Source of the DNA: Planosporangium flavigriseum
GTDB lineage: Bacteria > Actinomycetota > Actinomycetes > Mycobacteriales > Micromonosporaceae
Direction of reading: 5' to 3'
Length of the DNA: 64,000 nucleotides
NCBI RefSeq assembly: GCF_011947225.1
Contig: NZ_JAATVW010000004.1
Span: 186,001 to 250,000, forward strand
A program made the translations under genes and the position numbers. Shown here in pieces: positions 1 to 64,000 of the stretch (position 1 is the stretch's first letter; each line of letters starts with the position of its first letter). The notes below the pieces were generated by a model. That model did no database searches and was not told the DNA's origin. It saw nothing but the letters and a program-made list of their open reading frames with translations.

Positions 1-22
1 CCGCCCATCGTTCGTGGTCCGG

Positions 23-925
23 TCAGCCCGCCAGCTTGCCCGGCTCGGCGCCCCGGGCGATCGGCGCCCGCACCAGGTTGCCCCACTCCGTCCACGAGCC
101 GTCATAGTTGCGCACCTGCGGGTAGCCGAGCAGGTACTTCAGCACGAACCAGGTGTGCGAGGAGCGCTCACCGATCCGGCAGTACGCGACGATGTCGTCG
201 TCCTTGCTCAGGCCCAGCTCGTCGGCGTAGATCCGCTGCAGCGCCTCGGCCGACTTGAACGAGCCGTCCTCGTTGGCCGCCTGCTTCCACGGCTTGCTCA
301 CCGCGCCCGGGATGTGCCCGCCGCGCAGCGCGCCCTCCTGCGGGTAGTCCGGCATGTGCAGCAGCTCGCCGGTGTACTCGCCGGGCGAGCGCACGTCGAC
401 CATCGGCCGGCCGGCCTGCATGTGGGCCAGGACGTCCTCGCGGTACGCCCGGATCGGCGCGTCGTTGCGGGCCACCACCGGGTAGTCGCCGGGCGCGCGC
501 TGGGGCACGTCCTTGACCAGCTGGCGGCCCTCGGCGACCCACTTCTGCCGGCCGCCGTCGAGCATGCGCACGTTCTGGTGGCCGAACAGGGAGAACACCC
601 ACAGGGCGTACGTCGCCCACCAGTTGAAGTTGTCGCCGTAGAAAACGATCGTGTCGTCCCGGCTGATGCCCTTGGCCCGACACAGCCGCGCGAAGTCCTC
701 GGCGTCCAGGTAATCGCGGGTGAGCTGGTCGTTGAGCTCGGTGTGCCAGTCGACCTTGATCGCACCGGGGATGTGCCCGGTGTCGTAGAGCAGGACGTCC
801 TCGTCGCTCTCTACGACGACGAGACCCTCGTCGTCGAGGTGGTGCGCCAGCCAGGACGTCGTCACCAACCGCTCCGGGTGCGCGTAGTTCTGCAGCTCCG
901 GTGCTGGGTCATTCGGAAGGGCCAT
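23..925 (-). CDS. sseA: Thiosulfate/3-mercaptopyruvate sulfurtransferase (tandem rhodanese)
   Basis: This 300-residue protein has two rhodanese domains, the usual length and layout for the SseA/CysA family. Sulfur is passed from thiosulfate or mercaptopyruvate to an acceptor through an active-site cysteine in the C-terminal domain. Cys249 sits in the loop CRIGERS, the form common in actinobacterial thiosulfate sulfurtransferases. The N-terminal domain (about residues 20-140) lacks a loop cysteine of this kind and is expected to be structural. The ATG at 925 was chosen because residues upstream of MALPNDP look like an out-of-frame translation of the neighbouring region. A SufE-like gene lies 3 kb away. 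The exact donor cannot be told from sequence. Confidence 0.9.
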
Positions 926-989
926 GACCACTACGCTACCGCGCGACGATCTACGACAAGTGGCCGCTGGTCGGCGTTGTTTTCCAAGG

Positions 990-1781
990 TCACGAGGTCG
1001 GCGGCAGGATCGGCGACAGATCGGGCCGCTTGGCCGTGACGAGGTCACCGGACGAGCGCCCCTGCAGCCGCCGCTTGATCCACGGCGCGAGGTAGCGCGC
1101 CGCCCACCGGGCGTCGGCGAACCGGGCTGCCGGCCACAACGGGCGCCGCTGCGCTGGGGGTACGTCCATCCAGGTCGGGTCCGGTGCCAGACCCAACGCG
1201 TGCAGCACGTGACCGGCCACCCGGCGGTGCCCGATCGTCGACAGGTGCAGGCGGTCCTCGCTCCACATGGCGGTGTTCGCCGACAGTTCCTCATCGGACC
1301 ACATGTCGACCAGGTACGCGCCGTGCCGCTCGGCGACCTCGAGGACCGCGTCATTGAGGTACGACGTGCGCGGCAGGATGATCCGCTTCCCCGGCAGGCG
1401 GCGGGACATGTCGGCGAACCGGAACACGATCACGTCCGCGCCGTTGCCGCGCAGTTGGGCGACGATCTCGTCGAAGCGGGCGATCAGGGCCGGTCCGTCG
1501 AAGTTGCGGCGCAGCGCGTCATTGCCGCCGGCAGCGAAGCTCACCAGGTCGGGCCGCATCGCCAGGGTCGGCGGTAGCTGCTCGGAGACCACGGCGTCGA
1601 ACAGCCGGCCCCGGATGGCCAGATTGGCGTAGTGGAACTCCTCGCCGCGGGCTGCCGCGGCGGTCGCCAGGTGCGCGGCCACCAGGTCGGCCCACCCCCG
1701 GTACCCGTGACCGCTCGGGTCCCGGTCGTCCATTCCTTCGGTGAAGCTGTCGCCCACCGCCACGAAGCTGCGCCACACCAT
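990..1781 (-). CDS. SGNH/GDSL-family hydrolase (lipase or esterase)
   Basis: The 263-residue product starts [16 protein letters not shown], and the GDSF block with Ser12 is the nucleophile motif of SGNH hydrolases. The family also shows a Gly/Asn block, here GGND, and a C-terminal Asp-x-x-His, here DRLH. These enzymes hydrolyse ester bonds, and the substrate is not known. The start at 1781 is preferred over longer options because a GAGAGGGG ribosome binding site lies about six bases upstream. No signal peptide is visible, so it is probably cytoplasmic. It is transcribed divergently from proS. Confidence 0.85.
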
Positions 1782-1885
1782 TGTGTACCCCTCTCGGGAA
1801 GGCATCTTGGCAAAGATCAATCTCCGGCGCGAACGGCCTGGCGGGTGTGCGACGTACGACACTGGCGGCCGCGTAACCTGCGCAC

Positions 1886-3613
1886 ATGCTGCTGCGCATG
1901 TCGAACCTCTTCGTCCGCACGCTCCGCGAGGATCCCGCCGAGGCGGAGGTGCCGAGCCACCGCCTGCTCGTCCGGGCCGGCTATGTGCGCCGGGTCGCCC
2001 CCGGCGGGTACGCCTGGCTGCCGTTGGGCAAGCTCGTGCTCGACCGCGTCGCCGCGGTCGTACGCGAGGAGATGGCCGCGATCGGCGCGCAGGAGGTGTC
2101 GCTGCCGTCGCTGTTGCCACAGGAGCGCTACGAGACGAGCGGGCGGCTGGCCGCCTTCGGCGACGACGTGTTCCGGCTGCGCGACCGGCGCGGGGCCGGG
2201 TACGTGCTCGGGCCGACCCACGAAGAGCTGTTCACCCTGCTCGTGAAGGACCTGTACGGCTCGTACCGCGACTACCCGGTGACGCTGTACCAGGTCGGCA
2301 CGAAGTTCCGGGACGAGGCGCGTCCGCGGGGCGGCCTGCTGCGCGGACGCGAGTTCCTGATGAAGGACGCGTACTCGTTCGACCTCGACGATGAGGGCCT
2401 GCGCCGCTCGTACGACGCGCAGCGGGAGGCGTACATCCGGGTCTTCGACCGGCTCGGCCTGGACTACACCATCGTGGCCGCGGCGACGGGCGCGATGGGC
2501 GGTTCCGGGTCCGAGGAGTTCCTGGCGCCCGCTCCGGTCGGCGAGGACACCTACGTGGCGTGCACCGCCTGCGACTACGCCGCGAACACCGAGGCCGTCA
2601 CCACGCCTGCGCCAGCCGCTGATCAGGCCACCCGTCCGGCGTCGACGGTCTTCGACACCCCGGGTACGCCGACCATCGAGTCGCTGGTGGCGTACGCCAA
2701 CTCCGTCGGTGCGGGCGGCCGCACCGACTGGACCGCGGCGGACACGCTCAAGAACGTCGTGCTTCGCGCCGGCGACTCGCTGCTGGTCATCGGCGTGCCG
2801 GGCGACCGGGAGGTCGACCTCAAGCGGGTCGAAGCCGCTCTCTATCCCGTGACGGTCGAACTGTTTGACGACTTCGCCGCGCACCCCGACCTCATACGCG
2901 GCTACATCGGCCCGCAGGTGCTCGCCAAGCTCGGTATCCGCTACCTCGTCGACCCGCGGGTGGTGCCCGGCACCGCCTGGCTGACCGGCGCCAACGAGCC
3001 CGATCGGCACGCGGTCAACGTGGTCTGCGGCCGGGACTTCACCCCGGACGGCACGATCGAGGCGGCCGACGTGCGGGCAGGCGACCCGTGCCCGGCGTGC
3101 GGCCAGCCGCTGGCGCTGCGGCGCGGCATCGAGATCGGCCACATCTTCCAGCTCGGTCGCCGGTTCGCCGACGCGTTCGGCCTCGACGCACTCGGCCCGG
3201 ACGGCCAGCCCGTACGGGTGACGATGGGCTCGTACGGGATCGGGGTGTCCAGAGTGGTGGCCGCAATCGCCGAGCAGCACCACGACGAGCGCGGCCTCAG
3301 TTGGCCCGCCTCGGTGGCGCCCTGCCGGGTGCACGTCGTCGCGGCGGGCAAGGGCGAGCAGGCCGAGGCGGCGCAGCGGCTGGCGTCGGAGCTGGCGTCC
3401 CGGGGCATCGACGTCCTGCTTGACGACCGGCCGGGGCTGTCCGCCGGCGTACGGTTCGCCGACGCCGAACTGCTGGGCATGCCGCTCGTCGTCGTGGTCG
3501 GCCGGCGCCTGGCGGAGGGTTACGTCGAGGTGCGTTCACGCATCGACAACTCCCGTACCGACGTGCCCGTGGACGAGGTTGTGGAGCTGGTTAGTACCCG
3601 GTGCGGTGGGTAA
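1886..3613 (+). CDS. proS: Proline--tRNA ligase
   Basis: ProS charges tRNA-Pro with proline. The 575 residues match the long bacterial type. Class II motifs are visible: motif 2 around [17 protein letters not shown], and motif 3 near the C-terminus in GSYGIGVSR. Between them, at about residues 250-400, lies the YbaK-like INS editing domain that hydrolyses Ala-tRNA-Pro. The C-terminal anticodon-binding domain follows from about residue 480. The start could be the ATG at 1886 or the one at 1898 (MSNLFVRTL); both give plausible N-termini. A separate YbaK-type deacylase gene lies 1 kb downstream on the other strand. Confidence 0.95.
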
Positions 3614-3650
3614 ATCTCCGGCATCACCCAATCCTGTTCCGGAGGCACAG

Positions 3651-4076
3651 ATGCCGATGCAGACTGTCCGGGATGTGATGACCTCCCATGTCGTCACGCT
3701 CCCCCGCGAGACCACCCTGGCCGAAGCTGCTCGCACCATGCGTGAACAGGACATCGGCGACATCGTCGTGTCCGACGGCGCCGGCCCGGACGGCCTGGTG
3801 ACCGACCGGGACATCGTGGTCCGGGCCGTCGCGGAGCAGCGTGACCCGGCAACCACGACCATCGGCGAGATCCTGACACCGGACCTGGTGACGGTACGCC
3901 CGGACGACACGGTGCAGTCGGCGGCGCTGCTGATGCGCGACTACGCGGTCCGCCGGGTGCTCGTCTGCGAAGAGGACCAGACCCTGGTGGGCATCGTCTC
4001 CATCGGCGACCTGGCCGAGGCGATCGATCCCGAGTCGGTGCTGGGCGGCATCAGCCGCGCCGCGCCGAACAACTGA
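3651..4076 (+). CDS. CBS-domain pair protein (HRP1-like)
   Basis: The 141-residue protein is made almost entirely of two CBS motifs, the first at about residues 8-60 and the second at about 72-125. This architecture matches the mycobacterial hypoxic response protein 1 group. CBS pairs bind adenosyl ligands such as AMP, ATP or SAM and act as sensors, but the ligand and partner here are unknown. GGAGG at 3641-3645 lies just upstream of the ATG at 3651, which decides the start. It follows proS by 37 bases and may be cotranscribed with it. Confidence 0.85.
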   Translation: MPMQTVRDVMTSHVVTLPRETTLAEAARTMREQDIGDIVVSDGAGPDGLVTDRDIVVRAVAEQRDPATTTIGEILTPDLVTVRPDDTVQSAALLMRDYAVRRVLVCEEDQTLVGIVSIGDLAEAIDPESVLGGISRAAPNN

Positions 4077-4080
4077 GTTG

Positions 4081-4127
4081 TCGACCTGCGCCGCTGGCAC
4101 CTGCGCCGCTGGCACCTGCGCCGATCT
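4081..4127 (+). repeat. Short tandem direct repeat
   Basis: The unit CACCTGCGCCGCTGG or a near copy occurs three times in a row, beginning around 4084, with the last copy truncated to CACCTGCGCCG. It directly precedes the left arm of the inverted repeat at 4118-4184. It is non-coding and lies between the CBS-protein gene and the SufE-like gene. Confidence 0.75.
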
Positions 4128-4184
4128 AGGAGAAATGGTCGCTGACCCGCCCGGTCTGTCCCGCCACTTCTCCTAGGTCGGCGC
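4118..4184. repeat. Imperfect inverted repeat, 21-base arms
   Basis: The left arm (4118-4138, GCGCCGATCTAGGAGAAATGG) and right arm (4164-4184) are reverse complements with two mismatches, separated by 25 bases. There is no T-run after either arm, so it does not look like a standard terminator. The arms contain CTAGGAGAA in both directions. It may be a REP-like or miniature mobile element, or an RNA hairpin after the CBS gene. The single copy in this window gives no way to decide. Confidence 0.7.
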
Positions 4185-4235
4185 TCGGCACTTCGGCTTC
4201 GGGCGCGTGGCGTCGCCGGAGATACGCTTGACCTA

Positions 4236-4658
4236 ATGAACATGCCAACCCGACTCACCGAGATCATCGACGAATTCGCCTCCGCACCACGCGATGTGGT
4301 GCTGGAGATGCTCCTCGAGTACGTCGACGCCCTGCCTCCGCTGCCCGCCGACATGATCGGCCACGACGGCATGGAGCAGGTGCCCGAGTGCCAGACCCAG
4401 TTCTTCCTGCGCGCTAACGTGCAGCCCGACCGCCGGGTCGAGATGTGGTTCGACTGCCCGCCTGAGGCGCCGACGACCCGGGCCTTCGCCGGCATCCTGG
4501 CCGAGGGGCTGGCCGAGGCGAGCGTCGAGGAGGTGCTCGCCGTGCCCAGCGATCTCTACCAGCGCATGGGCCTGGCCGCAGCGATCAGCCCGCTGCGGGT
4601 ACGCGGCGGCAGCGCCATCCTCGCCCGCCTCCAGCGACAGGTACGCGAACAGTCCTGA
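4236..4658 (+). CDS. SufE-like Fe-S cluster assembly protein
   Basis: SufE proteins accept persulfide sulfur from a cysteine desulfurase through one conserved cysteine. The 140-residue length fits the family. Cys52 in the sequence PECQTQ occupies the place of the sulfur-accepting cysteine, followed by a beta-strand region and the pattern ending GLAAAISPLR that is typical of the family. In mycobacteria a SufE-like gene lies next to sseA. Here the two are separated by proS and the CBS gene, so the pairing is looser. No SUF operon is present in the window. Confidence 0.85.
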   Translation: MNMPTRLTEIIDEFASAPRDVVLEMLLEYVDALPPLPADMIGHDGMEQVPECQTQFFLRANVQPDRRVEMWFDCPPEAPTTRAFAGILAEGLAEASVEEVLAVPSDLYQRMGLAAAISPLRVRGGSAILARLQRQVREQS

Positions 4659-4664
4659 AGCACG

Positions 4665-4678
4665 GTTTCACGTGCAAC
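4665..4678. other. Near-match to parS
   Basis: GTTTCACGTGCAAC differs from the ParB site GTTTCACGTGAAAC at one base. It lies in the short space between the convergent SufE-like and YbaK genes, about 34 kb from parAB. The three perfect sites are all near parAB. The mismatch lies in one half-site, so binding would be weaker if it occurs. Confidence 0.35.
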
Positions 4679-4685
4679 GGTATAG

Positions 4686-5222
4686 CTAACCGCCGATCGG
4701 CTTGGCGAGGTCTTCGATCACCTCGGCGCGGGGCAGCCGCACGAGCGCCGGCCCGGGCAGCACGATCTTGCTGTGGCGTACCCCGCTGCCGACGATCACG
4801 TACGGAACCGTCGCGACCCGCGCGTCGATCAGGATCGGCCACGCCACGGGCAACCCGATCGGGGTGATGCCGCCGTACTCCATACCCGTCTCGGCGACAG
4901 CCACGTCCATCGGCGCGAAGCTCGCCTTCCGGACGTCGAGCCGTCGGCGCGCGACGCCGTTCACATCGGCGCGGGTCGTCGCGAGTACGAGGCACGCGGC
5001 GTACCGGACCTCGCCCTCCCGCTTGCCGGCCACGATCACGCAGTTCGCCGACACGTCCAGGCCCACGTCGTACGCCTCGCAGAACGCGGCGGTGTCGGCG
5101 AGCGTGGGATCGATCGGCGCGACCAGCACGTCGGGCTCGGTCCAGGTCTCCAACGCCGCCAGCACCGTGGGCGCCAGCAGGTCGGGGCGGTCACGGGCTG
5201 GTTCGGTCTTCAGCGTCCCCAT
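4686..5222 (-). CDS. YbaK/EbsC-family aminoacyl-tRNA deacylase
   Basis: The 178-residue product resembles stand-alone YbaK/ProX-type editing proteins, which hydrolyse misacylated tRNAs such as Cys-tRNA-Pro or Ala-tRNA-Pro. The fold is a single domain. The segment around residues 100-150, with GGITPIGLP, is the family signature. The start at ATG 5222 has GGACAGG about ten bases upstream; the immediately preceding GTG is an alternative. It is convergent with the SufE-like gene and divergent from the small acidic gene at 5299. The substrate tRNA cannot be inferred. Confidence 0.85.
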   Translation of the reverse strand: MGTLKTEPARDRPDLLAPTVLAALETWTEPDVLVAPIDPTLADTAAFCEAYDVGLDVSANCVIVAGKREGEVRYAACLVLATTRADVNGVARRRLDVRKASFAPMDVAVAETGMEYGGITPIGLPVAWPILIDARVATVPYVIVGSGVRHSKIVLPGPALVRLPRAEVIEDLAKPIGG

Positions 5223-5298
5223 CACCAGCCCATCCTGTCCGCCGGAACCGGCGCCGGTCAAAAGTGTGGCGCGATCTCCGAACGGGTACGAGGCCGGC

Positions 5299-5532
5299 AT
5301 GGTTGAACCGATCAGCGATCCCGGCACCGACGAACCCACGGATGACCGGGTCGACAGCCGGGCGGCGGCGCTGCTCCCCGAGGAGCGCGCGGTCGGCAGC
5401 GATGACCCGCAGGCCCAGGCTGCCGAAATCCTGCGGGACTCGGACATGCGCGAAAACGACCTCGACGCGGCACCGGATTCTTTTGTGGAGCATCGCACGT
5501 CCGAACAGACCGTCACGCCGCCGCTGCCTTAG
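5299..5532 (+). CDS. Small acidic hypothetical protein
   Basis: The 77-residue product begins MVEPISDPGTDEP and is strongly acidic, with many Asp, Glu, Ala and Pro residues and almost no aromatic residues. It contains QAQAAEILRDSDMRE, a pattern I associate with short actinobacterial proteins of unknown function. It has no membrane segment and no cysteines. It is divergent from the YbaK gene. The reading frame is open upstream, but the residues there only mirror the YbaK gene, so ATG 5299 is the supported start. Confidence 0.6.
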   Translation: MVEPISDPGTDEPTDDRVDSRAAALLPEERAVGSDDPQAQAAEILRDSDMRENDLDAAPDSFVEHRTSEQTVTPPLP

Positions 5533-5597
5533 CTGGTTGCCCCCAATGGCCGCCCCATCTTCGGTACCGTGACGGGCCGAAGAATTCGTACTGGGGG

Positions 5598-6014
5598 GTG
5601 ATGGCGGCCATGGCGATGCCATTCAACGCTGCCGGGGAAGACGCTGACGCCTGGGTCGATTCCTGGGCGGCGAGTGTTTCGGCGCGGGCGCAGGCAGCCC
5701 AGGAGCTTTCCGAGCGGGTGTCGATGCTGTCGGTTTCGGCGGCTAGCCGCGACGGTGCCGTCGAGGTGACGGTCGCCGGTTCGGGGGTCATGACAGACCT
5801 GAAGCTCGACGACCGGGTGCGGTCCTGGCCGGCAGACCAGATCGCGGCTCAGGTGCTGGCGGTCATGCGCCGCGCGCAGGGGTCGCTGGCCGCCCGGGTC
5901 GCCGAGATCGCCGACGAGACGGTGGGGGCGGACTCCGAGACCGGACGGGCGGTCGTCGACGGCTTCGCCCGGCGATTTCCGGCGCCTCCCGACGACGAAG
6001 ACCGCCAGTGCTGA
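5598..6014 (+). CDS. YbaB/EbfC-like nucleoid protein
   Basis: The 138-residue protein has an alpha helix, then a beta-strand block and a second long helix: SAASRDGAVEVTVAGSG is the YbaB/EbfC core. The family binds DNA as a dimer, and diverged copies sit beside secretion or effector genes in actinobacteria. This one has no recR or dnaX neighbour, so it is a diverged member rather than the canonical YbaB. A run of G bases precedes the start, either GTG at 5598 or ATG at 5601. It converges with the membrane protein gene that follows. Confidence 0.65.
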   Translation: MMAAMAMPFNAAGEDADAWVDSWAASVSARAQAAQELSERVSMLSVSAASRDGAVEVTVAGSGVMTDLKLDDRVRSWPADQIAAQVLAVMRRAQGSLAARVAEIADETVGADSETGRAVVDGFARRFPAPPDDEDRQC

Positions 6015-6021
6015 CACCAGG

Positions 6022-7995
6022 TCAGCGCAGGACGACGACCTCGACCTTGTCCGGGTAGCGGCGGGCCAGGTCCTCCGCGGCCTGCACATTGGTCGGCGCC
6101 GCAGCGGCCGAATCAGCGACGAGGAAGGGTGTGCTCCGCTCCCGTACGACGAACCGGACCCGTACCGGGCTGTCGCGTACCTTCGCCTCCAGATCCGCCA
6201 GTGTTCGGGGCCGGCTGGGCGACAAGAAGGCGTACCACGACTCGCCCTGCCGGTAGTTGCGCTGCATCACGGCGGTGAACAGGGTGGCGAAGAAGTTCGC
6301 GTACGGCGTCTGGGTCAGCACCACGTCGACCCTGCCGGCTGCGTCGGGGTAGCGGCGTACCAGGTCGACGGCCTGCTTGCCGCCTGCCGGGGAGCCCTTC
6401 TCCAGCCCGAGGCCGTACCGCAGGCCCGGACTGGTCAGCGGCCTGCTGTGCCACGGCCCGCCGGCCGCGGCGGGGACCGCGGCGATGACGAGAGCAGCGA
6501 CCACCGCGACGGCGTACCGCGCCCGTCCGTCCGCCGCGATCGATCCGGGTGCGCCCAGCCGGGGCAGCAGCCGCGCCGCCGAGCCGAGGCTGACCAGGGC
6601 CACGACCAGCAGCATGTGCAGGAACTTCTCGAAGTAGTACACCGAGTGCCCGATCATCGCGTACTGGTACACGAACAGCACCGCGACCATCCCGAGCGCG
6701 ACGACGAGCGCGACGACGAGCGCGCGCCGCGCCGGCGAGCGCCACCCGCCCCGGACAACCAGCCCGGCCACGGCCGCGAGCAGCACCAGCGCCAGGATCG
6801 GCCGGTCCACCGGCAGCGCTGTTCCCAGCGTCAACAGCAGGTTTGCCGCGCCGGATGGCCGGTTCTCGAACGGTGTGATGAGCAGCAGCGGGAGGAGCAG
6901 CAGGCCGACGACCGCGAGGCGGCGCGGCAGCGCGCGGCGGCGGGGCCAGGCCCACACCGCGGTGGCCACCAGCGCGTACGGCAGGAAGAGGTGGTACGCG
7001 AAGGAGATCCCGACCAGTAGCGCCGCGACGGTGGCGACGTGCTCGCCCAGGCGGGGCAGCGGGCGGGCGATCAGGGCGGTCAGCACGGCGACCAGCGCCA
7101 GGCCGAGCACCTCGTTCGGGAAGCCGCGTACGAACGCCCCGAGCAGGTCACCGAAGTAGAGCACGCTCGCGATGACGGCCAGTACCGGAAGCAGGGTGGC
7201 CGGCCCGACGCCCGGACCGGCCACCCGGCGGGCGGCCCAGAGCAACGCCAGGGCGAGGAAGAGATACGTGCCCAGGTGGCACCACAGCAGCACGTCCATC
7301 GCGCTGGCCGCGTCGGCGTTGACGGCCGACGAGCGGACGAAGCGGTCCAGTACGGCGTAGAGCAGGTGGGTACCTTGCGGGTATCCGAAGCCGTAGTCGT
7401 CGGGCGCGAACGCGGCGGCGCCGGCACGGTGCAGGAAGGCGTACCCGCCTACCTTGCCGATCACGTCGTAGAGCATGAAATGGCGGGCGATGTCCTCGCC
7501 GGTGGCGACGATGCCGATCCGGCCGCCGAGGTCACGGATGGCGAAGGGCACGACTGCCAGTACGGTGACGGCGGCGACGGCCAGCCAGGTGACGACGTCG
7601 CGGGCCGGGGTTCGTGCCGGCAGCCGCGGGCGGCGACCGGTCGCTATGGCCAGCGCGACCAGCGCCGTGAACGCACAGCCGGCGATCGGCACTGGGTGCA
7701 GATGCCAGGGCCAGAACGAGATCACCAGGCCTGCGACGCACAGCGCGCCGAAGAGTTGCGCGACCGCGAGAACCAGTCGGTCCGCCGACGTACGCCCGGC
7801 GCGCTGCACGGACATCAGTCCAGCGAGCAGCAGCGGCGGGAGTAACCAGTCGACCCGGAGAAGGTGCGTGCCGAGCGGTAGCAGCCAGGCCACGATGAAA
7901 GCGGCCGTGCCAGGCAGGAGTCGGGTCACCTTGCCGCGGCCGACGGGAGATGCCGTCGTCGCAGAGCCGGGACGGCATCCGATGGACAAATGCAC
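6022..7995 (-). CDS. Polytopic membrane protein, GT-C-like
   Basis: The 657-residue product has more than ten hydrophobic segments and a soluble C-terminal part of about 130 residues. After the fourth or fifth segment comes an acidic motif, GEDIARH, in the place where GT-C glycosyltransferases carry a catalytic acid. These enzymes use lipid-phosphate sugars on the outer face of the membrane. The family could not be named with confidence. The start is uncertain: 7995 is a GTG, while a TTG at 7989 has GAGG at better spacing. It lies next to the rhamnose and flippase genes, suggesting a role in surface polysaccharide. Confidence 0.75.
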   Translation of the reverse strand: MHLSIGCRPGSATTASPVGRGKVTRLLPGTAAFIVAWLLPLGTHLLRVDWLLPPLLLAGLMSVQRAGRTSADRLVLAVAQLFGALCVAGLVISFWPWHLHPVPIAGCAFTALVALAIATGRRPRLPARTPARDVVTWLAVAAVTVLAVVPFAIRDLGGRIGIVATGEDIARHFMLYDVIGKVGGYAFLHRAGAAAFAPDDYGFGYPQGTHLLYAVLDRFVRSSAVNADAASAMDVLLWCHLGTYLFLALALLWAARRVAGPGVGPATLLPVLAVIASVLYFGDLLGAFVRGFPNEVLGLALVAVLTALIARPLPRLGEHVATVAALLVGISFAYHLFLPYALVATAVWAWPRRRALPRRLAVVGLLLLPLLLITPFENRPSGAANLLLTLGTALPVDRPILALVLLAAVAGLVVRGGWRSPARRALVVALVVALGMVAVLFVYQYAMIGHSVYYFEKFLHMLLVVALVSLGSAARLLPRLGAPGSIAADGRARYAVAVVAALVIAAVPAAAGGPWHSRPLTSPGLRYGLGLEKGSPAGGKQAVDLVRRYPDAAGRVDVVLTQTPYANFFATLFTAVMQRNYRQGESWYAFLSPSRPRTLADLEAKVRDSPVRVRFVVRERSTPFLVADSAAAAPTNVQAAEDLARRYPDKVEVVVLR

Positions 7996-8619
7996 CTCAC
8001 ATGTACTAAGCGCGTGCTACGCCGCATTGTGCAGGGAGGCGCGACCGGCACGTGCGGTCGGCACTTCTGCCTGTCGCGGCGGACGGTCGAAGCTGTCCAG
8101 ATCATCCACCGAGCCGAGCTGTCCCGATTGGATCCTATTAGAAGGCGTCCATCCGAGGCGATACCGGACGTCCCAGGCGATCCGCGACGCACGTCCGTGC
8201 GCGTACCGCGCGATGTCACCGCCCGGTCGGCTGATTCGCCGGGAGCTTCCGGGCCCCTGCCGGTCGTCATCGACCACCGTGGGAGGGCCCGGTCCGCGTC
8301 TACTGGGCGTCGCGCTTCCTGCCGTCGTTGCCCTAGGGTGGGTGCCGACGCAGGCGATAAACATCACGGAAAACTGCAACCACTGTCGGGGAATTAATGA
8401 CGAAGCCCCCGCTCGGACGGCCACCAACCGGGGAGCCTAGTAGCGTCACCGTACCGGCTGCATATGCGATCACGAGGCGGCCATCCGCAGTGAATGATCA
8501 CCCGATGTGACGACGGGGCACCCGCGAGTAGTCGCGCCGCTAACGAACGCCGCGTGACGACGCCGCTAGGCTGACCAACGAGCCCCGTCCACACGTCTCG
8601 ATTCAGGAGTTCTCCGCCG
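7996..8619. other. Intergenic gap between divergent membrane protein genes
   Basis: No convincing gene is visible here. The short open frames lack family resemblance and ribosome binding sites. The region looks less GC-rich than its surroundings. It should hold the promoters of the divergent genes at 6022 and 8620. An AGGAG at 8605-8609 serves the downstream gene. Confidence 0.5.
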
Positions 8620-10476
8620 ATGCAAGACCCCCAGGACATGATTCCGCGCTCGGCGAGCGAACCGCGCCAGACCGGGACTTCCGTCCAAACACAGCCGGTC
8701 ACGTCGCAGAATCTCCGCTCAGCCCCACAGTCGTCCGGGAAACCGGAGATCACAAGATCACGTCGGACGCTATGGCTGGCGATCGCCCTTGTGGTGGGCT
8801 TCCTGTTGAACGTGGCGTGGCGATTGTGGCTCGTCCGCGATATCCAGGTACCCGCGGCGCACGCTGACGAGGACGGCTACCTGATCGCGGCGCGGGTGCT
8901 CGCCGGCGGCCCCGGTGGATACTCCACCGAGAACACCGAATTCCGGCGTGTCGGCTACCCCGTCCTGCTGGCGCCCGTCTACTGGTTCACGTCCGATCCG
9001 TTCCAGGTCTACCGCGGCGCGCAACTGATCAACGCTCTCATCAACTCGCTGACCTTCCCTCTTGCGTACCTGTTCGCCCGCCGAGTGTTCGGCCAGCCGC
9101 GGAACTGGTCACTGGCGTTGGGCATGCTGGTCGCATCGATGCCGGCTGTCGCCTTCTACAGCCAGTACGCCATGACCGACGCGGTGCTGGTCACCTTCGC
9201 GCTCGCCTGGCTGCTGCTGCTGCACACCTGGCTAACCGCGACCACCGTACGCGGCAGGGTGCTCGCGGCCCTCGGCGCCAGCGCCGTTGCCGGCGCCGTC
9301 TACGTCCTTCATGTCCGGGGCACCATGGTGGTCGTCATGCACCTGGTTGCCCTGGTCGCCTTCGCTGTACTGCGGCGAACCTCCTGGTGGTTGACCATCG
9401 TGGCGGCCGCCATGACAGCCGTCGCCGCCTCAGGTAACACGGTGCTGCAGAACGTACTGGGCGACGCGATCATCACCGAGGGCAACAGCCCACGTAGCCA
9501 GATGATGGCCGCGTTCACCACCCTCGATGGGGCGGTCAGGACAGTCGCGCGCGCGTTCGGCCAACTCTGGTACCTCGCCGTGGGCACCTGGGGTCTGGGC
9601 GCCATCGGTCTGGTGGCGCTGGTCCTGGCGGTATGGCCGGTGCGGGATCTGCGCCGGCGACTGGGTGAGCGGATCGAGGGCGGGCGGCTGCTGATCCTGC
9701 TCACCACCCTGGTCGCCACGGCGTTGATCGCCGTCGCGAGTTCGGCTTCCCTACCGACCAACGACCACCGGATCAACTATCACGCGTACCCCCGCTACAT
9801 CCACTTCCTGTTCCCGGTCTGGCTGATGGCCGGTGTGGTCGCGCTGCGCGTGGCCGACCGGCGCCGGCTGCGGGTGCTCGCGCTCGGCGCGGCCGGGATG
9901 ACGCTGTTCTCCGCCGGCGTGGTGTACCTCCGACTGCAGTTCACCAAGGCGTGGCTCTTCCTGCCGTTCGACATGCCTGAGACGACGCTCCTGAGCTGGC
10001 AGTGGGATGCGATCCGGGTTGCCCAACCGACCATCGTCGGGCTGGTACTGCTGGGGCTGCTCGTCTTCACGCTGCCCCGGTCCCGTACCGTCGCGATTGC
10101 GATGGTCGGCATCGTGGCGTTGCACGCGGCGGTGATGGTCGCCAGCGTCGAGAAGATCACCAAGCCGATGACCGTCGACCAGTACCGCGCGGACACGCCG
10201 CAGATGGTCCGCGACGCGCACCTCCGGCCGGGCGACGTAGTGACCGTGTCCACCGAGACCTTGTGGTACTTCCGCTGGAACGTGATGCGCGAGGTGTACT
10301 GGGACCGGATCTACGTGTTCAACAGCGTGACAGAGGCGCCGCAGGACGAGGCGAACATCGTCATCGGCCCGTACGGGAACACCGGCCGCCATGCGCACAA
10401 CTGGGTAGGCGGACCGGAGTACCGCCTGGTGGTGGTGGATCAATACCACCACTGGGCGGTTTGGCGGAAGAACTGA
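8620..10476 (+). CDS. GT39/ArnT-like membrane glycosyltransferase
   Basis: The 618-residue product has a cytoplasmic N-terminus of about 48 residues, then a membrane segment and an extracytoplasmic loop with HADEDGY, the acidic motif of the PMT/ArnT superfamily. About ten further membrane segments follow, with a soluble C-terminal domain of about 130 residues. Such enzymes move a sugar from polyprenyl phosphate to a lipid, polymer or protein. AGGAG lies ten bases before the ATG. A strong terminator follows the stop. The sugar and acceptor are unknown; the nearby rhamnose genes make polysaccharide assembly likely. Confidence 0.8.
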   Translation: MQDPQDMIPRSASEPRQTGTSVQTQPVTSQNLRSAPQSSGKPEITRSRRTLWLAIALVVGFLLNVAWRLWLVRDIQVPAAHADEDGYLIAARVLAGGPGGYSTENTEFRRVGYPVLLAPVYWFTSDPFQVYRGAQLINALINSLTFPLAYLFARRVFGQPRNWSLALGMLVASMPAVAFYSQYAMTDAVLVTFALAWLLLLHTWLTATTVRGRVLAALGASAVAGAVYVLHVRGTMVVVMHLVALVAFAVLRRTSWWLTIVAAAMTAVAASGNTVLQNVLGDAIITEGNSPRSQMMAAFTTLDGAVRTVARAFGQLWYLAVGTWGLGAIGLVALVLAVWPVRDLRRRLGERIEGGRLLILLTTLVATALIAVASSASLPTNDHRINYHAYPRYIHFLFPVWLMAGVVALRVADRRRLRVLALGAAGMTLFSAGVVYLRLQFTKAWLFLPFDMPETTLLSWQWDAIRVAQPTIVGLVLLGLLVFTLPRSRTVAIAMVGIVALHAAVMVASVEKITKPMTVDQYRADTPQMVRDAHLRPGDVVTVSTETLWYFRWNVMREVYWDRIYVFNSVTEAPQDEANIVIGPYGNTGRHAHNWVGGPEYRLVVVDQYHHWAVWRKN

Positions 10477-10499
10477 CGTCGACGCCGACCGAGGCATGC

Positions 10500-10528
10500 G
10501 ACCCTCCCCGTCTTCCACGGGGAGGGTC
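10500..10528 (+). terminator. Hairpin terminator after the GT39-like gene
   Basis: GACCCTCCCC (10500-10509) pairs perfectly with GGGGAGGGTC (10519-10528) around a nine-base loop, followed by the T-containing GTTCAGTTT. Confidence 0.8.
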
Positions 10529-10564
10529 GTTCAGTTTCTAGGGCCCAAGCCCTATCCTCCTCGG

Positions 10565-12154
10565 GTGGCAGTATGCGAACCGACCTCGAGTCACGGCGGC
10601 CGGCTGGCCGCGCTGGTGCGGGGTCGCCGACTGTGGTTCATCGCGTTCCTCGGCTTCTTCATGATCAGCACGGCCTGGGCTCTCGCGATGCCCTTCGGCG
10701 GCGTTCCGGACGAGGGCAACTACATCACGCGTGCGGCCGGCGCCGGTCGCGGTGAGTTTCTCGGCGAGCTCGCGTCGAGCGCCGAGGGTGCCGGCGCCTT
10801 CCACCACGTCAAGCGTGGGCTGATGGTGGACAACATGTGCTGGCAGGGAAATGCCCAGAAATCGGCGGAGTGCGGTCTGCAGCCCACCGGCAAAGACGAC
10901 ATTGTCCGTTTGCATACGACGGCTGGCCGCTACCCACCCGCCTACTTCGCCGCGGTGGGCTGGCCGCTTACGATCTGGCCGACCTGGACCGGCATCTGGC
11001 TGGCCCGGCTGATCGGTGCGGCCATAGCGTCGGCATTCCTGGCCTCGGCGATGTTCGCCGCCGTTCGATGGACTCGCCACCCGCTCCTACCCGCCGCGGT
11101 GATCGTCGCGGTCACTCCGATCACGCTGCACATCTCCGGCGGCGTGAACCCCAACGGCGTGGAGATCGCCGCCGGCTTGGCGTTCATGGTCGGCCTGGCG
11201 GCAATCGCGCTGGATCGCCGTCCGACCGCGCCACCAGCCGTATACACACTGATCGGCGTCTCGGCGCTGACCCTGACCGCCGTGCGTCCATTTGGTCCAC
11301 TGTGGACACTGGCGATCATCGGCATCTGTTTCGTGCCGACAACCCGCAAACGGCTCCGCCGGGTCCTGACCAATCGTCGCGTGCTGGCATGGCTGGCCGC
11401 GCTCGCCGTGGTGCTCATCGCGTCGGTCACGTGGTCGATCGCGGTTGAGACCGGAAAACCGGGCTGGGTCGCTGCGATGGACATCACCCCCGAGGAGGCG
11501 CTGCGCGTCGAACTGTTCGGCCGGCTTCAGCAGTACGCGAACGAGATGGTCGGCGTCATGTCCTGGCTCGACGCGCCGCTTCCCGGCCTGGCGTACGTCG
11601 CCTGGTTCATGGCGTTCGGGCTTCTCTTCTTGGGTGGATTCGCGCTCGGCGAATGGCACTACCGGTGGCGGATCGCGGCACTGACCCTGGCGGCCTTCGG
11701 CGTGATGGTGATTCCGGATGCGCTGAACGCCCGCACGTACGGCTTCTACGCACAGGGGCGCTACGTTCTACCGATCGCGGTGGGGCTACCCATTCTGGCG
11801 GCCTACGCGCTCGGTGAACGGCGTGCCCTCGTCGGCACACAGGCTCGGTCGATCATCCGGACCTTCGCGCTGCTCCTCATCCCGATCCACTTCCTGGCCC
11901 TGTACAACACCATGCTGCGCTGGCAGTACGGGATCCGCTGGCCGAAGATCAAGGTCAACCCTTTCCACGGGGAGTGGCTGCCGCGGCTCGGTCCGGAGTT
12001 ACCGCTCGCGCTGGGCGCCGTCGGCGTACTCGTGCTCCTCGTGACCGCATGGGCGGTTTCGAGCGCGGTGCACCCGGCGGAGCCGCGGACGGATGACCAG
12101 AGCGACGCCGACGACCGGGTGGCACTGGCCTCCAGCCGTGCGGCGACCGCATAA
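10565..12154 (+). CDS. DUF2142 membrane protein
   Basis: The product is about 529 residues with roughly ten to twelve membrane segments. It carries PDEGNY in the first extracytoplasmic loop and NPNG further on, both hallmarks of DUF2142 proteins, which are GT-C-like and found in polysaccharide loci. The longer start at 10496 would begin inside the preceding terminator, so GTG 10565 is preferred, although no clear ribosome binding site is visible. It ends at a perfect bidirectional hairpin shared with the rhamnose genes on the other strand. Confidence 0.75.
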   Translation: MAVCEPTSSHGGRLAALVRGRRLWFIAFLGFFMISTAWALAMPFGGVPDEGNYITRAAGAGRGEFLGELASSAEGAGAFHHVKRGLMVDNMCWQGNAQKSAECGLQPTGKDDIVRLHTTAGRYPPAYFAAVGWPLTIWPTWTGIWLARLIGAAIASAFLASAMFAAVRWTRHPLLPAAVIVAVTPITLHISGGVNPNGVEIAAGLAFMVGLAAIALDRRPTAPPAVYTLIGVSALTLTAVRPFGPLWTLAIIGICFVPTTRKRLRRVLTNRRVLAWLAALAVVLIASVTWSIAVETGKPGWVAAMDITPEEALRVELFGRLQQYANEMVGVMSWLDAPLPGLAYVAWFMAFGLLFLGGFALGEWHYRWRIAALTLAAFGVMVIPDALNARTYGFYAQGRYVLPIAVGLPILAAYALGERRALVGTQARSIIRTFALLLIPIHFLALYNTMLRWQYGIRWPKIKVNPFHGEWLPRLGPELPLALGAVGVLVLLVTAWAVSSAVHPAEPRTDDQSDADDRVALASSRAATA

Positions 12155-12158
12155 GGGA

Positions 12159-12203
12159 AATTGAAAGGGCGGGCCGAGGAACCCTCGGCCCGCCCTTTCA
12201 ATT
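12159..12203. terminator. Perfect bidirectional terminator
   Basis: A 21-bp perfect stem (12159-12179 with 12183-12203) and a three-base loop AAC lie between the convergent DUF2142 and rmlC genes. The ends are AATT, which gives short A/T tracts on both strands. Confidence 0.9.
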
Positions 12204-12211
12204 CGCCGCTG

Positions 12212-12814
12212 TCAGCCGGCGGTGCGCAGTGACTCGTAGAACTCGACGCACTGGCGGTAGTCCGGCAGGAGGCCGCTGTCTCGGGTCTCGGCAAGGCTGG
12301 GCGCGGCCGCGTCGCGCGCTGACAGTTGCGGCGCCTCGGTCGGCCACTCGATGGCCAGCTCGGGATCGAGCGGATTGATCGCACGCTCGCGGGTCGGCGC
12401 GTACGTCTCCGAGCACAGATATGCCAGCGTCGCGTCATCGGTCAACGCGCAGAACCCGTGACCCAGCCCCTCGGCGAGGTAAACCGCGTGCCGGTCGACA
12501 TCGTCGAGGCGTACGCCTTCCCAACGGCCGAAGGTAGGCGAGCCGACGCGCAGGTCCACGATGACGTCGAGGACCGCGCCACGCACGCACTGAACGTACT
12601 TCGCCTGGCTCGGCGGCACGTCAGCGAAGTGGATGCCGCGAACCACGCTGGCGGCCGACACCGACAGGTTGCCCTGGGCCAGCCGCAGCGGATGCCCGAC
12701 GGCCTCGGCCAGCTTGTCGTACCGGTAAAACTCGGTGAACAGGCCGCGCGGGTCGCCGTGCAGGGCCGGTACGACCTGGTAGGCGCCCTCGATCGACAGG
12801 GGAAGTATTTTCAC
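12212..12814 (-). CDS. rmlC: dTDP-4-dehydrorhamnose 3,5-epimerase
   Basis: RmlC epimerises dTDP-4-keto-6-deoxyglucose at C3 and C5, the third step of dTDP-L-rhamnose synthesis. The 200-residue length and the cupin fold fit: [12 protein letters not shown] opens the family core, VVRGIHF carries the catalytic His, and [13 protein letters not shown] is the conserved second block. The GTG start overlaps the rmlA stop as GTGA, so the two are translationally coupled. The other two pathway genes are transcribed divergently at 13802. Confidence 0.93.
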
Positions 12815-13698
12815 GCCGGTCCTTCCATGAAGTACGGCCGGTCGAGGAGATCGAGAAGGTAACTGCCGTACCCACTTTTGACCAGCGGCTCAGCGAGTTC
12901 CCGCAGCTGGGCGTCATCGATGAGCCCGGCCCGCCACGCCACTTCCTCGATGCAGCCGACCTTCAGGTTCTGCCGCTCCTCGATGACCCGGACGAACTCG
13001 GCAGCCTGCACCAGGGAGTTGAACGTCCCCGTGTCCAGCCACGCCGTGCCCCGGTCCAGAACCGTCACGTGAAGTTCACCGGTGCGCAGGTAGGCATCGT
13101 TGACAGCGGTAATCTCCAGTTCACCCCGGGCGCTGGGCTTGAGGCCCCGGGCGATGTCGACCACCCGGTTGTCGTAGAAGTAGAGGCCGGGCACCGCGTA
13201 CGGCGACTTCGGCTTCTCCGGCTTCTCCTCAATGGAGATGACCTGTCCGGCGCCGTCGAACTCGACCACGCCGTACTCCTGCGGATTGGACACGGCGTAC
13301 GCGAAGACGCGCCCACCGCTGACGTCGGAGTTCTCCCGAAGCTGGCTGCCAAGCCCAACACCGTGGAAGATGTTGTCACCGAGGATCAACGCGACCGGGC
13401 CGTCCCCGATGAAGTCTGCGCCGAGTAGGAACGCCTGCGCGAGGCCTTCCGGGCGCTCCTGGGCGACGTACGTCAGCTTGAGCCCAACGTGTGAACCGTC
13501 ACCGAGCAGCCGCTGGAACTGAAGCTGATCTTCGGGCGTGGTGATCACTAAGATCTCGGAAATGCCCGCCATCATGAGAGTGGACAGCGGGTAATAGATC
13601 ATCGGCTTGTCGAATACCGGCATAAGCTGCTTCGATACGGCCTTCGTGATCGGCCAAAGCCGCGAGCCGGTGCCACCGGCGAGAACGATTCCACGCAC
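12811..13698 (-). CDS. rmlA: Glucose-1-phosphate thymidylyltransferase
   Basis: RmlA joins dTTP and glucose-1-phosphate to make dTDP-glucose, the first step to dTDP-L-rhamnose. The N-terminal [11 protein letters not shown] is the nucleotide-binding loop, EKPEKPKS is the conserved sugar-nucleotide block, and 295 residues is the standard length. The start is GTG at 13698. It leads a two-gene unit with rmlC and shares a 103-base divergent promoter region with rmlB. Confidence 0.95.
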
Positions 13699-13801
13699 CG
13701 CGCCAATATAAACGGCGTGGCTGACAACGCCACACCGACGGGCTACACCACATCGGCGCGGCGGCGCGTGTCTACTGACAGAGCGCTATAGTCCGGTACT
13801 C

Positions 13802-14785
13802 ATGAGAATCCTCGTCACAGGCGGCGCCGGCTTCATCGGGTCCCACTTCGTTCGGTCGGTCCTCCAGGGCGAGCGCGATGGGATCAGCGACGCCTCGGTG
13901 ACCGTTCTCGACAAGCTCACGTACTCCGGCAACCGCGCGAACCTGGACCCGGTCGCCTCCCATCCCGGCCTGACTTTCGTCGAGGGCGATATCTGTGACG
14001 AAGCCCTCGTCGACGAGCTCGTGCCCGGTCACGACGCGATCGTGCACTTCGCAGCGGAGTCGCATGTCGATCGTTCGATCGCCGGCGCCAAGCCCTTCGT
14101 GGTCACCAACGTGTTGGGAACCCAGACGTTGTTGGACGCGGCAGTACGGCACCGCACCGGCCGGTTCCTCCACGTGTCGACCGACGAGGTGTACGGCTCG
14201 ATCGAATCCGGTTCGTGGTCCGAAGACTGGCCCCTGGCTCCCAACTCCCCGTACTCGGCATCCAAGGCCTCCTCCGACCTGCTCGCGCTGGCCTACAGCC
14301 GCACCCACCACTTGGACGTCGTCGTCACCCGCTGCTCGAACAACTACGGGCCGTACCAGTTCCCCGAGAAGGTCATCCCGCTGTTCGTCACCAACCTGAT
14401 CGACGGGCGCAACGTTCCGCTGTACGGTGACGGCGGCAACATCCGTGACTGGCTGCACGTCGACGACCACTGCCACGGCATCGCCCTCGCCCTCACCCGC
14501 GGCCGAGCGGGCGAGGTGTACAACATCGGCGGCGGTACGGAACTGACCAACAAGGAGCTGACCGGCCTGCTCCTGGATGCTTGCGGGGTCGGCTGGGAGC
14601 GGGTCGACTACGTCGAGGACCGCAAGGCCCACGACCGGCGGTACTCGGTGGACATCACCAAGATCTCGAAGGAACTGGGCTACCAGCCACGGGTGCCCTT
14701 CGAGACCGGCCTGGCCGACACCGTCCGCTGGTACGTCGAGAATCGGTCCTGGTGGGAACCGCTGCGGGAGAAGGCTGGATTGTGA
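13802..14785 (+). CDS. rmlB: dTDP-glucose 4,6-dehydratase
   Basis: RmlB oxidises C4 and removes water from dTDP-glucose using bound NAD+. The Rossmann motif GGAGFIGS is at the N-terminus, the catalytic STDEVYGS supplies Asp and Glu, and YSASKASSD gives the YxxxK pair. The 327-residue length is normal. It begins the plus-strand operon rmlB-rmlD-DUF2304-GT2-flippase, in which every junction overlaps, so translation is probably coupled along it. Confidence 0.95.
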   Translation: MRILVTGGAGFIGSHFVRSVLQGERDGISDASVTVLDKLTYSGNRANLDPVASHPGLTFVEGDICDEALVDELVPGHDAIVHFAAESHVDRSIAGAKPFVVTNVLGTQTLLDAAVRHRTGRFLHVSTDEVYGSIESGSWSEDWPLAPNSPYSASKASSDLLALAYSRTHHLDVVVTRCSNNYGPYQFPEKVIPLFVTNLIDGRNVPLYGDGGNIRDWLHVDDHCHGIALALTRGRAGEVYNIGGGTELTNKELTGLLLDACGVGWERVDYVEDRKAHDRRYSVDITKISKELGYQPRVPFETGLADTVRWYVENRSWWEPLREKAGL

Positions 14786-15672
14786 GCACACGCTGGCTGG
14801 TCACCGGCGCCGGCGGCATGCTCGGTGTCGACCTGGTGTCGGTCCTACGCCAAGCGGGTGAAGACGTCACTGGGGCCAATCGGGCAGCGCTCGACATCAC
14901 CGATGCCGAGGCGCTGAAGGACGCGGTGGCCGGGTACGACGTGGTGGTGAACTCCGCGGCGTACACCGACGTGGACGGTGCCGAGACGGATGAGGACCGT
15001 GCCACGCTCATCAACGGGGTTGCCGTCGGCCACCTGGCCGCCGCGTGCGCCACCCGCGGCGCCAGGCTCATCAGCGTGTCCACGGACTACGTGCTGCCCG
15101 GCGACGCGACCGAGCCGTACGCCGAGGATGCCCCGACGGGCCCGGTCAACGCGTACGGCCGCGGCAAGCTGGTCGGTGAGCGGGCAGTCCTGTCCACCCT
15201 GCCGGACACCGGCTACATCGTTCGCACGGCCTGGCTGTACGGCGAGCACGGGCGCAACTTCGTCGCCACGATGCTGCGGCTCGCGGCTGAGCGGGACACC
15301 GTGGACGTCGTCAACGATCAGCGCGGCCAACCAACCTGGACCCGCGCGCTGGCAACACAGCTGATGGCCCTTGGCCGGGCCGCGCTGAACGGGCGCGCCG
15401 CCCCAGGCATCTACCACGGCACCGCTGCCGGTGAGGCCACCTGGCACGAACTCGCACGGACGGTTTACGCTCTCAGCGGTCTCGACCCGGACCGGGTCCG
15501 GCCGATCACCAGCGACCGTTTCCCGCGGCCGGCAACCCGTCCGAGTTACAGCGTCCTGAGTCACACCGCTTGGACAAGGGCAGGTCTGGCTTCCATGGCA
15601 CCCTGGCAGGAAACGCTCGCTGATGCGCTCAACCAACCTGGGTTCGTCGCGTTGCGGAAGGCCGCCGCATGA
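14782..15672 (+). CDS. rmlD: dTDP-4-dehydrorhamnose reductase
   Basis: RmlD reduces the 4-keto group in the last step to dTDP-L-rhamnose. The N-terminal GAGGMLG is the NAD(P)-binding loop and YGRGKLVGE holds the YxxxK catalytic pair. The 296-residue product starts at GTG 14782, which overlaps the rmlB stop as GTGA. This start is better than longer options, which read only the rmlB gene in another frame. Its end overlaps the DUF2304 gene by four bases. Confidence 0.93.
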   Translation: MSTRWLVTGAGGMLGVDLVSVLRQAGEDVTGANRAALDITDAEALKDAVAGYDVVVNSAAYTDVDGAETDEDRATLINGVAVGHLAAACATRGARLISVSTDYVLPGDATEPYAEDAPTGPVNAYGRGKLVGERAVLSTLPDTGYIVRTAWLYGEHGRNFVATMLRLAAERDTVDVVNDQRGQPTWTRALATQLMALGRAALNGRAAPGIYHGTAAGEATWHELARTVYALSGLDPDRVRPITSDRFPRPATRPSYSVLSHTAWTRAGLASMAPWQETLADALNQPGFVALRKAAA

Positions 15673-16034
15673 AGCTAACCGTCCTCACCGTCATCGTGGG
15701 CCTCCTGTTATTGGTGGTCATCTTCGAACTGTTGCGGCGACGCCAACTGCGTGAGAAGTACGCCGTGCTGTGGATCGCAGTCGGGCTCAGCGTGGTTCCC
15801 CTGGCTGTGTTCCCCCGCGGCCTCGACGCCGTCGCCGGGCTGATCGGAGTCGCCTCCGGTGCCAGCCTTGTACTTTTCCTCGCCGTGCTCCTCCTCCTGC
15901 TGATCTGCACCCACCTCAGCTGGGAGGTCAGCCGCCTCGAAGAAGAGACCCGCACGCTCGCCGAGGAAATCGCCCTCGTCCGTACCCGGCTCGCCGAGCT
16001 GGATTCCAGGGAGATCAGCAATGACCAGCGATAA
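15669..16034 (+). CDS. DUF2304 membrane protein
   Basis: The 121-residue protein has three hydrophobic segments (about residues 4-18, 35-52 and 60-82), followed by a charged, probably coiled-coil tail. This matches DUF2304 proteins, which are usually encoded beside a GT2 glycosyltransferase. They may help to anchor or flip polyprenyl-linked sugars, which is an inference from this neighbourhood. The ATG overlaps the rmlD stop and its own end overlaps the GT2 gene by 14 bases. Confidence 0.85.
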   Translation: MKLTVLTVIVGLLLLVVIFELLRRRQLREKYAVLWIAVGLSVVPLAVFPRGLDAVAGLIGVASGASLVLFLAVLLLLLICTHLSWEVSRLEEETRTLAEEIALVRTRLAELDSREISNDQR

Positions 16035-16722
16035 GCGCGTCCTGGTCATCATTCCGGCGTACAACGAGGGCGAGACTATCGGCAAGGTCATCGCCGAGGT
16101 TCGGGCCGAATTGCCGGCCTACGACGTCCTGGTGGTCGACGACGGCTCCACCGACGACACCGCCGAGGTCGCTCGCGCGGCCGGCGCGACGGTCACCGTC
16201 CTCCCGTACAACCTGGGGGTCGGTGGCGCGCGGCGACTCGGTTACCTGTACGCCCTCAGACACCAGTACGACATCGCGGTCCAAGTCGACGCGGACGGTC
16301 AGCACGACCCACGCAACGTTTCCGCCCTCGTTGCCGCCCTGGACGAAGCCGACCTGGTGATCGGTGCCCGGTTCGCCGGTGAAGGCAGCTACAGCGCCCG
16401 GGGCCCGCGTTGGTGGGCGATGTCATTGCTGTCGTTCGTGCTCAGCAAGATGGCGGGTACGAAGCTGACCGACACCACGTCGGGATTCCGGGCCTGCGGG
16501 CGGCCGTTGATCGCCGGGTATGCCCGCTGGCTACCAGTGGAGTACCTCGGCGACACCATCGACACCGCGGTGTGGGCCATCCGGCACGGCTACACCGTGA
16601 GACAGGTACCGGTGGCGATGCGCGCCCGGATGGCCGGTACCCCGAGCGCATCGCCGGTCAAGGCGGCGGTCTATCTGTTCCGCTCCATGATCACGCTACT
16701 GCTCGCGCTAGTACGCAAGTGA
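16021..16722 (+). CDS. GT2 glycosyltransferase (dolichol-phosphate sugar synthase-like)
   Basis: The 233-residue protein is a family 2 transferase of the DPM1/polyprenyl phosphate mannosyltransferase kind. It has the N-terminal IPAYNEG, the nucleotide-binding DDGSTDDT and the QVDADGQHDP block with the metal-binding DxD. It lacks membrane segments except for a hydrophobic stretch at the C-terminus. Paired with DUF2304, it probably makes a polyprenyl-phosphate sugar that GT-C enzymes nearby could use. Its stop overlaps the start of the flippase gene. Confidence 0.88.
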   Translation: MTSDKRVLVIIPAYNEGETIGKVIAEVRAELPAYDVLVVDDGSTDDTAEVARAAGATVTVLPYNLGVGGARRLGYLYALRHQYDIAVQVDADGQHDPRNVSALVAALDEADLVIGARFAGEGSYSARGPRWWAMSLLSFVLSKMAGTKLTDTTSGFRACGRPLIAGYARWLPVEYLGDTIDTAVWAIRHGYTVRQVPVAMRARMAGTPSASPVKAAVYLFRSMITLLLALVRK

Positions 16723-18014
16723 AACGGCTACTACAGGCGGTTCCGGCCGGCACGCTCATCGTCGGCTGTGGACTCGCTGTCCTCGGTGCCGCGTCCTACG
16801 TCCATCTAGCGGTCGCCAGCCGCGCCCTGAACCCCGTCGACTACTCCGCGGTCGGGGTGCTGTGGGCGCTGGTCTTCTCGATCGGCATCGGCCTGTTCCT
16901 GCCGGTTGAGCAGGAGGTCTCTCGCCTGGTCGCGGCCCGTTCGGTCGCCGGCGTCGGGGTCGCGCCGGTACTGCGGACCGCCGGCCTACTGGCTGGCGGC
17001 CTGCTCGCGCTGCTCCTCGCGGCGCTCGGGCTCGCGGCGGGACCGCTGGCCGGTCGCCTCTTCGAAGGCGACCGGTCGATGGTGATTGCGCTGTGCGGCG
17101 CGTTCGCCGGGCTCGCCGCCGGTTATCTGACCCGCGGCGTGTTGTCCGGGCTCGGCCGGTTCGGCTGGTACGGCACGCAGTTGGCGATCGACGGCGGCCT
17201 GCGGATCACGCTCGCCGCTGGAATGGGCCTCGCCGGCGTACGCTCACCGCTCGCGTACGCGCTGATCCTGGCCATCGCGCCACTCGTTTCGGTGGTGCTG
17301 ACACTGCCTGGAGTCCTGCGTGACCTGCAGCCCGGCCCGCCTGCCGCGCTGCGGATGCTGTGCCAGGGCCTCAGCCTGCTCGTCGCCTCCAACCTGTTGA
17401 TGCAGGTGATCGTCAACATTGGTGTCATCAACGTGAAGCTGCTCTCGCCAGGAGACAAGGCCTTCGCGGGATCGCTTCTGAACGCCTTGGTGCTCGCCCG
17501 GGTGCCACTGTTCGTATTCGCGTCGCTGCAGGCGTCCCTGCTCCCCGCCCTCACCCGCGCGATCGCCTCCGGTGACATTCCCACGTTCCGCCGCCTTTTC
17601 GTACGGTCGATCGGGGTCGTGTCGCTCCTGGGACTTGCCGGTGGCATCCCCGCCGTCGCGCTCGGCCCATGGCTCGTCAAGCTGTTGTTCGGCCAGACAG
17701 ACGTGTTGGGACGGGCCGGCTTCGCCTGGCTCGCCGCAGGAACCTTGGCCTACATGGTGGCGAGCGTGGTCGGGCCGGCCGTCGTGGCACGGGGCCGGCA
17801 CGCGGCGCAGACGCTCGGCTGGTTGGTGGGCACCGCGGTACTCGTCGCGATCACTCTCGGCCCCGGTGACATCCGGCTCCGGGTGGAGTTGGCCTTCGCG
17901 ATCGGGTCGTTCGCGGTGATTCCGGTACTGGTGCCGTTCGCCTGGTCCCGCAGCGCACCGGCGGTAGCAGCGGAGCGTGAACCCGCCGCCGCGGGCGCGC
18001 GAGACGCGGACTGA
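16719..18014 (+). CDS. Oligosaccharide flippase (Wzx/MOP-like)
   Basis: The 431-residue product has about twelve membrane segments and resembles polysaccharide exporters of the MOP superfamily, which flip lipid-linked oligosaccharides across the membrane. The start is GTG 16719, overlapping the GT2 stop as GTGA. The longer frame upstream only shadows the GT2 gene. It is the last gene of the rmlB operon. Its C-terminal tail is short and charged. Confidence 0.82.
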   Translation: MKRLLQAVPAGTLIVGCGLAVLGAASYVHLAVASRALNPVDYSAVGVLWALVFSIGIGLFLPVEQEVSRLVAARSVAGVGVAPVLRTAGLLAGGLLALLLAALGLAAGPLAGRLFEGDRSMVIALCGAFAGLAAGYLTRGVLSGLGRFGWYGTQLAIDGGLRITLAAGMGLAGVRSPLAYALILAIAPLVSVVLTLPGVLRDLQPGPPAALRMLCQGLSLLVASNLLMQVIVNIGVINVKLLSPGDKAFAGSLLNALVLARVPLFVFASLQASLLPALTRAIASGDIPTFRRLFVRSIGVVSLLGLAGGIPAVALGPWLVKLLFGQTDVLGRAGFAWLAAGTLAYMVASVVGPAVVARGRHAAQTLGWLVGTAVLVAITLGPGDIRLRVELAFAIGSFAVIPVLVPFAWSRSAPAVAAEREPAAAGARDAD

Positions 18015-18471
18015 TCGGCTGACCGGACGTCTTCGAACAGTGCCGGACACCTTCGGACACTCGACCATCTAGGCAGCGGCTTCCGTCGTATCGAGAAGAG
18101 CCTCCGTTGGCCGGACGGCACCTCGGTGTCGTTGATGACGCGGTGGGATGTCGGTGAGGAGCAGGACCAGCGCCGCATCATCCCGAGTCAGGTCGGCTAA
18201 GACAGCTGAAGTCCGCCGACGCCGACGCTGGGGCCTGCCGGTCGGCTGGTACCCGCTCGCGTTCATCGGCGCGGCCGCGTTGCGGTCTCTCCCAGCACGT
18301 AAGCATGCGAGGTTAGCCTCTGGTGTGGCTTCGATACAGGTTGGCGCCGTCAGGGAGACGGCTGACGCACCGGGTCGACCCGCTGAGAAACAAGATCAAC
18401 GCCGAGTTGTGCCGGATCTGTGCCCGACGATATCGAAGAAGAGAGAATGCCTGGTCAGAGGCCAGTGATGG
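18015..18471. other. Gene-poor gap with a possible gene relic
   Basis: No intact gene is supported. On the minus strand around 18069-18240 a short frame reads LTRDDAALVLLL, which loosely resembles the C-terminal end of PP2C/SpoIIE phosphatases. It is too short for a functional protein and has no clear start. The rest has no recognisable structure. Confidence 0.3.
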
Positions 18472-18544
18472 TGGAAGCGAGGGGACTCGAACCCCTAACC
18501 CCCGCCTTGCAAAGGCGGTGCTCTGCCAGTTGAGCTACGCCCCC
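18472..18544 (-). tRNA. tRNA-Ala (TGC)
   Basis: The minus strand reads GGGGGCGTAGCTCAACTGGC and continues as a full cloverleaf of 73 bases. The anticodon stem CCGCC/GGCGG encloses TTTGCAA, giving anticodon TGC for alanine. The T-arm is AGGGG TTCGAGT CCCCT. A genomic CCA follows at 18469-18471. Confidence 0.96.
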
Positions 18545-18615
18545 GGGTACGCCCGCGGTACCGGGTCCATTATCAGGGTGCCGCCGAGCCGACGGCAGCC
18601 GGGGACGGCAAAGAA

Positions 18616-18744
18616 TTACCGGAGGTCGGGCGCCGTCGTGGCCTCGTGCCAGAGCGCCCGCTCCTCGTTAGCGGACCGGACCTTCTTCGCGATGACTACG
18701 GCGACACCGAGAACACCAGCGAGGACGATCAGCTTCTTCACCAT
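18616..18744 (-). CDS. DLW-39 family small protein
   Basis: This 42-codon frame reads MVKKLIVLAGVLGVAVVIAK and continues through RALWHEAT to a TAA stop. It has one N-terminal membrane segment (about residues 4-19) and a short basic-acidic tail. The LW motif and the place next to tRNA-Ile and gyrA match the DLW-39 family, whose function is unknown. The ATG lies two bases from the 3' end of tRNA-Ile, so it is probably cotranscribed with that tRNA. No strong ribosome binding site is visible. Confidence 0.75.
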   Translation of the reverse strand: MVKKLIVLAGVLGVAVVIAKKVRSANEERALWHEATTAPDLR

Positions 18745-18745
18745 G

Positions 18746-18819
18746 TGGGGCTAGCTGGAATCGAACCAGCGACCTCAGAGTTATCAGCTCTGCGCTCTAA
18801 CCGACTGAGCTATAGCCCC
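18746..18819 (-). tRNA. tRNA-Ile (GAT)
   Basis: The minus strand begins GGGGCTATAGCTCAGTCGGT and forms a 74-base cloverleaf. The anticodon stem CAGAG/CTCTG surrounds CTGATAA, giving anticodon GAT for isoleucine. The T-arm is GCTGG TTCGATT CCAGC. CCA is not encoded. Placement after gyrA and DUF3566 is the standard actinobacterial order. Confidence 0.96.
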
Positions 18820-18891
18820 GCACTCCAACGCTGCGATCCCTCGCAGCGGCGACGAGCAAGGTTACCGCATCCGACTACCGGATCCCAAACC

Positions 18892-18933
18892 GGGTACGCC
18901 GCACCTGATTCGAGCCGGTGGCGCGGCGTACCC
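18892..18933 (-). terminator. Candidate terminator after the DUF3566 gene
   Basis: GGGTACGCCGC (18892-18902) and GCGGCGTACCC (18923-18933) are perfect inverted arms of 11 bases with a 20-base loop that can pair partly within itself. It lies just beyond the DUF3566 stop. No T-run follows, so it may act as processing or weak termination before the tRNA genes. Confidence 0.5.
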
Positions 18934-18940
18934 AAGGATC

Positions 18941-19849
18941 TCATTCCTTCTCGGCCAGCGTCAGCTCAATTCCGCCTACAAGGTCCGAGCAGACGTTGTA
19001 GATGAACGCGCTGAGCGTCGCGAGGGCCGTAAAGAGCACGACGTTGACCAGACCGAGCAGCCCGGTACCGACGATGACCCCCTTGGCCGTGATCTTGAAG
19101 GTGTTCTTCGCGTCACCACCGGTGGCGCCGACCATCTCGCTGAGCGCCTTGTTGACGCTACCGACCACGCCCATGGCATCAAGTGCCATGTACAGCACAG
19201 CGGTCGCGACGACACCGACGATGAACAGCACGAACGACACCGCGAACGAGAACTTCATGACCGACCACGGGTCGACGCGCTTGAGGTAAAGCCGGGCCCG
19301 ACGGGGACCCCGGCTGGCCGCTGCGGTGACGGTTGTCCGGGCACTACGGATCGCGTTACTGAACCGGCCGCCGGGGCCACTGGGCCCCGAACCACCGGAT
19401 CGACCACCGATCTTGATTGGCTGCGTCACGAGTCCGCGAGCGACCGCGGCAGCGCCGCGGACACTCGCCCGGGCCACGGCGGGGGAACCGGCCCCGACCA
19501 GGGTCGGGTCGGCCGGCTTCCCCTCCGCGGAGGCGTCGCTCTCCTCGTCTGAGGACGACTGGGACGGCGGGAGGGAATCGGGCGGTGGCGCCATGCCCGG
19601 CGCCCGCGTGAACTTGGGCACGGAATCGGCGCCGGTCGCGGCCGCCTTGGCCGATCCCCGCTGGTCAGACTTCTTCCCCTCGGGTTTCTTCGCCTCAGGC
19701 TTGTCACCGGGCACCGTCGCGCGACCCACCACAGCGCCCCCAGTCTCGTCGTCGCCCGTCCTGTCCTGGTCGTCTAGGGCTTCGGATTCAGCGTCTGCCG
19801 ACTTCGCGGCCGGCCCAGCCGTTCCCGACTTCGCCTGGGTTTCCGTCAT
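18941..19849 (-). CDS. DUF3566 membrane protein
   Basis: The 302-residue protein has a long, charged, disordered N-terminal part of about 175 residues rich in Ala, Glu, Ser and Pro. Two membrane segments follow within the C-terminal DUF3566 domain (about residues 190-300). It corresponds to the protein encoded after gyrA in mycobacteria (Rv0007), whose role is not established but has been linked to the cell envelope. It is separated from gyrA by only three bases, so it is very likely cotranscribed. Confidence 0.88.
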   Translation of the reverse strand: MTETQAKSGTAGPAAKSADAESEALDDQDRTGDDETGGAVVGRATVPGDKPEAKKPEGKKSDQRGSAKAAATGADSVPKFTRAPGMAPPPDSLPPSQSSSDEESDASAEGKPADPTLVGAGSPAVARASVRGAAAVARGLVTQPIKIGGRSGGSGPSGPGGRFSNAIRSARTTVTAAASRGPRRARLYLKRVDPWSVMKFSFAVSFVLFIVGVVATAVLYMALDAMGVVGSVNKALSEMVGATGGDAKNTFKITAKGVIVGTGLLGLVNVVLFTALATLSAFIYNVCSDLVGGIELTLAEKE

Positions 19850-19852
19850 TAA

Positions 19853-22378
19853 TTATTCCTGTTCGTCCGGCTCGTCAGCGTTGCGAGCAATCGCGACGAG
19901 GGCCACGCCATCCGGCAGGTCCATCAGCTTGACCCCCATTGTGTTCCGATCCCGCGTCCGGCGTACAGGCTCCACCGGAGTTCGGATCACCCCACCGTTA
20001 GAGGTGATGGCGAACAACTCGTCGTCCGGACTAATGACGACCGCACCCACCAAGCCCCCGCGGCGAGACGTGATTTTAGCTGTGAGGACGCCCTTCCCCC
20101 CGCGTCCTTGGACCGGATACTCCTCAATCGGTGTGCGCTTTGCATAGCCGCCGTCCGTCGCGACCAGCACGTCCATACCCTCCCGCACGACTTCCATAGC
20201 AAGCAACTCGTCGCCATCCGCAAAACGCATCCCGATCACGCCGGACGTGGCGCGTCCCATCGGGCGGAGCGCGTCGTCGTTGGCGTTGAACCGGATCGCC
20301 TGCGCCTGCTTGCTGACCAGGAGAAGATCCTCGGCCGGCGCGACCAGCGCCGCACTGACCAGTTCGTCATCTTCGCGCAGGTTGATCGCGATGATGCCAC
20401 CGGAACGGTTGGAATCGAACTCCTCAAGACGGGTCTTTTTGACGAGCCCGTTCTTGGTCGCGAGCACCAGGTAGGGGGCCACCTGGTAGTTCTGGATCTG
20501 GATGACCTGGGTGATCTCCTCGTCCGGCTGGAAGGCGAGCAGGTTGGCGACGTGCTGGCCCCGAGCGGTGCGGGCAGCTTCGGGAAGCTCGTACGCCTTG
20601 GCCCGGTACACCCGGCCCTTGTTCGTGAAGAACAGGATCCAGTCATGCGTGGAGGTCACGAAGAAGTGGCTGACGATGTCGTCCTGGCGCAGGCCGGCGC
20701 CGTTGACCCCCTTGCCGCCTCGCTTCTGCGAGCGGTACAGGTCGGTCTTGGTCCGCTTGGCGTAACCCGTCCGGGTGATGGTGACGACCACGTCCTCGCG
20801 GGCGATGAGGTCCTCCATCGAGACCTCACCCTCGAACGGGACGATCTTGGTACGCCGGTCGTCGCCCCACTTCTCGACGATGGCCGCCAGTTCATCGGAG
20901 ACGATCTGCCGCTGCCGCTCCGGCTTTGCGAGGATGTCCATCAGGTCGGCGATCTCGATCTCGATCTTCGCCAACTCGTCGATGATCTTCTGACGCTCCA
21001 GAGCCGCGAGCCGGCGCAGCTGCATGTCGAGGATCGCAGTCGCCTGGACCTCGTCGATCTGCAGCAGGTCGATGAGGCCGTTGCGGGCCTGTTCCACAGT
21101 GGGCGAACGCCGGATCAACGCGATGACCTCGTCGAGCGCGTCGAGCGCCTTGACCAGACCGCGCAGGATGTGCGCCCGCTCCTCGGCCTTGCGCAGCCGG
21201 TAACGGGTGCGCCGGACGATGACCTCGATCTGGTGCGCCACGTAGTAGCGGACGAACTGCGCGAGGTTGAGCGTGCGCGGCACGCCGTCGACCAGCGCGA
21301 GCATGTTCGCGCCGAACGTCTCCTGCAGCTGGGTGTGCTTGTACAGGTTGTTCAGCACGACCTTGGCCACCGCGTCGCGCTTGAGCACGATCACCAGGCG
21401 CATACCCGTGCGGCCGGATGACTCGTCCCGGATGTCGGCAATGCCGGTGAGCTTGCCCTCCTTGACCAGCTCGGCGATCCGCTCAGCCAGGTTGTCCGGG
21501 TTTACCTGGTACGGCAGCTCGGTGACGACCAGCTGGGTACGTCCCCGGCTGTCCTCGTCAACGTCGATCACCGCGCGCATGCGGATCGAGCCACGCCCGG
21601 TCCGGTACGCCTCTTCGATCGCCGACTGGCCGACGATCAGGCCGGAGGTCGGGAAGTCCGGGCCCTTGACGATCTTGATCAGCTCGTCGAGGGTCGTCGC
21701 CTCGTCCACTTCCGGGTTGTCCAGGCACCACTGCACCGCCTGCGCGACCTCGCGCAGATTGTGCGGCGGGATGCTGGTGGCCATGCCGACCGCGATACCG
21801 CTCGCCCCGTTGACGAGCAGGTTGGGGATACGCGAGGGCAGGATCGTCGGCTCCTGCGCCCGGCCGTCGTAGTTGGGTACGAAGTCGACGGTGTCCTCGT
21901 CGATGTCCCGCAGCATCTCCATGGCCAGCGGGTCGAGCTTCGACTCGGTGTACCGCATGGCGGCCGGCGGGTCGTTACCCGGCGAGCCGAAGTTGCCGTT
22001 GCCGTCGACCAGTGGGTAGCGCAGCGACCACGGCTGGGCCATCCGGACCAGCGCGTCGTAGATGGATGAGTCACCGTGCGGGTGGTACTGACCCATCACA
22101 TCGCCGACGACCCGGGAGCACTTCACGTACCCGCGCTCGGGCCGGTAACCCGAGTCGTACATGGCGTACAGAATCTTGCGGTGGACGGGCTTGAGGCCGT
22201 CGCGGACATCAGGCAGTGCGCGACTGACGATAACGCTCATCGCGTAGTCGAGGTACGAGCGCTGCATCTCGACCTCGATGCCGATCGGTTCGATACGGCC
22301 GTGCAGCCCGACTGCCCCTTCGGGGCCGTCAACCCCGGGGTTCAGGTCCTCGCCGTTCGGACCCGTACTCTGCGTCAC
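19853..22378 (-). CDS. gyrA: DNA gyrase subunit A
   Basis: GyrA cuts and rejoins DNA in the gyrase A2B2 complex, introducing negative supercoils. The 841 residues have the normal order: the breakage-reunion domain with the catalytic Tyr in [10 protein letters not shown], then the coiled coil, then the C-terminal beta-propeller with repeated GRATSGV/GRGGKGV-type blades. In the quinolone-resistance region the sequence [10 protein letters not shown] has Ser at the position equivalent to E. coli Ser83, the quinolone-sensitive form. The start is at 22378. It is 136 bases downstream of gyrB, and that gap carries DnaA-box-like sites. Confidence 0.97.
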
Positions 22379-22416
22379 GCGTCATTCCTTACTTGTTGAA
22401 CGCTCGGCTCATCCTG

Positions 22417-22467
22417 TGTGGATAAGCCGGACTGTCTGTGGATAAGCCTGTGGACGATGTGGACGCG
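22417..22467. promoter_or_regulatory. Cluster of DnaA-box-like sites between gyrB and gyrA
   Basis: Within 51 bases there are two exact TGTGGATAA sites (22417-22425 and 22437-22445) and two weaker ones, TGTGGACGA (22450-22458) and TGTGGACGC (22459-22467). All point the same way. The first two are complements of the consensus TTATCCACA. This could be a DnaA-binding control site for gyrA or a DnaA titration site. No function is proven. Confidence 0.6.
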
Positions 22468-22514
22468 CCCGGCTGTTCCGGCCGGAAGTGGCCATCGCCG
22501 GGCGCGTCCAGGCG

Positions 22515-24470
22515 TCAGATGTCCAGGAAGCGAACGTCTTTGGCGTTGCGCTGGATGAAGTTGCGCCGCGCCTCCACGTCCTCGCCCATGAGCACGCTGA
22601 ACAGCTCGTCAGCGGTCGCCGCGTCGTCCAGCGTGACCTGGCGCAGGGTGCGGGTGGCCGGGTTCATCGTGGTCTCCCACAGCTCCGGGTAGTTCATCTC
22701 ACCCAGACCCTTGAATCGCTGGATGTCGTCCGGCTTCGCGTTGGGCTTGGTCTGCTGGCGCAGCACGATGAGGCCGTCGCGCTCCCGGTCGGAGTACGCG
22801 TACTGGGCGTCGTCGCCCCGCTTGTTCCACTTGATCTTGTAGAGCGGCGGAGCGGCGAGGTAGACGTGGCCCAGCTCGACCAGTGGCCGCATATACCGGA
22901 ACAGCAGGGTCAGCAGCAGCGTCTGGATGTGCTGGCCGTCGACGTCGGCGTCAGCCATCAGGATGATCTTGTGGTAGCGCAGCTTCTCGATGTCGAAATC
23001 TTCGTGAATGCCGGTACCGAGCGCCGTGATCAGGGCCTGCACCTCGTTGTTCTTGAGAACGCGATCGATGCGGGCCTTCTCGACATTGAGGATCTTGCCC
23101 CGGATCGGCAGGATCGCCTGGACCTTCGGGTCGCGGCCCTGCTTGGCCGAGCCACCGGCCGAGTCACCCTCGACGATGAACAGCTCGCACACTCGCGGAT
23201 CGGTCGACTGGCAGTCGGCCAGCTTGCCCGGCATCGAGCCGGACTCCAGCAGCGACTTCCGTCGGGCCAGCTTGCGGGCCTGCTGAGCCGCGATACGGGC
23301 GCGGGCAGCCTGGGAAGCCTTGGTGATGATCATCTTAGCTTCGGCCGGGTTGCGGTCGAACCAGTCGACCAGCCACTCGTTGCAGACCTTCTGCACGAAG
23401 CTCTTGGCTTCGGTGTTGCCCAGTTTGGTCTTGGTCTGGCCCTCGAACTGCGGGTTGGCCAGCTTGACCGAGATGATCGCCGCCAGGCCCTCACGGATGT
23501 CCTCACCCGAGAGCTTGTCGTCGTTGCCCTTGAGCAGCTTCTTGTCGGCTCCGTACTTGTTGACGACGGTGGTCAGCGCCGCCCGGAAGCCCTCCTCATG
23601 GGTGCCGCCCTCGTGCGTGTTGATCGTGTTGGCGAACGTGTAGACGCTCTCGCCGTACGACTCGTTCCACTGCATGGCGATCTCTACGGAGATCCCCTCG
23701 CCGTCGGCGGCGAACTGCACCACGGACTTGTGGATGGGGGTCTTGGTCTGGTTGAGGTGCCGGACGAAGTCGGCGATGCCTTCCTTGTAGCAGAAGGTGA
23801 CTTCCTTGGGCGCACCGTCGCCCTCGGTCGGGCGCTCGTCGCGCAGCACGATCGTCAGGCCGCGGTTGAGGAAGGCCATCTCCTGCAGGCGGCGGTAGAT
23901 CGTCTCGAACTTGTACTCGGTCGTCTCAAAGATGGCCGGGTCCGCCCAGAACGTCACCGTCGTGCCGTTGCCCTCGGTCGGCTCCACCTGCTCCAGCGGA
24001 CCGACCGGCTTGGAGTTACGGAAGTTCTGCCGCCACAGGTGGCCGGCCTTCTTCACCTCGACGTCGACGCCGGTCGACAACGCGTTGACCACCGAGATAC
24101 CGACGCCGTGCAGACCGCCGGAGACCGCGTACGCCTTGCCGTCGAACTTGCCGCCGGCATGCAGCATGGTCAGCGCCATCTCGACGCCCGACTTCTTGGT
24201 CTTTGGGTGGATGTCGACCGGAATTCCACGGCCGTTGTCGACCACTCGAATGCCACCGTCGGGGAGCACGCTCACCTCGATGGTGTCGCAGTAGCCGGCC
24301 AGCGCCTCGTCAACGGAGTTGTCCACGACCTCCCACACGAGGTGGTGCAGACCGCGCTCACCGGTCGAGCCGATGTACATACCCGGCCGCTTACGGACGG
24401 CCTCCAGGCCCTCGAGTGCGGTCAGTGACGCCGCGGTGTAGTTGTCCTGTTGTTGGTTCGGCGCTGCCAC
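22515..24470 (-). CDS. gyrB: DNA gyrase subunit B
   Basis: GyrB hydrolyses ATP to drive strand passage in gyrase. The 651 residues have the GHKL ATPase domain at the N-terminus ([11 protein letters not shown], then DNSVDEA with the catalytic Glu), a transducer domain, and the TOPRIM domain with [14 protein letters not shown]. The end [16 protein letters not shown]-like tail, here [15 protein letters not shown], is standard. It has no insertion and is the normal actinobacterial length. DUF721, usually found next to gyrB, is here 3 kb upstream. Confidence 0.97.
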
Positions 24471-25002
24471 CCTCGTTCGCTTTCTCGCCCGAGGGGCGAC
24501 CAGTCAGTCGCCCCGCAGGCGGGGGTCATGCGCGCACGCCGCCTGATCAGCACGCGAAGATCCGTCGCCGCATGACTGAGCGGTCCTGGCGGATCTTGGC
24601 GTACCGACCACCGCGGCGTGCGCGCGGATTGCTCTGTCGGCTGAAGCCTCCGTTGTCGGCTGAAGCCTTCGTTCAAATCTTACCCGTCGAGAACGACACT
24701 TTTAGGCTCCGGCCGCGTTTCCTAGCGGCTGAAATCGCCGTAGCGGCCCGAACACGGTTTCCGCGACTCCCCCTATGCACTCCGGGGGGAACATGGCACC
24801 GTGCACTCCTACGAGCCACCCAAAATATCGGTTTCCGTCAACGGGAGCGATGCACACGGACGGCGTCTTCCGTCCACCTTTATAGGTAAACGTCGGAAGC
24901 CGTGACATTAATTCCCAGCCAGAGGGTCGCGCGAACCATCCACAGTGCCGTATGTTCCCGCGCGCGGGGATGCGTACCGCGCTCAGCGGAGGTGATCAGG
25001 GA
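24471..25002. promoter_or_regulatory. Divergent upstream region of gyrB and an acidic-protein gene
   Basis: No gene is supported in these 532 bases. It should hold the gyrB promoter on the minus strand and a promoter for the gene at 25003. A tandem repeat of TGTCGGCTGAAGCCTCCGT and a near copy lies at 24635-24672. No other structure was identified. Confidence 0.5.
24635..24672 (+). repeat. Tandem 19-base repeat upstream of gyrB
   Basis: TGTCGGCTGAAGCCTCCGT (24635-24653) is followed directly by TGTCGGCTGAAGCCTTCGT (24654-24672), one mismatch. It may be an operator with two half-sites or a chance duplication. It lies 165-200 bases upstream of the gyrB start. Confidence 0.6.
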
Positions 25003-25560
25003 ATGGGGCTGGACAACGTCGCGGTGCAGTGGCCGCGTACCGGCCGCTTCTATGATCCGGTCGCGCCGGCCGAGTTCGTCGACTTCGGCGACCTGATCGA
25101 CAGGGTCCCGGACATTCCCGGGCCGGCCGCGGCGCTCGCCGACCACATCGCCAAGACCGGCACGGTGCGCGCCACCGGGTACACCGAGCTTGTCGACCTC
25201 CTGCTCGGACTGAAGGATGTGCTCTACGCCACAGAGGCGGCCGCCGAGGACGAGGATCCGGTGATCGACCCCGACGGATGCGCGTGGATCGCTGGCGGCC
25301 TGGAACGGTTCGTCGACGGCCACCTCGACTTCGGGGAAGAAGTGACCTTCGACAGCGTGAGCTCCGTGCTCAGGGCGGCGCTGGAGGGCTCCCGCCTGGC
25401 CGAGCAGCAGCTCAGCTGGCTGGATAACCGCCTCAACGCGCTGCGCGACGAGTCCGGCGAGCCGCCGCAGTGGAGCTTCACCCGCACCGAGCTACAGATC
25501 CTTGCCGGCTTCTACCGCCGCTGCGCCGACCGCGGCTTCGCCGTCTACGCCGACTACTGA
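25003..25560 (+). CDS. Acidic hypothetical protein
   Basis: I do not recognise a family for this 185-residue protein. It is acidic, has no membrane segment or signal, and one run EAAAEDEDPVIDPDG is strongly negative. A near-perfect ribosome binding site, GGAGGTGATC at 24988-24997, precedes the ATG at 25003, which supports the start and suggests good expression. It lies divergent from gyrB and converges on the GT-C gene. The standard actinobacterial layout has no gene here, so it may be lineage-specific. Confidence 0.65.
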   Translation: MGLDNVAVQWPRTGRFYDPVAPAEFVDFGDLIDRVPDIPGPAAALADHIAKTGTVRATGYTELVDLLLGLKDVLYATEAAAEDEDPVIDPDGCAWIAGGLERFVDGHLDFGEEVTFDSVSSVLRAALEGSRLAEQQLSWLDNRLNALRDESGEPPQWSFTRTELQILAGFYRRCADRGFAVYADY

Positions 25561-25590
25561 TCCAGGACATCCCGCGACAGCGCGCGGCCG

Positions 25591-27525
25591 CTATCGGCCC
25601 GGCGCCGCGAACCCGAACCACCCGTCGATCGTCTCGAAACGCCATCCGGCCGGAACGAACGTCCGGCACACGTCCTGCGGCGCCGCGCACAGGATCGCGT
25701 CGACGGAGGTACTCGGTGGGGCCGGCTGGTGCGGCAGGACGCTCTGCAACGACACCAGGTCGGTGCCGGGCAGCATGACCCACCAGGGGTACTCCCACTG
25801 GTCAGCGATGAGCACGATGCCAACCCGGCGGGCACCGGCAGCGCGTACCTTCGCCGCGCCCCACTCGTAGCCGGCCAGGTGCCCGGGCATCCGCGCGAAA
25901 CGCAGGTCCCACTCATCGCGTAGCAGCACCGAATGTTCACCGACGAGCGGCCGGGGCGCCCCGAGCGCGACGGCGTAGTAGCCATGGAGTGTCCCGCCGG
26001 CGACCACCACGGCGACGGTCCCCGCGATCACCGGACGCAGAAGCGCATGGCGACGGGCCAGAATCGCCGACAGCGCCCAGCCGACGAGCGGCGCACCGAG
26101 GATCAGGGCCCCACCGACGAGCCGGTTACCCCACGGCTGCCATTTCAGGACCGCGGCGTACGTGCTCAGGGCCCCGAGCACGGTCAGCGCGTACGCCCTG
26201 ACTCGACCCGGCACCCGCCTCGCCAGGAGCGCTCCGAACGTCGCGATCAGGACCAGCGCCGACTGCACCGGATACGGTGACCGGTCCTCGTCGGGGAACG
26301 CTCGCAGGCTCGGGTACGCGTACATGGTGGTCGCCGGGTCCTGCGGGTCCACCCCGATGGCGCGCGCGAAGCCGATGATCCCGTCCGCGACCGCCTGGTT
26401 GATCTGCGGCACCGGTACGAGCAGCGTCGACGAGCCGATCCGCAGAGCGTTGACCAGTACCGACAGCGGATCGTGGCGTTGCAGCGTGTGATTGCCGCTC
26501 TGCTCCGGAGGCCCCAGCGGGCTGCCGAACCCCGCGTTGACCCGGGAAAGGTACGGACCGGCGAGGACCCCGATCACCGCGATGATCGCGATTGTGCCCA
26601 CCGCCGCGCGTACCAGCGCCCGCTGGCGCACCTGCGCGAGCCCCCACAGCAGCAGGACCGGCCCGAGCGCGAGCCAGCCGGTCGGCTTCGTCACGACCAC
26701 CAGCCCCGCCGCGGCCCCGATGCCCAGGACGGCCGTCGCCGGGCTACGCCGGCTCAGCTCATCGACCACGAGAGTCGCGGCGCACGCCAGCCACGCCGCC
26801 ACGACCAGGTCGTTCTGCGTACTGGTCGCCTCCAGCACCACCATCGGCGCACCCACAACCGTGGCCGCGGCCAGCAGTTGACCGAGCCGCCCGGCGCCCA
26901 GCTGCGCGGCTATCCGGGACACCGCCAGCGCACAGCCGAGCGCCGCCGCCCACTGCAGCAGGTTGTAGAGCCCGTCTCCGCCGGTGAGCAGGCGAAGGTG
27001 CAGCAGCAGGTACTCCCCACCCGGCGGATTCGCCACCTGGTGCTTCGCGAACGTCGGGTACAGCGCCACGTTGCCCTGCGCCACCCAGTGCTCGACCCTC
27101 GGCAGGTGGTAGTGGTACGAGTCGTAGTTGTTGGGCGGGCTGACCAGCGCCACGACGAGCTCGGCGAGCACGAGGCCCGCCAGCGCGACACCGAGCAGCC
27201 GCTCGACCGGCGAAGCCCCCCGCCACAGCGCGACGATGCCGTCCCGGATGCCGCTCCCCCGGCCGCCAGCGACGTCCCGCCGGCGACGTAACAGCGCGAG
27301 TACCGCCGAAGCGGCTAACCCGGTCAGCCACAGTCCAACCACCGGGCCGGTCGTGACCGCGTCAACGGCCGACAGGACCTCGACGCCCACGGTCGCGAAC
27401 GCTCCCACCGCCACAGCCGCCCGTACAGCGGCCAGCCGCCGGGGCCCAAACGTGGCGCCGGCCGGGCGTAGCGCGTAACCGGAGAGGAGCAGGGTCGCAG
27501 CGGGGAACAGAGCGCCCAACATCAT
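25591..27525 (-). CDS. GT-C-like polytopic membrane glycosyltransferase
   Basis: The 644-residue product has roughly ten to twelve membrane segments and a C-terminal soluble part of about 140 residues. After the third or fourth membrane segment comes NNYDSYHYHLPR, the Asp-containing loop seen in many GT-C transferases, followed by VANPPGGEYLL. The start is the ATG at 27525, since ATGA overlaps the DUF721 stop; this couples it to recF and DUF721 translation. Its location between DUF721 and gyrB is unusual. Substrate unknown. Confidence 0.75.
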   Translation of the reverse strand: MMLGALFPAATLLLSGYALRPAGATFGPRRLAAVRAAVAVGAFATVGVEVLSAVDAVTTGPVVGLWLTGLAASAVLALLRRRRDVAGGRGSGIRDGIVALWRGASPVERLLGVALAGLVLAELVVALVSPPNNYDSYHYHLPRVEHWVAQGNVALYPTFAKHQVANPPGGEYLLLHLRLLTGGDGLYNLLQWAAALGCALAVSRIAAQLGAGRLGQLLAAATVVGAPMVVLEATSTQNDLVVAAWLACAATLVVDELSRRSPATAVLGIGAAAGLVVVTKPTGWLALGPVLLLWGLAQVRQRALVRAAVGTIAIIAVIGVLAGPYLSRVNAGFGSPLGPPEQSGNHTLQRHDPLSVLVNALRIGSSTLLVPVPQINQAVADGIIGFARAIGVDPQDPATTMYAYPSLRAFPDEDRSPYPVQSALVLIATFGALLARRVPGRVRAYALTVLGALSTYAAVLKWQPWGNRLVGGALILGAPLVGWALSAILARRHALLRPVIAGTVAVVVAGGTLHGYYAVALGAPRPLVGEHSVLLRDEWDLRFARMPGHLAGYEWGAAKVRAAGARRVGIVLIADQWEYPWWVMLPGTDLVSLQSVLPHQPAPPSTSVDAILCAAPQDVCRTFVPAGWRFETIDGWFGFAAPGR

Positions 27526-28109
27526 CCGTACGTGTCCCGGGGGCCGCGCCCGCGTACCCGCCTGGGGCCGCTGCTCCACGAGGGCGCCGACGGACCGTGG
27601 ATGTGCAGCTTGGTCACGACCCCGTTGCCCACCTCGCCGGCGATCCGGACCAGCAACTTCCCGGCGAGCAGCCGCAGCTGCGTGGCCCAGGCGGTGGACT
27701 GCGCTTCGACTGTCAGTTCGCCGTTCTCGAGCTTCACCGGACGGCAGTGGCTGGCAACGTCGGCGCCGACGACCTTCTCCCAGGAGCCGAACACTGCCGC
27801 CTCAGCGGTCGGTCGCTGCCAGCCCCGCGCTTTGACCAGCCGCCCCAGTACGGAGGCGAGGGGCTGTGGATCACGCGGATCGGGGCCGGGGCCGGAGTAC
27901 CCGCGCAGTCGGCGCCCGCCGTCCTCCCCGGTGTTCCGGTCCGAGCTTCGGCGCCGGGCCGGACGGGCCGCCTCCCGTCGCACCCGTGCCGCCTCGAGCG
28001 CGGCTCTAGCCAGCTCCGGACCGGTGGGCTCAGCGCCGCCTGATCCGCCAGCGCCTGGCTGGCCGCCTGACCCGCCGGGCGGCGGTGGCTGATCAGGGTC
28101 ATCCGACAC
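27522..28109 (-). CDS. DUF721 protein (DciA-like)
   Basis: The 195-residue product has a basic, Pro/Gly-rich N-terminus and the DUF721 domain at about residues 90-185, with the [15 protein letters not shown] block. Some DUF721 proteins (DciA) help load the replicative helicase, and actinobacteria carry this gene beside recF. The GTG at 28109 was chosen because upstream residues are a shadow of recF. The start overlaps the recF end by 11 bases and its end overlaps the next gene. Confidence 0.85.
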
Positions 28110-29235
28110 GGCGCACCTCCGCGTTCCCGACCTCGTACCGTGTCCCGCGCAGCGCGGCCGGCACATCCGCCTCGACGGCACAGGTCACCAACGTCTGGCT
28201 GGCGTCAGCGACCAGCGTAGCCAGGCGCTCGCGGCGACCGACGTCGAGTTCGGCGAAGACGTCGTCGAGCGCGAGCACAGGCTCCATGCCCTCAGCGCGG
28301 AGAAGATCGTACGCCGCCAGCCGCAGCGCGAGCGCGTACGACCATGATTCGCCGTGGCTGGCGTACCCCTTGGCCGGAACCTCGCCGAGCATCAGGGTGA
28401 TGTCGTCGCGGTGCGGTCCGACCAGCGTGACTCCGCGCTCCACCTCGGCCGTCCGGGAGGCGCGCAGCGCCTCGCGCAGCCGCTCCTCCAGAGCCTCGAT
28501 CGTCAGCGGGAGGGCTGGGATGGCTTCGTCCCAGGACGGGGAGTAGATCATGTTCGCGGTCCCCTTGCCGGCGCTCACCGCGTCGTACGCCTTCGCGACC
28601 AGCGGCGCGAGGCCGGCGCACAGTTCCAGCCGGCCGACCAGCAGTTCGGCACCGTACCGGGCCAGATGGACGTCCCAGACGTCGAGCGTCGACAGGTCGC
28701 CGCGCGCGCCGCCGGCCCGCTTCGCCAGGTACGAGGTACGTAGGAGTGCGTTGCGCTGCTTCAGGACCCGGTCGTAGTCGCCGCGCACTCCGGCGTAGCG
28801 CGGCTGCCGCAGGGTGAGCAACTCGTCGAGGTACCGACGGCGCTCACTCGGGTCTCCGCGGACCAGCGACAGGTCCTCCGGGGCGAACAGCACCATGCGC
28901 AGCGCACCCAGCACGTCGCGCACGCGGGTCAGGGGTGAACGGCCGAGTCGGGCCTTGTTCGCCTTGCCCGGCTCGATCTGCAGCTCGATCAACAGCTCCC
29001 GGGCGTCGTGGACGACCGCGGTCCGGACCACCGCCCGCTGGGCGCCCACCCGTACCAGCGGCGCGTCGGTGGCGACCCGGTGGCTGCCGAGCGTCGCCAC
29101 GTACCCGAGCGCTTCCACGAGGTTCGTCTTGCCCTGGCCGTTGCGGCCGACAAGCACACAGGCACCGGGCTCCAGGTCGACGTTGACGCGCGGGTAGTTC
29201 CGGAAGTCAACCAGCTCGAGGTGGCGTACGTACAC
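28099..29235 (-). CDS. recF: DNA replication and repair protein RecF
   Basis: RecF is an ABC-type ATPase of recombinational repair that acts at gaps and stalled forks with RecR/RecO. The Walker A motif [13 protein letters not shown] is near the N-terminus, the signature and Walker B are near the C-terminus (LDDVFAELD). The 378-residue length is typical. It directly follows gnd with no gap and its stop overlaps the DUF721 gene. Confidence 0.96.
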
Positions 29236-30108
29236 CTAGTCCTTCTTGACCGCGTGGCCACCGAACTGGAACCGCAGCGCGGCGACCGCCTTCATCGCCG
29301 GCGAGTCCTCCTGACGGGACGCGAACCGGGCGAACAGCGAGTCCGCGATCACGTTCAGCGGCACCGCGAGGCGGATAGCCTCCTCGACCGTCCAGCGTCC
29401 CTCGCCGGTGTCCTCAGCGTACCCGCGGACGCCGGCCAGCTCGGGATCCTCTTCCAGCGCCCGGTCGAGCAGGTCGAGCAGCCACGACTTGACGACGGTG
29501 CCCTCACGCCAGGACTTAATCACGCCGGGCACGTCGTCGATGTACTCCGAGGCGCGCATCAGTTCGTAGCCCTCGGCGTACGCGTGCATCAGGCCGTACT
29601 CGATGCCGTTGTGCACCATCTTCGCGTAGTGCCCGGCACCGACGCCGCCGGCGTGCACGAAGCCGTACGGGCCCTCGGGCTTGAGCGCTTCGAAGATCGG
29701 CATGCAGCGCTGAACATGCTCGTCGGCGCCGCCGACCATGAGCCCGTACCCGTACTCGATGCCCCAGACGCCGCCGGAAACCCCGCAGTCGACGTACCCG
29801 ATCCCGCGCTTGCCCAGGCGCTCAGCGCGCGGCTTGTCATTGCTGAACCGTGAGTTCCCGCCGTCGATGATGATGTCGCCTTGCGCCATGACACCGGCCA
29901 GCTCTTCGATCACCGAGTCGGTCACGTCGGCCGGCACCATCACCCAGACCACGCGCGGCGCCGCCAGCTTGCCGACCAGCTCCTGGATGCTCGCGACGTC
30001 GGAGACCTTGGGGTCGTGGGCGTAGCCGACGACCTCATGCCCGGCACGGCGAAGCCGTTCGCGCATGTTGCCGCCCATGCGGCCGAGACCGACGAGACCG
30101 AGTTGCAT
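29236..30108 (-). CDS. gnd: 6-phosphogluconate dehydrogenase, decarboxylating (short form)
   Basis: This enzyme oxidises and decarboxylates 6-phosphogluconate to ribulose-5-phosphate in the pentose phosphate pathway. The 290 residues match the short form. The N-terminal GLGRMGGNM loop binds the dinucleotide, and the central Ser-Gly-Gly motif appears as VSGGVWGIEYG. KMVHNGIEYG carries the catalytic Lys and Asn. It lies between dnaN and recF, a known arrangement in Streptomyces and relatives. Confidence 0.93.
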   Translation of the reverse strand: MQLGLVGLGRMGGNMRERLRRAGHEVVGYAHDPKVSDVASIQELVGKLAAPRVVWVMVPADVTDSVIEELAGVMAQGDIIIDGGNSRFSNDKPRAERLGKRGIGYVDCGVSGGVWGIEYGYGLMVGGADEHVQRCMPIFEALKPEGPYGFVHAGGVGAGHYAKMVHNGIEYGLMHAYAEGYELMRASEYIDDVPGVIKSWREGTVVKSWLLDLLDRALEEDPELAGVRGYAEDTGEGRWTVEEAIRLAVPLNVIADSLFARFASRQEDSPAMKAVAALRFQFGGHAVKKD

Positions 30109-30168
30109 GACTTCTCCCAGGGTGGATCGTCGCCGCCCCGAACGCGGAGCGACCAGTTGCGAGTTCCG

Positions 30169-31299
30169 TCAGCCGCCGATACGCACGGGCATGATGAGGT
30201 ACCAGTACCCCGATGAGATCTCGCCATCCTCGCTAGCCGGCACGATGATGGCCGGCTTCTTGGGGTCGGTGAACGAGAACACGGCGAACGGGCTGTTGAG
30301 GGCGTTGAGCCCATCCAGCAGGTACTGGTGGTTGAACGCGATCGTCAGCGGTTCACCGGTGAACGCGCAGTCCATCGCTTCACTCGCCCGTGCGTCTTCG
30401 GTGCCACCGGCCTCGATGACCAGCCCGTCCTCGCTGAAGCGCAGCCGTACGGGGGTGGCGCGCTCGGCGACGAGCGAGACGCGCTTGACGACCTCGGCGA
30501 GCGCCGCCACCGAAACTCGGGCCTGGGCGCTGTGGGTGTCCGGGCGCAGCGAGCGCACTTTGGGGAAGTCTCCGTCGAGCAGGCGGGAGGTCGTCCGCCG
30601 GGTGCCACCGGCGAAGCCGATCATGCCCTCGCCCACGCCGCCACGAGCCAGGGCGACGGTCACCTGACCGCCGAGCGGCCCCAGCGTCTTGGCGGTGTCA
30701 TTCAGGGTCTTGGCCGGCACCAGGGCAGCCATGCTCATGTCGGGATCGTCGGCGTTCCACTCGATCTCACGGACGGCCAGCCGGTACCGGTCGGTCGCCA
30801 GCAGCGCGAGCGTGTTGCCCTCGATCTCCATCCGGACGCCGGTGAGGATCGGCAGCGTGTCATCGCGCCCGGCGGCGATCGCGACCTGGGAGACGGCTTC
30901 CGCGAACGCCTTGGCGTCGACGGTGCCGGCGCTCTCGGGCATCTGGGGCAGGCTCGGGTAGTCCTCGACCGGCATCGTCGGCAGTGTGAACCGGGCGCTG
31001 CCGCAGGTGATCTCGACGTGGGAACCGACCGCTGCGACCTCGACCGGCTTGCTCGGCAGCGCCTTAGTGATCTCAGCGAGAAGGCGTCCGGAGACCAGCG
31101 CAGCGCCGTCGGCGTCGGCCTGCACTTCCAGCGTCACCTGGCTGGAGACCTCGTAGTCGAATCCGGAGACCTGCAGGTTGCCGTTGCTTACGCGCATGAG
31201 TACGCCGGCGAGTACCGGCACCGAGGGCCGGCTGGGCAGGCTCTTGGCTGTCCAGGCAACGGCGTCAGCCAGCGCGTCGCGCTCGACTCGAAACTTCAT
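30169..31299 (-). CDS. dnaN: DNA polymerase III beta subunit (sliding clamp)
   Basis: The clamp encircles DNA and holds polymerase III. The 376 residues form three similar domains of about 120 residues each. The C-terminal block LNSPFAVFSFTDPKKPAIIVP and YLIMPVRI match the clamp family. The region upstream, 31300-31829, is oriC. gnd follows after 60 bases. Confidence 0.96.
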   Translation of the reverse strand: MKFRVERDALADAVAWTAKSLPSRPSVPVLAGVLMRVSNGNLQVSGFDYEVSSQVTLEVQADADGAALVSGRLLAEITKALPSKPVEVAAVGSHVEITCGSARFTLPTMPVEDYPSLPQMPESAGTVDAKAFAEAVSQVAIAAGRDDTLPILTGVRMEIEGNTLALLATDRYRLAVREIEWNADDPDMSMAALVPAKTLNDTAKTLGPLGGQVTVALARGGVGEGMIGFAGGTRRTTSRLLDGDFPKVRSLRPDTHSAQARVSVAALAEVVKRVSLVAERATPVRLRFSEDGLVIEAGGTEDARASEAMDCAFTGEPLTIAFNHQYLLDGLNALNSPFAVFSFTDPKKPAIIVPASEDGEISSGYWYLIMPVRIGG

Positions 31300-31829
31300 C
31301 GCGCTGCCTCCTGCGTCGACAAGTCTGTGTTGTGCCTACGGAACCTTAGTGGCAGAGGTTGACCTTCGTGCGCCGACCCCGCTGATCCACTCGACTTGGT
31401 TTTGTCCCCACGCTGATGATTGGTTTTTCTTTTTTTAAGAGATAAAACTCGTCATCGTCATAGGGGCTGTGGGTTCTGTGGACTGCGGCCGTTTTGCCTG
31501 CGTGATCGACATATGGGTACGTTGACATCCTGTGGGTATCCGGTGGATCTTCGTCCACAGATCCCGTCGCCGGGATTGTTGTCCACGGTCGTCCACATCT
31601 CGTCCACCGGATATCCACTGGTAATCCCAAAGGTTTTCCGCAGGTCGAGGCACCTAATCTAGTTACGACGTGATCACTGATCGTAGTGCTTCCACATGCT
31701 TGGGGGGACATCCACAGGGTTGTCCCCAGGCGTTATCCACAGGGTGTGCGTTGTAGGTACGCCTAAATAGTGAACGGCGGGCCCTAGTCAGGGCCCGCCG
31801 TTCGGTGCGAGTGAGGGTGTCGACCGGTC
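31300..31829. other. oriC: Chromosomal origin of replication (oriC)
   Basis: The dnaN-dnaA intergenic region has an AT-rich stretch at about 31419-31448, with runs of T and TTTTTTTAAGAGATAAAAC, which would act as the unwinding element. About eleven DnaA-box-like sites surround it: TTGTCCCCA (31402-31410), TGTGGACTG (31477-31485), TGTGGGTAT (31531-31539), TCGTCCACA (31551-31559), TTGTCCACG (31579-31587), TCGTCCACA (31589-31597), TCGTCCACC (31600-31608), ATATCCACT (31611-31619), ACATCCACA (31708-31716), TTGTCCCCA (31720-31728) and TTATCCACA (31733-31741). Transcription of flanking genes moves away from it, and dnaN and dnaA flank it as in Streptomyces. Confidence 0.92.
31773..31802 (-). terminator. 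dnaA terminator
   Basis: AACGGCGGGCCCT (31773-31785) and AGGGCCCGCCGTT (31790-31802) are a perfect 13-bp stem with a four-base loop AGTC. It lies between the dnaA stop and oriC, so it separates dnaA transcription from the origin. Confidence 0.85.
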
Positions 31830-33494
31830 CTACGACATCTGCTTGATGCGGTTGGTCAGCTCGGCGATCTGGTTGTACAGCGAGCGGCGCTCCGCCATCT
31901 GCTGGCGGATCTTGCGGTCGGCGTGCATGACCGTGGTGTGGTCGCGGCCGCCGAAGGCCTGCCCGATGCGGGGCAGGGAGAGATCGGTCAGTTCGCGGCA
32001 CAGGTACATGGCGACCTGCCGGGCGTTGACCAGAACCCGCGAGCGGGAGTGCCCCTTGAGGTCCTCCATGCTCACGCCGAAGTACTCGGCGCTCGACACC
32101 ATGATCTGGTCTGCGGTGATCTCAGGCCCAGAGCCGTCCGGAATGAAGTCCCGGAGCACCTCTTCGGCCAGCGACAGCTCCACGTGCGAGCGGGTCAGGT
32201 TGGCGAAGGCGGTGACCCGGATCAGAGCGCCTTCCAATTCGCGGATCGAGGACGAGACGCGGGAGGCGATGAACTCGAGGACGTCCGGCGGGGCGAACAG
32301 TCGCTCCTGGGCCGCCTTCTTCTGCAGGATCGCGATCCGGGTCTCCAGATCCGGGGGCTGGATGTCGGCGAGCAGGCCCCACTCGAACCGGGTCCGCAGC
32401 CGGTCCTCCAGCGTGGCCAGCTGCCGTGGCGACCGGTCGGAGGTGATCACGATCTGCTTGTTGGCGTTGTGGAGCGTGTTGAAGGTGTGGAAGAACTCCT
32501 CCTGCGTACGCTCGCGGTTCTCCAGGAACTGGATGTCGTCGATCAAGAGGATGTCGACGTCCCGGTAGCGGCGCTGGAATGCGCTGGTCTTGTCGTCGCG
32601 CAGCGAGTTGATGAAGTCGTTGGTGAACTCTTCGGTCGACACGTACCGCACGGACCGGGCGTTGCCGAGGGTCTGGGCGTAGTGCCCGATCGCGTGCAGG
32701 AGGTGGGTTTTACCCAACCCGGAGTGTCCGTAGATAAACAGTGGGTTGTACGCCTTGGCCGGGGACTCAGCCACGGCGACGGAGGCGGCGTGCGCGAACC
32801 GGTTGGACGAGCCGATGACGAACGTCTCGAACGTGTACTTGGGGTTGAGGCGGTTGCCCGGATTATCTGAACTGCTGCCCGGGGAGTTCCGATCGCCGCG
32901 TCCGGTGCCGCGTCCGGTACCGGGCCTGGCGGGCTGTGGCATCTCGTCGCGGATGTCGGCGGGCCGCCGACCCGACGCCGCGCCGTCGTTGGAACGGTGG
33001 TCGGCCATCCTCGCCGGGACCGCAGCACCCCAGTCCGACGCGGACGGTGCCGGGGAGTCGTCAAAGAGCCGGTCGGCATGGCCGGGGTGCGGTGCGTGGT
33101 CGCGGGTGGGCAGGACGGGCGTCACCGGTACGGACGGCAGCATGGGTGCCGAGGGGCCAACGGGCGGCGCGGGCGGGGGGCCGGGCATCGCCGGGAGCGG
33201 TGTGGGTACGCCGGGTGACCCCGCAGTGCCGTCGTCCGGCGGCCGGACCGTCACGGCCACCTGAATCGCGCGGCCGAGGCGCCGAGACAGCGCCTGGGTG
33301 ATCGCGGGCCGCAGCCGCGACTCGATCACGTCCTGGGTGTGCGCGTCCGGCACCGAGAGCAGAGCGATGTCCTCGACGATCGCCCGCAGGCGGGTCAGTC
33401 GCAGATACGCCCGTTGCTGAGGCGAGACGATCTCGTCAGCGAGCTCCTCGGTCGCCGAAGCCCACACGGTGCTCAGGTCGCCCGTGTTCGACAC
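31830..33494 (-). CDS. dnaA: Chromosomal replication initiator protein DnaA
   Basis: DnaA binds DnaA boxes at oriC, melts the DNA and recruits the helicase. The product has an N-terminal domain I, a Pro-rich linker (about residues 85-230), the AAA+ domain with Walker [12 protein letters not shown], Walker [11 protein letters not shown], and the C-terminal DNA-binding domain with [11 protein letters not shown]. The GTG at 33494 ([11 protein letters not shown]) is chosen from the family N-terminus and the preceding GGGGGTGGC, giving 554 residues. ATG 33509 and ATG 33578 are alternatives in the same frame. Confidence 0.95.
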
Positions 33495-34001
33495 CAGCGC
33501 CACCCCCATCGCTCGTTGCGGTTCACGCCGCGTCCCCCCGACACCGACGACCGCTCTCATTTTCCACAGGTTGTCCACAGCCTGTGTATCAACGAGTGAC
33601 CCGCCGCCGACGGTGCGTCCTAAATCGAACGCAACGCTGCGATTTTTGGATCAGTGCTGCTCCGCGCGGCCCCAACGAATGAACGCGCCACCGGTTTCTC
33701 TGTTGTCGTCCCGGGGCGGTCATCGCCTTCGGCGCGCCGTGTGCACCGTAACGCGGCACGCTAACAGCGTTGTCCACAACCTCTCAACCGCTGTCCACAT
33801 GGCTGTGGTCTCCGCTTCAAGGGTGGCGGCGGGTTATCTGAGCAGGGACACTGGCGCATGTGCACGCCGCGGGTACCCTGGAACGGCTAAGCGCCGGTCG
33901 CTGGTAAGCTGGCGCGACAGCGTGTCTGCCTTGACAGCGGCACCAACCCTTGAATCGCCGGGCGCAGGTCGCCCCCGAAGCATACGAAGACGGAGCCTGA
34001 C
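33495..34001. promoter_or_regulatory. dnaA-rpmH divergent control region with DnaA boxes
   Basis: This 507-base stretch carries two DnaA-box groups: TTTTCCACA (33560-33568) and TTGTCCACA (33571-33579) near the dnaA start, and TTGTCCACA (33770-33778) and CTGTCCACA (33791-33799) further away. Placement fits DnaA autoregulation and possibly origin assembly. If dnaA starts at 33578 the boxes at 33560-33579 would be within or beside it. No gene was identified. Confidence 0.8.
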
Positions 34002-34139
34002 GTGAGCAAGCGCACCTTCCAGCCGAACAACCGCCGGCGCGCGAAGACCCACGGTTTCCGCCTGCGCATGCGCACCCGTGCCGGTCGCGCGATCATCTCG
34101 GCGCGCCGCGGCAGGGGCCGCGCTCGCCTCGCGGCCTGA
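34002..34139 (+). CDS. rpmH: 50S ribosomal protein L34
   Basis: The 45-residue product reads [20 protein letters not shown] and continues to a basic Arg-rich tail. This is the near-universal L34 sequence. It starts with GTG at 34002. It opens the plus-strand set rpmH-rnpA-yidD-yidC. Confidence 0.97.
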
Positions 34140-34168
34140 GTCCCGGGCCGCTAGCCCTAGGGCGTGTC

Positions 34169-34594
34169 GTGCTGTCAGCCGCGCAGCGACTGAGGCGGCG
34201 CGAGGATTTCGCTGCCACGATCCGCACGGGCCGCAGAGCGGGCCGGGGCGCCGTGGTCGTTCACTTCGACGTCCCGGATGACGCGCCCAGCGCGACGGGA
34301 GCTCGCAGCGACATAGCACCGGCGCCCACCGAGAGAGCCGATTTCTCGGTGCGCGCCGGTTTTGTCGTACCCAAGACCGTGGGCAAGGCGGTCGTCAGAA
34401 ACAAGGTGCGCCGACGGCTGCGGCATTTGATCCGCGAGCGCCTGGCGGCCCTGCCACCAGGCGCTACTGTTGTGGTGCGGGCGCTACCCGGGGCGGCGGA
34501 ACGAACATTTGTGGAGCTGGCTGCCGATCTCGACGCCGCGCTCCTGTCGGCGCGCAACCGTCGGCCGCGCCGCTCCCGCCGGGAGGGCACATGA
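34169..34594 (+). CDS. rnpA: Ribonuclease P protein component
   Basis: RnpA helps the RNase P RNA cut the 5' leader from pre-tRNAs. The 141-residue protein begins [14 protein letters not shown] (GTG start) and carries [14 protein letters not shown], the RNR motif of the family. Length is normal for actinobacteria. The stop overlaps the yidD start as ATGA. Confidence 0.95.
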
Positions 34595-34866
34595 CCCCGG
34601 GCCGACTCGTTGCGCTGCCCATTATCGCGTACCGTCGTTGGATAAGCCCGGCGCTGCCGGCGCGGTGCCGGTTCTACCCGTCCTGCAGTGCCTACGGGCT
34701 GGAGGCGGTGACGACCCACGGCGCTCTGCGCGGCGTCTACCTGACCATCCGGCGGCTGTTGCGCTGCCACCCTTTCCACCCCGGTGGATATGACCCGGTG
34801 CCGCCGCCTTCCGGCAAGCGCTGCCCTCGAACCTCTCTCGACGAACCGACTGGAGCCGTGCAGTGA
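34591..34866 (+). CDS. yidD: Membrane protein insertion efficiency factor YidD
   Basis: The 91-residue protein has an amphipathic N-terminus ([20 protein letters not shown]) and the YidD signature [14 protein letters not shown] with the Cys pair, then [17 protein letters not shown]. It aids insertion of membrane proteins with YidC. It overlaps rnpA and yidC in ATGA and GTGA junctions. Confidence 0.95.
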
Positions 34867-35840
34867 GCAAGCTCTTCAGCCCACTCATGGCAGTGATCTA
34901 CGAGGCCATCTCGGCGATCCTGCTGTTCTGGCACGCCGCCTGGCACAAGGTGGTGGGCGACGCCAGCTGGCTGGCGACCAACTGGTCGTGGGTGCTCGGC
35001 ATCATCTTCCTGGTAATCACCGTCCGGGCGATCCTCTTCCCGATCTTCGTGAAGCAGATCAAGTCCCAGCGGGCCATGCAGGCGCTGCAGCCGAAGGTCA
35101 AGGCGCTGCAGGAGAAGCACAAGGGCGACCGGGAGACCTTGCAGCAGGAGCTGATGAAGCTCTACCGCGAGGAGAAGGCCAACCCGCTCATGGGCTGCCT
35201 GCCCATGTTCCTCCAGGTCCCGGTCTTCCTCGGGCTGTTCCACGTACTGCGCCACCTCAAGCCGACCATGCCGGAGCACCTGCGGACGCTGTACGGCTGG
35301 ACCGCGGGTCAGTTCGAGAGCGCCTCGCACGCCAAGCTGTTCGGCGCGCCGATCGCGGCAAGCTTCCGGTCGTCGTCGCACGAGCTCTCCCTGCTCGGCG
35401 CCAGCGGCACCACCGTCAAGATCGTCGCCGCGATCCTGATCGCGACCATGATCGTGACGACGTACTTCACCAGCCGGCAGATGATCCTCAAGACCGGCTG
35501 GGCCGAGGACCCGCAGCAGCGGATGGTGCAGAAGCTGATGCTCTACGGCGTCCCGTTCTCGCTGCTCATTTCGGGCTACATGTTCCCGATCGGTGTGGTC
35601 ATCTACTGGGTCACGCAGAACATCTTCTCGCTCGGCCAGCAGATGTGGGTGCTGCGCAAGTTCCCGCCGCTGACCCCGAACGGCACCCCGGCGCCGCAGA
35701 AGGCCAAGGCCGACGCCAAGGGCGCCAAGAGCGGTGCCAAGGACGGTAGCGCCACCAAGGCGGTGGACAGCCGGGCGCTGGCCCCCAAGGTCGGAGCCAA
35801 GCCCGTCAACCCGAAGAAGGGTGGTGCGGCCAAGCGGTAG
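34863..35840 (+). CDS. yidC: Membrane protein insertase YidC
   Basis: YidC inserts membrane proteins, alone or with SecYEG. The 325-residue product has an N-terminal membrane segment, then the conserved five-segment insertase core with [11 protein letters not shown], and a charged Lys-rich C-terminal tail of about 50 residues, which often contacts ribosomes. It starts with GTG at 34863 overlapping yidD. The order is the standard rpmH-rnpA-yidD-yidC-jag set. Confidence 0.95.
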
Positions 35841-35997
35841 GTGGGTCGAGGCAGCCGGAGTTGACCACACGGCGCGGCACGACAGTGCTGCGTGAGTTGC
35901 GGTCAGCGGCGCGGCGCTCCCTACTCGCGGCATCCGCCCCCCGTACAGACGTCATGTAGCGGTGCCTCCGGGCACCCTGATCATCCGGAGATGACCT

Positions 35998-36582
35998 GTG
36001 ACCGATACGAGTACCTCTTCCGTTCCCGAGTCGACCGCGTCTGCCGACGCGACCGTCACCTCGCCGAAAGCCACCGAGAGCGCGGCCGCTACCGGTGACG
36101 AGGTGCGCCCGACCCCCGACAACAAGGATCTGTTCCGGGAGAGCGAGATCGCCGCGGACTACGTGGAGGGCCTGCTCGACATCCTCGACTACGACGGCGA
36201 CATCGACGAAGTGATCCAGACCGGTCGACCGGTCGTGGAGGTCGTCGGTGGCCGTCTCCAGTCGCTCGTTGGCCAGCGGGGCGCGACCCTCGAGGCGCTA
36301 CAGGAACTGACCCGCCTTGCGGTATTCCGCCAGACCGGCAAGCCGAGCCGGCTGCTGCTCGATGTCGGCGGCTACCGCGCCAACCGCCGCAAGGAGTTGG
36401 CCGCCGTGGCGAAGAACGCCGCGGAGAAGGTCAAGGAGTACGGCGAGGCCATCAAGCTGGAGCCGATGAGCGCCTTCGAGCGAAAGTGCGTCCACGACGT
36501 GATCAACGTGCTCCCCGGGGTAGAGAGCGAGTCCGAAGGGGTCGAGCCGGCCCGGCGGATCGTGGTACGCCCCGCGAGTTGA
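35998..36582 (+). CDS. jag: Jag/KhpB-like single-stranded nucleic acid-binding protein
   Basis: The 194-residue protein has a charged N-terminus, a KH domain (about residues 70-110, with SLVGQRGATLEALQEL) and an R3H domain (about residues 120-180, with RKCVHDVINVLPG). Members bind RNA and affect cell division or wall synthesis in some bacteria. GGAG lies about ten bases before the GTG start at 35998. It follows yidC by 157 bases. Confidence 0.92.
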   Translation: MTDTSTSSVPESTASADATVTSPKATESAAATGDEVRPTPDNKDLFRESEIAADYVEGLLDILDYDGDIDEVIQTGRPVVEVVGGRLQSLVGQRGATLEALQELTRLAVFRQTGKPSRLLLDVGGYRANRRKELAAVAKNAAEKVKEYGEAIKLEPMSAFERKCVHDVINVLPGVESESEGVEPARRIVVRPAS

Positions 36583-36598
36583 CGACAACAGGTACGAC

Positions 36599-36641
36599 CG
36601 ACGGCGCCGCGCACGGGGCAGTGCGCGGCGCCGTCGTTTTT
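36599..36641 (+). terminator. Strong intrinsic terminator after jag
   Basis: A 16-bp perfect stem (36599-36614 with 36621-36636), loop GGGGCA, is followed by TTTTT at 36637-36641. This is a textbook rho-independent terminator and ends the rpmH-jag transcript. Confidence 0.93.
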
Positions 36642-36810
36642 GCCTCGACTGCCCGCGGTCTGGGTGATTGCGCAACCGGTGTACTCGTTGTCCCGGTGAG
36701 CTGTTGATCAGCCCTGGCCGCCCGACCGCCGTAGCGCCCGCTGCGGGCCGTTACGGGTCCTGGTGTACCCGGGGCAGTGTCCACCGTTTCTGATCGATCT
36801 GGAGGCCCTT

Positions 36811-37554
36811 GTGACCGGCTCGTCGTTCAGCCCACCGCCCCATCTGGCCCAGGCGGCGACGGCGATCTTCGGCGAGCGCCTGGCGCTCGCGACGGAGTAC
36901 GCCCAACGTCTGGCGACCGACGGTGTCGTGCGCGGCCTGATCGGTCCCAGGGAGGCCGAACGGATCTGGGATCGCCATCTTCTGAACTGTGCGGCGCTTG
37001 GCGAATTGATAGAGTCCGATGCTTCCGTCGTGGACGTAGGGTCCGGAGCTGGTCTGCCCGGTCTTGTCCTGGCTGTGGCTCGTCCCGATCTGTCGGTCAC
37101 TCTGGTCGAACCGCTCGCCCGGCGTACGGCCTTTCTGTCGGAAGTGGTCTCCGATCTGGGGCTCGACAACGTGACTGTGGCACGGGTAAGGGCCGAAGAC
37201 GCCGTAGGAACGCTTCCCGCGGCCGACGTGGTCACGGCGCGGGCGGTGGCCCCCTTGGACCGGCTGGCCGCCTGGTGCCTGCCCCTTGCCCGCGTAGGTG
37301 GGCGGGTGCTGGCCCTCAAGGGCGCTACGGCGGCCGACGAGGTTGAGGCGCATCGCGAGGCGATCGCCCGGGTTGGTGGCGGCGAGCCGGTGATTCGCGT
37401 CTGCGGTGCGGACCTGCTGCCCGAGCCGACGACCGTCGTCGAGGTGGTACGGGAGCGGGAGGTTCTGCCGGCATCCACGAAGTCGGGGTCCAAGAAGGCA
37501 GGGTCGGCTCGATCGGCGCGGCCGCGTTCTGGATCGCGGGCGCCTCGACGCTAA
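36811..37554 (+). CDS. rsmG: 16S rRNA (guanine-N7)-methyltransferase RsmG
   Basis: RsmG methylates G527 of 16S rRNA using S-adenosylmethionine. The 247-residue protein has the SAM loop VVDVGSGAGLPGLVLA and a conserved WDRHLLNCAALGE before it. The C-terminal 30 residues are Arg/Ser-rich and probably disordered. GGAGG at 36801-36805 fixes the GTG start at 36811. It sits after the jag terminator and before the parAB region. Confidence 0.93.
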   Translation: MTGSSFSPPPHLAQAATAIFGERLALATEYAQRLATDGVVRGLIGPREAERIWDRHLLNCAALGELIESDASVVDVGSGAGLPGLVLAVARPDLSVTLVEPLARRTAFLSEVVSDLGLDNVTVARVRAEDAVGTLPAADVVTARAVAPLDRLAAWCLPLARVGGRVLALKGATAADEVEAHREAIARVGGGEPVIRVCGADLLPEPTTVVEVVREREVLPASTKSGSKKAGSARSARPRSGSRAPRR

Positions 37555-37689
37555 GCCCTGAGGCGCCGCGGTCGTGCCGCCTGGCCGCCTGGCCGGAGCG
37601 GTAACGGACGGCTCCCGCCTGATGCTTGACAGCCGCGTCCACGAGTCGCTTTACACGGTCGCTCGGATCAGCCGGAGACTCGGTCCGAT

Positions 37690-38153
37690 TCCGCCTGGCC
37701 GTCGTGGTCGATCGGCCGCCGCAAAGCGAAAGGACGCTTCACCCGCATCCATGCCCGGGTCGCCCGCCTGCGCGCCGACACCGCCCACCAGCTGGCGTAC
37801 CGGGCCGCGACCACGCTGGCCCGGCTGACCGTCGAAGACCTCCACGTCGCCGGGATGATCCGGCTGCGCACGCTGGCCCGGTCGGTGTCCGACACCGGCC
37901 TGGCCGATCTCGGCCGGCTGCTGGTCTACAAGACCCGCTGGTACGGCTGCGCCCTGGTCGTCGCCGACCGGTGTATCCGTCCAGCAAGACCTGCTCGGGC
38001 TGCGGCCACGTCAAAACCAGCCCCGGCATGGCCGAACGCACCTACCGGTGCGGGCACTGTGGGCTGGTGGTCGACCGGGACGTCAACGCCGCGGTCAACC
38101 TGGCCCGCTGGCCCGCCCGGCACACCTCACCGCCGCTACCTGCGGCCGCCTGA
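37690..38153 (+). pseudogene. IS605-family TnpB relic, frameshifted
   Basis: Frame 1 reads KGRFTRIHARVARLRAD and continues through TLARLTVEDLHVAGMIRL and GRLLVYKTRWYGCALVVADR. After 37971 the frame shifts, and the next frame reads YPSSKTCSGCGHVKTSP, then RCGHCGLVVDRDVNAAVNLA, ending at a TGA near 38151. The shift is explained by loss of one base in the expected Trp codon before Tyr-Pro-Ser. The four-Cys zinc motif and two RuvC acidic residues (Glu in VEDL, Asp in DRDVN) remain, but the N-terminal half with the first RuvC Asp is gone. It is a dead element. Confidence 0.85.
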
Positions 38154-38618
38154 CGAGCGTAGAAACGTCTGCACCCGCAGGCAGCGAGAAAGAGCCGACC
38201 GCCACCCACACCCCCGACCCCGACCCCGACCCAGGGACTGGACCCGGGCCCCGGGTCGGAACCGGCGGAAGACCAGCCGCACGGTCGGCCGGACGGCGAA
38301 CAGCGTCCAGCCCGCATCATGGGCAGGGGTCAAGGAGAGCCGGTGCAGCCGAGAAACCGGCTGCACGCCGTCAGTAGCCTCTGGCACTCACGGGTTCACT
38401 CCTACGCTCTCCGTGTTCGGGGCCTGCAGAAACCCGGTCATGCCTGCTTCAGGAGCCCGGGCGTGCCGGCTTCGAGCTGGCGCGTCGAAGCGGTCCCTGG
38501 CACTCCTCTTCTGCTGCTCCCTTCACCCGAGTCGACATGGGGAACGCGGACCTTTGGGGCCGGGCTGCCTACGGTTATTCGCCGATCGGTGGACCTGAAG
38601 CTGGCGAAACGCACCGAT
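38154..38618 (+). other. Gap between TnpB relic and parA
   Basis: This stretch has no supported gene. It may contain remains of the insertion element 3' end and the parA promoter, but no clear terminal repeats or promoter boxes were seen. The reading frame of parA is open here, but its residues do not look like protein. Confidence 0.4.
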
Positions 38619-40022
38619 ATGAGCAGATCCTCGCGCCGCCCTCTTGCGTTAGACCGGTTGCGGGCCGCGGCGAAACATCGCGCGGATGCCGGCGTTGTGC
38701 AGGGTTTCGAAACGGACGGGGATGACACGGTGCGCGAGAACAGTACGTATGACGAACTCGAATTTGAACAAGTCGGGGCGGGCCGTGTTTCACGTGAAAC
38801 AGAGGGGCTGCATGCGCACATCGCGTCCCCACAACTGACAGGCGAGTGGGTGCCCTCCCCGGAGTACGACGGCTGGTCGTCTTCGCCGCTGATCTGGGAG
38901 CCTGGCGCTGGTATGTCGGACGGATCACCGTTCGCTTCTTCGGAATTCGACATCTCCACATCCGCAAACGATGTGAATACCGGTAACGTGTACGAGCGCG
39001 ATGCGGTGGCGGTCGGTGAGGGGCTATTCCCCGGCGGGGACGAATCGTGGTCCTCAACCGGATCCACGCCGTCATCGCCGCCTTCTCACCCCGCCGTACC
39101 CGCTGACACCGAGGTCGCCATGGCCGATGCCCACGTTTCACGTGAAACAGAAGACCCGCCGCTGGCTATGGAAGCCCAGCGAGCCGTCCATATCCTCAAC
39201 CCAAGCGGCGAGGTGACGATGCCGCGCCCGCCGCGGCGGCGCATCATCAGCGTCTCGAACCAGAAGGGCGGGGTGGGTAAGACCACCACGGCCGTGAACC
39301 TCGCCGTGGCGCTGGCGCTGCACGGCAACCGGGTTTTGGTGATCGACCTCGACCCCCAGGGGAACGCCTCCACCGGGCTGAACGTCCCACACCACGCCGG
39401 TGTGCCGGACATCTACGACTGCCTGATCGACAGCGCCCCGCTGGACGCTGTGACCCAGCCGGTGGAAGGTATTCCGAACCTGTGGGCTATTCCTGCCACG
39501 ATCGACCTCGCGGGTGCCGAGATCGAGTTGGTCTCGGTCGTGGCTCGTGAGACCCGGCTGCACCGTGCGATCGAGGCCTCCACGATGCAGTACGACTACA
39601 TCTTCATCGACTGCCCGCCCTCCCTCGGCCTGCTCACGGTCAACGCGCTCGTTGCCTGTGAGGAGGTGCTGATCCCGATCCAGTGCGAGTACTACGCACT
39701 GGAGGGCGTGCAGGCGCTCACAGCCAACATCGAGCTCGTACGGTCGCACTTGAACCCGAACCTGGACATCTCCACCGTCGTGCTGACCATGTACGACCGG
39801 CGGACCAGGCTGGCGGACCTGGTGGAGCAGGACGTACGGAGTCACTTCGGCGACAAGGTGCTCGACGTGGTGATCCCCCGTAACGTCCGAGTCTCCGAGG
39901 CCCCGAGTTACAGCCAGTCGGTCGTCACGTACGACCCCGGCTCGCGCGGAGCGGTCAGTTACTTCGAGGCCGCCAAGGAGATCGCGCTGCGCGGTGCGGA
40001 GCAGACGGGAGAGCAGGAATGA
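38619..40022 (+). CDS. parA: Chromosome-partitioning ATPase ParA with parS-encoding N-terminal extension
   Basis: ParA is a Walker ATPase that moves ParB-bound origins. The core, from about residue 205, has [20 protein letters not shown], the sensor block DIYDCLIDS, and the Walker B-like FIDCPPSLG. Upstream lies an acidic, low-complexity extension of up to 200 residues containing two VSRET peptides encoded by exact parS sites. The start is uncertain: 38619 is the longest ATG with protein-like sequence, and ATG 39120 ([12 protein letters not shown]) would give a core with one site. parB follows as ATGA. Confidence 0.8.
38786..38801. other. parS: parS site 1, inside parA reading frame
   Basis: TGTTTCACGTGAAACA, the perfect 16-base palindrome bound by ParB. 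It lies in the 5' part of the parA frame and encodes part of VSRETE. Confidence 0.92.
39134..39149. other. parS: parS site 2, inside parA reading frame
   Basis: CGTTTCACGTGAAACA holds the 14-base palindrome GTTTCACGTGAAAC. It lies 348 bases from site 1 and again encodes VSRETE. Confidence 0.92.
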
Positions 40023-41050
40023 AGACCAACCGCCGGGGTGGTCTGGGGCGCGGCCTCGGGGCCCTGATCCCCACCGCGCCGGTGGAGGCCCCCAGCGCTC
40101 CGGTGACCGGCCTGGCGACGGCTCCGGCGTACTCTCCCGCTCCGCCCGGCCCGCCCATCAACGGGGGTGCGCCCGACGTGGAGGTCGACGCGACCGACAT
40201 CCCCACGGGACCGCAGCACGACCTGGCGCCGGTACCGGGGGCTCGATTCGCTGAGCTGTCGGTTGACTCGATCGTGCCCAACCCGAAGCAGCCGCGACAG
40301 GTCTTCGATGAGGAAGCCCTCGACGAGCTTAAGACCTCGATCGAGCAGGTGGGCTTCCTGCAGCCGATTGTGGTCCGGGAGCTCGAGTCGGAGCGGTACG
40401 AGTTGGTCATGGGCGAGCGCCGGTGGCGCGCGGCGCAGGCGCTCGGCCGGGAGATGATCCCTGCGATCATTCGGGACACCCGTGACGATGACATGCTGCG
40501 GGACGCGCTGCTGGAGAACATCCACCGCGCCAACCTGAACCCGCTTGAAGAGGCCGCCGCATACCAACAACTCCTGGAGGAGTTCGGGGCGACCCACGAT
40601 GAGCTCGCGAAGCGGATTGGCCGCAGCCGTCCGCAGATCTCCAACACGATCCGGCTCCTGAACCTCCCCGCCAACGTCCAGCGACGGGTGGCTGCTGGCG
40701 TGCTGTCCGCGGGACACGCGCGCGCCCTGCTCAGCCTGGACGACGAAGAGGAGCAGGAGGTCCTGGCGCACCGGATCGTTGCCGAGGGCCTCTCCGTGCG
40801 CGCCACCGAGGAAATCGTGGCGCTCAAGGGAGCCGAAGGTGGGGCGCGCAAGGCGCCACCGAAGCGTCGGTCCAAGCCACACGCGCCGGCGCTGTCGGAT
40901 CTGGCGGACCGGCTCTCCAACCGATTCGACACGAGCGTGAAGGTCGACATCGGGCGCCGCAAGGGGAAGATCACGATTGAGTTCGCGACCGTGGACGACC
41001 TGGAACGGATCGTGGGCATCATCGGTATCGAGGGGCAAGCTCCCCAGTAG
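40019..41050 (+). CDS. parB: Chromosome-partitioning protein ParB
   Basis: ParB binds parS, spreads along DNA using a CTP switch, and works with ParA and SMC. The 343-residue protein has a Pro-rich N-terminus, then [14 protein letters not shown] and GERRWRAAQ (CTP-binding domain), [14 protein letters not shown], a helix-turn-helix with [10 protein letters not shown], and a C-terminal dimer domain. The start overlaps parA as ATGA. A 16-bp perfect hairpin follows the stop. Confidence 0.96.
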
Positions 41051-41064
41051 CGAATAGGTCTTGA

Positions 41065-41104
41065 TAGCGAAGAGGCGGCCGCTGATGTGGCCGCCTCTTC
41101 GCTA
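41065..41104 (+). terminator. parB terminator hairpin
   Basis: TAGCGAAGAGGCGGCC (41065-41080) and GGCCGCCTCTTCGCTA (41089-41104) pair perfectly around an eight-base loop. No long T-run follows. It lies just after the parB stop. Confidence 0.8.
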
Positions 41105-41120
41105 TCCACGGCCCGTACCG

Positions 41121-41142
41121 TTATCCACAGCGGTTGTCCACA
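41121..41142. promoter_or_regulatory. Two DnaA boxes downstream of parB
   Basis: TTATCCACA (41121-41129) and TTGTCCACA (41134-41142) lie side by side in the same direction, ten bases before parS site 3. They may be a DnaA titration or control site. Confidence 0.55.
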
Positions 41143-41151
41143 GGTCGACCT

Positions 41152-41167
41152 CGTTTCACGTGAAACC
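41152..41167. other. parS: parS site 3, intergenic after parB
   Basis: CGTTTCACGTGAAACC contains the full GTTTCACGTGAAAC palindrome in the parB-downstream gap, beside two DnaA boxes. Confidence 0.92.
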
Positions 41168-41401
41168 ACCGCTAGAACGGGCTGTGAGCCTGTGGACGAC
41201 GCAGCGCTTCGAGGTCCTCAGCCGTACCTGCGGCCGTCCCCTGCTGCCGGGCGCAACTTCCTTTATTGCAACGTTCGTCTATGCGTCCGGTCGTGCCGTG
41301 GGTGTAGTGGGAGCCCTCCCGTCGACCAAGCCGGGACGCGCGCCGTGCGCGCCAGCCAGTAGGGGGAAGACAGCCGTATACCCGGTTGCTAGGGTCTGAT
41401 C

Positions 41402-42325
41402 GTGTCCGACGAACCGCTCCCCCTCCCCGGTTTTGTCACCTGGCCTACGTTCCCCTTCGAAGGCGATCTGCGCGTCAAGCCGTTCGACGCGCCCGTGCCC
41501 CTGGAGCCGCCCAGGGACGGCGACGACCCGTCCGAATGTCACGCCTGTAGCGCCCCTGACGAGGCGTACATCTGGGTCAGCGAGCGGTGGCGGGTACGTA
41601 GTCTCGACCGGCCCACCGGCCTGCCAGCGGTCCTCATCCTCGAATCCCGATCGCACCTCGACCTCGGTGACCTCCCCAACCTGCTCGCCGCTGAGCTGGG
41701 GGTCATGACGGTACGCCTGGAGCGGGCCGTCCGGTCACTCGACGGTGTGGCACGCGTCCACGTCAACCGGTGGGGCGACGATGCTTCGCATCTGCACCTG
41801 TGGTTCTTGGCCCGGCCGTACGGGCAGCTCCAGCTACGTGGGTCGTTCCTGTCCATGTGGGATGAGATCCTGCCGCCGATCTCCGAGCACCAGTGGCGGG
41901 AGAATCTCGCCCTTGTCGCGGCTTGGCTGGGAGAGCTCGACGGGCGCCCGCTGGCGGAGCCGCCACAAATAGACTGGAAGGCGCCGGCGACGCTCGGCGC
42001 CGTGACATCCGCGCTCCTGCTGGAAGAGTCCGCAGAGCCGACAGAGCTGGAAGAGTCCGCAGAGCCGACAGAGCTGGAAGAGTCCGCAGAGCCGACAGCG
42101 CCGGCTGAAGATGCCGAGGCCGTGACGCCAGACGCGCCAGTACTCCCGGAAGAGTTCGCGGCGGCGCGGGACGTCCGTGTGCTGCCCGGACCGACAGGCT
42201 TCGCACCGATCGTCGAGGAGCCGGCCCAGAAGAGCCGCCAGGGCGCGAATACAGTGCGACCGGTCCCGGGCCAGCGGGAGGGCTCGACGCACGACAGGGA
42301 CTCCGGGGCGACCGCCTGGGCCTGA
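41402..42325 (+). CDS. HIT-like domain hypothetical protein with tandem repeats
   Basis: The 307-residue product has a Cys pair (Cys46 and Cys49) and SHLHLWFLARP at about residues 129-139, which resembles the histidine triad of HIT proteins except that the third His is Trp. HIT members hydrolyse or transfer nucleotides, so catalysis may be altered. After residue 200 there are three copies of LEESAEPT, then an acidic, Pro-rich tail that is probably disordered. GTG 41402 is the start. It follows parB and precedes a GNAT gene. Function uncertain. Confidence 0.6.
   Translation: MSDEPLPLPGFVTWPTFPFEGDLRVKPFDAPVPLEPPRDGDDPSECHACSAPDEAYIWVSERWRVRSLDRPTGLPAVLILESRSHLDLGDLPNLLAAELGVMTVRLERAVRSLDGVARVHVNRWGDDASHLHLWFLARPYGQLQLRGSFLSMWDEILPPISEHQWRENLALVAAWLGELDGRPLAEPPQIDWKAPATLGAVTSALLLEESAEPTELEESAEPTELEESAEPTAPAEDAEAVTPDAPVLPEEFAAARDVRVLPGPTGFAPIVEEPAQKSRQGANTVRPVPGQREGSTHDRDSGATAWA
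42020..42098 (+). repeat. 27-base tandem repeat inside the HIT-like gene
   Basis: Three near-identical units of 27 bases begin with CTGGAAGAGTCCGCAGAGCC, in frame, encoding LEESAEPTE. The third copy is changed at its end. Copy number is likely to vary among strains. Confidence 0.9.
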
Positions 42326-42510
42326 GCTGCGCTGGACCGGGCGCGACTCCGACCACGACCACAGTTACGACGGGCCGACTCCGCGCAGTACAAGGAGCAC
42401 CCACGCCGCGTTACCCTCCCCTGACCCGCAAATGCCGCGTACGATCCCTCACTGGGGGCAAGGAGGCGGTGCGTGGCTGGGTTGCGGATGACTCCTGTGG
42501 GGACGGGGCG

Positions 42511-43173
42511 ATGTCACGACGCCTTGTCAATCTGACTCTCGACACCCTCGAGGACCTGCCGCGTACGTGCCGCAGGTGTGTCTACTGGGAGCTCGATCCG
42601 GTAGCTGCCGAGCGAGCGTGCGCCTCCGGCGATCCGGAGTTCGAGAAGGAAGCATGGGTCTCGCAGACCCTGCTCGAGTGGGGCTCCTGCGGAAAGCTCG
42701 TCTACGTTGACGGGATGCCGGCAGGCTTCGTCATGTTCGCGCCGCCGGCGTACATTTCACGGTCCATGGCGTTCCCAACCTCCCCGGTCTCTCCGGACGC
42801 CGTACTGCTGACAACGGCGCGGGTGGTCGGTGCGTTCGCCGGTGGCGGGCTCGGCCGGATGCTGGTGCAGGGCGTCGCCCGTGATCTGACCAAGCGCGGC
42901 GTCAAGGCGATCGAGGCGTTCGGTGACGCCAAGTTCGGCGACCACACCGGCGACGGCGAGTCCGCCGGCTGTCTTGCGCCGGCGGACTACTTTCTCTCGG
43001 TGGGGTTCAAGACCGTACGCCCGCATCCCCGCTATCCGAGGCTGCGACTCGAACTCCGGACGGCCTTGTCCTGGAAGTCGGATGTGGAGTACGCGCTGGA
43101 GAAGCTACTCGGCTCCATGAGCCCGGAAGCGCTGCTGCGGCCCGTACGGCCGGCTACCCACTCCAGCCTTTAG
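42511..43173 (+). CDS. GNAT-family N-acetyltransferase
   Basis: The 220-residue protein has the GNAT core: a beta-alpha N-terminal region, then VVGAFAGGGLGRMLVQGVARDL (acetyl-CoA binding Gly-x-x-Gly region), and a C-terminal part with a Trp/Tyr block. Cys residues CRRC at about 20-24 are unusual. The substrate is unknown. The ATG at 42511 was chosen because GGGGACGGGG lies just upstream. The gene is known from the same place, between parB and the CwlM gene, in other actinobacteria. Confidence 0.78.
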   Translation: MSRRLVNLTLDTLEDLPRTCRRCVYWELDPVAAERACASGDPEFEKEAWVSQTLLEWGSCGKLVYVDGMPAGFVMFAPPAYISRSMAFPTSPVSPDAVLLTTARVVGAFAGGGLGRMLVQGVARDLTKRGVKAIEAFGDAKFGDHTGDGESAGCLAPADYFLSVGFKTVRPHPRYPRLRLELRTALSWKSDVEYALEKLLGSMSPEALLRPVRPATHSSL

Positions 43174-43212
43174 CGGCGGGCCGTTGGCCCGTCAGTGACC
43201 CGCTCAGGCCCG

Positions 43213-44376
43213 TCAGTGAGCCGCTGCGGCCTCTGCCGCGGCTGCCCGCAGCTTGCTGACGTCGATGGAGCCGGTCGGCACGTCGACCTCGATCGGGTAG
43301 TACATCCGCTGCACCGCGGCCATGATCGCCTCGACCATGCGGTCCCGGAACAGGGGATCGACCAAGCGGCTGCGGTCGGACGGTGAGGTGAGGTAGCCGG
43401 CGTCCACGCGAACAGCGGGCATCCGGGTCAGGCGCAGCAGGTCCCAGGTCTTCGAATGCGTCTGGCAGTTGCGCATACCGGTGCGCGCCACGATCTCCCG
43501 CTGGACCAGTCCGGCGAGCCGTTCGCCCACCGTCGAAGTCACGCCGCTCGTCGTGCCGTAGTGGTAGGTGGCGACGCCGTCGGCTTCGGGGTTGGCGTGC
43601 CCGTCGAGGTGGATGGAGATGAGCAGGTCCGCGCCAAGGTCGTTGGCGAGGTTGGCACGCTGCTGGTTCGTCATGGTTTCGGCCGGATTGGGGCCTCGGG
43701 TGAGGTGGACCCGCATTCCGGCAGCTGCCAGTCGTCCCTCAAGGCGCAGCGCGATGTCGAACGCCAGGTCCGCTTCGGTCCAGCGCAGCGGACCGTCCGG
43801 GACGACCACGCCGGTGTCGTGCGGGCCGCCGTGGCCGGGGTCGACGACGATCTGCTTGCCCACCAGTGCGGGGCCGGAGGCGTGGAACGCCGCGGTCTCG
43901 CGCAGCAGTTGCGGTCGCCCGCCGACGACCTTGCGGCCGAGCCGGCGCAGCGCGTTCACCGTCGCCGGCCCGCAGGAGCCGTCCGGGACCAGACCGACCT
44001 CGCGCTGGAACTGGGCCACCGCACGGGCGGTGTATCCGCTGTAGACCCCGTCCGCGCGGCCCAGGTCGTACCCCATCTCCAGCAGCCGTTCCTGCAACTG
44101 CCGGACATCGTCGCCGACGAGCGGGTCGGTGACCGCGTGGTACAGCGCGCGCTGCCCCAGTCGCCACCGGGCCGCGTCAAGCGCCCGCCACGTCTCGTCG
44201 CCCACCTTGCCGTCGACGGACAGGCCACGGCTCTGCTGGAAGGCCCGTACAGCCATCTCGGTGCCGGCGTCGTACTCAGCGCCGCCGTCGGGGTCACCCA
44301 GTAGCCCTAGAGTGCTGAGGATCGTTCTGATCTCCACCACTGCTGGACCCTGGTCACCGCGCCGGATCGGACGCAT
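43213..44376 (-). CDS. cwlM: CwlM-like N-acetylmuramoyl-L-alanine amidase homologue
   Basis: Two peptidoglycan-binding domains (about residues 1-70 and 80-150) precede an amidase_3 domain (about 172-365). Zinc ligands His182 (DPGHGG), Glu201 and His256 (SIHLDGH) are present, but the usual catalytic Glu position (VExGF) reads VDAGY with Asp325. The mycobacterial CwlM lies in the same location between trxA and parB and acts as a regulator of MurA rather than as an amidase. I infer the same here. GGAGGGAGG upstream fixes the start at 44376. Confidence 0.85.
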   Translation of the reverse strand: MRPIRRGDQGPAVVEIRTILSTLGLLGDPDGGAEYDAGTEMAVRAFQQSRGLSVDGKVGDETWRALDAARWRLGQRALYHAVTDPLVGDDVRQLQERLLEMGYDLGRADGVYSGYTARAVAQFQREVGLVPDGSCGPATVNALRRLGRKVVGGRPQLLRETAAFHASGPALVGKQIVVDPGHGGPHDTGVVVPDGPLRWTEADLAFDIALRLEGRLAAAGMRVHLTRGPNPAETMTNQQRANLANDLGADLLISIHLDGHANPEADGVATYHYGTTSGVTSTVGERLAGLVQREIVARTGMRNCQTHSKTWDLLRLTRMPAVRVDAGYLTSPSDRSRLVDPLFRDRMVEAIMAAVQRMYYPIEVDVPTGSIDVSKLRAAAAEAAAAH

Positions 44377-44627
44377 CGACGACCTCCCTCCGCCTCCCCG
44401 GATCGTCACGGGAAGGCATGTCGTGCCGGTACTTGTGCGGGCCGCCGCCGTTACGGGCGAATCCACCGGAGCGTACCGTCCCGGGCTCGCCAGCGCGCTC
44501 TAGGCAGAAAGCCCGGCGATACCGAGGTGTACGAGTGGACCGGGGCGTGGAACACGTCCCGAGGGAACTTATCGCGGATGCGGGGCCGGAACAAAACTGC
44601 TGTGACAGCCACAAAGGTTGACAAAAA

Positions 44628-44661
44628 CAGCGTCCCGTGCCGGTCAGGGCACGGGACGCTG
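44628..44661 (-). terminator. trxA terminator
   Basis: A 14-bp perfect stem (44628-44641 with 44648-44661) and a six-base loop. Read on the minus strand it is followed by TTTTTG. It ends the trxB-trxA transcript. Confidence 0.9.
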
Positions 44662-44697
44662 AAAAGGGTGCTTACCGGGACGCTGCCCCGGTAAGGG

Positions 44698-45021
44698 TCA
44701 GATGGCGGCTTCGATCATGCGCAGCAGTGCGCTCTTCGGGTGGGCCCCGACGATCGACTGCACCGGCTGACCACCCTTGAAGATCGTCAGCGTCGGAACC
44801 GACATCACCTGGTACTGGGTCGTGGTCGACGGGTTGGCGTCGATGTCGAGCTTGACCACCTCGAGCTTGTCGGCAAGCTCAGAAGCGATCTCTTCGAGTA
44901 CGGGCGCCACCTTGCGGCATGGCCCGCACCACTCGGCCCAGAAGTCCACGAGTACCGGCTTGTCCGACTGCAGGACATCGCTGGCGAAGGTGGCGTCGGT
45001 GACCGACTTGGTGGCTCCCAT
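44698..45021 (-). CDS. trxA: Thioredoxin
   Basis: Thioredoxin reduces protein disulfides in the cytoplasm. The 107-residue protein has the active site WCGPCRK and cis-Pro block SVPTLTIF. It is 27 bases downstream of trxB and followed by a strong terminator. Only the normal single domain is present. Confidence 0.96.
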   Translation of the reverse strand: MGATKSVTDATFASDVLQSDKPVLVDFWAEWCGPCRKVAPVLEEIASELADKLEVVKLDIDANPSTTTQYQVMSVPTLTIFKGGQPVQSIVGAHPKSALLRMIEAAI

Positions 45022-45048
45022 TTCGGTTCTCCCCTACTTGTTTAGTGC

Positions 45049-45981
45049 TCAGGATTCCAGTGAAGCGATGTACCGCTCGGCATCGAGCGCCGCGGCGCAG
45101 CCGGTGCCGGAGGCCGTGATGGCCTGACGGTACGTGTGGTCGACGACGTCGCCAGCAGCGAACACGCCGGTCAGGTTGGTACGGGTGCTGGGGGCGGCGA
45201 CCTTCACGTAGCCCTCGCCGTCCAGTTCGACCTGGCCGCGGAACAGTTCGCTGCGCGGGTCGTGGCCGATGGCGACGAAGACGCCGGTCACGTCGAGCTT
45301 GGTCTCCTCGCCCGTCTTGACGTTGCGGACCATCAGTCCGCCAACCTTGCCGCCGCCGTCGATCACCTCGGTCACCACGGTGTCCCACATCACCCGGATC
45401 TTCGGGTTCGACAGCGCGCGCTCCGCCATGATCCTGCTGGCGCGGAACTGGTCCCGGCGGTGGATGATCGTGACGGTCTCGGCGAACCGGGTGAGGAACG
45501 TCGCCTCCTCCATCGCCGAGTCGCCACCACCCACGACGACGATGTGCTGGCCCCGGAAGAAGAAGCCGTCACAGGTCGCGCACGACGAGACGCCGTGGCC
45601 GAGCAGCTCCTGCTCGCCCGGGACGCTGAGTGGACGCCAAGCGGAGCCGGTGGCCAGGATGATCGCCTTGGCCCGGTACTCGCTGTCGCCGATCCGGACG
45701 ACCTTGACGTCCCCGGCCAGGTCCACCGAGGTGACGTCGTCGGTGATGAACTCGGCGCCGAACCGCTCGGCCTGCTTACGCATGTTGTCCATCAACTCGG
45801 GGCCGAGAACTCCGTCCGGGAAACCGGGGAAGTTCTCGACGTCGGTCGTGGTCATAAGGGCGCCACCCGAGGTCGCGCCCTCGATCACTAGCGGCTGCAG
45901 GTTGGCTCGCGCAGCGTAGAGCGAGGCCGTGTATCCGGCCGGCCCAGAGCCAACGATGATCAGGTTGCGGACGTCGTCCAC
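45049..45981 (-). CDS. trxB: Thioredoxin-disulfide reductase
   Basis: This flavoenzyme moves electrons from NADPH to thioredoxin. The 310-residue protein has the N-terminal FAD loop [14 protein letters not shown], the redox site CATCDG, the NADPH loop [10 protein letters not shown] and the C-terminal [11 protein letters not shown] block. It is cotranscribed with trxA and follows the sigma and anti-sigma pair by about 90 bases. The pair may be under the control of that sigma factor, which is an inference from position only. Confidence 0.96.
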
Positions 45982-46075
45982 GTGGACTCCCTAACGGATA
46001 AAGGCTGCACCAGCCTGCGCTGGCCAAAACGTCATCGTACGAACCGGAGATTCCCGCCGCCGTACGTGTCCCGCG

Positions 46076-46972
46076 TCACCCCACCGATCCGCTGTACAGC
46101 TGATCCGTGATCGCGCCGCCGGTGCCGCAGTTCGGGCCGACCGCTACGACCCATTTCTGGGCTGGGGCGCCCCCGGCACCGGCAAGCAGGACAACGAGAG
46201 CGGGGCTGCCTTCGTAGCGGGCGTAGTCCAACAGGATTGCCGTCCCGCCGTAGCGGGCCAGGACGGACTGAAGGCACGCGGCCCGGGCGTCCGGGTCGGT
46301 GAGCCTGCGCAGCGCCTCGGGCACCAGCGTGGGCCGACCTGCGGCCTCCGGCACACTGAGGGTGTTGGCACGAGATTCGGTCTTGGCGGAGCCGCTGCTT
46401 CGCGCCGAGACCGACGCACCGAGCGCCGTCAGCATGCCCGGGGTGTAGTCGAATCCTGACGTACGCACGTCAATCGCGGCGAGGCTGGCGGCGGAGCCGG
46501 CGCTGGACGGGGTTGCGGCCCGCCCCGCCGAATTACTCGCCATGGTTGTGGGGCCGCCGCCGCGCAGCCCCTGTGCCAGGGTCGCCGCGCCGAGGCCGAG
46601 TACGGCCGCAGCGGCCGCGACGCCGGCGACGGCGCGCCAACGACGTCGTACGGGCGAACTCGTGGCCCGGCCTCCCGGGAGGACCGACAGGTGGGCGCGG
46701 GGATCAGCCGGCGCTGGTGCGGTCAGTGGCGGCTCGGCGTCCAACGCAGCGGACAACCGAGCCACCACGTCGCTGGGGAGCGGTTCCGGCTGCGCGGCCA
46801 GTACGGCCAGGTCGGCGCGTACACCCGCGTCAGCGGCCACAAGATCGGCGTGCGCTCGGGTCCACAGCGGGTCGGTGGCGATGAGCCGGGCAAGGGCAGC
46901 CTGGTCAGGCGTGCCGTCCAGTGCTCCTCCGACGTAGTCGGCGAGCCGGTCGAGATCGACCTCACCGGTCAC
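46076..46972 (-). CDS. Membrane-bound anti-sigma factor candidate
   Basis: The 298-residue protein starts MTGEVDLDRLADYVGGALDG, with a cytoplasmic N-terminal part of about 110 residues, one membrane segment (about residues 112-136), and an outside domain rich in Ala, Ser and Gly with a Cys pair. This is the layout of ECF anti-sigma factors, though the zinc-binding His-Cys-Cys motif is absent. The ATG overlaps the sigma gene stop. It corresponds in place to Rv3912, which lies beside sigM. Confidence 0.72.
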   Translation of the reverse strand: MTGEVDLDRLADYVGGALDGTPDQAALARLIATDPLWTRAHADLVAADAGVRADLAVLAAQPEPLPSDVVARLSAALDAEPPLTAPAPADPRAHLSVLPGGRATSSPVRRRWRAVAGVAAAAAVLGLGAATLAQGLRGGGPTTMASNSAGRAATPSSAGSAASLAAIDVRTSGFDYTPGMLTALGASVSARSSGSAKTESRANTLSVPEAAGRPTLVPEALRRLTDPDARAACLQSVLARYGGTAILLDYARYEGSPALVVLLAGAGGAPAQKWVVAVGPNCGTGGAITDQLYSGSVG

Positions 46973-47622
46973 TTGCCACCCTCCTTCCCCACGCGTGTAG
47001 CGCCGGACGCGTTACCCGTCCGTGATGGGACGTCGCCCTGGCCCACGGGGTTCCGTTCGCCGGCCGGATCAGGGTCGCGAAGGTGGCCCAGCAGGACCGC
47101 TAACCGCGCCCGGCCGCGGGCGCACCGGCTCTTGACGGTGCCCTCCGCGACGCCGAGGACCCGGGCCGCGTCCGCGACCGGGTAGCCCTGCAGGTCGACC
47201 AGGACCAACGCGGCGCGCTGGTCCGGTGGTAGCTGCCCGAGCGCCGCGTGGACGACCAGGGCGGTGTCCCGGTCGACCGATGGCGCCACGGTCCGGTCGA
47301 CCTCCGGTAGCGGCACGGTCGGCCGGGCGTGGCGTCGACGCATTCGGTCCAGGCACGCATTCACCACGATGCGGTGCAGCCAGGTGGTGACAGCAGCGTC
47401 GCCGCGAAACCGGTCAGCCGTCCGGTAGGCGGACAGGAGCGCGTCCTGTAACGCGTCTGCCGCTTCGTCCCGATCGCCGATGGTCCGCAGGGCGACGGCC
47501 CACAGTCGGTCGCGGTGGCGGCGGACCACCTCGGCGAAGGCGTCCGGGTCACCGGCGGTGTGCGCGTGCATCAACGCCGCGTCGTCACGCGGGTCACGCC
47601 TCTCGGTCCCGCCGTCCACCAC
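46969..47622 (-). CDS. sigM: ECF RNA polymerase sigma factor (SigM-like)
   Basis: The 217-residue protein has sigma region 2 (ALRTIGDRDEAADALQDALLSAYR, then FRGDAAVTTWLHRIVVN) and region 4 with the helix-turn-helix (LPPDQRAALVLVDLQGYPVADAARVLGVAEGTVKSR). It recruits RNA polymerase to alternative promoters. The gene order trx-anti-sigma-sigma-MurJ matches the mycobacterial sigM locus, so the symbol is given on synteny. The overlap with the anti-sigma gene supports coupled control. Confidence 0.85.
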   Translation of the reverse strand: MVDGGTERRDPRDDAALMHAHTAGDPDAFAEVVRRHRDRLWAVALRTIGDRDEAADALQDALLSAYRTADRFRGDAAVTTWLHRIVVNACLDRMRRRHARPTVPLPEVDRTVAPSVDRDTALVVHAALGQLPPDQRAALVLVDLQGYPVADAARVLGVAEGTVKSRCARGRARLAVLLGHLRDPDPAGERNPVGQGDVPSRTGNASGATRVGKEGGK

Positions 47623-47658
47623 GGCCTGAACCCTACCGGTCGGCAGCCATCCCAGCGG

Positions 47659-49200
47659 TCACTGTACGGAGACCGCGACGTCCTGAACGCCTACCTGGTA
47701 CTTCCCTCCGCCGAGGGGCGGCAGCTTGGTGATCCAGATAGCCAGGTAGCGGACCGGCGAGTCCGGTGGGCCGGGCAGCACGACGGTCGTACCGGCATCC
47801 TGCTTGACCTCACCGACCAGCGTGAAGTCGGCACCATTGATCTTCAGGGCGTTACCCTCGGTGGTCACCGACGCGTACGTGCCGGTGTCGCTCGGGGGCG
47901 CCGAGCTGGCCCTTAGCTCCATCGTCGCGCCGGGCGTCGCCAGCTGCACCTTCACCGAGACTACGTGCTTCTCGCTGCCCAAATCGAACAGCAGCCCCAT
48001 CCCTGACTTCAGGGTGCCGAAGTTCGGGTCGCCCTGGTACTGGTCGGTGCGCCAGACCGTGGTGGGATCGCCGTCGACGGTCTTCTTGACGTCGGTGTCC
48101 AGTTCGTTGTGGTTGCCCTTGACGTCGTCGAGGATGCGCACCTGGTCAGCGCTGAGCTTCAGATCGGTGATCGGGCCTGACCGTGCTCCCGCCGACGCCG
48201 AGGCCTTCCCGCCCCCGCCCTGCGGAACCGGGTCTCCACGGCCGGTCAGCACCTTGGTGGCGCCCAGCACACCGGCAAGGGCGATCACGATCAGTCCGGC
48301 GATCCCGACCACGATCTTCCGGTTGGTTGGACGGGGAGCGGCGGCGGCCACTGCGGCGGAGTCGAAGCCGTGGAAGCCCGAGTCCTCACCCATGAAGAGC
48401 GGGTGACCGCTCGTCTGCTCGAAGCGGCCAAGCTCGCCCACAAGGACGTCGGCCGAGGGAACGGGCAGCGCCGGGTTGAGCAGGTCCATGGTCAGCTCGT
48501 CGAGGGGGGACGGCACCCCGCCACGCACCTGCCGCGGTGCGGCAAGGTTGCCTCCGCTGTCCCGGATGGCATCCGGTACGGATGTCGGCCCGGCCTCGGC
48601 GTGGGGCCAGTAGCCGGTCAGCGCGCAGTAGAGGATGGCGCCGATCGCGCGCAGGTCCGCCTCTGTCGTGGTCGCCTCGTCGGCCCGCGCGTCGGCGAGC
48701 ACGACCCGGCCGTCGGCGGCGATGAGGACGGTGCCGGGGTGGATGTTGCCGTGGGCCATCCCCGTGCCGTGGATCGCGGCGACGGCGTCGGCGACCGCGC
48801 AGGCGATCGTGGCGGCGCGGTCCGGGTCGAGAGGGCCGTCGGACACCAGGTCGCGCAGGGAGGAGCCATCGACCCACTCCCGGACCACGTAGGCCCGTTC
48901 GGACTCGTCAATGGCGTCGTACACGCCGACCAGGTGCGGGTGCACGATGCGACTTGAGGCAACCGCCGCGGAGAGCATCTCGCTGGCGGAGTCGCCGCCG
49001 GGGTAGCGCAGCACGACAGCGACCGGGCGACGAAGGACCACGTCGGCCCCGCGCCACAACTGCCGCCCCAGCGAGTCGTTGTTGACGTGTTCCTCGAGCC
49101 GGTACCGCTCGGCGAGCACTTCTCCCACGGCAGGGGCGCCGAAGGTCAGCACCTGGGGGGCTGCCCCGAGTGCCTCCTGACCTTCGCCGTTCTGGGTCAC
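47659..49200 (-). CDS. Pseudokinase-discoidin membrane protein (MviN-associated)
   Basis: The 513-residue protein has a protein-kinase-like domain (about residues 30-270), one membrane segment (about 295-317) and an outside discoidin-like domain (about 335-510) with VKVQLATPGAT and DPTTVWRTDQY. Key kinase residues are missing: the HRD loop reads HGNIHP, the DFG place reads LADAR, and the VAIK place has no Lys. This is a pseudokinase, as in mycobacterial MviN (Rv3910), where the equivalent domain is fused to MurJ. Here it is a separate gene. GGGAGGA supports GTG 49200. Confidence 0.85.
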   Translation of the reverse strand: MTQNGEGQEALGAAPQVLTFGAPAVGEVLAERYRLEEHVNNDSLGRQLWRGADVVLRRPVAVVLRYPGGDSASEMLSAAVASSRIVHPHLVGVYDAIDESERAYVVREWVDGSSLRDLVSDGPLDPDRAATIACAVADAVAAIHGTGMAHGNIHPGTVLIAADGRVVLADARADEATTTEADLRAIGAILYCALTGYWPHAEAGPTSVPDAIRDSGGNLAAPRQVRGGVPSPLDELTMDLLNPALPVPSADVLVGELGRFEQTSGHPLFMGEDSGFHGFDSAAVAAAAPRPTNRKIVVGIAGLIVIALAGVLGATKVLTGRGDPVPQGGGGKASASAGARSGPITDLKLSADQVRILDDVKGNHNELDTDVKKTVDGDPTTVWRTDQYQGDPNFGTLKSGMGLLFDLGSEKHVVSVKVQLATPGATMELRASSAPPSDTGTYASVTTEGNALKINGADFTLVGEVKQDAGTTVVLPGPPDSPVRYLAIWITKLPPLGGGKYQVGVQDVAVSVQ

Positions 49201-49470
49201 CCGTCCTCCCTCTGGTCGGACCCCCGGCACATGGCGCGCCGTCGGTTCGCACATAAGCCTAGGCGTTAACGGCGACCGTCGGGACCGACCTTACCCGGCC
49301 ACGGCCAGCTACCGGATACTCCATCGTCACTTCCCTACAACGAAAGTAGGCGAATGATCTGCGGATTGTGCGTGTGGGACCACTCAGCGGAGCTGGTCGT
49401 AAGGCTAGGTCGTCAGGCTAGGCAGCCGCGAACAACCCCTTGAAGGGTACGAAACGCGACAGTTCGCGGT

Positions 49471-51282
49471 TCAACGTCCGAGCCGTGCGCGCAACATTCC
49501 GCCCAGTTCAGTGACCTCCCGCACGCGCAGGGTAGTGGCGGCGACCACATAGCCCACCAGCAGGACGATCCCGCCGACGATCACCTGAACCAGGCTGCCG
49601 ACCTTGCCGTCCCCCAGCAGCGCGTTGAGACCGTACGCGGCAAGCGCGGCCGGGACCGCAGCGACGGTCGCGGCCAGGGCCAGTCGGGCCAGCGTGGCGG
49701 ACACCCGCTGCAGCCCGAGCGGGCCGATGCGCCTGCGGAGTAGCCAGTACCCCAGGGCGGCCGCGACGACGAAGGACACCCCGTTGCCGAACATCAGGCC
49801 GGCGGCGGCCCAGGACGCCGAAAGCGTGAAGTACGCGACGACCTGTACGGCGATTCGAAGCACGACGACCGGCACGTTGAGCAGCGCCGGGGTCTTGGTG
49901 TCGGGCAGGGCGTAGAACACGCCCAGCTGGAGCTGACTGATCGCGAAGGGCACCAGGCCGAGCCCGGCGACGGCGATGACCCAGCCGGTGTCTACGGCCT
50001 GGGCGTGGGTGTACTCGCCCCACTCGAACAGGGTGACGCCCAGCGGCCGGCCCAGGACCAGGTACGCGGCGGTGGCCGGCACGAGGATGACGCTGGATAG
50101 GCGGGTGCCGAGCGAAAGCTGGTCCGCGACGTCGGCGTACCGGTGCTCGGCCGCGGCGGCCGCCATCCGCGGCATCAGCGCCGTCATGATCGAGACCGCG
50201 ACGACGCCGTGGGCCATCGCGAAGATCAGGAACGAGTTGAGGTAGATGGCGGGGCCGGCCGCGTTGCCGTCGTTGGCCGCCAGCTTGGCGAGCTTGAGCA
50301 CGACGATGACGCCGACCTGGCTGACCAGGACGTACCCGAGCATCCAGCCGCCGATGCGGGCCAGTTCGCTCAGGTGGAGTTGACGGAAGTCCCAGCGCCA
50401 CTTCCAGCGGAAGCCGACCTTGCGGAGGGCGGGCATCAGTCCGACGGCCTGTACGACGATGCCGAGGGTCGTACCCACGCCGAGGACGAGGAGCTGCGCC
50501 GTGGTGATCGACTCGGCGGTGAGGGTGTCGGACCCAGCCGGCAGCAACATGAACACCGCCGCCGTGAGGATCACGACGATGTTGTTCAGGATCGGCGTCC
50601 ACATCGGCGCCGCGAAGTGGCCCCGCGTGTTGAGGATCGCCGCGAGCAGCGCGGCCACCCCGTAGAAGAAGATCTCGGGCAGGAGCAGATACGCCAGCAC
50701 CGTGATCAGGCGCTGGTCGGCGGCTGACGCGCGGCTGGCCATGACGGAAGTGAGCAACGGCGCGGCGGCGACGGCGGCGACGGTCGCCGCGGCCAGGAAC
50801 AGCGTGGCGAGAGTGAGCAGGCGCTGGGCGTACGCCTCCCCGCGATCCGGGTCGGTGGTGCGGGCCCGCACCAGCAGCGGCACGATGACACTGGCCAGCA
50901 CGCCGCCGAGCAGCAGCTCGTACACCATGTTGGGCAGGGTGTTGGCGAGGTTGTAGTCGTCGGACACGGCGGCCGCGCCGATCGCCGCCCCGATGGTGGC
51001 GGTACGCAGGAAGCCGGTCACCCGGCTGACGATGCTACCGACCGCCATCGTGGCGCTGTGGCGCGCGACCGACCCCGCGCCGTCGTCCACCGGAGGTACG
51101 TCACCGGGCGCCTTGCTGGGCACCTGAGCCGGCCCGCCGGGGCCGGGCGTGGTCACGGCCGGCAGAACCATGGTGGGTTGGCCGTCGGTGCCGGCCCGGG
51201 CTTCCTGATTGACGACCGGCAGTGCGGCGGTTGCGTCAGGGTCGAAAGGTCGCGGATTGCCATATTCGGCCCGGCCGGTCAT
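49471..51282 (-). CDS. murJ: Lipid II flippase MurJ
   Basis: MurJ flips the peptidoglycan precursor lipid II. The 603-residue protein has about fourteen membrane segments and the MVF block with conserved Arg and Asp residues; a disordered N-terminal part of about 90 residues is rich in Pro and Gly. It ends after the membrane part, with no C-terminal pseudokinase, which lies in the next gene. The start is near 51282 and it is divergent from the CCA-adding enzyme gene. Confidence 0.92.
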   Translation of the reverse strand: MTGRAEYGNPRPFDPDATAALPVVNQEARAGTDGQPTMVLPAVTTPGPGGPAQVPSKAPGDVPPVDDGAGSVARHSATMAVGSIVSRVTGFLRTATIGAAIGAAAVSDDYNLANTLPNMVYELLLGGVLASVIVPLLVRARTTDPDRGEAYAQRLLTLATLFLAAATVAAVAAAPLLTSVMASRASAADQRLITVLAYLLLPEIFFYGVAALLAAILNTRGHFAAPMWTPILNNIVVILTAAVFMLLPAGSDTLTAESITTAQLLVLGVGTTLGIVVQAVGLMPALRKVGFRWKWRWDFRQLHLSELARIGGWMLGYVLVSQVGVIVVLKLAKLAANDGNAAGPAIYLNSFLIFAMAHGVVAVSIMTALMPRMAAAAAEHRYADVADQLSLGTRLSSVILVPATAAYLVLGRPLGVTLFEWGEYTHAQAVDTGWVIAVAGLGLVPFAISQLQLGVFYALPDTKTPALLNVPVVVLRIAVQVVAYFTLSASWAAAGLMFGNGVSFVVAAALGYWLLRRRIGPLGLQRVSATLARLALAATVAAVPAALAAYGLNALLGDGKVGSLVQVIVGGIVLLVGYVVAATTLRVREVTELGGMLRARLGR

Positions 51283-51394
51283 GCCTGAGAAGACTAGTGC
51301 CCCACCACCAGAAACTCACTCTGGCTCATGATCGCGCGGGGGTCGGGGATATGGGAGATGGCCGGGTCCCGGTCCCCGATAGGCTGGCTATCCC

Positions 51395-52894
51395 ATGTCG
51401 AACACCTCCTCTGCCGCCCGCGCGAGTGCCGAGAACCGCAACAGTCGGGAGCCAGCGAGCGCGCGCGAGCTCACCGAAGCCCAACGCCGAGCGGTCGCTG
51501 AGCTGATGCGCGTTTCGCCCGTCGCCGACGAGCTCGGGCGGCGTTTCGCCGCCGCCGGCCATGAGCTGCATCTGGTCGGCGGCTCGGTGCGCGACGCGCT
51601 GCTCGGCCGCCTCGGTGAAGACCTTGACTTCGCCACCAGCGCCCTGCCTGAGGAGACCCAGGCGCTGCTCCAGGGCTGGGCAGAGGCGATCTGGACGACC
51701 GGGATCGAGTTCGGCACCATCGGCGCCACCCGGCGGGGCCTGCGCTTGGAGATCACCACGTACCGGGCCGAGGCCTACGACCGGGTGACCCGCAACCCCG
51801 TCGTCCAGTACGGCACCAACCTGCTCGACGACCTGAGGCGCCGCGACTTCACCGCCAACGCGATGGCGGTGTCAGTGCCCGACCACCGGTTCACCGACCC
51901 GTACGGCGGCCTGACCGACCTGGCGGAGCAGACGTTGCGCACGCCCGGCACGCCGCAGGAGTCGTTCGCCGACGACCCGCTGCGGATGCTGCGGGCGGCG
52001 CGGTTCGCCTCGCAGCTGCAGTTCAGCGTCGCGCCCGACGTGGTGACCGCGATGACCGCGATGGCCCCCGACCTGCGGCGGATCACCGCCGAGCGGATCC
52101 GGGACGAGTTCACCAAGCTGATGACCGGGGCCGACCCGGTCGCCGGGTTGCGACTGCTCGTCGACACCGGCCTCGCCGAGCAGTTCCTGCCGGAGCTGTC
52201 GGGGCTGCGGTTGGAGATCGACGAGCACGCGCAGCACAAGGACGTGTACGAGCACACGCTGACCGTCGTCCGCAACGCCATCAACCTGGAGGAGGGCGGC
52301 CCGGACTTCATCCTGCGCATGGCGGCCCTCATGCATGACGTGGGCAAGCCGGCGACCAAGGCGGTCGGCCCGGACGGCCGGGTCAGCTTCCACCACCACG
52401 AGGTGGTCGGCGCGCGTCTGACCAGGCAGCGGATGAAGGCGCTGCGCTACTCCAAGGACGTCATCAACGCCGTCACCGACTTGGTCGCGCTGCACCTGCG
52501 CTTCTACGGGTACGGGCGGGGCGAGTGGACCGACTCGGCGGTGCGCCGCTACGTCACCGACGCCGGCGACCTGCTCCCCCGGCTGCACAAGCTGACCCGA
52601 AGCGACTGCACCACCCGCAACCGGCGCAAGGCGGCCGCGCTCGCGGCCGACTACGACGCGCTGGAGGAGCGCATCGAGCAGTTGCAGGCCGCGGAGGACC
52701 TGGCGAAGGTACGCCCGGACCTGGACGGAAACGCGATCATGGAGCTGCTCGGCATCCCGCCGGGCCCCCTGGTCGGCCAGGCGTGGCGGCATCTGAAGGA
52801 ACTCAGGCTCGAGCGGGGCCCGCTGGAGCACGACGAAGCGATCGCGGAGTTGCACCGCTGGGCCGCCGAGCGGGGCGTCACCCCGCCCGCGTGA
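51395..52894 (+). CDS. pcnA: CCA tRNA nucleotidyltransferase
   Basis: This enzyme adds or repairs the 3' CCA of tRNAs. The 499-residue product has the class II polymerase head with VGGSVRDALLGR and the catalytic EDLDFAT, then the neck and body (RFASQLQF, RI...AERIRDE), and a C-terminal HD domain with HDVGKP. The N-terminal 30 residues are Ala/Arg-rich. Its 3' end overlaps the cyclophilin gene by 17 bases on the opposite strand. Confidence 0.93.
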   Translation: MSNTSSAARASAENRNSREPASARELTEAQRRAVAELMRVSPVADELGRRFAAAGHELHLVGGSVRDALLGRLGEDLDFATSALPEETQALLQGWAEAIWTTGIEFGTIGATRRGLRLEITTYRAEAYDRVTRNPVVQYGTNLLDDLRRRDFTANAMAVSVPDHRFTDPYGGLTDLAEQTLRTPGTPQESFADDPLRMLRAARFASQLQFSVAPDVVTAMTAMAPDLRRITAERIRDEFTKLMTGADPVAGLRLLVDTGLAEQFLPELSGLRLEIDEHAQHKDVYEHTLTVVRNAINLEEGGPDFILRMAALMHDVGKPATKAVGPDGRVSFHHHEVVGARLTRQRMKALRYSKDVINAVTDLVALHLRFYGYGRGEWTDSAVRRYVTDAGDLLPRLHKLTRSDCTTRNRRKAAALAADYDALEERIEQLQAAEDLAKVRPDLDGNAIMELLGIPPGPLVGQAWRHLKELRLERGPLEHDEAIAELHRWAAERGVTPPA

Positions 52895-53717
52895 TCGTTA
52901 CTTCCTGCTTGGGGCGCCCGTCGCCAGGGCCGTTGGACTCGTCGCTACCGGCCGCCGCGATCTTGTCGAGGACGTCCAGGCCCTTCGTGATCTTGCCGAA
53001 GACGCTGTAGTTCGGGTCGATCTGGCTGTCCTTGTACACCAGGAAGAACTGACTGCCGTTGGTGCCCGGGCCGGCGTTGGCCATGGCCAGCGTGCCGCGC
53101 GGGTAGGCGGGCCTGCTCTTCGTGGGCAGGTTCTCGTCATCGAACTGGTAGCCGGGTCCGCCCTGACCGGTGCCGCTCGGGTCGCCGCACTGCAGCACGT
53201 ACAGCCCGTCGGTGGTGAGCCGGTGGCACTGGGTTCCGGTGAAGTACCCCTTGCGGGCGAGGGTCAGGAATGAGTTGACCGTGCAGGGCGCGACGTCGCC
53301 GGTGAGGTCGGCCTCGATCACGCCGTAGTTGGTGGCCAGGGTGACGTGCGAGCGGACCTTCTTGGGGTGCGCGCCTGGCGTCTGGATGGAGCGCCCGGTG
53401 GAACCGTCGGACGTCGGCGTGTACGCGCACTTCGCCGCGTCGGCCGGGATGCCGGTGCTGCTGGGGCTGGCTTTGGCCGTGGAACTGGATTTCGCGCTGG
53501 CCGCGAGGCGGTCGTCCGCGCCGGGCGAGGTCGCCCGCGCGTCAGCCGTCGACGAGGGGGCAGGGGTGGCGACGTTCGAGTTGTCTGTCCGGTGCCGGGT
53601 GAGTGCGTAAGCCGTACCGGCTCCGCCGACCATCAGCACGGCCACGACGACGGAGGTCACTCCCCAGCGGGTCGAGCCACGGCGGGTCGAACGGCGGGGA
53701 CGGGCACGGTTAGACAT
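52878..53717 (-). CDS. Membrane-anchored cyclophilin-type peptidyl-prolyl isomerase
   Basis: The 279-residue protein has a basic N-terminus, a single membrane segment at about residues 20-39, a Ser/Ala/Thr-rich linker and a cyclophilin domain (about 120-275). The core YFTGTQCHRLT and LAMANAGPGTNGSQFF carry the family signature. It catalyses cis-trans isomerisation of Pro bonds outside the membrane. Similar actinobacterial proteins are known as PpiB-like. No lipobox is visible. Its 3' end overlaps pcnA. Confidence 0.88.
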   Translation of the reverse strand: MSNRARPRRSTRRGSTRWGVTSVVVAVLMVGGAGTAYALTRHRTDNSNVATPAPSSTADARATSPGADDRLAASAKSSSTAKASPSSTGIPADAAKCAYTPTSDGSTGRSIQTPGAHPKKVRSHVTLATNYGVIEADLTGDVAPCTVNSFLTLARKGYFTGTQCHRLTTDGLYVLQCGDPSGTGQGGPGYQFDDENLPTKSRPAYPRGTLAMANAGPGTNGSQFFLVYKDSQIDPNYSVFGKITKGLDVLDKIAAAGSDESNGPGDGRPKQEVTITRAG

Positions 53718-53784
53718 GAGACAAGGGTACTAAATCCGTATATGTCCGTCTTGTGAAACCCGCGAGTCTGATCGCGGTGCGGCG

Positions 53785-55173
53785 TCAGGACGAGGCGCGC
53801 TCAATGCCGGCTCGCCGCAGCGGCAGGCCCGCGATGTCGTCACCTACCCGGCGAGCCCAGCGACCACCGGCGGCGGCGTACCAGACCGTGACCAGTGCGT
53901 ACCCGAGCCCGACCAGCACCAACGTGGCAGGTGAGTGGCCGTCGGCCGGCAGCGACAGCGCGGCGATGAACAGACCGACCACGAAGCACACGTTGAACGC
54001 GGTGTCGTTGATGCTGAAGACCCGGCCCCGGTAGGCGTCGGCGCACTCGTGCTGCAGAGCGGTGTCGACCACGATCTTGATGCTCTGGGTGGCGATGTTG
54101 ACGAACAGCACCGCCACGACGAGCAGGGTCGGGTTGAACGGCAGGCCGAACACCACGACCACCACGGCGGTACCCGCGAGCATCCAGGTGATCCAGCGCC
54201 ACCCGCCGATCCGGCGCGTGACCGGCGGCGTGAGAAAGGCTGCGATCAGCACACCCGCGCCGCCGGCGACGAAGACCATGCCGAGGCCACCGATGGATCC
54301 GCTGAGGTCCTTGTCGTGGTGGAAATACTGCCGGTACAGGAGGAGCACCGCGAGCGCGAGCACCCCGTACAGCGTCCGGAAGGCTGACTGGGCGAGCACC
54401 GCGTACGCGGCGCCACGGCGGTCCGAGAGGTGGCGCACGCCCGCCACCATGCCCCGAGCCACTTCGACCATTGCGGCGCCGATCGTCCCACTGCGGCGCT
54501 CCCGGACGTCTGGCCCCAACTCTGCCGGGCGGAAGGACCAGCGCGCCAATAACGCCGAGGCCACGTACCCGATGGGTGCCAACGCGGCGAGCAGCGCGTA
54601 CCCGTGCAACGTCACCGACAGTGCGGTCTTCACCAGAATCACCGCGCTGCCCAGGCCGAGCGAGAAGCAGATGGAGCCGAGCGTGCCGCTGAGCGCGTTG
54701 GCTGTGACGAGCCGACGGTCGGCAACGACGTGCGGAATCGCCGCCGACAGGCCTGCCAGGAAGAACCGGTTCAAACCGATGATGAGGAACGCCAGCGCGA
54801 CGAACAGGGCGTTCTCCAGACCGAACCAGATGAGCGCGATCGTCGGGAGCACGAGCAGCGCGCGGAGCAGGTTGGCCACGACGATGATGGAGCGCCGGCT
54901 CCAGCGGTCCAGAAAGACCCCGACGTACGGGCCGATCAGCGAGTACGGGAGCAGCAGCACCGCGAACCCGATCGCGATCTGCATCGGGCTGGTGCGCTTC
55001 TCGGGATTGAACAGCACGCTGCCGGCGAGGGCGGCCTGAAACCACCCGTCAGCCACCTGGCTGATCAGCCGCACCCCGATCAGCCGGCGAAACCCGCGCG
55101 CGGCAAGGACAGCGCGGAGGTCACGGGCGGTCGTCGTGGTGTCTAACGCGGGACTAGCGGCGGCTGGCACCAT
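53785..55173 (-). CDS. MFS transporter
   Basis: The product is 462 residues (or 470 from GTG 55197) with about twelve membrane segments. GVFLDRWSRR between segments two and three matches the major facilitator motif A. The group resembles NarK-unrelated drug exporters such as those in DHA families. No regulator lies beside it and no substrate can be inferred. The choice of ATG at 55173 rests on codon type; neither start has a clear ribosome binding site. Confidence 0.8.
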   Translation of the reverse strand: MVPAAASPALDTTTTARDLRAVLAARGFRRLIGVRLISQVADGWFQAALAGSVLFNPEKRTSPMQIAIGFAVLLLPYSLIGPYVGVFLDRWSRRSIIVVANLLRALLVLPTIALIWFGLENALFVALAFLIIGLNRFFLAGLSAAIPHVVADRRLVTANALSGTLGSICFSLGLGSAVILVKTALSVTLHGYALLAALAPIGYVASALLARWSFRPAELGPDVRERRSGTIGAAMVEVARGMVAGVRHLSDRRGAAYAVLAQSAFRTLYGVLALAVLLLYRQYFHHDKDLSGSIGGLGMVFVAGGAGVLIAAFLTPPVTRRIGGWRWITWMLAGTAVVVVVFGLPFNPTLLVVAVLFVNIATQSIKIVVDTALQHECADAYRGRVFSINDTAFNVCFVVGLFIAALSLPADGHSPATLVLVGLGYALVTVWYAAAGGRWARRVGDDIAGLPLRRAGIERASS

Positions 55174-55285
55174 TCGAGCGTACGTGCCGCGGGGCACGTG
55201 TGGATCCGGTTAACCCGCCAGGTCATCCCCCGGTGGTTTCGAGGTCGACCTTCCGCGATCGGATCCGCCGCGCGAGACTCGGTAC

Positions 55286-55768
55286 ATGCACTGGACGGTC
55301 GTCGCCACGCCGGTCGGTGACCTGTCGATCGCCGCTGATGGCGCGGCCATCTGCCGGATCCATTTCGGACCTTGTCCCGGGTCGCCGGTCCGCCGCGACG
55401 ACTCGCTCCTCACCGCCGCCGCGACGCAGTTGGCGGAGTACTTCGCGGGCCGGCGGACCGAGTTCGAATTGCCGCTGGCCTCCGTGGGCGGTTCGGAGTT
55501 CGACCGGGCGGTGTGGGCCCACCTGGCGACGATCCCGTACGGGGAGATGCGCACGTACGGGGAGGTGGCGGCCGCTGTGGGCGACCGGTCGGCGGCGAGG
55601 GCCGTCGGCGTGGCGTGCAACCGTAACCGGCTTCCGGTCCTGCTGCCCTGCCACCGGGTGGTGGGGGCCGGCGGGAAACTGGTCGGCTTCGGTGGCGGCC
55701 TGCCGCGTAAGCGGCTGCTGCTTGAGCTCGAGGCGCGGGTCCGGGTGGAGAGCGATTTCGGGCTGTAG
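55286..55768 (+). CDS. ogt: Methylated-DNA--protein-cysteine methyltransferase
   Basis: This 160-residue suicide protein removes alkyl groups from O6-guanine. The acceptor Cys122 lies in PCHRVVG, and the helix-turn-helix and the Asn hinge are in the C-terminal half (RAVGVACNRN). The N-terminal domain begins MHWTVVATPVGDLSIA. It converges with ino1 on a shared terminator. Confidence 0.94.
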   Translation: MHWTVVATPVGDLSIAADGAAICRIHFGPCPGSPVRRDDSLLTAAATQLAEYFAGRRTEFELPLASVGGSEFDRAVWAHLATIPYGEMRTYGEVAAAVGDRSAARAVGVACNRNRLPVLLPCHRVVGAGGKLVGFGGGLPRKRLLLELEARVRVESDFGL

Positions 55769-55774
55769 AAACAC

Positions 55775-55806
55775 GAAACGGCGGTGGGTTTCCCCACCGC
55801 CGTTTC
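55775..55806. terminator. Bidirectional terminator between ogt and ino1
   Basis: GAAACGGCGGTGGG (55775-55788) and CCCACCGCCGTTTC (55793-55806) form a perfect 14-bp stem with loop TTTC between convergent genes. Confidence 0.88.
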
Positions 55807-55822
55807 ACGGGAAACATCCCGA

Positions 55823-56902
55823 TTAGCGCTCTACCTCACCGCGGATGAACTTCTCCACGGCCTCGTGCGCGTCGTGGTCGTTGTACTGCACCGGCGGCGA
55901 CTTCATGAAGTAGCTCGACGCCGACAGGATCGGGCCACCGATGCCCCGGTCCTTGGCGATCTTCGCAGCGCGGAGCGCGTCGATGATGACGCCGGCGGAG
56001 TTGGGCGAGTCCCACACCTCGAGCTTGAGCTCCGCGTTCAGCGGGGTGTCACCGAAGGACCTGCCCTCCAGACGGATGTACGCCCACTTGCGGTCGTCAA
56101 GCCACGGCACGTGGTCGGAGGGCCCGATGTGCACGGACGCCTTCTCCATCTCGTGCGGGATCTGCGAGGTCACCGACTGGGTCTTGGAGATCTTCTTCGA
56201 CACCAGGCGGGTGCGCTCGAGCATGTTCATGAAGTCCATGTTCCCGCCGAAGTTGAGCTGGTACGTGCGCAGCAGCTCAACGCCCCGGTCCTCGAACAGC
56301 TTCGCGAGCGCGCGGTGCACGATCGTCGCGCCGACCTGGCTCTTGATGTCGTCGCCGACGATGGGCAGACCGGCGTCGGAGAACTTCTTCGCCCACACCG
56401 GGTCGGAGGCGATGAAGACCGGCAGCGCGTTGACGAACGCGCACCCGGCGTCGATCGCCGCCTGGGCGTAGAACTTGTCCGCCTCCTCCGAGCCGACCGG
56501 CAGGTAGCTGACGACGACGTCGACGCGCGCTTCGCGGAGCGCCGCCGCGACGTCGACCGGGGTCTCGTCGGACTCCTCGATCATCTCCCGGTAGTACTGG
56601 CCCATGCCGTCGTAGGTCGGGCCACGCTGGACCGTGACGCCAGTGGGAGGTATGTCGCACAGCTTGATGGTGTTGTTCTCGCTGGCGACGATCGCCTCGG
56701 CGAGGTCACGCCCGACCTTCTTCGCGTCCACATCGAATGCGGCCACGAACTCGACGTCGGAGACGTGGTAGTCGCCGAACTTGACGTGCATAAGACCGGG
56801 GACGCGGTCTCCTGGGTCGGCGTTGCGGTAGTACTCCACGCCCTGAACGAGGGACGAGGCGCAGTTACCGACACCGACGATGGCAACGCGGACGGAGCCC
56901 AT
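55823..56902 (-). CDS. ino1: Inositol-3-phosphate synthase
   Basis: Ino1 turns glucose-6-phosphate into myo-inositol-1-phosphate, the source of phosphatidylinositol and mycothiol in actinobacteria. The 359-residue protein begins with the NAD-binding [12 protein letters not shown] and has [18 protein letters not shown] and [11 protein letters not shown], the family core. In mycobacteria the ino1 gene is preceded by a PadR gene, as here. The two are separated by 52 bases and are probably cotranscribed. Confidence 0.95.
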
Positions 56903-56954
56903 CGCGAGTGCCTCCTTATTTCTTCTGGCTGGTCGCTTCCGGAGGGTCCGGAGG

Positions 56955-57524
56955 CTAGTTTGAAGGGTCTGTTACCTGAGGGGGTCGACCAGAGCGTTCG
57001 TGCGCGATGAGCTCCTCCAGCCAGCGGACTTCGCGCTCACAGGCGTCCAGTCCGTGGCGTTGCAGCTCAAGGGTGTACGCGTCGAGTCGCTCGGCCGCGC
57101 GAGAGAGAACGTCTCGCAGACCTTCGCGACGCTCTTCCACCCGGCGCCGGCGTCCCTCGAGGATGCGTAGCCGGGTCGCTTGGTCAGTACGGGCGAAGAA
57201 CGCAAAGTGCACGCCGAAGCCCGGATCGTCGAAGGTTTCGGGACCCGCGCTGCTGAGGAGCTCCTGGAAGCGTTCCTTGCCCTCTGCGGTGATTTTGTAG
57301 ACCACCCGACTGCGCCGGTTGGTCAACAGTGGTGCGTCGGTGGCGGGTGCCCCCGACTCCTCGGTGATCCAGCCTGCGGATTGCAGCCGACGGAGTGTCG
57401 GATACAGCGAGCCGTAGCTGATCGCCGCCCGGAATGCTCCGAGCTTTGTTGTGAGTTGCTTTCGCAGCTCATATCCGTGCATGGGCGACTCGTGCAGGAG
57501 ACCCAGAATTGCGAACTCGAGCAC
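56955..57524 (-). CDS. PadR-family transcriptional regulator
   Basis: The 189-residue protein has a winged-helix N-terminal domain ([24 protein letters not shown], about residues 1-85) and a C-terminal coiled-coil dimerisation part. PadR proteins are repressors that bind inverted repeats. The palindrome CGATGTATCG-AGC-CGATACATCG lies 43 bases upstream of its start, so it is likely to repress itself and ino1. It corresponds to Rv0047c. Effector unknown. Confidence 0.92.
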
Positions 57525-57566
57525 TGTCGCCTCCCTTCACGGCCTGTCCCCCGTCGGCCACCCGCC

Positions 57567-57589
57567 CGATGTATCGAGCCGATACATCG
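57567..57589. promoter_or_regulatory. PadR operator palindrome
   Basis: CGATGTATCG (57567-57576), AGC, CGATACATCG (57580-57589): perfect arms of ten bases. ATGTAT/ATACAT half-sites are typical of PadR operators. It lies between padR and the divergent DUF5318 gene. Confidence 0.85.
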
Positions 57590-57713
57590 CACGTTAAGCG
57601 TCGGAGGTACCGATGGCAACTCGGGGGATCGAAACTTGGACGTCGTGTCGCTCACTGATCACGATGGGTGACCATTGTCGCCGACCGGCTCGGGACCGCG
57701 TACCCTCGGGCGC

Positions 57714-58178
57714 ATGCGTACGCAGCGCCAGATCGTGGACTACTCGCTTCGGCGACGCTCCCTGCTGCGTGAGCTCGACTCCGGGCGGGTAGGCAGCCAT
57801 GAGGTCTGCGACGCCTCGCCTTACCTCAAGAGTGCCGCGAAGTTCCACGGCGAGCCGACCGAGGACCGTTGTCCCGTCTGCCGCCGCGAGAACCTCACCC
57901 ACGTCCACTACATCTACGGCGACGAGCTCAAGCAGTCCGCCGGGCAGGCCCGCCGCAAGGCTGAGCTGCCGGTCCTGGCGATGACGTTCAGTGAGTTCCA
58001 GGTGTACGTCGTCGAGGTGTGCCGCGGGTGCGGCTGGAACCACCTCGTCGAGCAGTACCTGCTCGGCCGCGACGGGATCGAGGCGCCGGCCGAAGCCGCC
58101 GACGCGGTGGGTGCCAGTGCGCCGACGCGTGCGGGTGGACGTGGACGCCACCGGCATTTATCCGGGGGCGGCGAGTGA
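57714..58178 (+). CDS. DUF5318 protein with zinc-ribbon-like cysteines
   Basis: The 154-residue protein is the counterpart of the actinobacterial gene before ponA (Rv0049). It has CPVCRRE at about residues 55-61 and CRGCGWNH at about 115-122, together a likely zinc-binding set. No function is known. The ATG at 57714 was chosen because upstream residues are not conserved. The C-terminal tail is basic and Gly-rich. Confidence 0.8.
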   Translation: MRTQRQIVDYSLRRRSLLRELDSGRVGSHEVCDASPYLKSAAKFHGEPTEDRCPVCRRENLTHVHYIYGDELKQSAGQARRKAELPVLAMTFSEFQVYVVEVCRGCGWNHLVEQYLLGRDGIEAPAEAADAVGASAPTRAGGRGRHRHLSGGGE

Positions 58179-58413
58179 AGCGAGCTCGCCACGCCGACCG
58201 CTGGCACCGTCTGCCGCGTCGGAGCGAAGCTCGGATCACAGGTCGGATAAATCAAACTCTATCTATTCTTGTCGCCGAAGAGGCTGACTCCTCCCCGGAT
58301 GTGCGCCTGACGCCGTCCATACGGGAGCGTGTCGTTTCCTCAGTAGGTGGGGCAGCTCACGGCATTCTGATGACGGCAGCGATGTCAGCATCACGACCGG
58401 CAAGGTGGGACGC

Positions 58414-61158
58414 ATGAACGACGGTGACCCGAACAGCCCCCGGCGGGGGCGGGCGCAGGTTCCGGGCTCGTCCGGCGGTGCTCGTACCGGGGGAGTTTCG
58501 AAGGGCGCAGCTGCGAAGGGTGGGGCCAAGGTTCCTCCTGCCGGCCGCGCGTCCGTCGGCGGTGCCGCAGCTGGCCGCGCCTCGGTGGGGCGCGCCGGTG
58601 TCGCGGGCTCCGACGCCAAGTCCGGGCGGGCCCGGGTAGCAGGCCAGGGCGGGGCGAGCGCTCGCGCCACCGTCGGCCGCGCGAGCGTGGGCGCCGGGGC
58701 GGCGAAGAGTGGCTCCACCCGGCCGCTCGACGTGGATGTGATCGAGAACCGCGGCCCCGCCCAGCGGTCCGCGAAGAGCGGGCAGTCGAAGGGGGCCGCG
58801 GCGGCCCGGGCCAAGAAGGCCCGCCGGCGCAACCTGATCCTCAGCGCGTTCGCCCTACTCATCATGATTACCGGTGGCACGGTCGTCGGTGGGGCGTTCT
58901 TCTACGACGCCGTCGCGCTCCCGCAGGACCTGCCGCAGCGTGACCAGGCGACAACGATCTTCTACGCCGACAACAAGACCCAGATGGCGAAGATCGGAAC
59001 CCAGAACCGGACCATCATCCCGTCCGACCAGATCCCGAAGGACGTCAAGAACGCGGTCGTCGCCACCGAGAACAAGGAGTTCTACACCGACCAGGGCATC
59101 TCGTACACGGGCATCATGCGCGCGGCGTGGAACAACATGACCGGTGGCGAGCGCCAGGGGGCCTCGACCATCACCCAGCAGTACGCCCGTGAAATCGCCG
59201 ACCTCAAGGGCATCACGTACTCCCGCAAGCTGCGGGAGGCAGTGCTGGCGATGAAGCTCAACAAGCAGTACACCAAGGACCAGATCCTCACGGCGTACCT
59301 GAACAGCGTGTACTTCGGGCGGGAGTCCTACGGCATCGAGGCGGCGGCCGAGGCGTACTTCGGCAAGCACGCCAAGGAGTTGAACGTCGCGGAGGGCATG
59401 GCTCTCGCCGCGATGATCAAGAACCCGGCCGGCGGCCCCAACGGCCTGAGCTACTACGACGCCACCGCCAACCAGGCGCCCGCGCTCGACCGGTTCGACA
59501 ACTACATCAAGCCGAACATGGTCCAGATGAAGTTCATCACCCCGGACCAGGCGGCGACGCTGAAGTACCCGGAGATGAAGAAGTACGACCCGTCGGACCC
59601 CGCGTTCCAGGCGCAGTGGGGTCTGGACAAGCCGACGGGCAACGTGATTCACAACGTCATGGACGAGCTCTACCACCTGAAGGACCCGAAGGGGAACCCG
59701 ATGTTCCCCGACCTCAAGACCGGTGGGTACCGCATCGTCACGACGATCGACCCGGCCATGCAGCAGGCGGCCGAGAAGTACGCCAGCGGCCAGACCAAGG
59801 ACTCGCCGCTGTACAACCAGCCCAACGCGGTCGCCGCGATGGTGTCGGTCGAGCCGTACAGCGGTCGGGTCAAGGCCTATTACGGCGGTCCCAACGGAGG
59901 CGACAAGGACCTGGCCGGCGTGTGGCGCGACCCGGTCCTCACCAAGTGCGGGCAGGATGAGCCGAACTGCGACCTGGATCGACTTCAGGGCTTCGGCCGC
60001 CACTTCCCGGCGTCATCGTTCAAGATCTACACGCTGGGCGCGGCGCTGAAGGACGGTATCTCCCTGAACTCGTACTGGGACGGAACCTCGCCCAAGAAGT
60101 TCCCGGAGCGGAAGTCCCCCGTGGTGAACGCCGAGGGTAAGACGAGCTGTGCGGGCGGCGACAAGAGTTGCACCCTGCTGGAGGCGACCGCGGAGTCGCT
60201 CAACGTCCCCTTCTACTCGCTGACCAGCAAGATCGGTTCCGACAAGGTCCTCGACTTCGCCAAGCAGGCGGGGATCCGGTACATCTGGAACCTGGACGGC
60301 GCCGAAGCGGTCCGCTACGACCTGAGCAAGGACACCCCGAAGTTCAGCCCCGAACTCGGCATCGGCCAGTACGCCGTCACGGTGCTCGACCACGCCAACG
60401 GCGTAGCGACCATGGCCGCACGCGGGGCCCGTGCTCCTGTGCACTTCGTCGAGAAGGTGTTCAAGGGTGCGGACGCGGTCTACTCGGAGACGTTCAAGCC
60501 CACCCAGATCTCCGGCTTCAAGCAGGAGATGGCCGACGACGCGTCGTTCGCGCTGCAGAAGGTTCTCGAGCGGGGTACGGGCAAGGGGCTCCAGCTCACC
60601 GGGCGGCAGGCCGCGGCCAAGACCGGTACCTGGCAGGCCGCGACGTCGAGCACGGACACCAAGAACAACGGGAACTCCAACGCCTGGATGGTCGGCTACG
60701 TCGCCCCGGACCTCAGTAAGAAACCGCAGTTCTACGGGCTCGCAACGGCCGTGTGGGTGGGTGCGAAGGAGGGCGACAGCGCCGTCGTAAAGATCAACGG
60801 CGGGAACCTGTTCGGCTCCACCGGGCCGGGGCCGATCTGGAAGAAGTACATGGACGTCGCCACGGCGAACATGCCCAAGACGAAGTTCCCCAACCAGAAG
60901 AACACCGGCGACGACGGCCGCGGCGACTCCCAGCCGCCGGCTGCGGCTCCGTCCGCCGACCCGAACGGTGCTCAGCCCGGCGGCCTGCCATGCCTCATCC
61001 CGGCGCTGTGCCAGCCGGGTCAGCCGGGCGGTCAGCCAACCCAGCCGGGTGGACAGCCCGGCCAGGGCAACGGTCAAGGCAACGGTCAAGGCAACGGCCA
61101 GGGCGGCGGTACAGCTGTCCCGGGCGCGCCAGCCACCTTCCCAACCAGGCGGCGCTGA
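58414..61158 (+). CDS. ponA: Class A penicillin-binding protein (PonA-type)
   Basis: The 914-residue enzyme joins glycan strands (GT51 domain, about residues 180-370, with TENKEFYTDQG and its catalytic Glu) and cross-links peptides (transpeptidase domain, about 440-800, with SSFK, SLN and KTGT motifs). One membrane segment lies at about residues 141-163. The cytoplasmic N-terminus is unusually long (140 residues) and holds repeats of GRASVG. The outside C-terminal tail is Pro, Gln and Gly rich with GQGN repeats. The ATG at 58414 has AAGGTGGGA upstream. Confidence 0.95.
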   Translation: MNDGDPNSPRRGRAQVPGSSGGARTGGVSKGAAAKGGAKVPPAGRASVGGAAAGRASVGRAGVAGSDAKSGRARVAGQGGASARATVGRASVGAGAAKSGSTRPLDVDVIENRGPAQRSAKSGQSKGAAAARAKKARRRNLILSAFALLIMITGGTVVGGAFFYDAVALPQDLPQRDQATTIFYADNKTQMAKIGTQNRTIIPSDQIPKDVKNAVVATENKEFYTDQGISYTGIMRAAWNNMTGGERQGASTITQQYAREIADLKGITYSRKLREAVLAMKLNKQYTKDQILTAYLNSVYFGRESYGIEAAAEAYFGKHAKELNVAEGMALAAMIKNPAGGPNGLSYYDATANQAPALDRFDNYIKPNMVQMKFITPDQAATLKYPEMKKYDPSDPAFQAQWGLDKPTGNVIHNVMDELYHLKDPKGNPMFPDLKTGGYRIVTTIDPAMQQAAEKYASGQTKDSPLYNQPNAVAAMVSVEPYSGRVKAYYGGPNGGDKDLAGVWRDPVLTKCGQDEPNCDLDRLQGFGRHFPASSFKIYTLGAALKDGISLNSYWDGTSPKKFPERKSPVVNAEGKTSCAGGDKSCTLLEATAESLNVPFYSLTSKIGSDKVLDFAKQAGIRYIWNLDGAEAVRYDLSKDTPKFSPELGIGQYAVTVLDHANGVATMAARGARAPVHFVEKVFKGADAVYSETFKPTQISGFKQEMADDASFALQKVLERGTGKGLQLTGRQAAAKTGTWQAATSSTDTKNNGNSNAWMVGYVAPDLSKKPQFYGLATAVWVGAKEGDSAVVKINGGNLFGSTGPGPIWKKYMDVATANMPKTKFPNQKNTGDDGRGDSQPPAAAPSADPNGAQPGGLPCLIPALCQPGQPGGQPTQPGGQPGQGNGQGNGQGNGQGGGTAVPGAPATFPTRRR

Positions 61159-61169
61159 GCTCGCGCAGC

Positions 61170-61214
61170 GCGAGGGCCCCGAGCGGTACATCCGCCCGGG
61201 GCCCTCGCCGTTTT
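61170..61214 (+). terminator. ponA terminator
   Basis: GCGAGGGCCCCG (61170-61181) and CGGGGCCCTCGC (61197-61208) pair perfectly, 12 bp, and CGTTTT follows. Confidence 0.85.
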
Positions 61215-61295
61215 CGGCCCGCACGCCGACCCCACCCGGAGTGCGAACTGGTCCCGGCCCGCCACAAGACCGCCAGGATCGGGCAGGATTCAGAC

Positions 61296-62819
61296 ATGAG
61301 CACGAACGCGGTGGTGCAGCCCGACCCTCGCCCGTCGGACGAGTCCGAGATCGCGGAGAAGCATGGCCCCGTCGACGAACCGGCCCACTCCGACCCGGTC
61401 GTCGGCGGCCTGTCCGAGGCGATCGGGGGTCCCCTCGGTGAGCACGCCGTGCGGCCCCGCTCGCGGTCGGGTGGTGGAAACCGCTTCTGGACGCCCGCAC
61501 GGATCGTCCTGGCCCTGACGTGCCTCATGCTGTCGCTGCACTGGGTGCAGAAGTCGCCGTGCCGGGACGGCGCGTGGGGCGAGGACCTGCCGCAGTACAA
61601 GCACTTCTGCTACACCGACGTGCTCGCGCTGTACTACGGCGAAGGGCTGGCCGAAGGGAAGGTGCCCTACGCCGACCACGCCGTCGAGTACCCCGTGCTC
61701 ACCGGAGCGTTCATGGGCGTACTCGGGTTACCGGTACACGCGTACGCCGCGAACCACCCCGGACTCAACGAGGCACAACGCTTCTACGACCTCAACGCGC
61801 TCGTGCTCGGCGCCCTCGGAGTCGCTACCGTCGCGATGATCCTGGCGCTGCGGCGCCGACGGCCCTGGGACGCGGCCATGTTCGCCCTGTCGCCAGCGCT
61901 GTTCGTCTCCGCGACGGTCAACTGGGACCTGCTTGCCGTGGCTCTCAGTTGCTTCTTCCTGTACTTCTGGGCACGGCGTAGACCGGTGCTCGCCGGGTTG
62001 ATGCTCGGCCTCGCCACGGCCGCCAAGTTCTACCCGCTCCTGCTGGTGGGTGCGCTGTTCGCGCTGGCGCTGCGTACCGCCCGCTGGCGGGAGCTCGTCA
62101 CCACCGTGAGTACGGCGCTGCTCACGTGGGTCGCTGTCAACGCACCCGTGGCGTTGCTGTACCCCGCGTCATGGCGCGAGTTCTTCCGCCTCAACAGCAC
62201 GCGCGGCATCGACTGGGGCACCCTCTGGTATATCGGGGAGCATTTCCCGCTCGGCGGAGACCGGTACGGGCTCGCCCCGTTCCAGGCGCTCGACCGCCAA
62301 CCAGATCACGGCACCCTCAACACGCTTTACCTCATGCTGTTCGTGATCGCCTGCATCGGCATCCTGGTACTCGCCATCGGCGCTCCGCGGCGTCCGCGCC
62401 TCGCCCAGTTGGCGTTTCTGATCGTGGCGGCGTTCCTGGTCACCGGCAAGGTGTGGTCGCAGCAGTACGTGCTCTGGCTGCTGCCGCTGGCGATCCTCGC
62501 CCGGCCCCGGTGGGGCGCGTTCCTCGCGTGGCAGTTCGCTGAGGTCGCGTACTTCGTGGCGTTCTATGGCGAGTTGATGAACGCCACCGGGCGGGCCGTC
62601 TTTCCCGAGTGGGTCTTCGTGCTGGCGTCGATCCTGCGCCTGGTGACGGTCTGCGTGATGATCGGATTCGTGGTGCGCGACATCCTGCGGCCGGAGCGCG
62701 ATCCGGTGCGCCAGACGTACGCGGACGACCCCGATGGCGGCGAGTTCGACGGTGCCCCGGACGTCTTCGGACGGCGCCGGACAGCGTCGGACAGTCCACC
62801 GGCGCCGGCGACCGCCTGA
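61296..62819 (+). CDS. GT87-family membrane mannosyltransferase-like protein
   Basis: The 507-residue product has an acidic N-terminal part of about 70 residues and about ten membrane segments. The segment YADHAVEYPVLTGAFMG is the DUF2029/GT87 motif, seen in PimE-like mannosyltransferases that use polyprenyl-phosphate mannose. It corresponds to the gene after ponA in mycobacteria (Rv0051). The ATG at 61296 replaces longer starts that shadow ponA. Substrate is inferred only at family level. Confidence 0.82.
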   Translation: MSTNAVVQPDPRPSDESEIAEKHGPVDEPAHSDPVVGGLSEAIGGPLGEHAVRPRSRSGGGNRFWTPARIVLALTCLMLSLHWVQKSPCRDGAWGEDLPQYKHFCYTDVLALYYGEGLAEGKVPYADHAVEYPVLTGAFMGVLGLPVHAYAANHPGLNEAQRFYDLNALVLGALGVATVAMILALRRRRPWDAAMFALSPALFVSATVNWDLLAVALSCFFLYFWARRRPVLAGLMLGLATAAKFYPLLLVGALFALALRTARWRELVTTVSTALLTWVAVNAPVALLYPASWREFFRLNSTRGIDWGTLWYIGEHFPLGGDRYGLAPFQALDRQPDHGTLNTLYLMLFVIACIGILVLAIGAPRRPRLAQLAFLIVAAFLVTGKVWSQQYVLWLLPLAILARPRWGAFLAWQFAEVAYFVAFYGELMNATGRAVFPEWVFVLASILRLVTVCVMIGFVVRDILRPERDPVRQTYADDPDGGEFDGAPDVFGRRRTASDSPPAPATA

Positions 62820-62832
62820 GAGATCCGTACCG

Positions 62833-64000
62833 CTACGGGTTGAGCGTGTAGATCACCAGGTTGCCGCGCTCTTCCCGAGTGATGCCGAGGGTGTCGATGT
62901 CGGCGGCGTCATGCATCGGGTCGGCGGCCCGGTCGCGGAGGACCACCACCGTGCGTACGCCTGCGGCCCGCAGTTGGTCGATGCTCTCCGGGGCGGGGAA
63001 CTTGTCCCCCGCGGCGCGAAGTTCGGCCTGGCGCGGCGGCTCGTACCCGCTCAGCCCGTTGACCATCGTCGGGAAGCCGGCGGTGCTCCACAGCATGTAC
63101 AGCTCGTCGGCGTTCGCGGTGGGGCTCGGGTGACTGGCTAGCGCCAGCACCGAGCTGGGCACCTTGTACGGCAGCACCAGCAGCGGCCCCCGTAGCTGGG
63201 CGAAGCCGGCGGGCGGGGCCGGCACCACCGGGTGCGGCATCTTGTTGACGCCCTCGGCCACGACGAGCGCCAGCGGCACGAGGGCGGCGATGCGCAGCAG
63301 CGCCTCGGGCCGACCGGGAACCCGGGTGCCGCGTGCCTCGACCCCGCGCCGGGCGAATCCGGTGAGGCAGCCGGCCGCGAGGATGCCGAGTAGCAGGGTG
63401 GTCCAGAGGATCAGCCGGCCTGGCGTACGCACGGCGTTGAAGCCCGGCAGATGGTAGAGCGCCACGTAACCGGCCTGGCCGCGGAGTGGTCCGTTGGTGC
63501 CGAGCGCGCAGATCAGCGTGACCGCCACTCCCGCCGCGAGCAGGATGCGGGCACGCACCGACCAGGCCGAGACGACCAGGCCGGCCAGTGCCAGTCCGAT
63601 CAGTGTGAAGCCGGGTAGTAGCGCCATTTCCGGCGCGAAGGGCAGGCTCTCGCGGACGCCCGCGTGCGGCGATCCCCAGAGCAGCGACTCCGGCGGGGCG
63701 ATGAGGAAGCCGCGCAGGGGCGGGGAGAAGGCCTTGACGTCCGCGATGGTGCGCTGCACCTGTGGGTAGGTGCGCAGGAGCTGAAGGTAGGGGTACGTCA
63801 TGAGGCCCGTGACGGCCAGGAACACGGCGCCGCCGATCAGGTTGAAGATCACGGCGCGGCGCGGCAGCCGCCAGCGGCGCAGCAGCCAGGCGAGCGCGCC
63901 GACGAGGACGCAGCCGGCCAGCACGTATCCGAAGGCGATGCCGATCCCGAAGCCGAGCGTGATCTGCCAGGCGGCCACCAACCAGCCGGCGATGATCCAG
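62833..64000 (-). CDS. Polytopic membrane protein, cut by the window edge
   Basis: The frame is open to the right edge, so the N-terminus lies outside. The visible 388 residues have six or more membrane segments and a soluble C-terminal domain of about 130 residues ending in VVLRDRAADPM and NLVIYTLNP. It resembles large YfhO-like or GT-C-like membrane proteins, but no family was fixed. It converges with the GT87 gene. Confidence 0.6.
   Translation of the reverse strand, partial: WIIAGWLVAAWQITLGFGIGIAFGYVLAGCVLVGALAWLLRRWRLPRRAVIFNLIGGAVFLAVTGLMTYPYLQLLRTYPQVQRTIADVKAFSPPLRGFLIAPPESLLWGSPHAGVRESLPFAPEMALLPGFTLIGLALAGLVVSAWSVRARILLAAGVAVTLICALGTNGPLRGQAGYVALYHLPGFNAVRTPGRLILWTTLLLGILAAGCLTGFARRGVEARGTRVPGRPEALLRIAALVPLALVVAEGVNKMPHPVVPAPPAGFAQLRGPLLVLPYKVPSSVLALASHPSPTANADELYMLWSTAGFPTMVNGLSGYEPPRQAELRAAGDKFPAPESIDQLRAAGVRTVVVLRDRAADPMHDAADIDTLGITREERGNLVIYTLNP

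Follow-up and report, generated by a model that had tools for sequence, protein, structure and literature searches.

Genes of the MurJ locus

The window, the whole 64,000-nucleotide stretch of Planosporangium flavigriseum DNA analysed here, encodes a lipid II flippase of the MurJ family (603 amino acids; 49471-51282, reverse strand, as are all features below unless otherwise stated), to which the flipping function is assigned by family membership. The protein matches PF03023 with 286 bits and, in a curated profile search, TIGR01695 with 279.7 bits, against a curated cut-off of 235.55 bits. Since the latter match covers positions 1-504 of the 506 in the profile at residues 71-593, the chain stops with its membrane part, as a sequence-only reading of this DNA had proposed, and it carries no C-terminal extension. 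A gene of the CCA-adding enzyme/poly(A) polymerase type (51395-52894, forward strand) is divergent from murJ. Downstream of murJ, and on its own gene as had been anticipated, lies the pseudokinase, in an open reading frame that spans 47659-49254 when counted from an upstream ATG. The true start is probably the GTG at 49200, giving a gene of 47659-49200 and a protein of 513 amino acids, given the stops found just 5' of the conserved 'VTQxGEG' in two relatives and the presence of GGGAGGACGG 5' of this GTG. The two genes are thus separate reading frames with 270 bp between them, whereas MurJ and the pseudokinase of Mycobacterium tuberculosis MviN share one chain.

The next gene of the cluster is sigM (46969-47622; PRK09643, 277.7 bits), followed by a probable anti-sigma factor gene (46076-46972), named by its position, for which no family exceeded the cut-off in the profile searches, and by the conserved neighbours trxB (45049-45981) and trxA (44698-45021), both named from sequence. 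The order of these four genes is kept in most Micromonosporaceae loci, and sigM follows murJ in M. tuberculosis as well.

The product of the pseudokinase gene combines a cytoplasmic pseudokinase domain (about residues 22-258; 48427-49137), a single transmembrane helix (about residues 295-318; 48247-48318), placed by alignment and by hydropathy in relatives, and an extracytoplasmic CBM32/discoidin-like domain (residues 341-513; 47662-48180). Structure prediction, which had been suggested as a check, succeeded in part. The ectodomain is modelled confidently (pLDDT 92), but the full-length AlphaFold2 model has a mean pLDDT of 56 and the kinase part lies mostly below 50, for which reason it was dropped as a basis for pocket, dimer or docking arguments.

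Active site of the kinase domain

The motifs HGNIHP, LADAR and VAVV, which had been taken as signs of an inactive kinase, bear this interpretation when aligned with 18 further kinase-domain rows from this genome. In VAVV the beta-3 Lys is replaced by Val, and in the catalytic loop HGNIHPGT (48730-48753) the Asp and Asn of HRDxxxxN have become Asn and Thr, at a position where all 18 other rows have Asp for the former; DAR corresponds to DFG with its Asp retained. The window kinase therefore does not hold the full set of Lys, HRD Asp and DFG, as in an MviN-type module, and judged by these motifs it is catalytically inactive. More widely, the catalytic triad is incomplete in all 120 MurJ-linked copies of the class. 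Loss of the HRD Asp in every such copy was ruled out, with an Asp at this position in 3 of 78 rows (L095, L115 and L117), and none of the 78, these three included, has Lys, Asp and Asp together. The Trp aligned to MviN W789 is invariant (41/41 rows), and in the window protein Leu occupies the position of F724, the numbering being hand-mapped from the alignment. According to PMC12599244, W789 of MviN completes the C-spine, and the ATP pocket is filled by the bulky side chains of F724 and W789.

The ectodomain and kinship with MviN

The discoidin-like character proposed for the outside domain is upheld by structural comparison, with Foldseek matches to CBM32/discoidin structures down to an E value of 6.3e-07 and a VIA match of Z 14.7 (rmsd 2.2 over 123 residues). 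The modelled domain is thus a jelly-roll of the CBM32/discoidin type, sharing its fold with 4zxe, a chitosan-binding module, 4a42 and 7blg, although the top matches have only about 10-20% identity. By its fold the domain is of a sugar-binding type, with a sugar as its putative ligand. It is also homologous to the ectodomain of the fused MurJ proteins (hhalign probability 99.8, E 1.4e-27) and is retained across actinobacterial classes.

With regard to the kinase domain, the nearest solved structures are those of the M. tuberculosis MviN pseudokinase (3otv/3uqc/3oun; 1.7e-18), with PknB ranking behind (1.5e-12). PknB, a PASTA receptor kinase, has the same layout of kinase, transmembrane helix and outside domain, but it has a full catalytic triad, in contrast to the dead kinase and CBM32-like domain of the window protein. 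Rv3910 (MviN/MurJ; 3otv, 3ouk, 3uqc, 3oun) shares with the window protein a homologous pseudokinase and the order pseudokinase, transmembrane helix, ectodomain. The helix and the homologous ectodomain are likewise those of an MviN-type module, and the earlier suggestion that the two are the same module is borne out. The motifs differ, being VALT, LSIDHPSR and Y-- in MviN and VAVV, HGNIHPGT and DAR in the window; the ActPs3 family takes in the C-terminal part of Rv3910, as described in PMC12599244.

Split and fused arrangements across genomes

The emphasis that the sequence-only reading placed on the split arrangement was misplaced. Among 100 MurJ-selected regions, the kinase gene lies downstream in 70, is fused in 13 and is absent from 17, and in the 83 regions where it is downstream or fused it is always on the same strand. 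The genome holds 21 kinase domains in 5.72 Mb, or about 0.04 per 12 kb, a rarity at which such adjacency is not due to chance. The fused state requires three changes on the MurJ tree and is found in three families, f2 and, known here by family label alone, f92 and f77, so the notion that fusion is confined to the mycolata was dropped. From these distributions, most members of the class have the split form, which is thus not special to this genome, and fusion is the derived state. No kinase gene was found at MurJ in 14 of the 95 class regions, from which the partner is judged dispensable in some lineages.

In the literature searched on MurJ-kinase pairing, the split form was found only in PMC10166564, where, in 2023, the S6 Fig legend placed a 'protein kinase family protein' after an unextended mviN in Actinobacteria, the same arrangement as in the window. 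In the passages of that paper available, the downstream gene is not termed a pseudokinase, and no link is drawn to the ectodomain, to active relatives or to fusion having recurred. The same passages restrict the extended pseudokinase to organisms with arabinogalactan, a remark that is qualified by the wide occurrence of the module in the class as a separate gene and may be qualified further by the fusions in f92 and f77, which lie outside f2.

Outside this class, copies of the gene that stand beside MurJ in other classes of actinobacteria are often catalytically intact by sequence; such intact MurJ-adjacent relatives are apparently new to the literature searched. Since the MurJ-side copies of these classes are so often intact, the pseudokinase probably descended from an active MurJ-linked receptor kinase. 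A significant link between loss of the HRD Asp and MurJ adjacency was not retained: although 32 of 48 adjacent and 0 of 19 non-adjacent copies in a 67-row tree lack the Asp, only two independent pairs underlie the comparison.

Candidate phosphorylation sites and FhaA

The N-terminal tail of MurJ contains two matches to TxxΦPxΦ (pattern T..[ILVM]P.[ILV]), namely TAALPVV at T18 (51211-51231) and TMVLPAV at T37 (51154-51174), which are candidate phospho-Thr/FHA sites; we take the motif to fit both the mycobacterial kinase consensus (hydrophobic at +3 and +5) and the pT+3 preference of FHA domains. The first is present in 7/7 nearest rows, the window counted, and almost the letters of the second (TMVLPVI) recur in the linker between MurJ and pseudokinase of the fused proteins L085 and L088. 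In the order sample, cytoplasmic segments of the MurJ pair contain the motif in 17 of 49 rows, against a shuffled mean of 1.59 and with 0 of 500 shuffles as high, for a pattern picked after it had been noticed in the window. On MurJ N-tails it occurs in just 3 of 38 other Micromonosporaceae and in none of the 47 rows from other class families.

In mycobacteria, a Thr in the pseudokinase tail is phosphorylated by PknB and recruits FhaA. A T[DE]xΦ just before the transmembrane helix is found in 8/8 fused rows of family f2, but this site, of the MviN T947 type, is absent from the window pseudokinase tail. The window MurJ also differs from MviN in that it lacks a linker past the membrane part and carries TxxΦPxΦ on an N-tail. 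In fused proteins, the motif sits at the FhaA-docking site; its placement on the MurJ N-tail in place of the pseudokinase is apparently new to the literature searched. With the tail site absent and candidate sites on the MurJ N-tail, the mycobacterial PknB/FhaA mechanism, as far as the motifs indicate, cannot simply be transferred to this pair. The proposed search for an FHA-domain partner did yield an FhaA orthologue (FhaA_N and FHA domains; nearest structures TB39.8 2lc1/3oun_A), whose gene lies with two kinase genes at C34:156669-164326, which is 22-29 kb ahead of where the window begins. What FhaA does at MviN in mycobacteria is itself disputed, according to PMC11898655.

Proposed function and alternatives

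Regulation of MurJ in trans by the pseudokinase seems likely, with recurrent fusion and conserved adjacency as indirect support; the three changes of the fused state hint, as gene fusions do, that the two proteins work together. The pseudokinase would be a single-pass membrane pseudo-receptor-kinase whose CBM32-like domain, outside, is positioned to sense a sugar of the wall or of its precursors, and whose inactive kinase fold, inside, may serve as a scaffold for MurJ and/or the PknA/PknB-FhaA machinery. PknB-type kinases would phosphorylate T18 and T37, FhaA would dock at the phosphorylated N-tail and the pseudokinase would hold the complex together. We infer the MurJ contact, ligand binding, phosphorylation, FhaA docking and any effect on flipping, and the proposal as a whole is considered moderately probable.

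Several other explanations can be weighed against it. That the gene serves SigM, the anti-sigma factor and the thioredoxin neighbours, its adjacency to MurJ merely reflecting a conserved cluster, would agree with the order of those genes in most Micromonosporaceae loci, but it is improbable in view of the fusion to MurJ in three families and of the MurJ-adjacent copies in other classes. Operation exactly as in mycobacteria, with PknB phosphorylating a tail Thr, FhaA binding and MurJ being inhibited, would suit the homologous domains and a genome with FhaA and PknB-type kinases, yet it appears unlikely when the pre-helix site of the fused f2 proteins is missing from the window tail. A relic heading for loss, to which the 14 regions devoid of the gene might point, is highly improbable, as the frame is intact, the 41 aligned sequences, 49 to 83% identical to the window protein, share many invariant columns, and the ectodomain is kept across classes. 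Residual ATP binding or weak activity is suggested by the DFG Asp, retained in 42/42 Micromonosporaceae rows, and nucleotide is bound by some other pseudokinases; however, the same 42 rows all have Val or Ile for the beta-3 Lys and Asn for the loop Asp. The purified MviN domain bound neither ATP nor Mg, as stated in PMC12599244, and this alternative is regarded as decidedly unlikely.

A wider reading concerns the history of the family, and it is offered tentatively, as possible if somewhat doubtful. The MviN pseudokinase, fused or split, would derive from a catalytically active receptor kinase that bore a CBM32-like sensor, was paired with MurJ deep in Actinomycetota and still looks intact beside MurJ in other classes. 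At least two losses of catalysis would have occurred, in the examined copies only next to MurJ, and the role would have passed to PknB-type kinases acting on a mobile TxxΦPxΦ phospho-docking site, located on the MurJ N-tail in split pairs and, in fused proteins, on either the linker or the tail of the pseudokinase.

The subject at stake is the control of lipid II flipping in actinobacteria, for which the split form permits flippase and regulator to be deleted, swapped or titrated separately, and in harmless strains. Furthermore, if the family includes active MurJ-side kinases, their substrates would reveal the former role of the dead ones.

Gene organisation of the murJ locus

The murJ gene (49471-51282, minus strand) encodes a protein of 603 aa that scores 279.7 bits against TIGR01695 (cut-off 235.55), with profile positions 1-504 of 506 aligned to residues 71-593. 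Since the profile ends so close to the C-terminus, this MurJ has nothing after its membrane part, as the sequence-only reading had held, and an N-terminal tail of approximately 70 residues precedes the matched part. In M. tuberculosis, according to the available excerpts of PMC6180346, the MurJ linker E541-F680 is essential and binds CwlM, whereas the window MurJ lacks such a C-terminal stretch.

The pseudokinase is encoded by a separate neighbouring gene on the same strand (47659-49200, minus strand; 513 aa), 270 bp downstream of murJ and 36 bp ahead of sigM, and its product has one transmembrane segment and an ectodomain in addition to a kinase fold (41.5 bits with Pfam Pkinase). The start, initially placed at 49254, is taken here as the GTG at 49200, because a stop codon lies just 5' of the conserved VTQxGEG in two relatives (L030 and L041) and GGGAGGACGG precedes this GTG. 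Most of the 41 Micromonosporaceae loci compared share the order CCA gene (-), murJ, pseudokinase, sigM, anti-sigma, trxB and trxA; some loci are cut short. Approximately 110 bp (51283-51394) separate the divergent CCA gene and murJ, and this interval lacks the mutT4 and Rv3909-like genes that lie there in M. tuberculosis.

A degenerate kinase related to MviN

Aligned with 18 other kinase-domain sequences of its own genome, the window kinase reads VAVV, HGNIHPGT and DAR. The HRD- and DFG-position aspartates are present in all 18 of these, as is the lysine in all 13 with a residue aligned at that position. Judging by its motifs, the window kinase is catalytically dead as claimed, and the LADAR cited in that claim is a degenerate DFG in which the aspartate is retained. 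Lysine and both aspartates occur together in none of 120 MurJ-linked sequences of the Actinomycetes (42 from Micromonosporaceae, the window included, and 78 from other fetched regions), the HRD aspartate being retained in 3 of those 78.

The best solved matches are three M. tuberculosis MviN pseudokinase sequences (1.7e-18; 3.2e-23 with a profile), with PknB behind. In a quick kinase-domain tree, all 41 class sequences, including the window and the fused mycobacterial-type ones, form one group (SH-aLRT 99) that stands apart from the other kinases of the genome. The MviN pseudokinase, ActPs3, is described in the available text of PMC12599244 as binding neither ATP nor Mg, with PknB phosphorylating its tail and FhaA binding.

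Modelled alone (pLDDT 92), the ectodomain matches CBM32 and other discoidin-like domains, with hits to a chitosan-binding module (Foldseek 6.3e-07) and to 4a42 (VIA Z 14.7, with an rmsd of 2.2 across 123 residues). The fold is thus of the discoidin type that had been proposed, and no ligand follows from a shared fold. A profile of the ectodomain family aligns to the corresponding domains of fused sequences of f2 (a genome family) with a probability of 99.8 (E 1.4e-27), and to six further sets with at least 99.1 each.

Split and fused arrangements

MurJ searches matched 126 of 128 class genomes and all 101 Mycobacteriales genomes searched. One hundred MurJ regions spread over families were fetched, 95 of them within the class and 5 outside, and lax thresholds were used for kinase detection. 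The split arrangement is the rule: a kinase-like gene lies downstream on the MurJ strand in 70 regions, a kinase-like domain lies in the MurJ frame in 13, and no kinase-like gene is present in 17, at least three of which (L068, L070 and L145) are cut by contig ends. Beside MurJ, the kinase gene is missing from all five fetched f90 regions (L048-L052). The 13 fusions come from three families, f2 (8/8 fetched), f92 (3/4) and f77 (2/2); the fourth f92 sequence, L059, has a true separate kinase gene that begins with an ATG overlapping the stop codon of MurJ. On a quick MurJ tree of 106 sequences (SH-aLRT only) the fused state needs three changes, for which three gains are the simplest reading, albeit not the only one.

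PMC10166564 describes the extended pseudokinase as confined to organisms with arabinogalactan, and its S6 Fig legend states that mviN orthologues lacking the extension often have a 'protein kinase family protein' downstream, so the split arrangement was already known at figure level.

Catalytically intact relatives in other classes

A kinase-plus-ectodomain gene was found in 3 of 20 MurJ regions from other classes. An ectodomain profile search matched 117 of 246 Actinomycetota genomes, the window gene being its single hit in the own genome. Forty of the places matched outside the class were fetched, and each of them carries the kinase and the ectodomain within a single frame. With L143, L144, L168, L179 and L186 these give 45 relatives, 26 of which have a same-strand MurJ-type gene nearby, the other 19 stretches showing none, although some end at contig ends where a neighbour may be missed. 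Among the 26, lysine, HxD and DFG-type aspartate are present in 16 (f9, f50, f45 and part of f31) and the catalytic aspartate is missing in 10 (f20, f14, f17, f15 and L201 of f31); the f31 members L201, L210 and L216 adjoin weaker MurJ matches (161-188 bits). The aspartate is kept in all 19 relatives without MurJ nearby, the lysine of L196 being unaligned. Receptor kinases with CBM32-like ectodomains and an intact active site (within L188-L227) occur away from MurJ in f16, f47, f25, f21 and others.

Presence or absence of the aspartate needs two changes on a quick full-length tree of 67 sequences, which is unrooted with many weak forks, includes 22 chosen class sequences and leaves out three that keep the aspartate. 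Catalysis is rarely recovered once a kinase is dead, which makes an active ancestor of the MurJ-linked pseudokinase the natural reading.

A candidate phospho-docking motif

In the tail before the transmembrane segment, all eight fused f2 sequences carry T[DE]xPhi (Phi being I, L, V or M) at a place fitting Thr947 of MviN, as in ADRTEIL of L087 (Thr at 960 of a 1198-aa frame), and in five of the eight this site reads TxxPhiPxPhi. The window pseudokinase tail (EQTSGHPLF...) has no TxxI/L/V. Its juxtamembrane part (48360-48430, minus strand) reads HPLF, and most other Micromonosporaceae (L013-L047) have a conserved GPLRF there.

Two TxxPhiPxPhi copies (T18 and T37), after which the pattern was framed, lie on the N-terminal tail of the window MurJ. 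In such tails it occurs in 13 of 49 order-sample sequences (0.54 on average after shuffling, 0/500 as high), in 9 of 40 Micromonosporaceae loci and in 0 of 47 sequences of other class families. Counting any cytoplasmic segment of the pair, it occurs in 17 of the 49 (shuffled mean 1.59, 0/500 as high); the sequences being related, the shuffles overstate both enrichments. It is present separately in f100, f101, f92, f99 and Micromonosporaceae, at 3.48 per 1000 aa in MurJ tails vs 0.9 in MurJ cores and 0 to 0.04 in the CCA, SigM, anti-sigma, TrxB and TrxA neighbours. The fused L085, L088, L089 and L090 have it in the linker and also in the pseudokinase tail.

Other occurrences were noted. The window SigM has a copy (T102, RPTVPLPEVD; 47299-47319, minus strand) between its two sigma regions, a pattern found in 0 of 32 SigM-like ORFs of the order sample. 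In the split L059 pseudokinase, the N-terminal tail holds an almost perfect tandem repeat with two copies of PTVMVPAVQ. A second MurJ-type protein of the genome (L002, G000:C24:27137-28468; 175 bits) lacks the pattern over residues 1-120 of its frame.

The own genome encodes an FhaA orthologue (PF12401 at 133 bits together with FHA; the closest structures are TB39.8/FhaA), and two intact kinase genes lie near it. T18 and T37 are candidates for phosphorylation or FhaA binding, and the candidate docking site would appear shifted, lying on the MurJ N-terminal tail in the window vs the pseudokinase tail in fused f2 proteins. PMC11898655 leaves open whether the effect of FhaA on wall synthesis is inhibitory or stimulatory.

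Implications

The split between MurJ and pseudokinase is confirmed as observed, and the interpretation attached to it is borne out in part. Within the literature searched, the novel elements are an ectodomain common to split, fused and active forms, MurJ-pseudokinase fusions outside f2, relatives adjoining MurJ that are predicted to be catalytically intact, and the apparent shift of the candidate docking site. The window gene probably represents a known module in a form that acts in trans; this form is widespread in the class and had already been touched on in the literature.
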